This document shows, piece after piece, positions 1-46,067 of a stretch of 46,067 bases of DNA. Source of the DNA: Bacillota bacterium. Lineage in GTDB: Bacteria; Bacillota; DTU065. The stretch lies in the NCBI GenBank assembly GCA_018435125.1, contig JAHDNZ010000071.1, positions 1-46,067 on the forward strand, in the 5' to 3' direction. Each line of letters starts with the position of its first letter. Positions within the stretch are counted from its first letter, which is position 1. Under the pieces are notes generated by a model. It was not told the origin of the DNA, searched no databases, and worked only from the letters and a program-made list of their open reading frames with translations. Both the position numbers and the translations under genes were made by a program.

Positions 1-225
1 ACCGTCAAATGCTTCTTCTTTTGAAATGAGTTCGGTGTCTATACTGTATGTTTCATGTTCGGCAACCTCTCCATCAGCAGTACAATGACTTTTATTAATG
101 AATCGTTTGTAATCATTAGGGTTGCATTTTTTCAACTTTACAGAATTCGAATCAATTGCTTTTTGAGCACGTTCTATCTGAGAGGTGCGGATATGCAGAA
201 ACAGATAAAACCGGTAATTCGGCAC
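1..225 (-). pseudogene. IS1634-type (IS4-like) transposase fragment, cut by the window edge
   Basis: The minus strand is open from 225 to the window edge. It reads RTSQIERAQKAI, then NDYKRFINKSHCTADGEVAE, then a stretch ending SKEEAFDG. This order (ERA-K-I, NDYKRF, a DGE motif, an EEA-x-DG motif) is the central part of IS1634-type DDE transposases as known from the family. Upstream in this frame are two stops (226-228 and 232-234), so the N-terminal half is missing or frameshifted. The fragment points opposite to the C-terminal transposase piece at 412-690, so the two are not one simple element. A large part may lie beyond position 1. Confidence 0.6.
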
Positions 226-411
226 TTACTTCTAAACTTCCATCCGAGGATTTGGTATTTCCTCAAACTGCTTCAATAGACTTGACAACATTTTCCGAAG
301 AACTCTAGCAGTAGTATAGCAAGGAAGATAGGCAACATCAGCTAAACTGTGTGACCTGTATTAATATAAGGTTATATCTCATCACTTTGTGGTTCATGTA
401 CGTTCTTTTAA

Positions 412-690
412 AATTTTCCAGAAATTGCCGTGCATTTTACAACCTGTTTCATAGCGTTGATTATTTATAGAATTCTGGAAAAGAAACTGAATGAGCAGTT
501 CACATGTAACACTATTATCCGCAGCCTACGAAAAATGGACTTTAAGGAATTAAAGGGGGAAGGCTATGAGCCGCCATATACTAGAACTGACTTTACTGAT
601 GCATTGCATGAAACATTCGGGTTCCGTACAGATTACGAAATCGTCACATTAAAACAAATAAAAAAATTTAAGGCAACAAAAAGCAGATAA
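412..690 (+). pseudogene. IS1634-type transposase C-terminal remnant
   Basis: The plus strand is open from 412 to the TAA at 690 and encodes only the C-terminal end of a transposase. Motifs in order are VHFTTCFIALIIYRILEKKL, a linker, then YTRTDFTDALHETFGFRTDY, the typical end of IS1634-type transposases. The catalytic DDE core is absent; a stop at 409-411 closes the frame upstream. The GTG at 430 is probably not a real start but an internal codon. A terminator-like hairpin follows 30 bases after the stop, as expected of the 3' end of such an element. It is non-functional as transposase. Confidence 0.75.
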
Positions 691-716
691 CATTGTGCAT
701 TTTTTCAAAAGAAACA

Positions 717-757
717 AAAGCCTAAGATCCAATGATTTCAATGGATCTCAGGCTTTT
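717..757 (+). terminator. Hairpin terminator after the transposase remnant
   Basis: The arms AAGCCTAAGATCC and GGATCTCAGGCTT pair with one mismatch over 13 bases. A further near-complementary inner part and a T-run follow. It lies just after the transposase remnant and probably belonged to the insertion element. The stretch 758-871 holds no convincing gene. Confidence 0.65.
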
Positions 758-871
758 TCTTGTCTGCAACTGTCAAAGACGGGATTATACAGTAAAATCA
801 TTCTTCAATCAATTCGTCATATGTAAAACCGCCGAGGTTTTTGCCCGGCAGTTTTTATACTATGTACTTTT

Positions 872-1768
872 TTATTTCCGTTTGACTGGAACAAAAACCG
901 ATGCGCAATTCGCCTGTCTAAATCGTGCGATGACCTTTCGGCTGTTATCGAACCTATAATCGGGATGGGAGGAAAAATATAGCTTATCCATGTGGTTGAA
1001 TGCTACATCATAGGGCATGGACGGATTATCTCCGTTAAATTCTTTTTGCGTAATATGGACGTATAATCCACCGGGTAGTGTAACTTTTTCAACGCTGTCC
1101 GGCAAACCTTCAAAAGAGCTGACACGGGAGCCGAAACAGCTTTTGTAACTGTTCTCCCAGTCAACCGGAAATCCGTAGAAGTCGCCTTGATTGTACCTTG
1201 CCAATCCGGTTTTATAAACCTCAGCTGCCACTTCAAAATAATCAAATATACACTTATCTCCTTCTTCACCGTGAGGACGGGTACAACAAGCGATTTTCCA
1301 TGGCGGCAACAAAACAGGCTTGACCTCAAAGGTATCAAAACGGTCACTTTCCTTTTCCGGCTTGCGGATAGGCTCATATTTAGTCAGCAGATCGCCGCCT
1401 GCATTCCATGTGTTCATGGGGAATCCCCAAAGATTAAAAATGTAATCCGTGTCATTACGGAATCCGCTGATAAAATATTCGTCCGCGTGCATTCGCTCGC
1501 CGTAACCGATTCGTCCCTCACGCTTTTGTTCGTTGATTTCCATCTTCGCATAACGGCAGGTAGGAAGCGTAAGTGTTGCTGTATGCTCCGGTAAAAATTC
1601 CGGCAGATTATCAAGACTGTCAACAAGTACACCCACAATCACGTTGTAATTCCCATCACCGTGGACATCACAGCGTGTGCTGATAATTTCGGATTCGCTT
1701 AGGTTTACACCGAGAGTTTCAGCAAGAAAAGCGATTGTACCCTCGGAGATGTATTTCTTTACAATCAT
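872..1768 (-). CDS. GyrI-like (AraC effector-binding type) protein, 298 aa
   Basis: The C-terminal half (about residues 145-298) has the pattern of GyrI-like small-molecule-binding domains: FEVKPVLLPPWKIACCTRPH, then VEKVTLPGGLYVHI, then a PYDVAFNHMDKLYF segment and a final strand ending VFVPVKRK. The first 140 residues resemble no domain I recognise. There is no HTH, so it would bind a ligand rather than DNA. It is the last gene of the AraC run, 8 bases after the preceding small gene, in another frame and without a clear Shine-Dalgarno. Coupled translation or a frameshift separating it from the 78-residue tagged protein are both possible. Family assignment is moderate and function unknown. 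Confidence 0.6.
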   Translation of the reverse strand: MIVKKYISEGTIAFLAETLGVNLSESEIISTRCDVHGDGNYNVIVGVLVDSLDNLPEFLPEHTATLTLPTCRYAKMEINEQKREGRIGYGERMHADEYFISGFRNDTDYIFNLWGFPMNTWNAGGDLLTKYEPIRKPEKESDRFDTFEVKPVLLPPWKIACCTRPHGEEGDKCIFDYFEVAAEVYKTGLARYNQGDFYGFPVDWENSYKSCFGSRVSSFEGLPDSVEKVTLPGGLYVHITQKEFNGDNPSMPYDVAFNHMDKLYFSSHPDYRFDNSRKVIARFRQANCASVFVPVKRK

Positions 1769-1776
1769 ATAATCGT

Positions 1777-2013
1777 TTAAGGCTTTGCTGTCAAATCTAC
1801 CGATAATGGATATCCCTGACTTTCAAAGCTTACCGGAACCTTTATGCCCACAAGGTTCATTTTCGACCTATCCACAATGGAGCAAAGGTCGTTGACTGCT
1901 TCCACAAAGGTTTCCATTCGGTTCATTTTTTCCATCATATTCAAAATCTCCGGCTTATTCTTCGGACTATAGCTTTCAGGGGCTGGGGTTATCTTTTTAA
2001 CAGGCTCACTCAC
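1777..2013 (-). CDS. 78-aa protein carrying the ESYSPK tag
   Basis: It starts at GTG with GTGAGGTG upstream, and overlaps the end of the preceding gene by 8 bases (GTGAGTGA). Residues 1-27 are the tag (MSEPVKK, then PESYSPKNKPEILNMMEKM). The remaining 50 residues contain a helical stretch (FVEAVNDLCSIVDRS) and a short beta-rich end. No catalytic domain is present, so it is almost only tag. It could be a small partner protein, a decoy, or the N-terminal part of the following GyrI-like gene separated by a frame change. No characterised family recognised. Confidence 0.6.
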   Translation of the reverse strand: MSEPVKKITPAPESYSPKNKPEILNMMEKMNRMETFVEAVNDLCSIVDRSKMNLVGIKVPVSFESQGYPLSVDLTAKP

Positions 2014-3805
2014 AAGCTAACACCTCACAAACTTTTTGTAGAAGCACTATTATCCTTTGATCGATTGCTCGGCATTTCGTTAAAACATCAATCAATAAAT
2101 TTCGTCGTTCATTGTTCGTCATCGTTAATCTGCTTTTTTTACCGTTTTCGCGATGGAATCCAAGCTCAGCATCCTCGAATGCTAAATCTCGTACAGCTTC
2201 GCAATTATGAATCAAATCCGTCAGTTCTGGAAATTCGCCATATGTTTCCGCACACACTTTCAAAAACTCATAAAAATGCAACCGGTTTTCATATAGAATA
2301 ATGAACTGGGGGAACACAGGAAAATGCATATAGAAAACGTCACTGTTTTCAGCGTTGGCCTGTTGCAATAATGCGATCCAAGCATCATAAATTCCTATCC
2401 CGGCTCCTTTTAATTTGGTAAAGTCCATGCAGGGCGATGGGGTGGTCATCATTTCAAGCGCTTGTTTGAGAGATTGACGATACATGTCACGGGGTTGGCG
2501 TATTTCACCTGTATCTTCAAGGATTAACAGCCGCTTCACATGGGCTGTCCGGTTCTTGCGTTTATAATATTTTTGGAAATTGAAGGAGCAGTTCTTTTTG
2601 TCATCTCCATCCAAAAAAGGACAGCAAAACAGTGTTTTGCCTTCTTCGGCATACCCAAAGACAAAATGCATATCCTTGTATTCCTTTGGCTCTATGATAA
2701 CGGTTTTCTCGCTTGAAACTGCAGTACAGACATAATCACGCACTTGCGCTTGTGCCCAATCCGAACAGTCAACGACCTGTAGCTTTATGCCGTATAACCC
2801 AAGGCAATTCTGCAAATGATCGCCTTCAAAAAGCTCCGAATAGTCAACCCCATACGCTTCAGTAGAAAGAGCGCCTTGTATGCGGTATTGCAAATCATCG
2901 TTGATTTGTTCGCCCTTTTCGTTCAACCGGGATTCTTTTCCATAGAATAAGAAAACAGCCGAAAATATAGCCGGGTATGCATTGGAATGCGGCCATCCTA
3001 CCCCGGTGTATGCGGCGGTCTTTCCTTTCGGCTTGATTCGGTATTGCGGAGGGTAGCGTAGTTCGTTCTTCTTTACGGTTTCCATCATGTTTAATATCTC
3101 TGGTTTATGTTTCGGGTAATAGCTTTCGGTATTTGTTGCTTCCCATTTTTCTTTTGTAATAAGCATTTTACATCCTGTAAACTCAATAGGATTTCCATGT
3201 TCATCGTTAACAAAAGAGGCTGATTCACGTATTTCGGTAATTTCCATTCCGAGAGCTTTCAGTGGTGCGATTTGTTCTGCGCATTCAAGCGGATTCCCGG
3301 CTGTTACGCCATTGACGCCCAATTTTTCGAAGGCGTATTGTGTCATGAGAGATAATGCTTCGGTATCAAGGCTGTTGTCCTGATAGGTGGTGTGCCATAC
3401 ATGCCCCAAATCCAAAATGCCCTCATCATTTACATTGTTGTAAGCGATAAAACCAATCAGCTTCATGGACGGTTTCAAGCAGACTGCAAAGTAGATATCT
3501 TCACCCGCAAAATATGCGACAGCGTTTTTACATCCCTCGTAATCAGTCGGCCACTGGATGTCATAATTCCGCATAGATGAGTTCATTCTGTCATTTGCCA
3601 ATTCGCATACTGCTTCGGCGTCCTCGATGGTGAATCGACGGATAATCAGCCTGTCGGTTTCCATGAAAAACGGCTTGTTTGCACGTTCGTAAACCAGGGC
3701 TGTATCACCATTTATCTTTTTCGCCAGCTTTAATATTTCCGGAAGCGTGCGAGGCGAAAAATCCTGCGGGAGGTTCTCACAGTAAAACTTTTTTACTGTG
3801 TTCAT
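2006..3805 (-). CDS. Tagged fusion: GNAT acetyltransferase plus BtrH-like domain, 599 aa
   Basis: Residues 1-30 hold a diverged tag (DFSPRTLPEILKLAKK). Residues 47-219 are a RimJ/RimL-type GNAT acetyltransferase (ETDRLIIRRFTIEDAEAV at the start, LIGFIAYNNV in the core). Residues 226-244 are a second, near-perfect tag (TESYYPKHKPEILNMMETV). Residues 250-599 look like the domain of the two upstream proteins. Where those have Cys this one has SNAYPAIFSAV, with no Cys, but it keeps a His in DMHFVFGYA (H380). The fusion suggests acetyl transfer and the BtrH-like step share a target or scaffold. Its ATG lies 2 bases after the upstream stop, with GAGGAT inside that gene. The substrate is unknown. 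Confidence 0.65.
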   Translation of the reverse strand: MNTVKKFYCENLPQDFSPRTLPEILKLAKKINGDTALVYERANKPFFMETDRLIIRRFTIEDAEAVCELANDRMNSSMRNYDIQWPTDYEGCKNAVAYFAGEDIYFAVCLKPSMKLIGFIAYNNVNDEGILDLGHVWHTTYQDNSLDTEALSLMTQYAFEKLGVNGVTAGNPLECAEQIAPLKALGMEITEIRESASFVNDEHGNPIEFTGCKMLITKEKWEATNTESYYPKHKPEILNMMETVKKNELRYPPQYRIKPKGKTAAYTGVGWPHSNAYPAIFSAVFLFYGKESRLNEKGEQINDDLQYRIQGALSTEAYGVDYSELFEGDHLQNCLGLYGIKLQVVDCSDWAQAQVRDYVCTAVSSEKTVIIEPKEYKDMHFVFGYAEEGKTLFCCPFLDGDDKKNCSFNFQKYYKRKNRTAHVKRLLILEDTGEIRQPRDMYRQSLKQALEMMTTPSPCMDFTKLKGAGIGIYDAWIALLQQANAENSDVFYMHFPVFPQFIILYENRLHFYEFLKVCAETYGEFPELTDLIHNCEAVRDLAFEDAELGFHRENGKKSRLTMTNNERRNLLIDVLTKCRAIDQRIIVLLQKVCEVLACE

Positions 3806-3807
3806 AA

Positions 3808-5040
3808 TCAGTTATCCTCTTCATAAGCCATCAGGATTTCATCACAAAGCCCGCCCATTTTCCTCAAAATCTCGGCAATTTGTATCCGAAACTCATGCTT
3901 TCGGAAATTATCCATTGACGGAAAGAAACCGCCGTGTAGCGTCCAGATTTCTTGCCTGTAATTCTGCATTTTTTCATAGAGCGGCAGTAGCTTTACAGCC
4001 ATTGACAAGTCGGGATATTGTTCGACAGCATCTTTGAAAAAATCATATGCTGAGCTTGTACATACACAGCAATAGGGAGAGCAATGTAAATTCCAACAAA
4101 TATCGCCCAGTTCATCATCATTTTTATCTTCAAAATAGGAATCTGTTTCCAGTGTGTCAGCCCAAACTCCAAACGCTGTTTTTCCAAAAACATAACGTCC
4201 GCCATCACCCTCAGCCGGGAGCAATGACAGAAAAGCGGGTATAGAATCAATCACGCTTTGATAAATCTGCCGCCTATCAGGCTTTTCAATTTTATCTCCG
4301 GCAAAAAACAAACCTTTCGTGGTGTCAAGACCGTGTGTAATAGTCGAATAACCATATTCGTCCACAGACCCTTCCGGTAAACGTTCCGGACCAGTATAAA
4401 GATTGACATACAGCACATCATTTTCATCGTAGCCGCCTATTAAGCAACCTTCTCTTAAGGGGTCAAAATGGCTTCTCCCATCAGGTGACACACCACTCAA
4501 TGTAACCTTGAGTAAGGTTACATTTCCCATTCCCCAAGCCAGAACAGGGATACCTTTATCAACAGAGGCTTTAATGGCGTTCATCACAGCACGAAAATCC
4601 TTTTTGATTTGTTCGGTGGAAAGATAGATGCAATCATATCCGAAAGCAGCGTATGCTTTTTTTACAAATTGCGGTGTAAAGAAATAATTGGTCACACCGC
4701 TGTCACACTGCACATTGTTCGGATTACCTTTTTCAGCGGCGTACAGATAAGTGAAATTATCGCCGGTAAAGTTAGCGTAGAAATGATAATCGTCAATTTC
4801 AGAGCCGAGCTTTTTACCCATTGAACAAATAGCCGAACACAAAAAACAATTTTCCCAATTTTGAATCCTGCGATATTCTTTTATTTTATTTGATGTACGA
4901 GGTGGTTCACCCCCTGCAAAGGGATCGGCAATGGTGTCGGATGCAAAAGCAGCATATTCCGCCATCGTTACAATTTCAGGTTTTGATTTTGGGGAATAGC
5001 TCTCTGGGATGGAGTTTATTTTTTTAACAGATTCGTTCAT
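3808..5040 (-). CDS. Tagged papain-like (BtrH_N-like) protein, 410 aa
   Basis: The start chosen is the ATG at 5040, because GGGAGGG lies 6 bases before it; an ATG 15 bases upstream lacks this. Residues 1-27 are the tag (MNESVKK, then PESYSPKSKPEIVTMAE). At 61-79 is NWENCFLCSAICSMGKKLG, which resembles the nucleophile helix of C39/BtrH_N papain-like folds (C65, C68, C72). The later strand EGCLIGGYDEND stands where a catalytic His would be expected, but has no His. BtrH in butirosin biosynthesis transfers an acyl group from a carrier protein to an aminoglycoside; the same reaction here is only a guess. It follows the upstream tagged gene after 2 bases. Confidence 0.6.
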   Translation of the reverse strand: MNESVKKINSIPESYSPKSKPEIVTMAEYAAFASDTIADPFAGGEPPRTSNKIKEYRRIQNWENCFLCSAICSMGKKLGSEIDDYHFYANFTGDNFTYLYAAEKGNPNNVQCDSGVTNYFFTPQFVKKAYAAFGYDCIYLSTEQIKKDFRAVMNAIKASVDKGIPVLAWGMGNVTLLKVTLSGVSPDGRSHFDPLREGCLIGGYDENDVLYVNLYTGPERLPEGSVDEYGYSTITHGLDTTKGLFFAGDKIEKPDRRQIYQSVIDSIPAFLSLLPAEGDGGRYVFGKTAFGVWADTLETDSYFEDKNDDELGDICWNLHCSPYCCVCTSSAYDFFKDAVEQYPDLSMAVKLLPLYEKMQNYRQEIWTLHGGFFPSMDNFRKHEFRIQIAEILRKMGGLCDEILMAYEEDN

Positions 5041-5042
5041 TT

Positions 5043-6239
5043 TTATCCCTCCCAATTCTCCAAAACATTTTTAATTAATATCCGCGCCTGTTTTTCAAAT
5101 TCTTTGTTTCCTTTTAGAGCCACCGCCAGTTCTTTCCGTCGCTGTGCTACGGTAAATGTGGCTGACCTAAAGTCTGGTGTGCCGTTAAAAACAGGTGTTG
5201 TTTCGTTATATGGTACGACTGCCAGAAGATTATCAACCATGCTTTTATAAATCTTTGTTACTTCGGTCAATATTGCTTTATTTTTTCCATCTAGTAAAAC
5301 GATGCTGTTTTCAAGATAGACATACGCTGCATGGCGGGCGTCCAGCAAGGATCCAATATGATAGCAGTCATTGCCACACTTTTCCTTGTATTCTGCGTCG
5401 CTCAATTCAAATCCGGAAATCAACACATCATAGGCATCATATCCAAATTTGTGCGATTCGGTTGGTTTGTGCTCGAACATCATAATACACGTTTCAAGAG
5501 AAACCTTTAACGCTTGCTTATGCGGGATAGATTTGCCTTTTTTATCGTAAAAGCGTGTTAACGCGCTTGGAATCAAACCTGGAAACCCGCTTTGATAAAA
5601 ATAGTTATTTTCGGTGAAAATTTCATTTTCAGGAACTATAGGAGATTGGTTTTCAATCGTTTTTTTGGTCGGCTCGTAATGCTGACAATCAAAATAAGTG
5701 CGTCCAAAAAACTTATCTTGACCGTTCTCGACAGCGTAACCACAGGTAAGTGTCCATTCCGGTGCCCCTCTGCCGCCGACCAATAAAATAGGAATCCCGC
5801 TTTCAATACTCTTTTTTGCTTGTGCGACGATTTCTTTTTCATCGCTTAGCGTGTAAACAGATATACCCAGCGCATCGCCGACATTCTTTTCACACAGCTT
5901 GCCATTTTGTGGCATTTGACTGCTGGGATCCCAGTCGTCCCGCATAAGGGCCTGCCAGCACACGCCGGATAGTCCCATCACTTCCTCATAGGAAATCGGA
6001 ATCCCTGTAGCGTTTAGGAGAGCAGTAATGCAGCCACAATAGGAATTGTCTAGCCACTGTCCCCATTTCAAAAAGGGTACTCCGTCAATATAGCTGCCGC
6101 CACCTTCAGATTTGACCGAATAAGCCATCTCCTTCCTTGCCCTTGTCGCTTCCTCCGCCATAGCTAAAATATCCGGTTTGTGTTTCGGGCTATAGCTCTC
6201 TGGACTTTGTTCAAAAATTTTCTTGATAGCCCCACTCAT
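5043..6239 (-). CDS. Tagged papain-like (BtrH_N-like) protein, 398 aa
   Basis: Starts at ATG with AAAGGAGGTG upstream. Residues 1-29 are the tag (MSGAIKKI, then PESYSPKHKPDILAMAEEA). Residues 59-79 (WGQWLDNSYCGCITALLNATG) resemble the Cys-bearing helix of BtrH_N/C39 folds, with C68 and C70. The following PISYEEVMGLSG fits the usual 'loop then small helix' of these proteins. At the expected His strand the sequence is PEWTLTCGYAV, with E161 and W162, so a standard Cys-His dyad is not evident. The C-terminal 170 residues are largely helical. It is the first structural gene after the AraC regulator. Family assignment rests on motif pattern only. Confidence 0.6.
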   Translation of the reverse strand: MSGAIKKIFEQSPESYSPKHKPDILAMAEEATRARKEMAYSVKSEGGGSYIDGVPFLKWGQWLDNSYCGCITALLNATGIPISYEEVMGLSGVCWQALMRDDWDPSSQMPQNGKLCEKNVGDALGISVYTLSDEKEIVAQAKKSIESGIPILLVGGRGAPEWTLTCGYAVENGQDKFFGRTYFDCQHYEPTKKTIENQSPIVPENEIFTENNYFYQSGFPGLIPSALTRFYDKKGKSIPHKQALKVSLETCIMMFEHKPTESHKFGYDAYDVLISGFELSDAEYKEKCGNDCYHIGSLLDARHAAYVYLENSIVLLDGKNKAILTEVTKIYKSMVDNLLAVVPYNETTPVFNGTPDFRSATFTVAQRRKELAVALKGNKEFEKQARILIKNVLENWEG

Positions 6240-6293
6240 AGCATAACACCTCCTTTGGATAGTTCAATTTTACCGAAGTATTCTGCATCACGG

Positions 6294-7574
6294 TTATCCG
6301 TTTTTGTCATTTTTCAATCGCTTATAGATTTTCATACGAATATGTTCGTTATCATATTTTCCGTTTAAGGTTTCATACACTGCAAAAACAGGGGTGTTTT
6401 CGTGGGGGATTGCATTGTTAGCAAGCCACAATTCCATCTTCGCTGCACCCATACAGATATCACCCAAACGGTCGTCGGGCAGCACAGCATACCGACCCGC
6501 TGGGATATGCGTGATTTTCAAATCATTGTTGTTTGATAGCTTGAAGCCACTGCCGCATTCTATTCCGCACCCGCAAACATCATCAGAAACACAAACATAA
6601 AATCTTTGCGCATTTCGTATTAACAGCGGGTGATACTCTTGCAAATAAGCCATCACCTTTTCCGATGCTTTCCGCTCGGCGTTATATCCGCTTTCCCTTG
6701 CTATGAGAAAAGTCATTTCAGGAACGGTGGTTATGGTAATATGCTGTTCCTGTTTTCGCTTTTTAACAGGCAAATACAATTTTAATTTGCAAGGGGAGAG
6801 AGCGTTTCCCTCTTTCCGGTTTGGAAAGATATATTCTTCAAAATAAGCACTCTCTGATTCTTCAAACATGCTTGTGGACAGCCAAGTATTGTATAGATAA
6901 TTCCAAGCTTCATTGATTTCCGGTTCATTATAATTAACAACACAGGTGGCATAAAAATCTGTTTTGCCTATACTCGTGTTGTTATTCGCCTGCTCTGCCA
7001 TCACTTCATAGCAAAACTGATTCCCGATTTGTTTTCCGTTCCTACCAAATACCCGACCCGTTATTTCAACCAATGACGCAACGGCTTTATCCTCAATACC
7101 AATCAAACAGGAATCATAAAATCGGGTTGTCGCACATTCGGGTATAGTTTCCGTACCGACTTTGACCGCAAGGCTGACGCTACTTATATCAAAGGGATAA
7201 AAGTAATAATATGTATCACTCTGCCGGTATTCCAAAGGGGTCATGCCTACAATGCTTTTGAACAGCTTATGAAAAGCCTGTTGGGTTTGCAAGCCGCTTT
7301 CTTCGGCAATGATGGCAAGAGATAAATCTGAGCTTTTGATTTTTTCGCAAGCGTTTGAAATGCGGCGTTTGCGGATATATTCCTTTACCGAATGACCTGT
7401 ACAAGCATAAAAGTCCCGGTATAACTGGCTTGTTGAAACAAAGTGCCGTCCGGCAATGCTTTCTGGCGTTAATTCTTCCGCTAAGTGTTTTTCAATAAAG
7501 GGAAGAACATCGCGGATATATCGCAGCTTTTCGTTCAGCTTGTATTTGGCGGTGGTTTTTCCTGTGGTTATCAT
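6294..7574 (-). CDS. AraC-family regulator with GyrI-like sensor domains, 426 aa
   Basis: Residues about 20-120 are a two-HTH AraC DNA-binding domain: LTPESIAGRHFVSTSQLYRD, then SLAIIAEESGLQTQQAFHKL, then GMTPLEYR. Residues 130-426 appear to be two tandem AraC-effector/GyrI-like halves, the second running from ITITTVPEMTFLIARESGYN to the C-terminus. The DNA-binding domain comes first, as in Rob/SoxS-type regulators with attached sensors. GGAAGGAGGG precedes the ATG, and a MerR-type promoter lies just upstream. Position and direction suggest it controls the tagged genes downstream, possibly in response to a cationic or amphipathic small molecule (inference from GyrI/BmrR-like domains). Confidence 0.8.
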   Translation of the reverse strand: MITTGKTTAKYKLNEKLRYIRDVLPFIEKHLAEELTPESIAGRHFVSTSQLYRDFYACTGHSVKEYIRKRRISNACEKIKSSDLSLAIIAEESGLQTQQAFHKLFKSIVGMTPLEYRQSDTYYYFYPFDISSVSLAVKVGTETIPECATTRFYDSCLIGIEDKAVASLVEITGRVFGRNGKQIGNQFCYEVMAEQANNNTSIGKTDFYATCVVNYNEPEINEAWNYLYNTWLSTSMFEESESAYFEEYIFPNRKEGNALSPCKLKLYLPVKKRKQEQHITITTVPEMTFLIARESGYNAERKASEKVMAYLQEYHPLLIRNAQRFYVCVSDDVCGCGIECGSGFKLSNNNDLKITHIPAGRYAVLPDDRLGDICMGAAKMELWLANNAIPHENTPVFAVYETLNGKYDNEHIRMKIYKRLKNDKNG

Positions 7575-7762
7575 AAAACGATGTCCCTCCTTCCAGTGTA
7601 TTTCGAGTCTACCACTTGACCGTGGGGTAGTGTAAGGCTTTCAATCAACCCGATCTGCTCATAATAATGCAGGGTGCGGGTAGAAATGGAAAGCTTCTTT
7701 GCTATTTCTGTGGTAAGGTTTATGATGGTTTTCCTTTCTGAATGTAGTCCCGAAGCTTGCAT
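7571..7762 (-). pseudogene. merR N-terminal HTH fragment
   Basis: The frame contains INLTTEIAKKLSISTRTLHY then YEQIGLIES, the first helix-turn-helix of MerR-family regulators, which normally continues into a wing and a coiled coil. Here the homology stops at IGLIES and the rest reads through promoter DNA to a stop overlapping the AraC start (ATGA). It is therefore a broken merR of about 35 recognisable codons. A MerR-type promoter at 7809-7839 sits in front of it, as an autoregulated merR would have. The exact start is unclear because no ATG lies next to AGAAAGGAAAACC. Confidence 0.65.
7606..7635 (-). promoter_or_regulatory. MerR-type promoter candidate in front of the AraC gene
   Basis: On the minus strand TTACAC (7635-7630) and TAGACT (7611-7606) are 18 bases apart. 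The spacer contains an imperfect dyad, CTACCCCAC facing GTGGTAG. Overlong spacers with a central dyad are the hallmark of MerR-activated promoters. The predicted transcript begins just upstream of the GGAAGGAGGG ribosome site of the AraC gene. Confidence 0.5.
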
Positions 7763-7808
7763 AGCAAGATTTTCAGCTCGCGAAGCGAGATTCTTTGGGC
7801 TTATATTC

Positions 7809-7839
7809 AGTATAAACAGCTTTGTCGCGTCAAAGTCAA
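7809..7839 (-). promoter_or_regulatory. MerR-type promoter in front of the broken merR
   Basis: On the minus strand TTGACT (7839-7834) and TATACT (7814-7809) are separated by exactly 19 bases. The spacer holds CTTTG-ACGCGA-CAAAG, a 5-bp inverted repeat centred between the two boxes. Both traits match the well-known MerR-family promoter design. It points at the merR remnant. Confidence 0.65.
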
Positions 7840-7890
7840 GGGTTATTAAACAATTTTAAATGCGTATATTTTCGATTTTTTCATGTTCAT

Positions 7891-8451
7891 TTATTTGCTT
7901 CTGAAATAATCCTCAGCAAGAATGGCATATCGAACGCTGTCGCAAATGCCCTGATTGTTTATATCGTCTTGCCGCATTGTCCCCTCGTATTTTAAGCCGC
8001 ATTTCAACATCACTTTACCCGAATTTGGATTCTGCGGGTCATGTCTGGATTCAATGCGATTCACGCCCACATCTTCAAAGAAAAAGCGAATCAACTCGGA
8101 AAGTGCTTCGGATGTATAACCGCTGTGCCACCACTTTTGTCCGATGCAATATCCGATATGAACCATCTTGATATCATCACGCTGTTCGACTACAGCAATG
8201 CTCCCAATCGGCTCTCCAATTTCTTTAAGAACAATCGCCCAGCTATAATGGTTTGTTTTTTCATATAAGGGCAGCCAACTGTCAATTACCACTTTGGAAA
8301 CAGACGCATCCGAATGGGTCGGCCAAGTCAGGAACTTTGTAACCTTCGCATCATTTGCCCAGTTTTTAAACATAGCTTCTGCATCATATGCGGTGAATCG
8401 CCGCAGAATCAGCCGCTGGGTTTCAAGTGTAACTGTTCCTTTATGTGTCAT
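7891..8451 (-). CDS. GNAT N-acetyltransferase, RimJ/RimL type, 186 aa
   Basis: The start chosen is the ATG at 8451, which overlaps the upstream stop as ATGA and begins MTHKGTVTLETQRLILRRFT, the usual RimJ/RimL opening. The acetyl-CoA core is EIGEPIGSIAVV followed by HIGYCIGQKWWHSGYTSEAL, and the end has NPNSGKVMLKCGLKYEGTMR, the standard C-terminal helix-strand of this family. It would acetylate an amino group on a protein or small molecule; the substrate is not evident. It is the last gene of the run beginning at 11788, and resembles the GNAT part of the 599-residue fusion nearby. Confidence 0.85.
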   Translation of the reverse strand: MTHKGTVTLETQRLILRRFTAYDAEAMFKNWANDAKVTKFLTWPTHSDASVSKVVIDSWLPLYEKTNHYSWAIVLKEIGEPIGSIAVVEQRDDIKMVHIGYCIGQKWWHSGYTSEALSELIRFFFEDVGVNRIESRHDPQNPNSGKVMLKCGLKYEGTMRQDDINNQGICDSVRYAILAEDYFRSK

Positions 8452-9551
8452 TTCAAATTTACCTCGTTCACAAGATGTAAAAACTGCACCGCCCAAAAGG
8501 TCAGGTCACATTCGAGGGCATATTTGCGTTTATGGTCAACTTCAAGCCGCACATCTACATACGCGGTCGGAAAAGGTGAAAAACTTGTCTTTTTGAATTT
8601 TGTCCTCAGAATACCGTCTGCATCTATCGCTTCCCGTATGTTTTCGGCAGATTCACGAATCACATCAACCCTTTCACCTACACCAAGCATAGCAATTTCT
8701 GTTAAGGGACGACGGTACATAACCGTTTCTACTTTATCTGCAATAAACGGCTTAATTGGGCGTCCCAAAGCCCAAAGCGGCCCGTAATATCTGTTGCCAA
8801 TCTTAACAGAAACACTATTATCATCATGCATGATGTCATTTAAGTGATTCAGCGCGTTGGTCATTGCCTGTATACTTTTCGGTGTCCGCCAAGACTGTGT
8901 GTAAGCAAGCGTTGTCAAGTGATATGAACATGGTAAATATGTGTCCGCTTCAACATATGGATAGTTATTCTTGGGATTCTTGCTTTGCCTTATTTTTGTA
9001 ATTTCATCCAGCGAATTTAACGATAAAAAACTGCAAAAAGCGTCAAGTGAAATATTCAGAAATGATTTTACATATTCATCGTCGCCATAGCCAAGTAACA
9101 CCTGCAAGGTGTATAACAAAACCATCAAGCTGCTTCCGCTTTTCAATCCGATAAAACGCGTGTCATAACGCACAATCTCAGGCGGGATATATGAAAACTC
9201 TTGTCGCAGCGTTTCTTCATCACGCATGGCGTCAATAAAATTTACAATCATTGGGTGAGTTTTCGGTATTGCGTAGTTTGATAAGAGCCGCGCTGCCACT
9301 TCTCCATCTTGCAACGGAGTTTCGTGCAAAACCGTACCGTGCCAATTTGACCAGCTATGCGCTCCGCTGCCGATATACCCGTTTGGCTTGACATAGCTTT
9401 GTACCAGCTTGAAATTCGGTGTTTGATATATCTGCTCCAACAGATTTTCTTCCTCTGTTTGCGTGAGATTTTTCAGAATCTCTTTCCTAAGCCGATACTG
9501 AATCACGGGACCGGCGTTTCCCAACAGAAAGTCGATTGATTTTTCAAACAT
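8448..9551 (-). CDS. Alpha/alpha-toroid-like protein, 367 aa (paralog of the next gene upstream)
   Basis: All-helical protein beginning KSIDFLLGNAGPVIQYRLRK. It shares this opening and overall layout with the upstream 349-residue protein (KTIDFLFENACVNIRYLIKR). Motifs such as NGYIGSGAHSWSNWHG followed by a GEVAARLL helix resemble the helix pairs of squalene-cyclase/prenyltransferase toroids, but no DxDD or zinc-site motif is visible. A cyclase activity is therefore not claimed. It lies 3 bases after its paralog and overlaps the GNAT start by 4 bases, so it is translationally coupled to it. Fold assignment is tentative. Confidence 0.5.
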   Translation of the reverse strand: MFEKSIDFLLGNAGPVIQYRLRKEILKNLTQTEEENLLEQIYQTPNFKLVQSYVKPNGYIGSGAHSWSNWHGTVLHETPLQDGEVAARLLSNYAIPKTHPMIVNFIDAMRDEETLRQEFSYIPPEIVRYDTRFIGLKSGSSLMVLLYTLQVLLGYGDDEYVKSFLNISLDAFCSFLSLNSLDEITKIRQSKNPKNNYPYVEADTYLPCSYHLTTLAYTQSWRTPKSIQAMTNALNHLNDIMHDDNSVSVKIGNRYYGPLWALGRPIKPFIADKVETVMYRRPLTEIAMLGVGERVDVIRESAENIREAIDADGILRTKFKKTSFSPFPTAYVDVRLEVDHKRKYALECDLTFWAVQFLHLVNEVNLK

Positions 9552-9554
9552 TTT

Positions 9555-10604
9555 TCATTCCCCCAGAATAGGCCAGCAAGTATTGATAACACGGTATATC
9601 AAATCACATTTAACAGCAGTCTTGTTTCGCCAATTCGGTTCAATACCCCAAAGATACCGAAAGCCGGTCAATGCTTTATCTGTCATAATATCCATCAAAG
9701 TGTCATTTTCAAGCATTTCAGCAAGAAATTCGTAGGGTTGGGTTGTTTGTATCGCCCATTTTGGATGTCCGGATAAATCTCTAATATAGAACCCAAATTG
9801 AAAACGGTTTTTTGTATTATGCACCATGCGTTGTAAATCTGATATTTCAATAGGACTAAGAGACTGCCATCCATAATTAAACGGTCCCATATAACTTCCG
9901 CCAAACTCCTTTGGTTTGCGGAACATAATATAACCGTCTATATCCTTCATAATCGAATAACTGTTTTTCATAGCTGCTTTTGCGGTTACTAAATTCTCGT
10001 CTGATTGCCAGCTAAGGGTATTTGCCAATATGCCGATATGATTTGCTCCGGGGAATTTTACAGAGGGTTTATAATACTTGAATTTTGATCCCTGCTTTGT
10101 AAAATCATCTATATTTTTGTACGCAAGTGCGCCACACAAGTGGTCAAATGATAATTTAATTTCATCGGACAGGGGTTGTTTGTCCTCCGGAAAATTTGTT
10201 GTCGATAAAATCCAAGCTATAATAGCTTTGTTTCCACCGCGACCGTCCGCGTCCAATGCGTTCCCTGCGGCAAAATGATTTTTATGCTGGTTTGCTATAT
10301 CCGGTTCAGTTAAAGCGTTAATAGCCTTTTGTACAGGATTGCTTTTTACCTCTACTCCTGAACGAAGTAGAACACTCATAAGGGTATCCATTCCATCGCT
10401 ACCGTGTAATTCATGGCCCAACCATCCGTCCGGATGTTGCTTTGCCAAACATTTCTGAACGACTGGTGATTGCATGATTTCGGTTTGCATATCTTGCATT
10501 TCGGGTGTGTTAATTGATATTTTTAGAATATCGCGCTTAATTAAATAGCGGATATTGACACACGCATTTTCAAAAAGAAAGTCGATTGTTTTTGAAAAGT
10601 TCAT
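9555..10604 (-). CDS. Alpha/alpha-toroid-like protein, 349 aa
   Basis: Paralog of the downstream 367-residue protein; the two align at the N-terminus (xTIDFLFENA, then IRYLIKRDIL) and at the DGWLGHELHG versus NGYIGSGAHS segments. The rest is mostly helical with several Trp- and Gly-containing loops (DGYIMFRKPKEFGGSYMG, FRYLWGIEPNWRN). The side-by-side pair suggests a heterodimer after duplication. No catalytic motif is recognised. It starts at ATG 38 bases after the preceding gene, with AGGAGGAC upstream. Confidence 0.5.
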   Translation of the reverse strand: MNFSKTIDFLFENACVNIRYLIKRDILKISINTPEMQDMQTEIMQSPVVQKCLAKQHPDGWLGHELHGSDGMDTLMSVLLRSGVEVKSNPVQKAINALTEPDIANQHKNHFAAGNALDADGRGGNKAIIAWILSTTNFPEDKQPLSDEIKLSFDHLCGALAYKNIDDFTKQGSKFKYYKPSVKFPGANHIGILANTLSWQSDENLVTAKAAMKNSYSIMKDIDGYIMFRKPKEFGGSYMGPFNYGWQSLSPIEISDLQRMVHNTKNRFQFGFYIRDLSGHPKWAIQTTQPYEFLAEMLENDTLMDIMTDKALTGFRYLWGIEPNWRNKTAVKCDLIYRVINTCWPILGE

Positions 10605-10642
10605 AGCGCTAGTCCTCCTTCAGCATACTTCTTTTTTGCCAC

Positions 10643-11788
10643 CTACCGCGCAAGTTTGTAAGCTTCAACAATATACGGAATCGCCTTTAATTCCGCTGGG
10701 AACACCCACCACGCGCCTTTCCCGGTACACATTCCGTAATTTTTATCGTCCATGCGAACAACAATCACACCGCTGCAGTCCTTACGGCATGCACGGCAGC
10801 TTATAATCCGGCGATATTCCTCCGGCATGGATTTGAAATACTCGATATATCGCTGTTTCTTCTTATCTATCAATTCCTGCTTTTTGCCGGATGTAATCAC
10901 CACCGTAGGTATCGATCCCGATTCTATATTCTGTAATACCCGCAGCCTGTTTTTGTAGATGTACTGACACGGAAGTGTCCCGTTATACCAGCCGCTTTCG
11001 CATTCCCCGTAATCCGCGCCAAGCCGGTTCATCTCGCGGTTCAGTTCGATGAAAAATTGCTGATGGGTCTCGGAAAGCAGGCAAAAACTGTATAAATCTT
11101 CAAGGGGCAATACGGCATCGGATTTATGGGCGAACACGCGGTAATTGAACTTCGTAAAATCAAATCCGAAGCTCACCCTGCATATACCGAGGGCAGCAAA
11201 GGCTTTTAACACCTTTAGGACAGAGGGATTTTCGGGATATGTAACCGTTATATTTATTTTTGGCCCTTTTTCCAGCCCGTCAAAGCAAAACCCGAACCGT
11301 TCCAGACACGCGAACACCAGAGGCAAATATTTGGCTTCAAAAAACTTATCCTGCTTTGCGTTGTCATATTTATTTATAGTTTCAGCTAACTCAACCGAAC
11401 AGTTAGAATAGTAGGTCATGTAGGCATTCATGAGAGTGTCCATGCTAATAGCTAGCGCGTCCGAATTCGTTTCGGAAAAGCGGCCAATCGTATAGAGCAG
11501 CTTCTTGACGCAGCTTATGTGCTGTGAAGTCTGTAAACGCGGCTCGCCTGTTTTCTTATCCTCTTTAATAAGCCCGACAGCTTGGGGGTTATCGAGCAAA
11601 TAGTCATAGATTTCCAAGACTTTGCCTTGCAAAGATTTAAACGCCCAGCAAAATTCCGCTTGCGACAATCCGTTCAAATGCTCATCAAGAACAGGAAAGA
11701 TTTCGGGGATTTCGCACATATAGTTGTTATATGACTTCAAAGCCATATAAAGCTGCTTAACCGTTTTCACTTCAAGCGTGTTCGACAT
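10643..11788 (-). CDS. Protein of unknown family with a C-terminal Cys cluster, 381 aa
   Basis: I do not recognise this family. The start is supported by GGAGGGGAAAAA before the ATG. The first 150 residues are helical. The middle has an alternating strand-helix region (INITVTYPENPSVLKVLKAF). The end contains ISCRACRKDCSG and, about 18 residues on, MCTGKGAWW: four Cys (two CxxC-like spacings) that could bind zinc. KKKQRYIEYFKSMPEEYRR just before it is basic and helical. It is the first intact gene of the accessory block and is transcribed toward the toroid-like pair. Confidence 0.55.
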   Translation of the reverse strand: MSNTLEVKTVKQLYMALKSYNNYMCEIPEIFPVLDEHLNGLSQAEFCWAFKSLQGKVLEIYDYLLDNPQAVGLIKEDKKTGEPRLQTSQHISCVKKLLYTIGRFSETNSDALAISMDTLMNAYMTYYSNCSVELAETINKYDNAKQDKFFEAKYLPLVFACLERFGFCFDGLEKGPKINITVTYPENPSVLKVLKAFAALGICRVSFGFDFTKFNYRVFAHKSDAVLPLEDLYSFCLLSETHQQFFIELNREMNRLGADYGECESGWYNGTLPCQYIYKNRLRVLQNIESGSIPTVVITSGKKQELIDKKKQRYIEYFKSMPEEYRRIISCRACRKDCSGVIVVRMDDKNYGMCTGKGAWWVFPAELKAIPYIVEAYKLAR

Positions 11789-11810
11789 TTTTTCCCCTCC
11801 ATTTTTGTTC

Positions 11811-11906
11811 CTATTCTTTTAACTTTTTCCTCATAACAAGCTTTTTCTCTGTTTCACCCTGCACTGCAAATCCACATTTCCGGAACAACTCGGCAGGACC
11901 CCAAGC
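11811..11906 (-). pseudogene. C-terminal remnant of a GNAT acetyltransferase
   Basis: The minus strand reads PAELFRKCGFAVQGETEKKL, then VMRKKLKE and a TAG stop. The 'A-x-LFxKxGF' helix-strand followed by a basic end is the typical C-terminus of GNAT proteins. A stop lies directly before it (11909-11907), so only 31 codons remain. It sits 22 bases upstream of the 381-residue gene on the same strand, so a full GNAT gene once preceded that operon. Its broken edge near 11,906-11,910 marks where the accessory block meets different DNA. Confidence 0.65.
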
Positions 11907-12142
11907 TTAGTACTATTTTGTAGAGGTTACTTTCGATTTCAAGATAAAATAGCCTCTAGCCATTAATCTAATTGTTTCCAAAATAATGATCTTAACCTCC
12001 TCGTAAGCTTAAAAGCCATTTTCTTGCGTATTCAGCTGCCATATTCCTTTTTAAGGAGATCTTGTAGATAATATAAAGGTAATTAAACTGGTAAAAGGGA
12101 ATTAAAAGTTAGAGTTTATAAAGAAAGCCGAGCGAGTGAGTT
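11907..12142. other. Intergenic stretch at the block boundary
   Basis: This AT-rich stretch has no intact gene. On the minus strand an AGGAGG (about 11997-12002) is followed by a short open frame (about 25 codons, containing IRLMARGYFILKSKV) that ends next to the broken GNAT edge. It could be the first codons of a gene cut at the same point. The right part is the leader of the metallophosphoesterase gene, whose ribosome site is weak. Confidence 0.35.
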
Positions 12143-12733
12143 ATGAAAATACTAATTGTTAGCGATAAAGAAACACCATCTCTCTTAAATGAGTCAAAGG
12201 CTCATCTTCTTTTGGATTTAGACTGTATTATCTCCTGTGGCGATCTAAAAGCAGGATATCTCAACTCGCTGGTTGCAAAGACAGGAGTACCGCTTTTTTA
12301 TGTAGCAGGCAATCATGATTTTCATTATAAGTATGAACGCCCAAATGGCATTAATCTTGACCTCAAAATCGTCGAGTTTAAAGGTATGCGTATGGTTGGT
12401 TTTGAAGGAAGCATGCGTTATAATCACAAAATTTATCAGTACACCGAAGCTCAGATGAAAAGACGCGTTCAGAGTGTGGGTTATAAGTTGCTTTTTAATA
12501 AAAAGGTGGATATAGTCGTCACCCATGCTCCTCCTGCCGGGATCTACACGACTGACGATCTCTGCCATCAAGGCTTTATGGCCTACCGTAAATTTATCGA
12601 AAAATACCAACCGCGTTTCTTTTTGCATGGTCATTATCATTTGGAATATGGACCCAAACAAAAAAGAAGAGAAAATATTCTGGGCAATACTACCTTAATC
12701 AACTGTATCGGTTATCATATCTTGGAAATTTAA
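12143..12733 (+). CDS. Calcineurin-like metallophosphoesterase, 196 aa
   Basis: Metal-binding motifs appear in the family order: CGDLKAGY (about 33), AGNHDFHY (about 56), THAPPAGIYTTDD (about 131) and HGHYHLEYG (about 160). The usual N-terminal D-x-H is replaced by VSDKET, so one metal ligand is atypical. The length fits small YfcE/MJ0912-like single-domain phosphoesterases. The substrate cannot be told from sequence. It heads a plus-strand run with the ParB-like/ferredoxin and Sir2 genes. Confidence 0.8.
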   Translation: MKILIVSDKETPSLLNESKAHLLLDLDCIISCGDLKAGYLNSLVAKTGVPLFYVAGNHDFHYKYERPNGINLDLKIVEFKGMRMVGFEGSMRYNHKIYQYTEAQMKRRVQSVGYKLLFNKKVDIVVTHAPPAGIYTTDDLCHQGFMAYRKFIEKYQPRFFLHGHYHLEYGPKQKRRENILGNTTLINCIGYHILEI

Positions 12734-12783
12734 TTGAAGGAGGTGAAAAGGTCCAGCTCGGCCCACGAGCAAAACCTAATAAA

Positions 12784-13797
12784 ATGGTACTTGGCTTTGG
12801 CAAAAAAAATGTAGTGAAAAACTTTGCAGAGGAATATGCCAGAGAAAAAGTCGTAGCCCGTCGTCAACTGGGGGTTTTAGAAGTTGAGTTAGATAAGATT
12901 GTGGGCAGTGTTGGACGCTGGCGCGATTTTGACCGCAAATTCCAGATCCAAACAACTCATAGCCCCATTAGACTTCGCTCCATCGAAGCTGCTATGATTA
13001 CCGGCAAAGAACTTCCCCCTATTGAATTATATAAAATAAAGGATGACTACTATATTGTAGATGGCAACCACCGGGTAGCCGCTGCCAGACGACTTGGCTG
13101 GAAAAAAATCAAGGCCCGAGTCACTGAATATCTTCCTTCAGCAGATACTCCCGAAGGAATTTTGGTGCGTGAACAATCATATTTTAGTTTTAAAACCGGT
13201 TTAACCGACGTTAAGTTAACTGAAATAGGTCATTACCAGATTCTATTAAAAGAGATTGAAGACTACCAAAGCTATTTAATTGAAAGATTTAAAACCGACT
13301 TTAACCTTCGCCAAGCTGCCGAAGATTGGTATGCGATGATCTATTATCCTCTGGCTCAAACTATTGAATCAGAAGAACTTCTGGAGGAGTTTCCTGGCCG
13401 CACAACAGCGGATCTGTTTCTTTATATTGTAGAACACAAAAAAAGACTGGCGGCTAGCGAAGGACGGGAGCTCACTCTTAGTGAGGCTTTAAGAGAATTC
13501 TGCTCACCCACAACCAAATCCTTAACTCAGACTATAATGGATCTTTTTACTAAACTGGTAGTCTCTAAACCGGCATGTATCGGCTGTGATCGCTGTCTTA
13601 GGGTCTGTCCGGTTGATGCTATTATCAAACAAGACGGCCTCTATCATATCCTTGAACACTGTATTCGTTGCAATCGCTGTGTGGCAGAGTGCCCTACCGA
13701 GGCCATTAAACCCGCTTCCGGTAAAGCTAACCCTGCCATCATTCAAAAAGGAGGTCATGTAAATAAAGAAGCTAGCCAAACTGCTAAAGATGAGTAA
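12784..13797 (+). CDS. ParB/sulfiredoxin-like domain fused to a 2x[4Fe-4S] ferredoxin, 337 aa
   Basis: Residues about 30-115 form a ParB/Srx-type domain: LPPIELYKIKDDYYIVDGNH, then RVAAARRLGWKKIKARVTEY. A helical middle part (130-255) follows. Residues 260-310 are a bacterial ferredoxin with CIGCDRCLRVCPVDAI and CIRCNRCVAECPTEAI, i.e. two complete Cys sets for two [4Fe-4S] clusters. ParB/Srx folds bind or hydrolyse nucleotides, so a redox-coupled nucleotide-handling role is possible but unproven. The ATG is 39 bases from a perfect AAGGAGGTG (12737-12745). Between them is a GCTCG/CGAGC hairpin, and the frame stays open with no standard start; see findings. It overlaps Sir2 by 8 bases. Confidence 0.8.
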   Translation: MVLGFGKKNVVKNFAEEYAREKVVARRQLGVLEVELDKIVGSVGRWRDFDRKFQIQTTHSPIRLRSIEAAMITGKELPPIELYKIKDDYYIVDGNHRVAAARRLGWKKIKARVTEYLPSADTPEGILVREQSYFSFKTGLTDVKLTEIGHYQILLKEIEDYQSYLIERFKTDFNLRQAAEDWYAMIYYPLAQTIESEELLEEFPGRTTADLFLYIVEHKKRLAASEGRELTLSEALREFCSPTTKSLTQTIMDLFTKLVVSKPACIGCDRCLRVCPVDAIIKQDGLYHILEHCIRCNRCVAECPTEAIKPASGKANPAIIQKGGHVNKEASQTAKDE

Positions 13798-14473
13798 TTA
13801 TACTGTTGTTTTAACTGGCGCGGGGATCTCTACCGCCAGTGGAATACCAGATTTTAGAGGTCCTCAGGGTCTTTGGAAGCAAGTAGACCCCTTTGATGCT
13901 CTTTCTGTCAATGCTTTTTATAGAGATCCTAAGAAGTTTTACCAGTTTTATTTTCAAATGCTTAAGGATTTTTCTAAAGCCTCTCCCAACAAGGCTCATC
14001 TTGCCATCTCTAAGCTGGAAGAAACTGGATTGATTAAGATGGTTATAACTCAAAACATTGATGAACTTCATCAAAGAGCAGGCACTAAAAATATCTGTGA
14101 AATTCATGGGACTAGTTTTAAAGGTTTTTGTCTTAACTGTGGGAGGATAAAACCCCTTACCCCAGGTGAGTTAATACCTTACTGTGATAACTGTGGGGGC
14201 TTAGTTAGACCTCAAGTGGTACTTTTTGGTGATAGTATGCCAGATGACTATTTATTGGCAGAAAAAGAGGCTGCTAAAGCTGATTTAATTTTGGTTGTTG
14301 GCTCTAGTTTACAGGTAAGTCCTGCCTGTTATCTCCCTTTGCGTGCTAAAGAGATCGCCATAATTAACCTCGAACCAACTCCTTTTGATGCTCAGGCAGT
14401 CTTTCTCTCCCACAATAAAGCTGAGCTAGATTTGCCTCAACTACTTGAATTCCTTAATTTGGAAGCCAAATAA
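13790..14473 (+). CDS. cobB: Sir2-type NAD-dependent protein deacylase
   Basis: Sirtuin motifs are complete: LTGAGISTASGIPDFRG (NAD binding), TQNIDELHQRAG, the catalytic His in EIHGTS, four zinc Cys (CLNCG and CDNCGG), and VVGSSLQVSPA. It would remove acyl groups from lysines using NAD. The ATG start leaves only 8 residues before GAGIS. The frame upstream adds IKKLAKLLK, a helix that sirtuins normally have, and an AAAGGAGGT lies 7 bases before the ATA codon at 13763. The true start may therefore be upstream. The overlap with the ParB/ferredoxin gene implies coupling. Confidence 0.92.
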   Translation: MSNYTVVLTGAGISTASGIPDFRGPQGLWKQVDPFDALSVNAFYRDPKKFYQFYFQMLKDFSKASPNKAHLAISKLEETGLIKMVITQNIDELHQRAGTKNICEIHGTSFKGFCLNCGRIKPLTPGELIPYCDNCGGLVRPQVVLFGDSMPDDYLLAEKEAAKADLILVVGSSLQVSPACYLPLRAKEIAIINLEPTPFDAQAVFLSHNKAELDLPQLLEFLNLEAK

Positions 14474-14478
14474 GCAGG

Positions 14479-14555
14479 AATGCCTAGAAGTTTTTGCGAA
14501 ATGCTTTTTAACTGGCAAAAGGGGTGTAGGCTAAGTGAAAAAACTTCTAGGCATT
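14479..14555 (+). repeat. 17-bp perfect inverted repeat spanning the start of the EEP gene
   Basis: AATGCCTAGAAGTTTTT (14479-14495) is perfectly complementary to 14539-14555, which lies inside codons 2-7 of the next gene. The right arm is followed by a T-run to 14558. Pairing would enclose the GTG start and the region before it in a 43-base loop. It could terminate sir2 transcripts or control entry into the downstream gene. Confidence 0.7.
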
Positions 14556-15359
14556 TTTATAATAATTGGTATAACCTGTCTTCTAAGCAGATTCGCTCTT
14601 ATTACATTTCAGGAAGATCTCTTTACGGAAGTTCAAACAGAAACACCCTCCCCTACAATCGCAGACAACGAACTTCTTACGGTGGTTGCCTACAATATCC
14701 ACCATGGCACAGATATGTTTGAAAATTTCCGCCTCAATGAAATGGCTCTTCTCCTAAGCGATGCCGATATAATTTTTCTCTCAGAGATTGACCGTACCTT
14801 CGGCAGTCGCTCCTATTACCTAGACCAACTCGAAGAATTCCAAAATCTTACCGGATTAAAACACCAAGCTTATGCCCCTACTTTAGAGAAAACGGGCCTT
14901 TTTAATATAAGAGGTACATATGGTATCGCCATTTTAAGTAGGTTTCCTATTATCGACACCACTATTTATCCGCTACCGACTATTCCCTTTGATGAACCAA
15001 GAGCTGCCTTAAAAGTGACTGTAAGCTGGGGAAATCAAATTCTTACTATCTGGGCAACCCATCTTTCACCGGTTTTTGATACCAGAAAGCAACAACTTGA
15101 ATATCTAAGCGTTTCTGCTTATGATGCCGACTTATTGCTAGGTGATCTAAATGCTAGACCGGATGAAATAAACTCCTTAAAAATAGCTTTGGCTTTGAAA
15201 AATACCGAGACGACACCAACCTTTCCCTCAGATAACCCCAATGCTAAGATCGATTATATCCTCTATGGAAACAAACTGAAATTACAAACCGCTCAAACCA
15301 TTCCCTCTTTATATTCCGATCATCTACCGGTTAAAGCAAGCTTTTACTTAAGCAACTAA
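14535..15359 (+). CDS. Secreted/anchored endonuclease-exonuclease-phosphatase (EEP) family protein, 274 aa
   Basis: It starts at GTG and has an N-terminal hydrophobic segment (KKLLGIFIIIGITCLLS), so it is exported or anchored. EEP motifs are in order: AYNIHHG (about 53), FLSEIDR (about 80), YGIAILSRFPI, WATHLSP, LLGDLNARPDE, KIDYIL and SDHLPVKA. The family includes phosphodiesterases, DNases and sphingomyelinases using a metal ion, and the substrate here is not evident. It lies 61 bases after sir2 across the long inverted repeat and ends at a bidirectional terminator. Confidence 0.82.
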   Translation: MKKLLGIFIIIGITCLLSRFALITFQEDLFTEVQTETPSPTIADNELLTVVAYNIHHGTDMFENFRLNEMALLLSDADIIFLSEIDRTFGSRSYYLDQLEEFQNLTGLKHQAYAPTLEKTGLFNIRGTYGIAILSRFPIIDTTIYPLPTIPFDEPRAALKVTVSWGNQILTIWATHLSPVFDTRKQQLEYLSVSAYDADLLLGDLNARPDEINSLKIALALKNTETTPTFPSDNPNAKIDYILYGNKLKLQTAQTIPSLYSDHLPVKASFYLSN

Positions 15360-15386
15360 AAAAGCCGTCACTAGACGGCTTTTTAA
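15358..15386. terminator. Bidirectional terminator
   Basis: AAAAAAGCCGTC, a 4-base loop (ACTA) and GACGGCTTTTT form a perfect stem flanked by A- and T-runs. It lies between the converging EEP gene and the DUF4139-like gene, so it serves both strands. Confidence 0.9.
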
Positions 15387-15392
15387 TTTGCT

Positions 15393-16646
15393 TTATTTAT
15401 TTACATAACAAAAAGTGTAGTTAAAAGATAACTCCTCATTAGCTTTAAGTTTAACCTCAAAAACCACTTTATTGGCTGAAATTCTTCTGTTTGGCATATC
15501 AGACAATACTTCGGCATTTTCCCAAGGTAGATAAGCGTTAACCTCAACGGTAACAGCTTCTTTTTTGTTATTTTTTAAGGTTACCTGGTACTCATCAAAG
15601 AGCTTTCCTCCTGAGGTGTAGTGACGTAGTTGCTCTCTGCGACCAGCTATATCTAAAGTTTCCCCTAGGTTTAAGAGCAGTTGGCCCGATTGAGATTGGC
15701 TCGGCAGATATTGAGTTGTTGCTAAAATATCACCGTCAAAGATATTAATCTCGCCTGAGGGTAGAGCCTGAGAGATACCGTCTAAGGTTATCTCAACCTC
15801 AACATTATTGTAGTTTAGAATATAACGACGCTCCACCTTCAGGTTTTCTTCCTTCAACAAAGGTAATCTAATCCTAGCTTCAGCAGGAATGTTTATTTCT
15901 CCGGGAATCTCATAGACAGCTGTTTCGGCTTGTTTAACCGGTGTTGGCAAAGAACCATATTCACTGTCTTTGACATTGGCAAGTGCCTCTCTGGCATATA
16001 AAACAGGACTTGGTTCGCTTCTTGCTATTAGCCTTACCGAGGCAGCTTCAAAAGGCCTAGTAGTTTTATTTTCGATCTGATATTCACCTAAAAGTACTGC
16101 GTTGGCTCCGTTTAATTGCAAGGCATATTTTACCGCCCAGGCTACTCCCTCAGCAAGGTAGCGGACTTTTAGATGATCTATAGCCTGGTTACCTTTATTT
16201 TGTAACTCAAGCTTTAATTTCTGATTATAACTGCCGGCATCTTCTTGCGGTACAATTGCCACCACTTGGCTGCTATTAACCACTACTACCAGCTGACCGG
16301 TTTTGGGATCAACCAGTACCAGCTCTGAGCCCTTGTCTTTTAAAAGACCATTATAAGCTCTGCCATTTTGAGCCCAGACTGTAACCAGGCGCCCCAAAAG
16401 AGGGTCTCTTTTGCTTTCCAGGCGGGTAGAGATGTCTAGCTTATCATTTAGTATAGCTAACGAACTTAAATCAACATTTTCCGGAAGCTGCCACTCTAAA
16501 TTCACCTTTTCTCCCGCTTTGATTGTTGCCGGCCACTGGTCCCTAACAATGACATAGTTTGAGTAGATATCTACTTCAGCCGCAAAAATAGTAAGCGAAA
16601 ATATTAGCATTATTCCCAAGATAAGTTCCTTTTTCACCTTTTTCAC
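15393..16646 (-). CDS. Secreted DUF4139-like protein, 417 aa
   Basis: A signal peptide is clear (KKELILGIMLIFSLTIFAAE). The mature part is beta-rich with the layout of DUF4139 proteins: GRLVTVWAQNGRAYNGLLKD near residue 85, VRYLAEGVAWAVKYALQL near 160, and ERRYILNYNNVEVEI then DEYQVTLKNNKKEAVTVEV toward the end, as in proteins that join two half-domains. Function is unknown; family members are secreted or membrane-associated. It is 128 bases downstream of the ResA-like gene and may share its transcript. Confidence 0.65.
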   Translation of the reverse strand: MKKVKKELILGIMLIFSLTIFAAEVDIYSNYVIVRDQWPATIKAGEKVNLEWQLPENVDLSSLAILNDKLDISTRLESKRDPLLGRLVTVWAQNGRAYNGLLKDKGSELVLVDPKTGQLVVVVNSSQVVAIVPQEDAGSYNQKLKLELQNKGNQAIDHLKVRYLAEGVAWAVKYALQLNGANAVLLGEYQIENKTTRPFEAASVRLIARSEPSPVLYAREALANVKDSEYGSLPTPVKQAETAVYEIPGEINIPAEARIRLPLLKEENLKVERRYILNYNNVEVEITLDGISQALPSGEINIFDGDILATTQYLPSQSQSGQLLLNLGETLDIAGRREQLRHYTSGGKLFDEYQVTLKNNKKEAVTVEVNAYLPWENAEVLSDMPNRRISANKVVFEVKLKANEELSFNYTFCYVNK

Positions 16647-16774
16647 CTCATCTATCTATTTACACAGTTTAGGTCTACTTCCTTCAGGAACTCACTGTCA
16701 ATTAGTAAGTAACTGGTGTTAGCTAATTTAAACAAGCAAAAAAGAGTTCCCAAATCAACTTGTTTTCCCCCAGC

Positions 16775-17353
16775 TTAAGACTCACCTGTGATGATAGTGA
16801 TGTTCTCTTGCAAGATCTCTGCTGATATATACTGATTATAACGGGCTTTAATAACACCTTCACGGTTAATAAACAATGTAGCTGGGATACCCCTTAAAAG
16901 ATATTGGGAAAAGACTTTACTGCTTGGATCAAATACTACCGGCATAGTGTAGGCCTTGTCCTTGAAAAACTTTTCTACCACAGCTTTGCTTTCCCCTACA
17001 TTAACCAGCAGGTAGACTAAATCTGATCCTTTAGTGTTATATTCCTGCCATTTCTTTTGCATATGTGGCATTTCGGCTTGACATGGTCCGCACCAGGTTG
17101 CAAAAAAATTAAGCACCACGGGTTTACCTATAAAATCGCTTAGTGATACCTTTTGGCTGGTACTATCTTCTAAAGTAAAGTCCAAGGCTAAATTGCTGCT
17201 AAAAACACCCTTTTTAGGAGGTATAACCTCAGCGGCGTTAACCGTAACTTCACCTTTTTGAGGCCAGAACTGTACGACTAATACCATCAAACCGAGAACG
17301 AGTATAAGTATTGTCAGCCATTTCAATGATCTTAACGGATAAATAAATTTCAC
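16775..17353 (-). CDS. resA: TlpA/ResA-like membrane-anchored thiol-disulfide oxidoreductase
   Basis: Residues 10-30 are a single membrane anchor (LKWLTILILVLGLMVLVVQF). The thioredoxin domain holds the active site WCGPC (C88, C91) in LNFFATWCGPCQAEMP, and the cis-Pro loop GIPATLFI. No lipobox is present. ResA-type proteins reduce extracytoplasmic disulfides, for example in apocytochrome c or spore proteins. Electrons would come from the CcdA protein encoded 12 bases upstream. The symbol is given for the family; the exact target is not shown by the sequence. Confidence 0.85.
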   Translation of the reverse strand: MKFIYPLRSLKWLTILILVLGLMVLVVQFWPQKGEVTVNAAEVIPPKKGVFSSNLALDFTLEDSTSQKVSLSDFIGKPVVLNFFATWCGPCQAEMPHMQKKWQEYNTKGSDLVYLLVNVGESKAVVEKFFKDKAYTMPVVFDPSSKVFSQYLLRGIPATLFINREGVIKARYNQYISAEILQENITIITGES

Positions 17354-17365
17354 TATAACCCCTCC

Positions 17366-18055
17366 CTAAAAGCCCCAATTAGGCAGGTACCTAGCCATAG
17401 TTTGTAACCAACCAAAAAACAGCATTATTCCAAATAACATCAACAAAGCTCCGGCTAATCTGTTAAACCAGATTGTCTTTTTAATTATTTTAGACCACTT
17501 GTCTTTGAGACTATCCATTAAAAGAGCTGCCAAGATAAAAGGAATCGCCAAACCCAAAGCATAGCTAAAAAGCAGGCTCATACCCTGGATTAAAGAACCG
17601 GTGGTAGAAGCCAAGGCTAATATTGAACCTAAAATCGGCCCTATACATGGTGTCCACCCACTTCCAAAGGCCAAACCAAAAAGCACGCTTTGCCAAAATC
17701 CGGTACCCTGATTTTTAATATATCTGCGTTTTTCAATGTTTAAAAAGGGGATGTTAATGACTTGGGTTAACTGTAGGCCAAAGATAATTATTATTAAACC
17801 GGCAATTTTTTGTAAAATAATCTGGTTGGCCAGTAAAAACTGCCCCAGTAGTGTGGCTGATGCTCCTAGTAGCATAAAGATTATGGTAAAACCCAAAACA
17901 AATCCCAGGGAGTTATTTAGTAGTTTGGACTTGCTGTTTACTACTCCTCCAAGATAAGCTATATAAACAGGTATCAGTGGCAAGACACAAGGTGAGAAAA
18001 ATGAAGCCATTCCTGCTATTAAAGCCATATAGAAATTTACCGGGTTTGCTAGCAT
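17366..18055 (-). CDS. ccdA: CcdA-family transmembrane electron carrier
   Basis: Six membrane helices are visible. The two redox Cys lie in the canonical places: SPCVLPLIPVYIAYLGG (C23, helix 1) and GWTPCIGPILGSIL (C137, helix 4). CcdA moves electrons from cytoplasmic thioredoxin to extracytoplasmic thiol-disulfide proteins. It sits between a small anchored protein (11 bases upstream) and the ResA-like gene (12 bases downstream), forming a compact reductant export operon. Confidence 0.92.
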   Translation of the reverse strand: MLANPVNFYMALIAGMASFFSPCVLPLIPVYIAYLGGVVNSKSKLLNNSLGFVLGFTIIFMLLGASATLLGQFLLANQIILQKIAGLIIIIFGLQLTQVINIPFLNIEKRRYIKNQGTGFWQSVLFGLAFGSGWTPCIGPILGSILALASTTGSLIQGMSLLFSYALGLAIPFILAALLMDSLKDKWSKIIKKTIWFNRLAGALLMLFGIMLFFGWLQTMARYLPNWGF

Positions 18056-18066
18056 AAAAACCGCTC

Positions 18067-18396
18067 CTAATCTTCAAGTTTTATAAAAACAGTATAGAGC
18101 TCCAAATCAATCGGCCACAAAAGTCTTGGGGGAATCAATGTCTTTGACTCTTTATATAAGGGACGGCCTTGATAAAAGGTATTGGTAGGAATCAACTTTT
18201 TATCTATTAGTGCTACGACTGATAAAGTCCTTTGGTAGTAAGTACCTTCGTGAATCAAATACTCATCTAAAGCTACTACCGGAATTGAATCCAGCTTTGA
18301 AGGTAGACTTTGCATCACAATAAAAGACCCGACAAACAAAACAACCAATAAAAACGCTATGGCAAACTCCTTTTTTGTGACACTGATAAAGATCAT
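18067..18396 (-). CDS. Small membrane-anchored protein of unknown function, 109 aa
   Basis: The start is the ATG at 18396 because GGAGGT lies 6 bases upstream; a longer reading from 18420 has no such site. Residues 6-26 are one membrane helix (FAIAFLLVVLFVGSFIVMQS), followed by about 80 outside residues with no Cys and no recognised domain. Its place as first gene of the ccdA-resA operon suggests a role in the same extracytoplasmic process. Confidence 0.65.
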   Translation of the reverse strand: MIFISVTKKEFAIAFLLVVLFVGSFIVMQSLPSKLDSIPVVALDEYLIHEGTYYQRTLSVVALIDKKLIPTNTFYQGRPLYKESKTLIPPRLLWPIDLELYTVFIKLED

Positions 18397-18564
18397 AACT
18401 TTACCTCCATTATACCCCACAGGGGTATTCCTTAACCCTCTTTTTATTACAACTTATTCAGAAGTTGACTTCTTCTGCACCTTTTTATTTATATCTTGCA
18501 AAATAAAAACGCTCTGCCAAACATGAGCGTTAGGAAGTCTAGTATCAAGCAATTAATTACAAGT

Positions 18565-18592
18565 AAAAAAAACCGGGTAACCCGGTTTTTTT
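18565..18592. terminator. Terminator of nagB (symmetrical)
   Basis: AAAAAAAACCGGGT pairs perfectly with ACCCGGTTTTTTT, with A/T runs on both sides. It begins at the nagB stop codon on the minus strand. A second weak hairpin (AACGCTC/GAGCGTT, 18508-18531) lies nearby. Confidence 0.85.
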
Positions 18593-19322
18593 ACTCTTTA
18601 ATTTTAGCAGCCGCTTCAGTATCCAAGAAAAAGGTCACTTCATTATGGAGTTGGAGAAGACTGCCTGGTATTTCAGTAGTAACAAGACCACTCATAGAGC
18701 CATAAACAGCTTCTTTTTTGTTGGTACCACTGGCTAACAAAATAATATTCCGTGATCTTAAAATCGAACCTACACCCATGGTAATAGCTTCTCTAGGTAC
18801 ATCCTCTAAATGTTCAAAGAACCGAGCATTAGCCTTAATTGTTGATTCTGTAAGTTTAACAATATGGCTGTTGGCTTCTAGTTTTGAGGCCGGCTCATTA
18901 AATCCGATATGACCATTTATCCCAATACCAAGAATCATTAAATCAATACCACCGGCTTTAATGATTGCCTCTTCATAGCGTTTGCATTCAGCCACCGGAT
19001 CTTTGGCTACCCCGCTTAGAAAGTTAATATTTTCCGGTTTAATGTTGACATGCCTAAAAAGATTGGTTTCCATAAAATAGCGATAACTCTGGTTATGATC
19101 GCCTTTTAAACCCCGATATTCGTCAAGATTAAAGGTGCTTACCTGACTAAAGTCAAGTCCTTCTTCTTTATGCATACGCACTAACTCTTGATACATACCT
19201 ATGGGAGTGCTGCCGGTTGGCAGACCAAGCACAATATCAGGTTTAGCTTTTAGGGCAGCCGCAACAAAATGAGCTGCTTTAACGCTCATCTCGGCATAGG
19301 AATTGGAAATAATAAAATTCAA
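18591..19322 (-). CDS. nagB: Glucosamine-6-phosphate deaminase
   Basis: The start is TTG at 19322, with AAAGGAG 8 bases upstream, giving MNFIISNSYAEMS; the longer upstream frame lacks a site. Family motifs are present: VLGLPTGSTPIGMY, STFNLDEYRGL, and MILGIGINGHIGFNEP with the catalytic His. The length of 243 residues is normal. It converts glucosamine-6-phosphate to fructose-6-phosphate and ammonia. It is divergent from namZ and the beta-lactamase-like gene, matching a cell-wall amino-sugar recycling context. Confidence 0.95.
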   Translation of the reverse strand: MNFIISNSYAEMSVKAAHFVAAALKAKPDIVLGLPTGSTPIGMYQELVRMHKEEGLDFSQVSTFNLDEYRGLKGDHNQSYRYFMETNLFRHVNIKPENINFLSGVAKDPVAECKRYEEAIIKAGGIDLMILGIGINGHIGFNEPASKLEANSHIVKLTESTIKANARFFEHLEDVPREAITMGVGSILRSRNIILLASGTNKKEAVYGSMSGLVTTEIPGSLLQLHNEVTFFLDTEAAAKIKE

Positions 19323-19407
19323 GGCACTCACTCCTTTGTTTTTGATACCTATTTGTAATTCTCCGGCGTCTTGGCATTCCCTGCCTTTTGCGGCTAAGCT
19401 AGCTTTT

Positions 19408-19436
19408 TTGACCAAAAAGTAGGACTAAATTTATCT
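19408..19436 (+). promoter_or_regulatory. Sigma-A-type promoter candidate for namZ
   Basis: TTGACC (19408-19413) and TTATCT (19431-19436) are separated by 17 bases, about 45 bases before the namZ start with its AAAGGAGGG site. Only the -35 box is strong. Confidence 0.4.
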
Positions 19437-19480
19437 AAGAAGAACTAATTTAGTGGAATTGATCTAAAGGAGGGAGCCTT

Positions 19481-20644
19481 ATGGCCTTGGTGAAGTTAGG
19501 TTTAGAAAACCTTTTAGAAAACAAGCTTAGTCTATTAAGCGGCAAAAAAGTAGGCTTGATTACATCACCTACCGGGCTAAACAGCAAGCTCTGTTCCGGT
19601 ATTGATCTGCTTTTTAGAGCTGGGGTAAAGTTAACTGCTCTTTTTGGCCCGGAACACGGAGTTAGAGGCAACGCTCAAGCTGGGGAAACAGTTAGCTCCG
19701 GCAGAGATGAAAAAACCAACTTGCCGATTTATTCGTTGTATGGGCCTACAAAAAAACCGACTCCGGAGATGCTAAAAGATGTGGATGTCCTCATCTTTGA
19801 TATGCAGGATGTAGGCTGCAGGTACTATACTTTTATCTATACTATGGCCTATGCTCAACAAGCAGCCTATGAGTATAATAAAGAATTTATTGTTCTTGAC
19901 AGACCCAATCCTTTAGGTGGAGTGCAAGTTGAAGGGAACCTGGTTCACCAAGGCTATACCTCATTTGTTGGTAATTACCCTTTACCTAACCGTTATGGTT
20001 TAACTCTAGGTGAACTTAGCTGTTATTTAGCTGAGTACCTTGGCGTAGGTCAAAAACCAACTGTTGTCAAACTAAGCGGCTGGACCAGAGATATGCTTTT
20101 TTTAGATACAAAACTATTGTGGGTAGGACCATCTCCGAATATACCAACTATTGATACGGCCTTTGTCTACCCTGGTACTTGTCTGTTTGAAGGCACTAAC
20201 CTCTCTGAAGGCAGAGGCACCACTTGTCCTTTTGAAATAATCGGTGCCCCTTGGCTAGAAGGTGATAAACTAGCAGACGAATTAAATAACCTCAATCTAG
20301 CGGGTGTTATCTTTAGACCGGTATTTTTTACACCGACTTTTTCTAAGCATGCCAATACTCTGTGCCAAGGCATTCAACTCCACCTCACAGATTATAAGGC
20401 CTTCGAACCGTTAAAAACAGCTCTTTATATCCTTAGCGCAGTCTGTAAATATCCACAAACGGAATTTCTCTGTACCAAAGACCGTTATTTCTTTGACCTT
20501 TTAGCTGGCGACCCGAAGATTAAAACCGCACTGAAAGCTCAAGCCCCCGTGTTGGAGCTTTGGGAACAAATAAATAGCGAAAATGAAATTTTTCTTAAGC
20601 AAAGAGAGTCCATCCTGTTATACCCCAGAAAGGAGATTCTCTGA
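19481..20644 (+). CDS. namZ: NamZ/DUF1343-type exo-beta-N-acetylmuramidase, 387 aa
   Basis: Motifs of the DUF1343/YbbC family are clear: KKVGLITSPTGLN, ALFGPEHGVRGNAQAG, LPIYSLYGPTKKPTPEML, FDMQDVGCRYYTFIYTM, and TNLSEGRGTTCPFE. Family members release terminal MurNAc from peptidoglycan fragments. No signal peptide is visible, so it would act in the cytoplasm or be exported by another route. AAAGGAGGG lies 7 bases before the ATG. It overlaps the next gene by one base, like ybbC-ybbE in Bacillus. Confidence 0.9.
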   Translation: MALVKLGLENLLENKLSLLSGKKVGLITSPTGLNSKLCSGIDLLFRAGVKLTALFGPEHGVRGNAQAGETVSSGRDEKTNLPIYSLYGPTKKPTPEMLKDVDVLIFDMQDVGCRYYTFIYTMAYAQQAAYEYNKEFIVLDRPNPLGGVQVEGNLVHQGYTSFVGNYPLPNRYGLTLGELSCYLAEYLGVGQKPTVVKLSGWTRDMLFLDTKLLWVGPSPNIPTIDTAFVYPGTCLFEGTNLSEGRGTTCPFEIIGAPWLEGDKLADELNNLNLAGVIFRPVFFTPTFSKHANTLCQGIQLHLTDYKAFEPLKTALYILSAVCKYPQTEFLCTKDRYFFDLLAGDPKIKTALKAQAPVLELWEQINSENEIFLKQRESILLYPRKEIL

Positions 20645-21759
20645 TGACGCAACTCCTATATGCCACACCTGAATCTTTGGGTCTTAACCAAGAGAAACTA
20701 AACAATGCCTACTTGCTTTTAGAGGAAGCGGTAGCCAAAAGAGAAACCCCCGGAGCCGTCGGTCTGGTTTTATATCGCAGGAAAATAGTTGCTCATTGTA
20801 GTTTTGGCCAAAAGTCAATCCTTCCTAATCCTTCTCCCCTAACAAAAGATACCATCTATGATTTGGCCTCGGTTAGCAAATGTATAGCCACGACAACTAT
20901 GACATTAATGCTCCTTGAGAAAGGAACTTTGCGCCTAGATGATTCGGTAGCCTATTTCTATCCGGAATTTAATGCTAAAAGTAAGCTACGCCTAAGGCAT
21001 CTTCTAACCCACACTTCGGGGCTTCCAGCGTGGCTTCCCATCTATCAGAACGCCTCTAGTCGTGATGATTGGTTAAAGGTGCTGGCTAATACCAACCTAG
21101 AATATGAAACCGGTTCTAAGGTAGTTTATAGCTGTCTGGGATTTATTTTGCTAGGTCTGATTTTAGAAAAAATTGCGGGAGAATCTTTAGCTGCTTTTTG
21201 TAAGCGCGAATTATTTGATCCCCTGGGCATGAAAGACACTGGTTATAATGTAGGGCCTTTAGAGCGAGTAGCTCCTACCGAATACTCCCCCGCTAAAAAT
21301 TGTATCCTAAAAGGTATTGTCCACGATGAAAACGCAGCTTCTCTTGGAGGAGTAAGCGGTAATGCCGGAGTGTTTTCTACCGCTTTCGATCTTGCCCTGT
21401 TTGCTGCCATGCTTCTTTCCGAGGGTTTTTGGAATAACAGGGTCTATCTTACACCAGCTAGCATAAGATTAATGCGTTATAACCACACCTCCCACCTCAA
21501 TGATAATCGCGGTCTTGGCTGGGCTCTAAAAGGTGAGTATTCAAGCGGCGGGGATCTGCTGTCTCCTTACAGCTTTGGGCATACGGGCTTTACCGGCACT
21601 TCAATTTGGCTTGATCCTGCTTTAGATTTGGCTATAATCCTTCTGACTAATCGAGTTCATCCTACCAGAGAAGGCGGTCAGGGCATAATTAGACTTAGAG
21701 CTCTCTTTGCCAATGCCGTGGTAGGTGCTCTTCCTAAAACCACCTGGACGCTAGATTAA
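20644..21759 (+). CDS. Serine beta-lactamase-like hydrolase (class C fold, YbbE-like), 371 aa
   Basis: The active-site SxxK is in DLASVSKCIATTTMTLM (S76, K79). A YSCLG motif matches the second (YxN-like) element, and HTGFTGTS the third (KTG-like). The length fits the esterase/YbbE group rather than true beta-lactamases, and no signal peptide is visible. The overlapping start with namZ suggests a joint role in muropeptide turnover, perhaps as a peptidase or esterase. Confidence 0.85.
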   Translation: MTQLLYATPESLGLNQEKLNNAYLLLEEAVAKRETPGAVGLVLYRRKIVAHCSFGQKSILPNPSPLTKDTIYDLASVSKCIATTTMTLMLLEKGTLRLDDSVAYFYPEFNAKSKLRLRHLLTHTSGLPAWLPIYQNASSRDDWLKVLANTNLEYETGSKVVYSCLGFILLGLILEKIAGESLAAFCKRELFDPLGMKDTGYNVGPLERVAPTEYSPAKNCILKGIVHDENAASLGGVSGNAGVFSTAFDLALFAAMLLSEGFWNNRVYLTPASIRLMRYNHTSHLNDNRGLGWALKGEYSSGGDLLSPYSFGHTGFTGTSIWLDPALDLAIILLTNRVHPTREGGQGIIRLRALFANAVVGALPKTTWTLD

Positions 21760-21821
21760 ATACTAGGCGGAAATAAGCCAAGTTTACTTCCCGTTTTTAG
21801 TTTCTAAATAGCTATGAGCTA

Positions 21822-21856
21822 AAAAAGACAGGCCATCTTAAGATGGCCTGTTTTAT
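21822..21856. terminator. Bidirectional terminator
   Basis: ACAGGCCATCTTAAGATGGCCTGT (21828-21851) is a 24-base perfect palindrome with A- and T-runs at its ends. It separates the converging beta-lactamase-like gene and trpB. Confidence 0.9.
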
Positions 21857-21860
21857 CTGC

Positions 21861-23063
21861 TTAAAATTTCCCCCTTAGAATTTCGGCTACCTGATTTACG
21901 TCTTTATCTCCCCGACCGGAGAGATTGACAATTATTAGCTGATCTTGGGGTAAGGTTGGCGCAAGTTTTATAGTATAGGCTATAGCATGAGCACTTTCTA
22001 AAGCCGGAATTATGCCTTCTATTTTGCTTAACTCCTGAAAGGCTGCCAGGGCTTCATCGTCAGTGACCGTTACATATTCAGCCCTACCTGTTTCTTTATA
22101 GAAAGAATGCTCAGGTCCTACACCTGGGTAATCTAGACCGGCAGCGATTGAATACACAGGCAGCGGTTCACCTTTTTCATCTTCTAGCGAATAGCATTTA
22201 AAACCATGAATTTGACCTTTTTTCCCTTTGGTTAGGGTAGCGGCATGGAAAGGTGTTTCAAGACCTTTGCCACCTGGCTCTACCCCGATAAATTTAACAT
22301 CTCGGTCCTTATAATAAGGTGCAAACAGACCGATGGCATTGCTCCCTCCGCCTACACAGGCAATAAGGTAATCCGGTAGACGACCCTCGGCTTTAGTAAT
22401 TTGGGTTTTGGTTTCTTCCCCGATGACAGATTGAAAATCTCTTACCATCAAAGGATAGGGGTGAGGTCCGACCGCCGAACCAAGCATATAGTAAGTTGTT
22501 TTGTAGTTTTCAATAAGATCATTTAAGGCTTGATCCACGGCATCTTTAAGAGTCTTGGTTCCTGAGGTTACCGGTATGACTTTGGCTCCTAAAAGTTCCA
22601 TGCGGAAAACATTTAAGGCCTGGCGTTTGATATCTTCTTCGCCCATATAGATAATACATTCCATGCCAAATAACGCACAGGCGGTAGCCGTGGCTACCCC
22701 GTGCTGACCTGCTCCTGTTTCCGCAATGACTCTTTTTTTACCAAGACGTTTGGCCAAAAGTACTTGACCAATAGTGTTATTAATCTTGTGGGCACCGGTG
22801 TGGTTAAGATCTTCTCTTTTTAAATAAATCTTGGCTCCGCCTAATTTTTCCGTCAATCTTTTGGCATAATAAAGAATACTTGGTCGGCCTACATAGTTTT
22901 GTAAAAGATCGCGAAATTCCCTTTCAAATTCCGGGTCGTTGCGGTACTCCAAATAGGCCCTGGCTACATCGTCTAGAACTTCTTGCAAATTTGGGGGCAC
23001 AAAAGAACCGCCAAATTCACCGAAGTAACCTTGCTTATCCGGTAGGGTTGATGCTTGATACAT
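21861..23063 (-). CDS. trpB: Tryptophan synthase beta chain
   Basis: A textbook TrpB of 400 residues: [13 protein letters not shown], the PLP lysine in [13 protein letters not shown] (K93), [15 protein letters not shown], and the phosphate loop GGGSNAIG. The C-terminus ends [16 protein letters not shown]. It condenses indole with serine. No other trp gene is adjacent, which is unusual. The leader upstream has terminator and antiterminator arms and TRAP-like triplets, so expression probably follows tryptophan supply. Confidence 0.96.
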
Positions 23064-23094
23064 TAAAAATCCTCCTTTTTGAGCCTTCAGAGCC

Positions 23095-23201
23095 TAAAAA
23101 AACCTAGGTCAAAGCAATAACCTAGGTAGAAATACCATCTCACCTAAGCTCATCATTCTCTACTCGGCTCATCTTAACTCAGCTTATTTTATTAGCCTCT
23201 C
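23095..23201 (-). promoter_or_regulatory. trpB leader: TRAP-like triplets plus attenuator
   Basis: On the minus strand seven GAG/UAG triplets lie between 23180 and 23139, with spacers of 7, 2, 2, 6, 2 and 2 bases. Two are runs of three with exact 2-base spacing. Downstream, ACCTAGGT (23127-23120) pairs with ACCTAGGT (23109-23102) across a 10-base loop, followed by seven T: an intrinsic terminator. The left arm can instead pair with UUAGGU (23147-23142), which contains one of the triplets. TRAP of Bacillus binds such (G/U)AG repeats and favours the terminator. A trp-codon leader peptide was looked for and not found. Confidence 0.6.
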
Positions 23202-23320
23202 GGCTTAAATTGTCTAATTCGTTCCTTAGATTTAAACTCCTGCTTGGAGAAATTTAAAATGTTTATAACTGGGAATATAATTCAATTTTTGCTTCAAAAT
23301 AGTAATTAAGAGGTGATTGT

Positions 23321-24343
23321 ATGCGCCGCCACCTGCCTTTTTTTCTCCTATTAACTGCGCTTTTATTAATCATTTGGGATATACCTTTTGAACCTACTAA
23401 TATAATTGAACCCTATTTTAATAACTGTGATGATTCGAGTTTTGATCAGTCTTTAGAACTAAGTAGTGACCCAATTAGTATACCTAATCACCTGGCTAGT
23501 TTTTGTCCCTTTTGTGAAAGTGAGCCTATTATTAAACCAGGTCAAAACTCAGAAGACCTCCCCGATATCCTTAAGTTTTTATCTCAGCGTGGGTACTACA
23601 AAGGTGAAATAACTAAGATCTATACCAAAGAAGCTGTCGATGCTGTAAAAACCTTCCAGCTAGACAATGGTCTTTCTACAGATGGCATAATCGGTTCTCA
23701 CACTTGGCATGTGATCGGTCAGTCTTTTGCCACCTTACCTACGGCCAAAGCCAAACCAGATACCGATAATATCTCTATTTTTATTGATCTATGGCAAAGG
23801 CAGCTTACCGTTTTTGCCAACGGTCTACCCTACAAGGTTTATCCGGTAGCGATAGGTAAACAAAAAACACCTTCTCCAGTAGGGCAATGGAAGATCGTGA
23901 GTAAACTTTATATGGGCGGAGCTTTCGGACCGCGTTTTCTCCGTCTTAGTGTACCCTTTGGAAACTATGGTATTCATGGTACCAATAAACCTTATTCCAT
24001 CGGTACCTTAGCTAGTGCTGGTTGTATTAGAATGCACAATCCGGATATTTTAGAACTGTTTAGCTGGGTTAAAGTAGGTACCCCTGTTACCATTTATGAT
24101 GGTCCCTACCCCAAAGCTTCTTTCAGAAAACAAATCCTGCAGTTAGGTTCGGTTGGCTCAGCTGTCTATGAGGTGCAGCAAGCCTTAAAAGACCATGGAT
24201 ATATTACCTTTAACCCTGATGGTATCTATGGTTATGGTACATCAAATGCCGTAAAAAAACTCCAGCAAGATCATAACCTTGCGGCCACAGGTATGGTTAC
24301 AGGTAAAATATATGATCTTCTAGGGCTTTATCTCTTCGACTAA
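23321..24343 (+). CDS. L,D-transpeptidase (YkuD) between two peptidoglycan-binding domains, 340 aa
   Basis: Residues 5-20 form an N-terminal membrane/signal segment. Residues about 78-135 are a first PG_binding_1 domain (FLSQRGYYKGEI, then TFQLDNGLSTDGIIG). Residues 150-260 are a YkuD domain with the catalytic set HGTNKPYSIG and SAGCIRMHN (C235). Residues 270-337 are a second PG_binding_1 domain (LGSVGSAVYEVQQALKDHGY). It would form 3-3 cross-links in the wall or spore cortex outside the cell. The ribosome site is AGAGGTG. Its stop overlaps the stop of the converging helicase gene. Confidence 0.92.
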   Translation: MRRHLPFFLLLTALLLIIWDIPFEPTNIIEPYFNNCDDSSFDQSLELSSDPISIPNHLASFCPFCESEPIIKPGQNSEDLPDILKFLSQRGYYKGEITKIYTKEAVDAVKTFQLDNGLSTDGIIGSHTWHVIGQSFATLPTAKAKPDTDNISIFIDLWQRQLTVFANGLPYKVYPVAIGKQKTPSPVGQWKIVSKLYMGGAFGPRFLRLSVPFGNYGIHGTNKPYSIGTLASAGCIRMHNPDILELFSWVKVGTPVTIYDGPYPKASFRKQILQLGSVGSAVYEVQQALKDHGYITFNPDGIYGYGTSNAVKKLQQDHNLAATGMVTGKIYDLLGLYLFD

Positions 24344-26553
24344 TCCGTTAAATGATATAAATGGGGATCAGCCTTTTTGAGGAGATCTCCTTTTTTTGTC
24401 CCCAAAAAATATAACTCATGTAGAGCTCTGGTTGCAGCTATATATAAAAGTCGCTGCTCTTTTTTTAAGTAGTGATCGAACTTCCAAACCACTGCCACAT
24501 CAAATTCCAGGCCTTTGGCTAAACAGACCGGTATAATAGCTATACCTTTTGGCAACAGTTCCGTATCTTGACCGATAACACTTAGGTTAATAGAGCCTGT
24601 TAATTTCTCCGCTAAGGCTGTTGCTTCGGCAAAGGTTTTAGTGATTATAGCTATATTTTTGTATTTTAGCCTTTTAAGCAGACTTAGTAAATCGGCTTCC
24701 ATGTCTTTAGAAATAATCACTTCTGGTATTTGACCTTTTCTAAGTACAGGCTCAATCTCACTGTTTTCTGTAAATACTTTGGCAAAGGTGGTTATCTGCT
24801 CTGTAGAGCGATATGATTTTACTAGTTCTAGTACAGTACTGTCAGCTTTTCCTAATGTGTTTAAAACGTATTCTTTAGGTTTGGCAAAATAGAAAAGAGC
24901 TTGATTAGGATCACCTAAAACTGTAAAGGTACTCGTGGAATATAGTAGTGTAAGTACTTTAAGTTCTATGGCTGAATAGTCCTGTACTTCGTCAATAACA
25001 ACATGCTTAATACTACTATCTACCTCAAAACCCGCTACCTTCAGTTTTAAAAAAGTGAGAGCTGTAAGATCTTCATAGGTTAGGTAGCCATTTTTGAATA
25101 AAGCCAGGGTTTGTCTGGCGATAAATTGATACCTTTCAGGTTTTTTCACCGCTAATTTGGAGATAAGGTTATCATCTTCGAACAGCTGTAGATAAAACCG
25201 GACTAGATTAAACTCCACTAGTTTTGCCATTCTGTCCTTAAGCTTGGCAGTTTCTTTCATGGTTTTGCGGTAGGCTATTTTTTGTAGCTGTTTCTCACTT
25301 TTTTTGGGATTGAAATTGTCTGCAAGCAGTTCCTTGAAAATTACCTCTTGCCGTTTTATCTCTAAGGGTTCTAAAAGTGCATTTAGCCTGCGGGCTAATT
25401 TCTCCAGCCGTTTTTGAAAAGGCAAGTAATTGTATTTTTCTTTAATACAGCTGGAAATTTCCTCTCCCGCTAAAACCAAAGTGCCGTTATAGACAAAATC
25501 CTCTACGTTGTTATAACTGTTTTCTAAATAGGTAAGATAGTTTTCTAAAAGTAGCAGAAATTGGGGTGAGCTTTTAAATCTAACTGCCTCTAGACGGATC
25601 TGTAAGTCTAGGTCGCCTGTGTCACTAAAAAGGTATTCATATCGTTCGAAAGTATTTTCCAGAGTATAATCCGGTAGGTTAACAATTTTTTGGGCCAAGC
25701 TATGGAAAGTACTTTGCTTGACATTTTTTTCGCCCAAAGAAGGTAAAACCTCGGAGATATAATCTTGAAAGATATCGCTCGGGGAAAAAATGACTATATT
25801 ACCTGCGTTGAGTTGGCTTTTTCTACTATATAAAAGATAAGCTATTCTATGCAAGGCAATCGAAGTCTTACCACTTCCTCCTGCACCCCAAACTAAAACC
25901 AGCCTATGTGCCTCATCCCGAATTGCTCGATTCTGTTCTTTTTGAATGGTCATTACAATCTCTCGCATCTGACCGTCTGTACTTTGACTTAGTATCTCCT
26001 GTAACATCTCGTCTTCGATGTTAAGACTGCTATCAAACATATAGATCATTTGGCTTTTTTCAATTCGAAACTGCCTTTTGAATGTTAAGGTGCCAAAGAC
26101 CCTGCCGGCTTCGCAAAGATAACTAGCTTCTCCAAGTGGATAGTCGTAAAAAAGACTAGCTATTGGACTACGCCAATCATAGATTAAATTATCTTTTCCC
26201 TGTGGATCCCTAAAACCGCTAACCCCAATATAGATTTTTTGGGTGACATCCTTTATCTTAAAATCAATGCATGCAAAATAAGGAGAGTATTTAAGCCTTT
26301 TTAGTCGCTCTTCTTCTTTAAGATAAAAACCCAGACTATCTTCTTGGTGTTTGAGTTCTAAAAGACCCTGAGTCAATTCATTTGCATCAGAAGCGTCTCT
26401 AATAAGCCTTGGCATCTCTTCCCACATATATTTTCTGGTTGACAAAACCCGGCTTTTACTAGTTTTAATTTTAGCCGTGATTTTATCAAGTTCACCTTGA
26501 ATTGTAAAAACAACTTGAGCAAGATGATCCTTTTCAAATTCTATCTCTCTCAT
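24340..26553 (-). CDS. helD: HelD-like UvrD/Rep-family helicase, 737 aa
   Basis: The N-terminal part (1-100) is a charged coiled-coil arm, followed by YIGVSGFRDPQGK and NLIYDWRSPIASLFYD, a HelD signature. Walker A is VWGAGGSGKTSIALHRIAYL (K229), the Walker B region is HVVIDEVQDYSAIELKVL, and late motifs include GDPNQALF and VAVVWKF. HelD of Firmicutes removes RNA polymerase from stalled DNA complexes using ATP; UvrD-type DNA unwinding is the alternative. It is monocistronic as far as can be seen. Confidence 0.85.
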   Translation of the reverse strand: MREIEFEKDHLAQVVFTIQGELDKITAKIKTSKSRVLSTRKYMWEEMPRLIRDASDANELTQGLLELKHQEDSLGFYLKEEERLKRLKYSPYFACIDFKIKDVTQKIYIGVSGFRDPQGKDNLIYDWRSPIASLFYDYPLGEASYLCEAGRVFGTLTFKRQFRIEKSQMIYMFDSSLNIEDEMLQEILSQSTDGQMREIVMTIQKEQNRAIRDEAHRLVLVWGAGGSGKTSIALHRIAYLLYSRKSQLNAGNIVIFSPSDIFQDYISEVLPSLGEKNVKQSTFHSLAQKIVNLPDYTLENTFERYEYLFSDTGDLDLQIRLEAVRFKSSPQFLLLLENYLTYLENSYNNVEDFVYNGTLVLAGEEISSCIKEKYNYLPFQKRLEKLARRLNALLEPLEIKRQEVIFKELLADNFNPKKSEKQLQKIAYRKTMKETAKLKDRMAKLVEFNLVRFYLQLFEDDNLISKLAVKKPERYQFIARQTLALFKNGYLTYEDLTALTFLKLKVAGFEVDSSIKHVVIDEVQDYSAIELKVLTLLYSTSTFTVLGDPNQALFYFAKPKEYVLNTLGKADSTVLELVKSYRSTEQITTFAKVFTENSEIEPVLRKGQIPEVIISKDMEADLLSLLKRLKYKNIAIITKTFAEATALAEKLTGSINLSVIGQDTELLPKGIAIIPVCLAKGLEFDVAVVWKFDHYLKKEQRLLYIAATRALHELYFLGTKKGDLLKKADPHLYHLTD

Positions 26554-26628
26554 CCCTATAATCGCTCCTTGGTTTTTTGCTTAAACTCAAACCACATTTA
26601 ATATATTATATCAGTTTTAGATTAGACT

Positions 26629-26796
26629 GTGAGGGAAAGATACCGAATTTCCTTGGTCGTTGGTAAACAAGGAAAGTACAAAGTAACAATTTCCAGAGAA
26701 GATCATGGAAAAAAAGTAATACAACGCTTTTAAACAATGGAATCTGTAGTTACAGTTCTCTTAGATCAAATAATAAAAAACAAACAGGAAGCTTAA
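26629..26796 (+). pseudogene. Short ORF remnant with in-frame stop
   Basis: A GTG-started frame encodes 34 codons (RERYRISLVVGKQGKYKVTI, SREDHGKKVIQRF) to TAA at 26731-26733. The same frame then continues for 20 more codons (MESVVTVLLDQIIKNKQEA) to a second TAA at 26796. The continuity across one stop suggests a former 56-residue gene, or two tiny genes. No promoter or ribosome site is clear, and the family is unknown. Confidence 0.3.
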
Positions 26797-26812
26797 ATGC
26801 CTCCTGTTTGTT
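26774..26812 (-). terminator. Terminator (minus strand) between helD and the membrane protein operon
   Basis: AACAAACAGGAAGC and GCCTCCTGTTTGTT pair with one mismatch. Read on the minus strand the stem is followed by a run of T, so it stops transcription coming from the right, 560 bases after the large membrane protein gene. Confidence 0.7.
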
Positions 26813-27368
26813 ACCTGTGGATAACTATAATCGTATTCTTTTTCTATTTGGTTTGGAATTTATTTAAATCTAATTCTATTCTTATCTGATTCTGATTCAA
26901 TTTTTATTCTAGTCTTATTTTATTTGTATTAGATTCTTATTTCTGTGGCAAAAAATAACGTTGCCCTTTGCTAAAGATCGCAACTTTTTAATATCTTAGG
27001 AGAGTGCCAATTCTAAAAAAGGTCTGTTCTCTTTTTCAGATCTAGAAAAATTCAGGTTAACTCCGAGACAAGTAAGCTAAGCTGTATTACTATCTTTTTT
27101 CTAAATCTGGGTTTAAAAAGAATATTTGGGATTTAGGACGATAAATATAAAAAGCTTTTTTATTCTCTAGTTTATAAAGATACTAGAGAATTGCTAATGA
27201 GTAGTAGTTGATAAAAAAGATCAAATCACGATTATACTAATCTTGATTTGAAGCAAGCAATCTATCAGCAAAAAGAGTGCGCTTTGAGTTACTCTAAAAG
27301 TTCTCTCTTAAACATCGTAGTAGTCTAATCGAAACGAATCAGTGCAGTCGATGATATGGTTTGCTTTT
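26813..27368. other. Gene-free AT-rich stretch with dyads
   Basis: No coding frame is convincing on either strand. Seen: a degenerate TATTCT/GATTC-type simple-sequence stretch (about 26838-26945); a 10-bp perfect inverted repeat ATTCTCTAGT/ACTAGAGAAT (27162-27191) just after AAAAAGCTTTTT; and a weak minus-strand terminator-like hairpin (27270-27295). It could be a decayed mobile element or a long 3' region of the membrane protein operon. Confidence 0.4.
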
Positions 27369-29459
27369 TTAGGTTGATTTTAAACTCCCTAAAAGAGTGC
27401 TGAGGATAAAACAGCCAGGTACCAAAAATACCAATGCTCCGGCTACTACTCCCGAATCATTTAATAAAACTGCCGCTCCGGCGGTGATAGTTGTCAGACT
27501 TAAAAGTTTTCTTAAGGCCAAAGCTTTTGAAAGGTAGGGCTTAAGGGATTCAAATGGCTTGTAAACAAGCCAGATTAAACCTGCGATAAAGGCAATTAAA
27601 CCGCGTGACCAAAGCGACCACTGCCATAGTTTAAGATTAGTACTTATTTTCCTTTGGAGAACATTATAAATAACAATACTACCCTCGGCTCTTATAGCCA
27701 TTAGAGTGCGGATAAGATGACTATTTCCTCTATGGTAATCAATTAAAACCCAAAGGCTGAAAAACACAGGTACCAGAATAAGTACCGGTAAGGTAATCTT
27801 TTTTTTCATACCCCACCTTAACCAGGCAAAAAAAGCTATTATCATGGTAAGGCCACCACCCACATTGGCTCCTAAATTGGGATAAGCGACTAAAATTGCA
27901 GTTAATCCCAGTGGAATCAGAGTTAGTTTTTTTTGGCCATAGACAGAGTCTAAATAATAGACAGCTAAGATAATTAAACCTGCAAGATACCCCATATATT
28001 CATTACCCAGGCCATAAAAACGAGCTCCGGCTTGAAAATCATAGCCAAAAACACTTCTAGGTATAAGTCTAGCCTTAAAAAACAAATCCAGAGCCAGGAT
28101 AATAGGGCCGATTATAACTAAAGAGAGCCAAAAACTACGCTTACTGTAAATACTGATAATGCCACTTAAAAAGGAGAGAACAACAGCCACAATAAAGGTC
28201 ACTAAATAGCTTTTCGCCGGCATTAGACCTACTAGCAACACTAAAAGTGGCATGATCGCTTCAGCCAAAAGCAATGTTTGCAAAAGATAAATCCACTTGT
28301 CGTTTTGAAAAGCTCCTAAACAAAGAAAACTAAGCCCGATGGTTATTATCAGCAGAGTTATATAAAGCTTGATAAAAATTGGACGCAGCATTTTAATAAG
28401 AGCGCAAACCTCTTCTAAATCAAGGATTTTACTTAGAGTCATGTTATTTTGGGGTGCAAAAGTTATCACACTGCCTCCGGAATGAAAATAGTTTTCGATG
28501 GCAAAATAAGCTTCAAGTGTAGGTGCTAAGTCAGTCAGGGTAACTAAACCTGTTTTTTTAGTTGTAGCGGAGTATAAAAACTCACCCAAGGAATTTTTAG
28601 GAAATATTACTAAAAAACCTAGCCCATAGCCTTTAGTGCGAGCTACTTTGCTAGGTAGTGGACCAAGCAACATAATTTGATCTTTTGCTGCCATTTTACT
28701 TTGGAGCTGTAAAAGAAAAATACCTGTCTTTTTTAAAGCGGTGTGACGATGATTTAAATATGCTGTTTCACTCAAAAAATACCAGTTGTCTTCACTGCGA
28801 TCTAGATCTCCTGGTTCAATTAGTACTAGCTCACTTACCGATTCTGTTGCCAGCTTAAGGATTTTTTCCATATCTGCCTCAACACCAAATGGCTTATCAG
28901 GGTTTTTTCTAAGGACATTAGTGTTTTCACCTTCACTTATTACCCCTTGCCTGTTCATAACTAACAATGCTCCCGGATTTTTCTGCTCATTAAGGGTACC
29001 GGCATTACCAATATAGGCTGTAGTTTTACCTTTTAAGCTTAAAATGGAGCTTAAATAACCGGGGATTATTTCGTAATAACGCTCCTCGTTAACTTTAACT
29101 AGGGCTTGGATATCCACTAATGCCATTTCGTTTTCAACCAATAAAGAACCTTTTCGCTGTTTATAGACTTCGCTTGCTATCTGCTCATCATACAGATCGC
29201 TAGCCTTATATAAGATTACCTCCTCCAGACCAAAAGCTCTAGCCCCTGCTCCCGCAGTTAAGTAAGCTGCGGACAGATTACCGAATCTGGCAGTTTGTGC
29301 ATTGAGTAAGCTTACGGCCGAACCAGCGATAAAATCAGCCAAAAGAGGTTCAGCCAGTATTTCGCCAATCGTTGTATAGGGAAGAGTTATCATAAAGATT
29401 CTGGCTCTGGAAAGAAGTGATATAAACAAAGCAACTATTATTATAGCTGGTTTTTTCAA
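27369..29459 (-). CDS. Large membrane protein with an extracytoplasmic phosphatase-fold-like domain, 696 aa
   Basis: The start is TTG at 29459, with GGGAGGT upstream and a TTGA overlap with the preceding stop. One N-terminal membrane helix (IIIVALFISLLSRARIFMIT) is followed by about 340 outside residues containing LVTLTDLAPTLEAYF, like the 'TDLxPTLL' element of the alkaline-phosphatase superfamily; the metal ligands are not evident. From about residue 375 to the end there are ten or more membrane helices, with GARFYGLGNEYMGYLAG in a loop. It is coupled to a GT4 glycosyltransferase, so a cell-surface polysaccharide or lipid role is likely. No named family recognised. Confidence 0.6.
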   Translation of the reverse strand: MKKPAIIIVALFISLLSRARIFMITLPYTTIGEILAEPLLADFIAGSAVSLLNAQTARFGNLSAAYLTAGAGARAFGLEEVILYKASDLYDEQIASEVYKQRKGSLLVENEMALVDIQALVKVNEERYYEIIPGYLSSILSLKGKTTAYIGNAGTLNEQKNPGALLVMNRQGVISEGENTNVLRKNPDKPFGVEADMEKILKLATESVSELVLIEPGDLDRSEDNWYFLSETAYLNHRHTALKKTGIFLLQLQSKMAAKDQIMLLGPLPSKVARTKGYGLGFLVIFPKNSLGEFLYSATTKKTGLVTLTDLAPTLEAYFAIENYFHSGGSVITFAPQNNMTLSKILDLEEVCALIKMLRPIFIKLYITLLIITIGLSFLCLGAFQNDKWIYLLQTLLLAEAIMPLLVLLVGLMPAKSYLVTFIVAVVLSFLSGIISIYSKRSFWLSLVIIGPIILALDLFFKARLIPRSVFGYDFQAGARFYGLGNEYMGYLAGLIILAVYYLDSVYGQKKLTLIPLGLTAILVAYPNLGANVGGGLTMIIAFFAWLRWGMKKKITLPVLILVPVFFSLWVLIDYHRGNSHLIRTLMAIRAEGSIVIYNVLQRKISTNLKLWQWSLWSRGLIAFIAGLIWLVYKPFESLKPYLSKALALRKLLSLTTITAGAAVLLNDSGVVAGALVFLVPGCFILSTLLGSLKST

Positions 29460-30463
29460 GGCCCTACCTCCCACCTTTTGATAAGCTCCAGCCACATTTG
29501 ATTTACCCTAGACCAATCATAAGCCAGAGCTTTTTCTCTGGCTTTATCCCCTAATTTCTGTCTTAGTTTTTCATCACCGGTAAGCTTATCTAAAGCCTCT
29601 TTGAATTTGTGTTTATTTCCTACCGGTATAACTAGGCCTGTGTCTTCCAAAAGATCTTTAATATCACCTGTATCAGTTGCTATAATTGGCAGCGAAGCAC
29701 TCATGGCCTCTAAAATCGCCAAAGGCATCGCTTCTGTATAACTTGGAAGTACCATTATACTCCAATGCTTAATAACATCTTCAGGGTTTTTTAGGCTGCC
29801 CAAAAGCTTAACATTAGGTGGCAATATCCGCCTTTGATAACCCTCTAAATCTGGGCCTACTAATTCAAAGAGCCATTTAGGGTAAAAACTTGCCATCTCT
29901 AGGATAAGATCTACTCCTTTTTCTTGACGTAGGCGCCCTAAAAAACCGATGGTTTTTTGACGCTCTTTGGCCGGAATAAATCTTTGTGTATCAACACCAC
30001 TTGGTATTACCTCTATGTTAGGAAAGATCCCTTCGACCTCTTTAGCTTGGGCTTTGGAGGCTACCACTACAGCTTTGAGGTTTTTTAGCTGGTTCTTTTT
30101 TTTTGTTAGAACAAAATGCCTTAAATAATGGTTGGCATAAGGAGGAAATATGGAATTGTAAAGACAGACAATAACCGGGTTGTCTTTGGGACTTGCCAAA
30201 AGAAAACTCTTAAAACCATGGTAGAGAACCAAGCCCTCTTTTAGCTTTCTTTGTTGTCTGATAGCAACTAGATCCCATAGAGACAGGCAATCGTTGCAAG
30301 GCCAGTTTTGGCTTTTAATTTCCATTTCCTTGGCTATTTTGGCTAATTGTCCTTTACCTGTCCAGAGTTCTTGTTCTTGACCCGCAAGTTTAATAGCTGT
30401 AAGCAGATAGTATAAAACTTTTAACATTCCACCCTCAGCCGGTCGTGAAAGATGATAGATCAT
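29456..30463 (-). CDS. GT4-family glycosyltransferase, 335 aa
   Basis: The N-terminal acceptor half begins MIYHLSRPAEGGMLKVLYYL. The C-terminal half has IEVIPSGVDTQRFIP, TIGFLGRLRQEKGVDLILE, and the donor-binding PSYTEAMPLAILEAMSASLP, followed by IATDTGDIKDLL. This is the retaining GT-B fold of GT4, using a nucleotide sugar. CNDC near residue 56 is unusual. It overlaps the PNPOx-like gene by ATGA and the membrane protein by TTGA. Confidence 0.9.
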   Translation of the reverse strand: MIYHLSRPAEGGMLKVLYYLLTAIKLAGQEQELWTGKGQLAKIAKEMEIKSQNWPCNDCLSLWDLVAIRQQRKLKEGLVLYHGFKSFLLASPKDNPVIVCLYNSIFPPYANHYLRHFVLTKKKNQLKNLKAVVVASKAQAKEVEGIFPNIEVIPSGVDTQRFIPAKERQKTIGFLGRLRQEKGVDLILEMASFYPKWLFELVGPDLEGYQRRILPPNVKLLGSLKNPEDVIKHWSIMVLPSYTEAMPLAILEAMSASLPIIATDTGDIKDLLEDTGLVIPVGNKHKFKEALDKLTGDEKLRQKLGDKAREKALAYDWSRVNQMWLELIKRWEVGP

Positions 30464-30921
30464 GTCTTTAGCGCTTCAAGCTCAATGCTTCTTTTTCGCT
30501 TGCTCTTGTTCTCACCTACATAATCTACCAGAACAATTTTATCTAGAGATAGTTCTAAGAGGGTCATATCAGCTTTATGAGTATAAGGACACCACTTTTC
30601 AACTTCAAGGTACTTATCGGAAAAAGGAGAAATCTCATAGGTTTTGCCAAAAAGCTGTACCCCTGCAAATATTCCCGGGTCTAAGGTCCATTTTTCTTCA
30701 ATAACCAAAAGACAAGCCTCAGGGTTTTCCCTTAGATTAATCAACTTATCTCCACCAAAACAATGCAAGTAAATACCCATCTCTGAGTCGATAAAAATTG
30801 AAACCGGACTCACTCTTAAGCCGGCTGAACCTGTGCTTGCCAAAAAACCCGCAGTTTGCTGGGTTAAATAATCTCTGGCTTCTTTTAGAAGTTCTTCTCT
30901 GCTAAGATCTATACTAACCAC
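30460..30921 (-). CDS. Pyridoxamine 5'-phosphate oxidase-fold flavoprotein, 153 aa
   Basis: The split-barrel pattern is visible: TAGFLASTGSAGLRVSPVSI, then FIDSEMGIYLHCFGGDKLIN, then LRENPEACLLVIEE and VQLFGKTYEI. Such small proteins bind FMN, F420 or heme; the particular cofactor is not shown. It is the first gene of the coupled run with the glycosyltransferase and the membrane protein, though a functional link is not obvious. Confidence 0.75.
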   Translation of the reverse strand: MVSIDLSREELLKEARDYLTQQTAGFLASTGSAGLRVSPVSIFIDSEMGIYLHCFGGDKLINLRENPEACLLVIEEKWTLDPGIFAGVQLFGKTYEISPFSDKYLEVEKWCPYTHKADMTLLELSLDKIVLVDYVGENKSKRKRSIELEALKT

Positions 30922-30963
30922 TTAGCTAACCCCCTTTGTGGTAGTATATCCAATTTTAAAACT

Positions 30964-30988
30964 GAAAAAGCCCTGTATGGGCTTTTTT
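30964..30988. terminator. Terminator at the 3' end of the TIM-barrel gene
   Basis: AAAAAGCCC, a 5-base loop (TGTAT) and GGGCTTTTTT form a perfect stem with A/T runs on both sides. It touches the last codon of the sugar-isomerase-like gene. Confidence 0.8.
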
Positions 30989-31808
30989 AAGCATTGATAA
31001 TCTTATCCATCGCCAGCGCCGTTTGGTAGAGCACTACCTCCGGATAATAACGGTAAGCAGGTAGCTCGGCTGTAATCCAGCCATGGTAACCAATCTTTTT
31101 TAGGGAGTCTATCACTTTCGGCCAGGAAACATCACCTTCCAGGAGGTTGCAAAAACCCTGAATGTTACCCACACTGTTTTTCCAGTCTTTTATATGAACC
31201 CGATAGATACGATCTCCCAGGATTTCTATCCAGTGATCCGGCCAGCCATAAGAAAGGATGTTCCCGACATCAAAATAGCTTTTTACATAGATACTGCCGA
31301 TCTCATCAATAAACTTTACCATGTCAAAAGGACTAACCAAAAACTTATTCCAGACATTTTCTACGGCCAGAACAACTTCCCTCTCCTCAGCAATTAAAGC
31401 CATCTCTTTTAAAACCTTAACCGCATTCCAAAAAGCTTGATCATATCTGGCTTCATTGTCGTTAATACTTCCGGGAACCACTAAAATAGTGTCTGTTTCA
31501 AAGATATCGCAAATATCAAGCAACCCTTCCAATCTCTTGATCACCAGATCAATGGTTGCGTTTGACGAATCAAAAGCAATATTGGGAAATACTCCTACCG
31601 GTAAAACACTGGCTATTTCCAGAGAAGTCTCTTTTATCTGTCCGGCTAAATCTTGCAACTCCTGATGAGATTTAGTTAAAGATATTTCAGCGCCATCTAG
31701 GGTGACATTGATTTCCAAACCGTCAAAACCTGCTTTTTTAGCTTCTCTACAACCGTTTATAAGATCATAATTCTCTGGTAGCATCCATCGGTTAAAAGCC
31801 TTTTTCAA
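30987..31808 (-). CDS. Sugar phosphate isomerase/epimerase-like TIM barrel (AP_endonuc_2 family), 273 aa
   Basis: The TTG at 31808 is preferred because AGAGGGG lies 8 bases upstream. Family motifs are AKKAGFDGLEINVTLDG, then VVLAVENVWNKFLVSPFDM, then VKSYFDVGNILSYG, then RIYRVHIKDWK and a GEGDV-like LLEGDVSWPKV, giving Glu, Asp, His and Glu metal ligands. Members isomerise or epimerise sugars or inositols. It stands alone between two terminators, so the substrate is open. Confidence 0.82.
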   Translation of the reverse strand: MKKAFNRWMLPENYDLINGCREAKKAGFDGLEINVTLDGAEISLTKSHQELQDLAGQIKETSLEIASVLPVGVFPNIAFDSSNATIDLVIKRLEGLLDICDIFETDTILVVPGSINDNEARYDQAFWNAVKVLKEMALIAEEREVVLAVENVWNKFLVSPFDMVKFIDEIGSIYVKSYFDVGNILSYGWPDHWIEILGDRIYRVHIKDWKNSVGNIQGFCNLLEGDVSWPKVIDSLKKIGYHGWITAELPAYRYYPEVVLYQTALAMDKIINA

Positions 31809-31933
31809 CACTACCACCCCTCTAAGGCATTTTTCCATTCGCTAAACTATTCCACTAAAGGGTTAATTGTCCTGCTTATCGCTCCTTGTGTTTAAAAATT
31901 ACGTTTATCAGCGGTTTTTGTTTTGACCATATA

Positions 31934-31961
31934 AAAAAACCGGATCGACGATCCGGTTTTA
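31934..31961 (-). terminator. Terminator of the serine operon
   Basis: AAACCGGATC and GATCCGGTTT form a perfect stem around GAC. On the minus strand it is followed by seven T, directly after the serA stop. Confidence 0.9.
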
Positions 31962-31962
31962 T

Positions 31963-33546
31963 CTATAAGATAACATCAATAACGTTATTAATTCCTTCAA
32001 TCTGTGCCAGGGTTTTGATACCGGTTTGAGAAAGGGGTTGATCGATAGCCAACAACATTACAGCCTCTTGCCCTTGTCCTTTACGACCCACATCCATAGC
32101 TCCGATATTGACATTTTGCTCTCCAAGAAGCATGCCCACTCTACCTATAATACCCGGCTGGTCCTTATGAGGCACAACTAACATATTGCCACCGAGTTCA
32201 ATATCAACTCTAAATCCATCCAGGTTTAGAAGACGCGGACCAAGTTCCTTAACATAGGTTGCTCCTAAGATATGCTCGCTTAATCCCTTGCCATATAAAG
32301 AAATCATATCCCTCGAGCCGTTTGGAACTTCTTTAACCTCTTTAATTTTAATACCCCGGGCTTTAGCTTCCATCATTGCATTAACTAAGGTTACCGGTTG
32401 CTCACAGCTAAAGGAGAGCAGTCCTTTAACTAAAGACGTGCTAAGCATAGCTGTGTCAAATTGAGAAAGCCTGCCACTGTAGATAATTTCAATTTCGGAG
32501 GTCTCTTTAGGATAGAGTTGGGCAAACATGCTCCCTAGAGCCTCTGCTGTGCCAAGATAAGGAGCAATATTGGCAAAAACCTCGGGTGCAATAGCAGGTA
32601 GATTGACCGCATGAGCTGCCGGTTTGCCACCTAAGAACCTCACTATATCTTCGGCAACATCAATAGCTACATTTATTTGTGCTTCTATAGTAGAAGCTCC
32701 TAAATGGGGCGTGACAATCACTTGATCTAGCTCTAGCAGTGGTGAATCCGTGCAAGGCTCTTTTTCAAAGACATCGATGGCTGCTCCGGCAATTTTACCG
32801 GCTTTTATAGCCTCATAAAGTGCTTTTTCATCGATAATACCACCTCGAGCAACATTGATCAGGTAGGTTTTCTTTGACATCAGATTTAACTCATTGGTCG
32901 AGACCATATTTTTGGTTTGTGAATTGAGTGGCAGATGAAAAGTAATAAAATCGCTGGTTTTATAGATTTCATCGAGCTCAACTAATTTAATTCCTAGGGC
33001 TTCACCTTGTTGTTTGGTAATATAAGGGTCATAGCCAATTACTTTCATGGCCAGCCCCTGAGCGCTTAAGGCTACAGTTCTGCCAATTTTTCCTAAACCA
33101 ACTACCCCGAGTACCTTTTTGCGAACTTCGATACCGGTATATTTCTTACGGTCCCATTTACCGGTTTTTAAAGAAGCATTCGCTTGCGGTAAATGGCGTG
33201 CCAGAGCTAAAAGATGAGCTAAGGTAAGCTCAGCCGCAGCAAAGGTATTCCCAGCAGGTGAATTTACAACTACAATACCTCTATTGGTAGCGGTAGGAAT
33301 ATCGACATTGTCCACACCCACACCCGCACGGCCTATAATCTTAAGCCTTGTACCACTTTGGATTACTCTTCGGGTAACCTGAGTACCGCTTCTTACCACT
33401 AAAGCATCATAGTCTTTTATCTCTTTGCAAAGAGCATCTTCATTAAGCTCTGTGTTGACAACTACTTCTAAGCCGCCTTCTTGTAAGATATTAATTCCTT
33501 CTTCAGCGACTGGGTCAGAGATTAGAACTCGCATTTTACCTGTCAC
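31963..33546 (-). CDS. serA: D-3-phosphoglycerate dehydrogenase
   Basis: Long type of 527 residues. Residues 1-315 are the catalytic/NAD core with GVGVDNVDIPTATNRGIVV, GLGKIGRTVALSAQGLAMKV (Rossmann), NVARGGIIDEKAL and the catalytic His in TPHLGASTIEAQ. An ASB domain follows and a C-terminal ACT domain ends the protein (MLVVPHKDQPGIIGRVGMLL), which usually senses serine. It makes 3-phosphohydroxypyruvate. It overlaps the upstream aminotransferase by ATGA and is controlled with it by the serine T-box. Confidence 0.97.
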   Translation of the reverse strand: MTGKMRVLISDPVAEEGINILQEGGLEVVVNTELNEDALCKEIKDYDALVVRSGTQVTRRVIQSGTRLKIIGRAGVGVDNVDIPTATNRGIVVVNSPAGNTFAAAELTLAHLLALARHLPQANASLKTGKWDRKKYTGIEVRKKVLGVVGLGKIGRTVALSAQGLAMKVIGYDPYITKQQGEALGIKLVELDEIYKTSDFITFHLPLNSQTKNMVSTNELNLMSKKTYLINVARGGIIDEKALYEAIKAGKIAGAAIDVFEKEPCTDSPLLELDQVIVTPHLGASTIEAQINVAIDVAEDIVRFLGGKPAAHAVNLPAIAPEVFANIAPYLGTAEALGSMFAQLYPKETSEIEIIYSGRLSQFDTAMLSTSLVKGLLSFSCEQPVTLVNAMMEAKARGIKIKEVKEVPNGSRDMISLYGKGLSEHILGATYVKELGPRLLNLDGFRVDIELGGNMLVVPHKDQPGIIGRVGMLLGEQNVNIGAMDVGRKGQGQEAVMLLAIDQPLSQTGIKTLAQIEGINNVIDVIL

Positions 33547-34691
33547 TTTTGCTCTCCTCCCTGATAAATAACTTCCATAGCAGCTCCCACACCTGTGCCA
33601 AGTTTAACCGGGTAGTTAACTTCTTTTAAAGCTAACTCCAAAGCAGTTATGGCACCTAGGAGATCGGCAATATCCATATAACCCATATGGCCGATGCGAA
33701 TTATTTTACCCTTTAGCCTATCCTGGCCTCCGGCTACTGCAAAGCCATACTTTTTCTTCATCAAAGACCTTACAGCTTCTGTATCCACATCACCGCAAAA
33801 AGCGGTGACGGTGTAGGAAGCATCTTCGTCTTTGGCCAAAAGAGTCAACCCTAAAGCTCTAACTGCCTCACGACAAGCTCTAGCCAAAAGCTGGTGACGG
33901 GAAAAAACCGTTTCCAAACCTTCATTTAAGATCATGTTGCAAGCTTCATCTAGGGCATAAAACAGTGAAACATTAGGAGTATAGGGAGTACTCCACTTGG
34001 CCTGAGCTTTTTTAGCTTTTTTAAGACTAAGATAGTAGTTAGTTGAATCGTTACCGTTAATAATTTCTAAAGCTTTGGGACTGACTGCCACTAATCCCAG
34101 TCCTGGTGGCAGCATAAAGGCTTTTTGCGAACCAGTAACCATGAGATCTACATTCCAGGCATCGGTTTTAATATCCATGCCACCCATAGAAGAAACGGCA
34201 TCGACTAATAGAAGTGCACCTTTTTCTTTACATAGTTTACCTAAAAAGGCAATATTATTGGCAACACCAGTTGAAGTCTCGTTATGAGTTGCACAAACTA
34301 ACTTAAATTGTTTTTCAGCCATAACTCTTTTAACTTCCGCCAAATCATAACTTGAACCCCACTCATACTCTAAAACTGTTACCTCAGCCTTAAAAGTTCT
34401 CGCTAGTTCCACAAAGCGCTCACCAAATTTGCCGGTAACAATACACAAAACCGGATCGTTTGGATTAACTACACTGCCAACACTAGCTTCCATCGCTGCA
34501 GTACCCGAACCAGTAAGAATGACCACTTCATTTTCAGTTTGAAAGATCTTTTTTAATTTCTGAGCCAACTGCTCGTGAAATTTGGCAAAATCTCCACTTC
34601 TATGGCCCATAATCGGCCTTCCCATGGCAGAGTTCACCTGAGGTGGAACCTGGCTAGGACCTGGTATTAACAATCTTTCCTTGATAAGCAT
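33543..34691 (-). CDS. Class V aminotransferase (serine-pyruvate / alanine-glyoxylate type), 382 aa
   Basis: Begins LLIPGPSQVPPQVNSAMG, with LTGSGTAAMEASVGS, THNETSTGV, LVDAVSSMGGMDI, and the PLP lysine in VTGSQKAFMLPPG. This is the AGXT/SgaA branch, not SerC. Being coupled to serA under a serine T-box, it probably supplies the transamination step of serine synthesis or links serine with glyoxylate/pyruvate. No serB or serC is in the window. Confidence 0.92.
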   Translation of the reverse strand: MLIKERLLIPGPSQVPPQVNSAMGRPIMGHRSGDFAKFHEQLAQKLKKIFQTENEVVILTGSGTAAMEASVGSVVNPNDPVLCIVTGKFGERFVELARTFKAEVTVLEYEWGSSYDLAEVKRVMAEKQFKLVCATHNETSTGVANNIAFLGKLCKEKGALLLVDAVSSMGGMDIKTDAWNVDLMVTGSQKAFMLPPGLGLVAVSPKALEIINGNDSTNYYLSLKKAKKAQAKWSTPYTPNVSLFYALDEACNMILNEGLETVFSRHQLLARACREAVRALGLTLLAKDEDASYTVTAFCGDVDTEAVRSLMKKKYGFAVAGGQDRLKGKIIRIGHMGYMDIADLLGAITALELALKEVNYPVKLGTGVGAAMEVIYQGGEQK

Positions 34692-34769
34692 TTACTAATC
34701 TCTCCTTTTCTCTTCTCAGCTCCTCTAGTCTTTGCGCGCCAAAAGACGGAAGCTCGAAATTTAATATAA

Positions 34770-35030
34770 AAAAACTCCCGCCCTGACATATAGTCAGGGA
34801 CGAGAGATATTCCCGCGTTGCCACCCTGTTTGGTCAATATGACCCAACTCAACTAAGCTATAACGGGCTTTCCCGGATAGGTTTGCCATCGGCTTCAAAG
34901 GTGGATTCTCCAAACTCATTTTTTGGCTTGCACCGGCCGCCAAATCTCTAGCTTACGATATCTGGATACTATTCCTAGGTCTTAGCCTTTTTTCTATTTA
35001 AGAAAGAGTCTACAGATATCCAGCTGATTT
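34770..35030 (-). promoter_or_regulatory. T-box riboswitch, predicted serine-specific (UCC)
   Basis: On the minus strand the T-box sequence AGGGTGGCAACGCGGG (34829-34814) is followed by a terminator, TCCCTGAC/GTCAGGGCGGGAG, and seven T (to 34770). Upstream, stem I has the AGAGA bulge and a GGCCGGTGCAAG distal loop within TTTGGC/GCCAAA. The 3' side reads GAA-TCC-A at 34908-34902, the place and context of a specifier. UCC is a serine codon, matching the aminotransferase-serA operon. Limits of stem I are approximate. Positions 35031-35119 hold only a small AGCAAA/TTTGCT hairpin and no gene. Confidence 0.88.
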
Positions 35031-35119
35031 AGCAAAAACCGTATTTGCTTATTTTAAGCTTTTAAGTAGAGCTATTTCCAATTAGCTAGCTTTAGCACGG
35101 TTTTATCTTATAAGTTAAT

Positions 35120-35926
35120 TTATTTTAACTCTTCCCTAATTCTTTGCCTTTTATTAAAACGAAGGTACTCTGTAAAACCAGTTTCTTTTAGATTTACAAG
35201 GAGCTTGTCAAAGTCTTTGGCCACATCTTCTGGAAAATGGGCATCTGAGGCTAAAGTTATTGGGATTTGATACTTTTTTATTAATCCGAGGATAAACCTC
35301 GAAGGATACATCTCGCCTATGGGTTTTCGCCAACCTGCGGAAGAAGCTTCAAGAGCCACGCCGGTTTTAGCAATTTCTTTAATAATGTGTTCCAAAAATT
35401 CATTGAGATCGGTTTTAGGATAAAAGCCATATATTTTAATTAGGTCGGGATGAGGCAAGCTATCAAAAAGACCACTTTGGGCTGCTTTTAAGAGCGTGTT
35501 AAAATAATCATGCCAAATTATGTCCAAGTCACTTGTTTCCCAGCGAGGCAGGTGCTCTTTGAGATCAAAACCAAAATCACCCAGCCAATGCACCGAACCA
35601 AGTACATAATCAAATTCATATTGACTAATAAATTCTCTAATGGCTGACTCTGCTTCAGGCACATAATCTATTTCAATGCCGATTTTAATAGGCCAACCCA
35701 GGCTTTTTGCTTGATTTAACAGCTCTAAATACTCTTTTACACTATCAACATTACGTGGAGCGGTAAAAAAATTATCTAAAAGATGCTTGGCTTCTTTAAA
35801 ACGGTAGCAGTGCTCGGAAAAGCCAATTTCACTCAAGCCCAGGCTTTTACCTTGGTCAAGAAATTTTTTTACATATTCTAATTCTTTAGGTCCATTTTCC
35901 AGATGTAGGTGATAATCTGCAAGCAT
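35120..35926 (-). CDS. PHP-family histidinol-phosphatase-like protein, 268 aa
   Basis: PHP motifs are present: MLADYHLHLENGP (H6, H8), EIGFSEHCYRF, KIGIEIDYVPEAE, DYVLGSVHWLGDFGFD, and SLPHPDLIKIYGFYPK, ending with ITLASDAHFPEDVAKDFD. This is the layout of HisK-type histidinol phosphatases. No his genes are near; it starts one base inside the upstream glycosidase-like stop (TAATG), so its true substrate may differ. Confidence 0.8.
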   Translation of the reverse strand: MLADYHLHLENGPKELEYVKKFLDQGKSLGLSEIGFSEHCYRFKEAKHLLDNFFTAPRNVDSVKEYLELLNQAKSLGWPIKIGIEIDYVPEAESAIREFISQYEFDYVLGSVHWLGDFGFDLKEHLPRWETSDLDIIWHDYFNTLLKAAQSGLFDSLPHPDLIKIYGFYPKTDLNEFLEHIIKEIAKTGVALEASSAGWRKPIGEMYPSRFILGLIKKYQIPITLASDAHFPEDVAKDFDKLLVNLKETGFTEYLRFNKRQRIREELK

Positions 35927-37407
35927 TAACTTCCACCTCTTATTGTTTCTCTAATGAGATCCCACCAATCGTAATGGTCAATATAAACAAGATCAAAAAG
36001 CATAACACCGGCACTCTTATTTAAACAAACCTGAATAGCTTCTTTAATAACTTCCGGTTTTTGATGGTATTTGAGCAGGTAAAGACCTCCATAGACAGTT
36101 GTAGCCTTTAAGATAACCTGATTTACCAATTCAGCTGCCCCTTCAACACAATGCCAAGGCTTATATTCAGGAGACTGACCTGCTTCTGTTCTAATAGCAA
36201 CCTTGGCTTTAACTTTATTCTCTAAATCCTTAAGATAAACATCTTCATAATAGTTACCAGAGATAAGAAGATCCAGTACTTCGGCATAGCCTGTATCCTT
36301 ATAACCATCTTTAGCCAAGGGAGAATCAAACTGATATTTGTTACTGGCCCAGTTAGCGCCAAGAGCATAGTAGTCAGGATACCAAGAATCTGAGTAGTCA
36401 CCAAAAACCAAATCAGGCCTAAGGGATTTAACTCTCTCTCTTGCTTTAATAATGAAATCTTTAATACCAAGCGACCGGAAGTAAAACCATTCCTTAGCTA
36501 AAGAACCTAGCTCAAACTGTTTTTTTCCATCTATAAATTTAAGTGTCAAGATATCTTCAGGCCAGTTTTCAACCTCTTTACCCAGATAATCTTCAAAAAG
36601 TTTTCTGGTTTTTGGACTAAAATCACAGTTAATACTGTGATATCTCACCTTGTTTAGAACTATTCCATCTATTTGATAGTGGGAGATAACTTCTTCTAAT
36701 AAAGCCAGCTCATAAGCTTGTACTTGGGGAAGCAGGGGATTAACAAAACCATGTGGTATATCAGCCCAGGCACTAACAGGTCTAATTTCGTTTTTAACAA
36801 CCAAACGTGAACCTAGGTGTTGTTTTAATATCTCTGCCATAGAATCAAGGCCATATACTACAGGGTTATCATGCAAAGAGACTTCTCCTTTGGTAACTAT
36901 CTCTGCTACTTTATTATCCTTAATAATAGCCGCTGCACCTGCTACGCTAAGACTATCATAGCTATCTGCTGTTAGATAAGATAATTCCTTCGCCTTGGGG
37001 TAGGTATTATATCTAGCAATAGCCATTAAATTACCGTCTTTTTCTAAATAAAGTGCCTGAGTGTAAGCTTGTGAAGCCCAGTCTTTTTTGGTATAAGCCA
37101 GTCCAAAACCGTTTTTCCCTTCGCAAAAGACATTTAAAGAAGCAAAGACTTCCAGTCCCAGGCTATGGGCTTCAGCAATCAGTACCGCTAAAGGATCGTG
37201 ACTAGAGTCCATCTCTATATCTTTTTTCTTAAAAAAAGGGGCAATGCGACTGCGGTAAAGCACAGAGCCTTCTATTGGTTTAATATCAAGCACTAACGTA
37301 GTAACGCCGGAACTCTTAGCTTTACTAGCAATGCGTTTAATCTCTGCTCTACTTCCAATGCGTTCATAATTGGCTACGGCATCAATCCAAAGCAGAATTC
37401 TTCTCAT
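35926..37407 (-). CDS. GHL10-like glycosyl hydrolase (TIM barrel), 493 aa
   Basis: Begins MRRILLWIDAVANYERIGSR, with LVLDIKPIEGSVLYRSRIAP and a HSLGLEVFASLNVFCEG strand, all typical of the GHL10/FenI-type putative glycosidases. A YQIDGIVLNKVRYHSIN segment and GVMLFDLVYIDHYDWW end the barrel. No signal peptide is seen. The start at 37407 has GGGGAGG upstream. It is coupled to the PHP phosphatase, suggesting sugar-phosphate or glycan degradation, which is inference. Confidence 0.65.
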   Translation of the reverse strand: MRRILLWIDAVANYERIGSRAEIKRIASKAKSSGVTTLVLDIKPIEGSVLYRSRIAPFFKKKDIEMDSSHDPLAVLIAEAHSLGLEVFASLNVFCEGKNGFGLAYTKKDWASQAYTQALYLEKDGNLMAIARYNTYPKAKELSYLTADSYDSLSVAGAAAIIKDNKVAEIVTKGEVSLHDNPVVYGLDSMAEILKQHLGSRLVVKNEIRPVSAWADIPHGFVNPLLPQVQAYELALLEEVISHYQIDGIVLNKVRYHSINCDFSPKTRKLFEDYLGKEVENWPEDILTLKFIDGKKQFELGSLAKEWFYFRSLGIKDFIIKARERVKSLRPDLVFGDYSDSWYPDYYALGANWASNKYQFDSPLAKDGYKDTGYAEVLDLLISGNYYEDVYLKDLENKVKAKVAIRTEAGQSPEYKPWHCVEGAAELVNQVILKATTVYGGLYLLKYHQKPEVIKEAIQVCLNKSAGVMLFDLVYIDHYDWWDLIRETIRGGS

Positions 37408-37614
37408 TTTTATAACCTCCCCAGTAAAATAGGAGCTTCTCTATCCTAAAGCATTAGCAAAATATTATAATTAATCTTTATTATCTTTTATTATAGCAAA
37501 TCTTAGCTGTCCTTAATAGATGCAGGATTCTTTGCAGGGATAGCTATAAATATGTGGAAAATCTTAGAAGTAAAAGCATTTGGAAGGAGAGAAGGTGCTC
37601 TCGCACCGCAACTA

Positions 37615-38301
37615 ATGGAGCCTACGGTTAAACTGATTAATTATACACCAAACCCGGAACGCACAATTGCCGCAGCGGCAAGACTTTGCTACTGTGATAA
37701 AAGCGGTGATGACCTTTTTTTAAATCTTACTGAGGCTGAAGTAAAAAAAATGGTTAAAAAAATTATCGAACTCGGTCATTACTCTGTCTTAGAGCACGTA
37801 AGTTTCACCTTTGCTATTAGTGGTATATCAAGAGTAACAACTCATCAGCTAGTAAGACACCGTGTGGGTTGTTCCTATTCCCAACGCAGCCAAAGATATA
37901 TTGAAGAAGATAACTTTAGCTTCATTATACCACCTAGTATTAAAGAACGTCCCGAACTACTTGATAAATACACCGAGGCTATGGAAAACCTTAACAGCCT
38001 TTACGAAGAATTTGCTGAAATTGTTCCCAAAGAAGATGCCAGGTATCTCCTACCTCAAGCCATCGAAAGCAAAATTATAGTTACCTATAGCCTACGTGCA
38101 CTGCTTCACTTTATTGAACTGCGTGCCTGTAAAAGAGCTCAATGGGAGATTCAAATTCTAGCCTGGAGAATGTTAAAAGAAGCTAAAAAAGTAGCTCCTC
38201 TTCTTTTTGAAGATGCGGGACCGGGGTGTTTAAGGGGAGGCTGTCCGGAGGGTAAAATGAGCTGTGGCAAGCCATATTTGACAAATGACATCGAGATCTA
38301 A
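37615..38301 (+). CDS. thyX: Flavin-dependent thymidylate synthase
   Basis: The ThyX signature is present (RHRVGCSYSQRSQRY), with HYSVLEHVSFTFAISG before it and LRALLHFIELRACKRAQWEI after it. It makes dTMP from dUMP using FAD, NADPH and methylene-THF. The homologous start is ATG at 37615 (MEPTVKLINYTP). An in-frame ATG at 37552 would add 21 residues. GGAAGGAGAG (37582-37591) is 23 bases from 37615, but a GGTGC-TCTC-GCACC hairpin between them would shorten the distance to about 10. The C-terminus has CLRGGCPEGKMSCG, with three Cys beyond the usual fold. Confidence 0.95.
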   Translation: MEPTVKLINYTPNPERTIAAAARLCYCDKSGDDLFLNLTEAEVKKMVKKIIELGHYSVLEHVSFTFAISGISRVTTHQLVRHRVGCSYSQRSQRYIEEDNFSFIIPPSIKERPELLDKYTEAMENLNSLYEEFAEIVPKEDARYLLPQAIESKIIVTYSLRALLHFIELRACKRAQWEIQILAWRMLKEAKKVAPLLFEDAGPGCLRGGCPEGKMSCGKPYLTNDIEI

Positions 38302-38305
38302 TAAA

Positions 38306-38572
38306 TTAGGTAAAGGAGCCAATAATAAGAAGAATAGCTCCCAATAAAATAATAAAAATACGCCAAAAAGGTATCTCTGTCATTGAACTAAGTCCTACTA
38401 TTAAACCGACTAAAAGAGCAAGAGGTCCGAGAATTCCCATTAAAGCACTGAGTCTAACTATTGTTTTGGGATCTTGTTTCAGGTAAATAATAACAGCACA
38501 GCCTACCTCAAAAAGACCTGAAACCAACCTCAACAAAGCAGTAAGTGTACTTGCTTTTATTACAAACAGCAT
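38306..38572 (-). CDS. yqhV: YqhV-like small membrane protein (DUF2619), 88 aa
   Basis: The start at 38572 has GAGGTG upstream and gives MLFVIKASTLTALLRLVSGL, matching the YqhV pattern; a longer frame from 38641 runs into the clpP promoter. Three membrane helices are visible, with ALMGILGPLALLVGLIVGL in the second. In Bacillus yqhV lies beside the spoIIIA operon; here no spo genes are nearby. It ends 4 bases from the thyX stop, converging. Confidence 0.7.
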   Translation of the reverse strand: MLFVIKASTLTALLRLVSGLFEVGCAVIIYLKQDPKTIVRLSALMGILGPLALLVGLIVGLSSMTEIPFWRIFIILLGAILLIIGSFT

Positions 38573-38639
38573 CAAAAACACCTCAGCAACAACATATGTT
38601 AAATAGAGGTGTGTATAGTCCAAAAAGGAGGAGTTTAAC

Positions 38640-39233
38640 ATGAGTATATTAGTACCAATGGTTGTAGAGCAAACCTCTCGTGGCGAACGCGCTTATGATA
38701 TCTATTCACGTCTTTTAGAAGATCGCATTATCTTTGTAGGCGGTCCGATTAATGACTCAGTTGCCAACCTAGTTGTTGCTCAGTTGCTGTTTCTAGAAAG
38801 CAAAGACCCTAAAGCCGATATCAGTGTCTATATTAATAGTCCCGGGGGCGAAATCTATTCGGGCCTTGCTATCTATGACACCATGCAGTATATCCGCTGT
38901 GATGTATCTACTATCTGTGTCGGCTTAGCCGCTTCCATGGCAGCAGTATTACTCTCAGCCGGAGCCAAAGGTAAACGGTATGCACTGCCGTACTCGCGTA
39001 TAATGATCCATCAGCCTCTTGGAGGAGCACAGGGACAGGCTAAAGATATCGAAATTCAAGCCAGAGAGATCCTGCGGCTAAAGTCTTCTCTCAACGATAT
39101 TATAGTTAAACACACTGGTCAGCCTCTTGATATTATTGAAAGAGACACTGATCGGGATAATTTTATGGATGCGGAAGAAGCTAAAAAATATGGCCTTATT
39201 GATGGCATTTTACTCGAAAGACCACATGCCTAA
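38640..39233 (+). CDS. clpP: ATP-dependent Clp protease proteolytic subunit
   Basis: ClpP landmarks are in place: [40 protein letters not shown], the catalytic Ser in [13 protein letters not shown], His in IMIHQPLGG, and Asp in RDTDRDNFM. The length of 197 is normal. AAGGAGG lies 7 bases before the ATG. tig, clpX and lon are absent nearby, so this may be a second, separately expressed clpP or a rearranged locus. Confidence 0.95.
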
Positions 39234-39242
39234 AAAATGCCA

Positions 39243-39276
39243 TAAAGCGCCTCTTTCAAAAGAGGCGCTCTTTTTA
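39243..39276 (+). terminator. Terminator of clpP
   Basis: AGCGCCTCTTT, loop CAAA, and AGAGGCGCT form a near-perfect stem followed by a T-run, 10 bases after the clpP stop. Confidence 0.9.
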
Positions 39277-39303
39277 TAAACAAAACTTGTGAGGTGGGCT
39301 AAT

Positions 39304-39978
39304 ATGACCGGGACGCTAATAAATACTGCCACAATATTAGCTGGTAGTTTATTGGGATTAATGCTTGGTAGCAGACTCCAAGAAAAAACCAAAACGACAG
39401 TGCTTAATACCGTTTCTTTAGTTGTTTTATATCTTGGCATAGAAACTGCCGCTAAAGGAAATAATTTAGTTGCTATCCTTCTAGGTCTGGTTTTGGGAAG
39501 TGTAATCGGCGAAGCCCTACAACTCGAAGAACATCTAAACCATTTGGGACAGGCAATCGAAAAAAAACTCAAAGCCAGCCAAGGGCGTTTTGCAACCGGA
39601 TTTGTAACAGCCACACTGCTTTTTTGTGTAGGTCCGATGGCTATACTTGGCTCCTTGCAAGATGGGCTGAGGCAAGGTTATAATATCTTGCTTACTAAAG
39701 CCACACTTGATGGACTATCTTCTGTAGCACTTAGTGCTTCTTTGGGTATTGGGGTTAGTTTTTCAGCTTGCAGTGTCTTAATCTATCAGGGAATTTTAAC
39801 CTTGCTTGCCTCCTGTTTAGGGAATTTAGCTACTGCCGAGGTTGTAGCTTCCCTTTCAGGTGCCGGTGGCATATTGATAATTGGGATAGGGTTTAATATG
39901 TTAGGTCTTACTAAAATTAAAACTGCCAATTTACTTCCGGGCCTTATCCTAGCCCCTCTAATAACCCTTCTTTTTTAG
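39304..39978 (+). CDS. DUF554 membrane protein, 224 aa
   Basis: ATG at 39304 follows GAGGTGGG by 7 bases; a GTG 15 bases earlier would destroy that spacing. The sequence MTGTLINTATILAGSLLGLM, then KTTVLNTVSLVVLYLGIETA, then GFVTATLLFCVGPMAILGSL is the DUF554/YdfK pattern. About seven membrane helices. It is a predicted inner-membrane transporter-like protein of unknown substrate. Confidence 0.85.
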   Translation: MTGTLINTATILAGSLLGLMLGSRLQEKTKTTVLNTVSLVVLYLGIETAAKGNNLVAILLGLVLGSVIGEALQLEEHLNHLGQAIEKKLKASQGRFATGFVTATLLFCVGPMAILGSLQDGLRQGYNILLTKATLDGLSSVALSASLGIGVSFSACSVLIYQGILTLLASCLGNLATAEVVASLSGAGGILIIGIGFNMLGLTKIKTANLLPGLILAPLITLLF

Positions 39979-40002
39979 CTTATTGCCTAAGGAGAGTAGC
40001 CT

Positions 40003-40509
40003 ATGGAAGCTAAAATTAAACACTTCCTTTTTACTCTTTCAGAGCTAATTATAGTTACCACTTTTTTTATGTTCTTTATTGCTCAAACCTTTTTAATTCA
40101 AGGCTTCTCAATGGAGCCTACCCTTAAAAATGGCCAACGGATTATGGTTGAAAAAGTATCTCTGCTTTTTAAAAGACCCAAACACGGTGATATTGTCATC
40201 TTTCAAAACCCCAAAAACGAAGCTCAACTCTTTATCAAAAGAGTGATTGGGGTTGGAGGAGACGAAATAATTATCGATAAAAGTACCATTTCCGTGAATG
40301 GCAAGCTCTTAAAAGAAAATTATATAACCGAGCCACTTAATTTTCCTCAATACCTACGTTATTTAGTTCCTAAAGATCACTTTTTTGTTTTAGGTGACAA
40401 TCGCAACCATTCCTCCGATAGCCGTTTTTTAGGTGCTGTTTCCAAAAAACATATTCTTGGAAGAGCGATTTTTATCTATTGGCCTATTAGAGAGGTAGCT
40501 ATTTTTTAG
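40003..40509 (+). CDS. lepB: Type I signal peptidase
   Basis: One N-terminal membrane helix (LIIVTTFFMFFIAQTFLIQG) leads to the catalytic GFSMEPTL (S36). The lysine base is in LFIKRVIG (K79), and the later boxes are FVLGDNRNHSSDSR. The length of 168 residues fits SipS-type Gram-positive enzymes. It cleaves signal peptides outside the membrane. GGAGAG lies upstream; it follows the DUF554 gene by 24 bases. Confidence 0.96.
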   Translation: MEAKIKHFLFTLSELIIVTTFFMFFIAQTFLIQGFSMEPTLKNGQRIMVEKVSLLFKRPKHGDIVIFQNPKNEAQLFIKRVIGVGGDEIIIDKSTISVNGKLLKENYITEPLNFPQYLRYLVPKDHFFVLGDNRNHSSDSRFLGAVSKKHILGRAIFIYWPIREVAIF

Positions 40510-40520
40510 CTAGTTGCAAA

Positions 40521-40557
40521 TAAAAAGGGAAGCCTAGCCAAAGGCTTCCCTTTTTTT
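40521..40557. terminator. Bidirectional terminator
   Basis: AAAAAGGGAAGCC and GGCTTCCCTTTTTTT form a perfect stem around an 8-base loop, between converging lepB and metQ. Confidence 0.9.
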
Positions 40558-41347
40558 ATTCAACTGTAAAACCAAGCACTAGTGACCCGGCATACTTACT
40601 GGTGACATAATCGGCAACTTCTTTAGAATGGTAGGCTTTTATTAACTCTTCAAAAAGTGGATTGTTATCGTTTTTACGTATGGCAATAATATTTACATAG
40701 GCTGAATCTTTATTCTCTGTGTAAATAGGTCCCTTAACTGGATCAAGCCCCGCAGAAACAGCATAGGTGGTATTGATAGCTGCCATATCTACATCCGGCA
40801 GTGCTCTTGGTAGCTGAGCAGCCTCTAATTCCACAAATTGCAGCTTTTTAGGATTAGAAGCGATGTCAAATACTGTGGCTTCAATACCAATACCTGGTTT
40901 TAGTTTGATTAAGCCTGCATTTTCCAATAGCATTAACACCCGTCCGGCATTGGTAGGATCGTTAGGTATAGCTATAATAGCTTTATCTCTTAATTCAGAT
41001 AGTGATTTTACCTTTTTCGAATAAAGATTTATGGGAAAAACAATGGTAGGTGCAAGTTTTACTAGATCTAGTTTCCTGTCGGCACAGAATTTCTTAAGAT
41101 AAGGTTCGTGTTGAAAGCTATTGGCATCAATAGAGCCGTCAGCCAATGCTAAATTAGGAGTTACAAAATCGGCAAAAGAGACTATCTCCAGTTTAATATC
41201 CTTCTTTTTGAGGACATCTCTGACAATTTCCATGATCTCTTCATGGGGGCCTGGGTTAACTCCTACTCTTAAAGTCTTAGGTGCCGCCCAAACAGTCACA
41301 GCTAGAATCAAGCTTAGCCCTAGAGCCAGTAATTTAGAAACACTCAT
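40556..41347 (-). CDS. metQ: MetQ/NlpA-type methionine-binding protein, 263 aa
   Basis: Signal sequence: SKLLALGLSLILAVTVWAAP. The mature domain has LRVGVNPGPHEEIMEIV, ANSFQHEPYLKKFCADRKLD, and AIPNDPTNAGRVLMLLENAG, as in MetQ/NlpA. Members feed methionine to the MetNI transporter. There is no lipobox Cys, so it would be cleaved by signal peptidase I and not lipid-anchored, unusual for a Gram-positive binding protein. metN and metI are not adjacent. A SAM-I riboswitch controls it, confirming a methionine link. Confidence 0.92.
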   Translation of the reverse strand: MSVSKLLALGLSLILAVTVWAAPKTLRVGVNPGPHEEIMEIVRDVLKKKDIKLEIVSFADFVTPNLALADGSIDANSFQHEPYLKKFCADRKLDLVKLAPTIVFPINLYSKKVKSLSELRDKAIIAIPNDPTNAGRVLMLLENAGLIKLKPGIGIEATVFDIASNPKKLQFVELEAAQLPRALPDVDMAAINTTYAVSAGLDPVKGPIYTENKDSAYVNIIAIRKNDNNPLFEELIKAYHSKEVADYVTSKYAGSLVLGFTVE

Positions 41348-41385
41348 CTTTTTTACCTCCCTTTTTGCTCTTCCCAGGTAAGATA

Positions 41386-41414
41386 AGAAAAAGCTTCCTG
41401 TTTAGAGGAAGCTT
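41386..41414 (-). terminator. Expression-platform terminator of the SAM riboswitch
   Basis: AAGCTTCCT and AGGAAGCTT pair across GTTTAG. On the minus strand a short T-run (TTTTTC) follows, placing a ligand-dependent terminator 40 bases before metQ. Confidence 0.8.
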
Positions 41415-41420
41415 GCTCAC

Positions 41421-41529
41421 TTCCTCTTATCTCTCGAATTAATTTTAATTAACTCGCAGGAGTTGGCACCTTGCTAATGCAGGTTGCCGGGCTTCATCGG
41501 GCCAGTCCCTCCACCTCTCTGGATAAGAG
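41421..41529 (-). promoter_or_regulatory. SAM-I (S-box) riboswitch
   Basis: On the minus strand: CTCTTATCCAGAGAGGTGG at the 5' P1 side, then GGGACTGGCCCGATGAAGCC, CGGCAACCTGC, AAGGTGCCAACTCCTGC, and GAGAGATAAGAGG closing P1. These are the conserved S-box blocks in order. P1 overlaps the sequence needed by the downstream terminator. The gap 41530-41662 holds only the leader of the following plus-strand gene. Confidence 0.95.
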
Positions 41530-41662
41530 CTGATATATTATTGATAAAAATAGTAACAAAAAAGATCCATCTTTGTCAAGAAAATATTTTAGCGCTAAAA
41601 AGCGCAGGTAAAAGAGAAACCTCTGTAGAAATTTCTAATTTGATTGAATTAAGAGGTGGTAT

Positions 41663-43126
41663 ATGGTGGCTACGGATAAAAACTTTGATGTTATTATCAT
41701 CGGTGGAGGGGTTATTGGCACAGCCGTGGCCTATAACCTATCAAAGCTGAAACTAAAAATAGCTTTACTGGAAAAGGAAATGGAACTTGCTTTTGGTACT
41801 ACAAAAGCCAATAGCGGCATTGTTCATGCCGGTTTTCACAGTAAACCGGGTACACTTAAAGCCTCTATGTGTGTCAAAGGCTCTCTTATGTATCCTAAAC
41901 TTTGTCAAGATCTTGATGTTCCTTATAAGCAAAATGGAGTGTTGATGGTTGCCTTTAATAGCGAACAGCTACCCGAACTGAACGTATTTTATAATCAGGG
42001 TCGGTTAAATGGTCTGACTGATCTAAAAATCTTAACCCGTGATGAATTGCTAAAAAAAGAACCCAACCTCCAAGATGAAGTAATAGCCGGTCTTTTTGCT
42101 CCGACAGGCGGTGTGGTCTCTCCCTTTGAGTTAGCTATTAATCTGGGCGAAAGTGCCAAACTAAATGGTGTTGAAGTAGTGCTTGATTCTCCTTTGCTTA
42201 AAATGGAAGACCGAAAAAATCACCTACTAATTACAACCAAAGATAACCACTATACTGCTAAAATTGTGATCAATTGTGCCGGTTTATATGCTGATAATAT
42301 AGCCCGCATGCTTGGCGATGATAGTTTTTCTATTATACCAAGGAAAGGCGAAGAATATCTTTTAGATAAACGCGTGGGTAATTTGATTAATAGTACTATT
42401 TTCCCTCTGCCCACACCCAATTCCAAAGGTATGCTTGTCATTCCTACCGTGCATGGCAATTTAATGCTTGGGCCTACAGCCATAGAGATGGATAAACGCG
42501 ATGAATTTACCACTACAGCCCTTGGCCTTAAAACTATCTATGACTTTACGAAAAACTTAGTTAAAGGTTTAGAGAAAAGAGATCTGATTGCGTCCTTTGC
42601 TGGTATTAGAGCCGCCTCGGATCGCGGTGATTTTATAATCGAATTTTCTAAAACAAATCCCCGACTGTTAAATATTGCCGGAATCGAATCCCCCGGTCTT
42701 ACAGCTGCACCAGCTATCGGCGAGAAAATCCTGGAAATGGTAAAAGCAAGGCTAAATGATGAAGGTATGAGTGTAGGTTTAAATCCTTCCTATAATCCGG
42801 TTTTACCAAAAAAACTCCATTTAAGAGATCTCAAAGGTCCGGAACTGGAAAAAGCCATCCAGCAAGATAACCGCTTTGCTCATGTTATCTGTCGCTGCGA
42901 GTTAGTCTCCGAAGCCGAAATTGTAGCTGCTATAAAAAGTGGAGCTAGAACCTTAGATGGCATAAAGCTTAGAACAAGAGCCGGTATGGGACGCTGTCAA
43001 GGAGGTTTTTGTACCCCCAAGATTTTAAAGATAATGTCTAGAGAACTAGGTATACCTGTAAGCGAACTTACAAAACGAGGTGGGGATTCTGTTTTGGTAC
43101 CCTACACCGCTAAAGAATTGATCTAA
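41663..43126 (+). CDS. FAD-dependent dehydrogenase with C-terminal BFD-type [2Fe-2S] domain (GlpA-like), 487 aa
   Basis: FAD site: FDVIIIGGGVIGTAVAYNLS. DAO-type motifs continue with FGTTKANSGIVHAGFHSKPG and GIRAASDRGDFIIEF. The end (about 405-465) is a BFD-like Cys domain: VICRCELVSEAEIVAAIKSG and MGRCQGGFCTPKI. This matches the GlpA-like subunit of the Clostridia GlpA/GlpB-like/DUF1667 modules; 2-hydroxyglutarate or glycerol-3-phosphate are known substrates of the wider family. The ribosome site is AAGAGGTGG. It precedes a partner FAD protein by 22 bases. Confidence 0.88.
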   Translation: MVATDKNFDVIIIGGGVIGTAVAYNLSKLKLKIALLEKEMELAFGTTKANSGIVHAGFHSKPGTLKASMCVKGSLMYPKLCQDLDVPYKQNGVLMVAFNSEQLPELNVFYNQGRLNGLTDLKILTRDELLKKEPNLQDEVIAGLFAPTGGVVSPFELAINLGESAKLNGVEVVLDSPLLKMEDRKNHLLITTKDNHYTAKIVINCAGLYADNIARMLGDDSFSIIPRKGEEYLLDKRVGNLINSTIFPLPTPNSKGMLVIPTVHGNLMLGPTAIEMDKRDEFTTTALGLKTIYDFTKNLVKGLEKRDLIASFAGIRAASDRGDFIIEFSKTNPRLLNIAGIESPGLTAAPAIGEKILEMVKARLNDEGMSVGLNPSYNPVLPKKLHLRDLKGPELEKAIQQDNRFAHVICRCELVSEAEIVAAIKSGARTLDGIKLRTRAGMGRCQGGFCTPKILKIMSRELGIPVSELTKRGGDSVLVPYTAKELI

Positions 43127-43148
43127 GCTAGGAAAGGAGCTTCCTATA

Positions 43149-44402
43149 ATGCTTAAATGGCAAAAAGAAATGGTAATAATCGGTGGAGGTCCTGCAGGGC
43201 TTGCTGCAGCTATTGCTGCCTGGGACAGTGGTGTTAAAGATCTGCTGATTCTTGAACGCCATCATGAACTAGGGGGAATCCTCAACCAATGTATTCATAA
43301 TGGTTTTGGTCTGCATTATTTCAAAGAGGAACTTACCGGACCCGAATATGCCGAGCGCTTTGCTCAGGAGATTGAGGCTAAAAAAATACCTTTCCTTACC
43401 GATGCTATGGTTATTAGACTTAGCCCAGATAAAAAAATCCTCTTTGCCTGTGAAAACTTAGGTGTAGTTGAAATTACCGCTCAAGCAATTATCTTAGCTA
43501 TGGGCTGCCGGGAAAGAACAAGAGCCGCAATTAGCATCCCGGGCACAAGACCGGCAGGTGTCTTTACAGCGGGTACAGTCCAAAACATGGTCAATATCGA
43601 AGGTCTTTTGCCCGGAAAAGAAATTGTTATTGTCGGCTCCGGGGATATAGGTCTAATTATGGCCCGACGTCTTACCCTTGAAGGAGCTAAAGTGCAGGCA
43701 GTGGTAGAGATAATGCCCTACCCAGGTGGACTAACCCGCAATATTGCCCAATGTCTAGAAGACTTCGATATACCGCTATATTTAAGCCACTCCATTGCAG
43801 AAATAAGAGGTAAAGATCGGGTTTGTGGGGTCTTAGTGGCACCTGTTGATGAAAACATGCAACCCATTTTAAGCAAAGCCTTCCCACTAGATTGTGATAC
43901 TTTGGTTTTGTCTGTAGGACTTATTCCTGAAAACGAATTGTCTCAAGAAGCTGAAGTGGAGATAGACAAGATCACCAATGGTCCTGTGGTAAATGAGTTT
44001 TTGGAAACAAGCATTCCAGGAATATTTGCCTGTGGCAATGTTTTACAGGTCCATGATCTAGTAGATAATGTAACACGCGAAAGCTATAAGGCCGGAAAGA
44101 TGGCTGCTAAATATATTAAAGAACACTCTTTACCCCTTTGCCAGACACATACCAAAGCTTTAGATAATCTTCGCTATGTTGTTCCTCATTTGATTAGTAA
44201 AAAGGCAGAGGTAGAATTTTTTTTAAGAGCGTCTAAGCCGTTAAAAAATGCCACTTTTGTTGTGGGTAATAATCTTCTTACTAAAAAGATGAGAGAAGCC
44301 AAACCCGGGGAAATGATCTCTATAACCATTCCCAAAGAAAAGCTCACCAGTCTTGAAGGTCCTTTAGAATTTCGCCTTTTAGAGGCTAATGCCACTAAAT
44401 AA
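43149..44402 (+). CDS. NAD(P)/FAD-dependent oxidoreductase, partner subunit (GlpB/HcnB-like), 417 aa
   Basis: Two dinucleotide sites are seen: MVIIGGGPAGLAAAIAAWDS (FAD) and EIVIVGSGDIGLIMARRLTL (NAD). AMGCRERTRAAISIPGTRPA and IFACGNVLQVHDLVDNV are typical of the pyridine nucleotide-disulfide oxidoreductase-like subunits that accompany GlpA-like proteins. The AAGGAG ribosome site sits in the loop of a GGAA/TTCC hairpin. The unit probably moves electrons from the dehydrogenase to NAD(P) or a carrier. Confidence 0.88.
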   Translation: MLKWQKEMVIIGGGPAGLAAAIAAWDSGVKDLLILERHHELGGILNQCIHNGFGLHYFKEELTGPEYAERFAQEIEAKKIPFLTDAMVIRLSPDKKILFACENLGVVEITAQAIILAMGCRERTRAAISIPGTRPAGVFTAGTVQNMVNIEGLLPGKEIVIVGSGDIGLIMARRLTLEGAKVQAVVEIMPYPGGLTRNIAQCLEDFDIPLYLSHSIAEIRGKDRVCGVLVAPVDENMQPILSKAFPLDCDTLVLSVGLIPENELSQEAEVEIDKITNGPVVNEFLETSIPGIFACGNVLQVHDLVDNVTRESYKAGKMAAKYIKEHSLPLCQTHTKALDNLRYVVPHLISKKAEVEFFLRASKPLKNATFVVGNNLLTKKMREAKPGEMISITIPKEKLTSLEGPLEFRLLEANATK

Positions 44403-44412
44403 AGATAGCAGG

Positions 44413-44550
44413 AGGTGAAACTGCTACCAGACAGAATATCCTTAAAAATATCCACCTACTAACTACGACCGGCCGGTAGAATCAAGCCCCTCGCTTATTA
44501 AAGATGCTTATTCCTCAACAAGGATATTTGTCCTATTTTATCGTAGCAGG
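44413..44550. mobile_element. 138-bp structured insertion flanked by 7-bp direct repeats
   Basis: TAGCAGG occurs at 44406-44412 and again at 44544-44550. Removing the segment between leaves a normal operon junction, with AGCAGG six bases before the next ATG. The inserted piece folds on itself: GACA(G)AATATCCTT (44430-44443) pairs with AAGGATATTTGTC (44520-44532) over 13 bp with one bulge, and CTGCTAC (44421-44427) with GTAGCAG (44543-44549). A GACCGGCCGGT hairpin is inside. It has no gene. It may be a MITE-like element or a structured RNA; the family is unknown. Confidence 0.5.
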
Positions 44551-44556
44551 TTTAAT

Positions 44557-44934
44557 ATGAATACCAAGACTAAAAAAATTACTTGTATCTCCTGTCCATT
44601 TGGTTGCACTCTGGAACTTGTTTGTCAAAATAAGGAACTCACAAAAATCTCGGGCAACAAATGCCAAAGAGGCCATATCTATGCCAAAAACGAGTTTTAC
44701 AACCCTAAAAGAATGCTCACTAGTACAATCAAGCTTATAGATGGAACTATTTTTCAACTGCCTGTTAGAACAAAAGAACCGATTCCTAAAGGTAAAATCA
44801 AAGAAGCCATGTTGGCTTTAAAAACTCTTTCTACTAAAGCCCCTATTCAAACAGGTACTGTTCTTGTTCCTGATTTAGTAGAAACCGGAGTTGCTCTTAT
44901 TGCTACACGGTCGGTAAAAAAGAGTGACACATAA
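44557..44934 (+). CDS. DUF1667 Cys-motif protein, 125 aa
   Basis: N-terminal ITCISCPFGCTLELVC and GNKCQRGHIYAKNE give a CxxCPxxC plus Cys set likely to hold an Fe-S cluster. FYNPKRMLTSTIKL and LPVRTKEPIPKGKI follow, the DUF1667 pattern. It is the normal third member of GlpA-like/GlpB-like modules. Its own ribosome site is weak (AGCAGG) and lies in the 3' arm of the inserted structure, so its translation may be reduced or controlled by folding. The last 20 residues are low in conserved features. Confidence 0.9.
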   Translation: MNTKTKKITCISCPFGCTLELVCQNKELTKISGNKCQRGHIYAKNEFYNPKRMLTSTIKLIDGTIFQLPVRTKEPIPKGKIKEAMLALKTLSTKAPIQTGTVLVPDLVETGVALIATRSVKKSDT

Positions 44935-45634
44935 TTACTCAAGGCTGGTTTTATTTACTCCCTTTTGGGGTATATTTTTGATTAGAAAAATAGATTCCAC
45001 TGCAATAACTCATATGATACTTTATACAAGCCAAAAATCAGTAGTTGGGATTAGATTATTAAAGATTCTAGTTTAAGGAGGGATAAAACAAATATTATAC
45101 CAGTCTAAATCTTGTCTGCTTTAAATCGTTTTATGTGGCCAAAATGGATCCCTTGCCACTTAGGGTTTAGGTTCGTTATTTTTCGAAATTCTTAGCCTTT
45201 GACACAATTCAGCAGTTGATCAAAGCGCTGAAATATGGAAATCCACCACTACTAATATAGTAAATGTCAACAATGAATTGCTAGCTACCCTAGAAGCAGT
45301 GAAAACCATTAACGAATTTGTCTCCAACATTCCACATTCCAAACGATGTCTTCTTTGAATAACAAACATTTACTTGGAATGTATCATAATCATGATTAAA
45401 GAAATAAAAATAGCTTATCACAACAGCTTTAGCAGCCATCGATAAAATATCGACTAACTTTTTAAGCCTAATTTTGGTTTTATGCACCTAACACCTCGTT
45501 TGTCTATGTCATCTTATTTTAACCAGCTGTTTAGTATATATTTCATATCAGTAGTACATAATATTTTTTTAAATCATTAATCTTTGTTTATTATATGGCT
45601 TTTGCAGTAGAGCCAATGTTTAAACTAAGTGACT
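44935..45634. other. Gene-poor, decayed stretch
   Basis: A weak hairpin with T-run follows the DUF1667 gene (44957-44982). An AAGGAGGG (about 45076-45083) has no usable start after it. A plus-strand frame of 51 codons (45203-45358) reads ELLATLEAVKTINEFVSNIP with a helical pattern that may be a relic of a chemotaxis-receptor C-terminus, but no start codon precedes it. A 65-codon minus-strand frame (45290-45487) covers the same DNA and has no support. Confidence 0.4.
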
Positions 45635-45662
45635 TTGACAAGAATATTAATTTTGTTATAGA
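45635..45662 (+). promoter_or_regulatory. Promoter candidate for the small secreted protein
   Basis: TTGACA (45635-45640) and TATAGA (45657-45662) are 16 bases apart, about 65 bases before the GTG start of the small gene. The -35 box is perfect, the spacer one base short. Confidence 0.5.
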
Positions 45663-45732
45663 CAATACTAATAGAGTATGGCAATATAATAATTGGAAAC
45701 TGAGGAAAGATTTATAAGGGGAGGAATTCTTA

Positions 45733-45933
45733 GTGAAAAAATTTAGAGCCATTCTTTTGCTGATTGTTCTGGTACTTGCATTGTCTGTTATTAGCTTTGC
45801 TGAAGGAGCAAAATATTCACTAAAACCTAGCTTCAATAACATTGTAGGTTTTGACTTTCCTTCTTATGGGTGGGCCGTAAAAAATGCACGGAATGAAATT
45901 GTCGGGTTTAAAGGATTTAACATAGGTCACTAG
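45733..45933 (+). CDS. Small secreted protein, 66 aa
   Basis: GTG start with AAGGGGAGG 10 bases upstream. Residues 1-23 are a clear signal peptide (KKFRAILLLIVLVLALSVIS, cleavage near SFAEG). The mature part of about 43 residues has aromatic and Gly-rich stretches (IVGFDFPSYGWAVKN, NEIVGFKGFNIGH) and no Cys. The doubled IVGF motif is notable. It has its own promoter candidate and a terminator at 46032. I do not recognise the family. Confidence 0.6.
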   Translation: MKKFRAILLLIVLVLALSVISFAEGAKYSLKPSFNNIVGFDFPSYGWAVKNARNEIVGFKGFNIGH

Positions 45934-45968
45934 CGTTGCATAAAACCGGAGCTTGTTTGTCGAGCTAC

Positions 45969-45988
45969 GCAAACAGACGTCTGTTTGC
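45969..45988. repeat. 20-bp perfect palindrome
   Basis: GCAAACAGACGTCTGTTTGC is its own reverse complement. GTTTG just upstream (45955-45959) can also pair with CAAAC, giving alternative hairpins. It lies 36 bases after the small secreted gene and lacks a T-run, so it may be an operator or recombination site. Confidence 0.7.
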
Positions 45989-46031
45989 TATAAGTCAGAA
46001 TATTCAGACAGAAGAATCTTACACTATGGAA

Positions 46032-46065
46032 AAAAGGACTAAAGGCTATAGAGGGTAGTCCTTTT
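46032..46065 (+). terminator. Terminator-like hairpin at the window end
   Basis: AAAAGGACT and AGTCCTTTT pair across a 16-base loop, with T bases in the second arm. It probably ends the transcript of the small secreted gene; the window stops two bases later. Confidence 0.55.
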
Positions 46066-46067
46066 CC

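Follow-up and report, generated by a model that had tools for sequence, protein, structure and literature searches.

Cass2 is an independent effector-binding protein, that is, a stand-alone domain of the GyrI/AraC_E_bind type, laterally mobile and proposed to form complexes with regulators (PMC3048380). Another GyrI-like protein, STM3175, traps albicidin (PMC10414762). In Rob- and BmrR-like regulators (PF06445) an HTH and a GyrI-like sensor domain are instead found together within one chain. AziU2-U3 and CtaG, along with BtrH the nearest comparison for some of the proteins considered below, are antibiotic-biosynthesis proteins. PKS/NRPS docking domains, dockerin-cohesin pairs and the encapsulation peptides of microcompartments are, lastly, short elements that are carried by unrelated proteins and that exist as cognate variants in individual systems.

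The locus considered here lies within 46,067 nucleotides of DNA from a Bacillota bacterium (assembly GCA_018435125.1, contig JAHDNZ010000071.1), the whole of which is referred to as the window. It is a tight minus-strand operon, consisting of an AraC-type regulator followed by proteins of 398 and 410 residues, a 599-residue fusion, and then open reading frames of 78 and 298 residues (Table 1). Downstream of the regulator there recurs a short peptide, here called the tag, with the consensus PESYSPKxKPEILxMAE and a core of about 17 residues (51 bases). The modules bearing this tag resemble Cass2 in including stand-alone, mobile GyrI-like domains, but Cass2 is not known to carry a shared tag, and tag operons add two further, unrelated folds. 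The regulator in turn resembles those of Rob/BmrR type, but possesses two GyrI-like domains, the second being a weak match (E 0.0014), and is accompanied by separate tagged modules. If docking holds, then the tag would be comparable to the known docking elements, from which it differs in that it matches no Pfam model (best E 0.036, one member, among 24 tags) and has no sequence match among solved structures. A literature search similarly found nothing on the tag or on operons of such layout.

Table 1. Features of the tag operon, with positions numbered along the window
Feature	Position	Strand	Basis or location
AraC-type HTH plus two GyrI-like domains; first gene of the operon	6294..7574	-	HTH_18 E 3.5e-17, Cass2 1.8e-9
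Tagged BtrH/papain-like module, type A, 398 aa	5043..6239	-	Motif order, weak fold matches
Tagged BtrH/papain-like module, type B, 410 aa	3808..5040	-	Orthologues 73-85% identical
Fusion of tag, GNAT (degenerate), tag and papain-like type C, 599 aa	2006..3805	-	Acetyltransf_3 E 1.3e-13
Tagged GyrI/Cass2-like gene, frame-broken	872..2013	-	Cass2 E 1.1e-7; single gene in L020/L021
Tag 1, core ESYSPKHKPDILAMAEE	6150..6200	-	N-terminus of 398-aa protein; profile and BLASTP
Tag 2, ESYSPKSKPEIVTMAEY	4954..5004	-	N-terminus of 410-aa protein (start 5040)
Tag 3, diverged GNAT version, QDFSPRTLPEILKLAKK	3716..3766	-	N-terminus of 599-aa fusion
Tag 4, ESYYPKHKPEILNMMET	3077..3127	-	Internal in 599-aa fusion, at junction of GNAT and papain-like module
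Tag 5, ESYSPKNKPEILNMMEK	1927..1977	-	Start of broken GyrI-like gene

Profile and BLASTP searches bear out the five minus-strand copies that had been claimed between 1777 and 6239, on the proteins and at the places named. By BLASTP, pairs of tagged window proteins align at the tag stretches (e.g., residues 1-28 or 1-39; E 8e-9 to 5e-6) and outside of the tag have no significant similarity to one another. A profile of the five tags, run against the 2.55 Mb genome, recovers these same five copies at E 4e-23 to 1e-16 and no sixth, the next-best match having an E of 0.55, a gap which excludes chance matching. It had also been proposed that the peptide is kept by selection rather than being freshly duplicated, and this too is upheld: pairs of the 51-base cores are identical at 23-39 of 51 nucleotides and show 3-7 silent differences among shared residues, so it is the peptide that is conserved, not the DNA, and fresh duplication can be rejected.

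Beyond the window the tag collection comprises 40 aligned tags from 12 operons in 10 genomes, with two of the loci, L022 and L023, near-duplicates. Both core prolines are present in 40/40 of these tags and the isoleucine in 39/40, and pN/pS is 0.05-0.42 with high silent divergence; by these comparisons the tag peptide is under purifying selection. The core of tag 2 is retained in five orthologues of the 410-residue protein. AlphaFold, applied to types A and B, gives pLDDT values below 50 over the first 50-66 residues, a stretch that includes the tag, and draws a helix at approximately residues 21-37; the amphipathicity of the tag helix is inconsistent among tags.

Tagged modules belong to at least three unrelated folds: GNAT (PF13302), GyrI/Cass2-like (PF14526/PF06445), and several papain/BtrH-like families, the last classified as types A to H. 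GyrI-like/Cass2 matches above the Pfam cut-off are seen with window positions 872-1768, with the AraC protein, and with L023, L067 and others, while for many tagged modules the PF14526 score exceeds the cut-off or comes close to it. The GNAT module carries its own tag version, PQDFSPxTLPEI, found in the window as well as on the GNATs of L020, L024 and L025, the exception being L053, where the GNAT bears that locus's version, ESHSPKDVPEI. Chains with two tagged modules occur in the window (599 residues), L020 (612), L021 (625), L025 (428) and L068 (764), and in L023 there are three consecutive GyrI-like modules, each preceded by its own tag, the middle one frame-broken. As many as six binding-type modules are seen in one operon. 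A relative of the papain-like type C module is found as well.

Untagged relatives also exist. L004, from the same genome as the window, is papain-like and 27-28% identical to type A; MerR-862, a MerR-papain-like fusion (L067, 10919-13507), is 27% identical to type B; and an XRE-papain-like fusion in L020 is a third relative, recognized by sequence reading only. An XRE-GyrI-related fusion, likewise untagged, occurs in L070. As papain-like relatives can lack the tag, the tag is not part of one fold. That it might be simply the first helix of BtrH_N, which the original prediction had named as the finding that would defeat it, is rejected, since the tag occurs on GNAT and GyrI-like modules and is absent from BtrH-like relatives (L004, MerR-862). 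The tag is real and rare, being neither an artefact nor the opening helix of any domain already described.

One of the supposed tag proteins, however, does not exist as such. The 78-residue product (1777-2013), claimed to be a small partner that is almost only tag, is with the 298-residue frame (872-1768) one of two parts of a single tagged gene. Intact counterparts of approximately 380 residues are found in L020 (10001-11152) and L021 (3762-4904), with residues 33-69 of the L020 protein aligning to the 78-residue piece and 83-381 to the 298-residue piece. A frame slip at about 1775-1810, whether biological or an assembly error, separates the two. An adaptor protein of 78 residues can thus be discarded; it is the N-terminal fragment of a frameshifted, tagged GyrI-like gene. 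Broken modules are present also at L023, L024 and operon 1 of genome G727, so module decay is common.

Public genomes yielded further loci with the same kind of regulator, i.e., AraC-(GyrI)2, though sparsely in Clostridia. No tag was found in four other genomes of the same class, nor, beyond chance-level profile matches, in 397 other genomes of the phylum; three of those matches (E 0.009-0.04) were inspected and are an XRE regulator, an unrelated 514-residue protein and a permease-like protein. When 84,980 species were scanned, six loci (L020-L025) emerged, each of them in a MAG labelled Oscillospiraceae, Peptococcaceae or other Clostridia/Firmicutes. Family-level searches around those genomes added G687 (L053), G727 (L067, L068) and G798 (L069, L070), with tag-positive genomes numbering 2/300, 2/63 and 2/38 in the three families. 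This paucity of positives per family, together with high protein identity across families, suggests that tag operons have spread sporadically and laterally. No tag was found in phage, plasmid or viral collections, L019 being the one DNA-pattern match.

The tie between the tag genes and an AraC/GyrI-type regulator proved stronger than claimed. An AraC-(GyrI)2 gene opens 11 of the 12 tag operons, some of which are truncated by contig ends, and in the twelfth, L024, a 48-residue remnant of such a gene precedes the tag genes. Conversely, an AraC-(GyrI)2 query against 461 genomes finds the regulator in G000, G727 and G748 only, and in G748 the gene sits at a contig edge, such that genes downstream of it would lie beyond the contig.

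The regulators form a tree of three clades. Clade II (operon 2 of G727 and operon 2 of G798; support 100/99) is 33-39% identical to clade I. Tags of clade I operons read PESYSPKxKPEI, none being of a shorter form. Those of clade II, at 7/7 copies, are one residue shorter (PESYSP-xKPEI or PESFNP-KKPEI), while clade III, consisting of L053, whose regulator branch is long and unsurely placed, has ESHSPKDVPEIL, i.e., ESHSPKD(V/M)PEIL. In both G727 and G798 a clade I regulator coexists with one of clade II, and within G727 three pairs of paralogous module bodies (88%, 72% and 73% identical) are divided between the two operons, with tag type following the operon. In the 88% pair the tag shows a silent divergence of 0.74, against 0.24 for the body (Fisher p 0.005, based on approximately 8 silent sites), a difference from which it would seem that the body was transferred while the tag remained in place.

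Taking all tags together, similarity exceeds expectation both within operons (p 0.0002) and within body families (p 0.0002). Within clade I alone, tags are no more alike within an operon than between operons (0.749 vs 0.739), and operon-specific pairing is not seen inside of that clade; the pairing signal lies between clades, not operons. Tag variants, as compared by sequence, are seen to track regulator clades, three clades being few, and co-inheritance of neighbours could be a partial source of the correlation.

Comparison of module bodies with tags masked indicates that modules are shuffled between operons at the tag boundary. The window's GNAT module shares 90% identity with its L025 counterpart and 79% with the one in L020, yet the module behind the next tag differs from locus to locus: the window has papain-like type C there, L025 has GyrI2, L020 has type A and L024 has type G. 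GyrI2 (67-77% identical) is itself preceded by papain-like type B at L021, by GNAT at L025 and by another GyrI at L023, whereas at L053 and in G798 it stands alone.

The reading that we prefer, to which we give a probability of roughly 0.5, is that the tag is a docking label which brings exchangeable ligand-binding modules to the AraC-(GyrI)2 regulator or to a common assembly. The core of about 17 residues, that is, would serve as a protein-level address label, placed N-terminally to modules or between them. The modules would be of ligand-binding type, i.e., GyrI/Cass2-like drug-binding folds along with papain/BtrH-like and GNAT folds lacking catalytic motifs, and the label would recruit them to a shared partner, the likeliest being the AraC-(GyrI)2 protein of the same operon. 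A single DNA-binding protein could in this manner take input from a varying complement of small-molecule sensors, and this without covalent fusion; modules would be swapped between operons at the tag boundary, with the tag continuing to fit the regulator of its own operon. Binding by the tag, the AraC-GyrI protein as partner, and ligand sensing by the modules are each inferred from sequence. The untagged modules nearby that are fused to MerR or XRE may represent, by analogy, a covalent version of the same arrangement. More tentatively, the AraC-(GyrI)2 transcription factor might offer a peptide-coded socket that accepts, by way of the common tag, interchangeable modules of unrelated folds, pseudo-enzymes and drug-binding domains alike, with different tag-socket pairs coexisting in one cell and modules traded by recombination at the tag; that such an arrangement amounts to a kind of modular one-component regulation not described before is possible, and similarly tentative.

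Whether the tagged modules are enzymes bears directly on this preference. The original prediction had the tag gather papain-like proteins, an acetyltransferase and a small partner at one substrate or scaffold. If these were working enzymes, the process might for instance be acyl transfer to a natural product, as with butirosin. Consistent with this, AziU2-U3 chains rank first by Foldseek among PDB structures for the models of both types A and B (probability 0.97-1.0, E 0.003-0.03, TM about 0.3), with CtaG among the matches of one, these being poor models (mean pLDDT 48 and 55) in which confidence is lowest over the tag. The label 'BtrH-like' itself depends on motif order, on weak Peptidase_C39_2 matches (E 0.01-0.05) and on such low-confidence fold matches, and no tagged papain-like module scanned matches Pfam BtrH_N. 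The residue before the GY motif, expected to be His, is His in only one of approximately 11 papain-like modules read and Glu in four, with Glu, Ser, Arg, Thr, Phe or Asn as the replacement in most; in untagged, BtrH-like L004, Ala is found in place of Cys. GNATs are expected to possess an acetyl-CoA-binding loop, Q/R-x-x-G-x-G/A. The window's tagged GNAT, although a clear PF13302 match by sequence (E 1.3e-13), shares with the others a degenerate loop (YQDNSLDTEA and relatives; 5/5 tagged GNATs read). The window's other GNAT, at 7891-8496, bears no tag and retains an intact loop, QKWWHSGYTSEA. Neither carrier protein, ligase nor other biosynthetic family is present among the ten window genes scanned. 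Anti-phage defence systems, screened with PADLOC, gave no meaningful match. The tagged modules consequently look, as judged by their motifs, to be sensors or binders rather than enzymes, and a gathering of enzymes is improbable.

The main rival to docking on the regulator is that the tag joins modules to one another, or to a scaffold elsewhere in the cell, resulting in a drug-trapping complex, a sponge, with the AraC-GyrI protein merely switching the operon on. GyrI-like proteins indeed can give resistance by trapping drug (PMC10414762), and a large number of binding-type modules per operon, often broken and exchanged as in resistance arrays, would suit such a role. A complex that is independent of the regulator should have no need, however, for tags whose type follows regulator clade, and we consider it unlikely, if deserving of attention. 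Alternatively, the tag could be a linker or recombination seam, carried along by gene fusion and cassette exchange and having no role in binding. Though the tag does fall exactly between domains in fusions, and though exchange does occur there, a functionless seam is made less likely by proline invariance in the face of strongly diverged silent sites. Tags also are found at free N-termini, where a linker would be superfluous, and all clade II tags share their one-residue loss although the bodies are mixed; this explanation we view as rather improbable. Presence at N-termini and at junctions both would be expected as well of a processing or degradation signal, i.e., a protease site or degron separating fused modules or limiting their lifetime. 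That explanation seems very improbable: no protease is seen in the operon, a conserved proline-rich stretch plus following helix exceeds a typical cleavage site, and tag variants track the regulator. The original idea survives in its core once three points are amended: what was taken for a small partner is a broken gene, the domains have degenerated, and the tag's likeliest partner is the regulator.

Should the tag dock, then bacteria would have a means of adding sensors to a transcription factor, or exchanging them, with no need for fusion proteins, and the two or more tag types that coexist in one cell would amount to a ready, testable part list for multi-input sensors. Docking would explain also why pseudo-enzymes of papain and acetyltransferase fold cluster beside GyrI-like drug-binding domains. 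The tag sequence itself, finally, is a handle with which further members may be sought.

Immediately upstream of the window's AraC-(GyrI)2 regulator gene is a 63-aa MerR helix-turn-helix stub, which probably is the remnant of a MerR regulator. In genome G727, a MerR regulator with a pentapeptide-repeat C-terminus adjoins the clade II tag operon, and the two tag operons of that genome flank the gene for an 862-aa MerR regulator, i.e., one ending in a papain/BtrH-like domain (27% versus the window's tagged 410-aa protein). Immediately 3' of the L020 tag operon, from another Firmicutes genome, an XRE helix-turn-helix is followed, after a frame break, by papain/BtrH-like and kinase-like stretches, the latter containing a VIHGDMHPG motif.

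The window's own genome also encodes, on contig C12 (L004), a 526-aa untagged relative of the tagged 398-aa protein, with an additional N-terminal region and followed by a 214-aa protein. The window's two neighbouring toroid-like proteins (367 and 349 aa) are mutually related and match no Pfam family; the first of them has a 72% relative a short distance upstream of the tagged genes at L024.

Coordinates of features at tag loci
Locus	Position	Feature
Window	7571-7762	MerR stub
Window	8448-10604	toroid-like pair
L020	12409-14600	XRE, papain/BtrH-like, kinase-like
L024	7789-8907	toroid-like relative
L053	63-395	resolvase-like ORF
L067	10919-13507	862-aa MerR regulator
L068	5364-6686	MerR, pentapeptide-repeat
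L023, L024, L067	13502-13600, 9786-9929, 3842-5698	truncated tag, AraC tail, split papain-like module

Broken modules and remnants are seen at three of these loci (last row): modules seem to be gained and lost frequently at tag loci. The resolvase-like ORF of L053 is separated by a few kilobases from the tag operon of G687, which hints at mobility.
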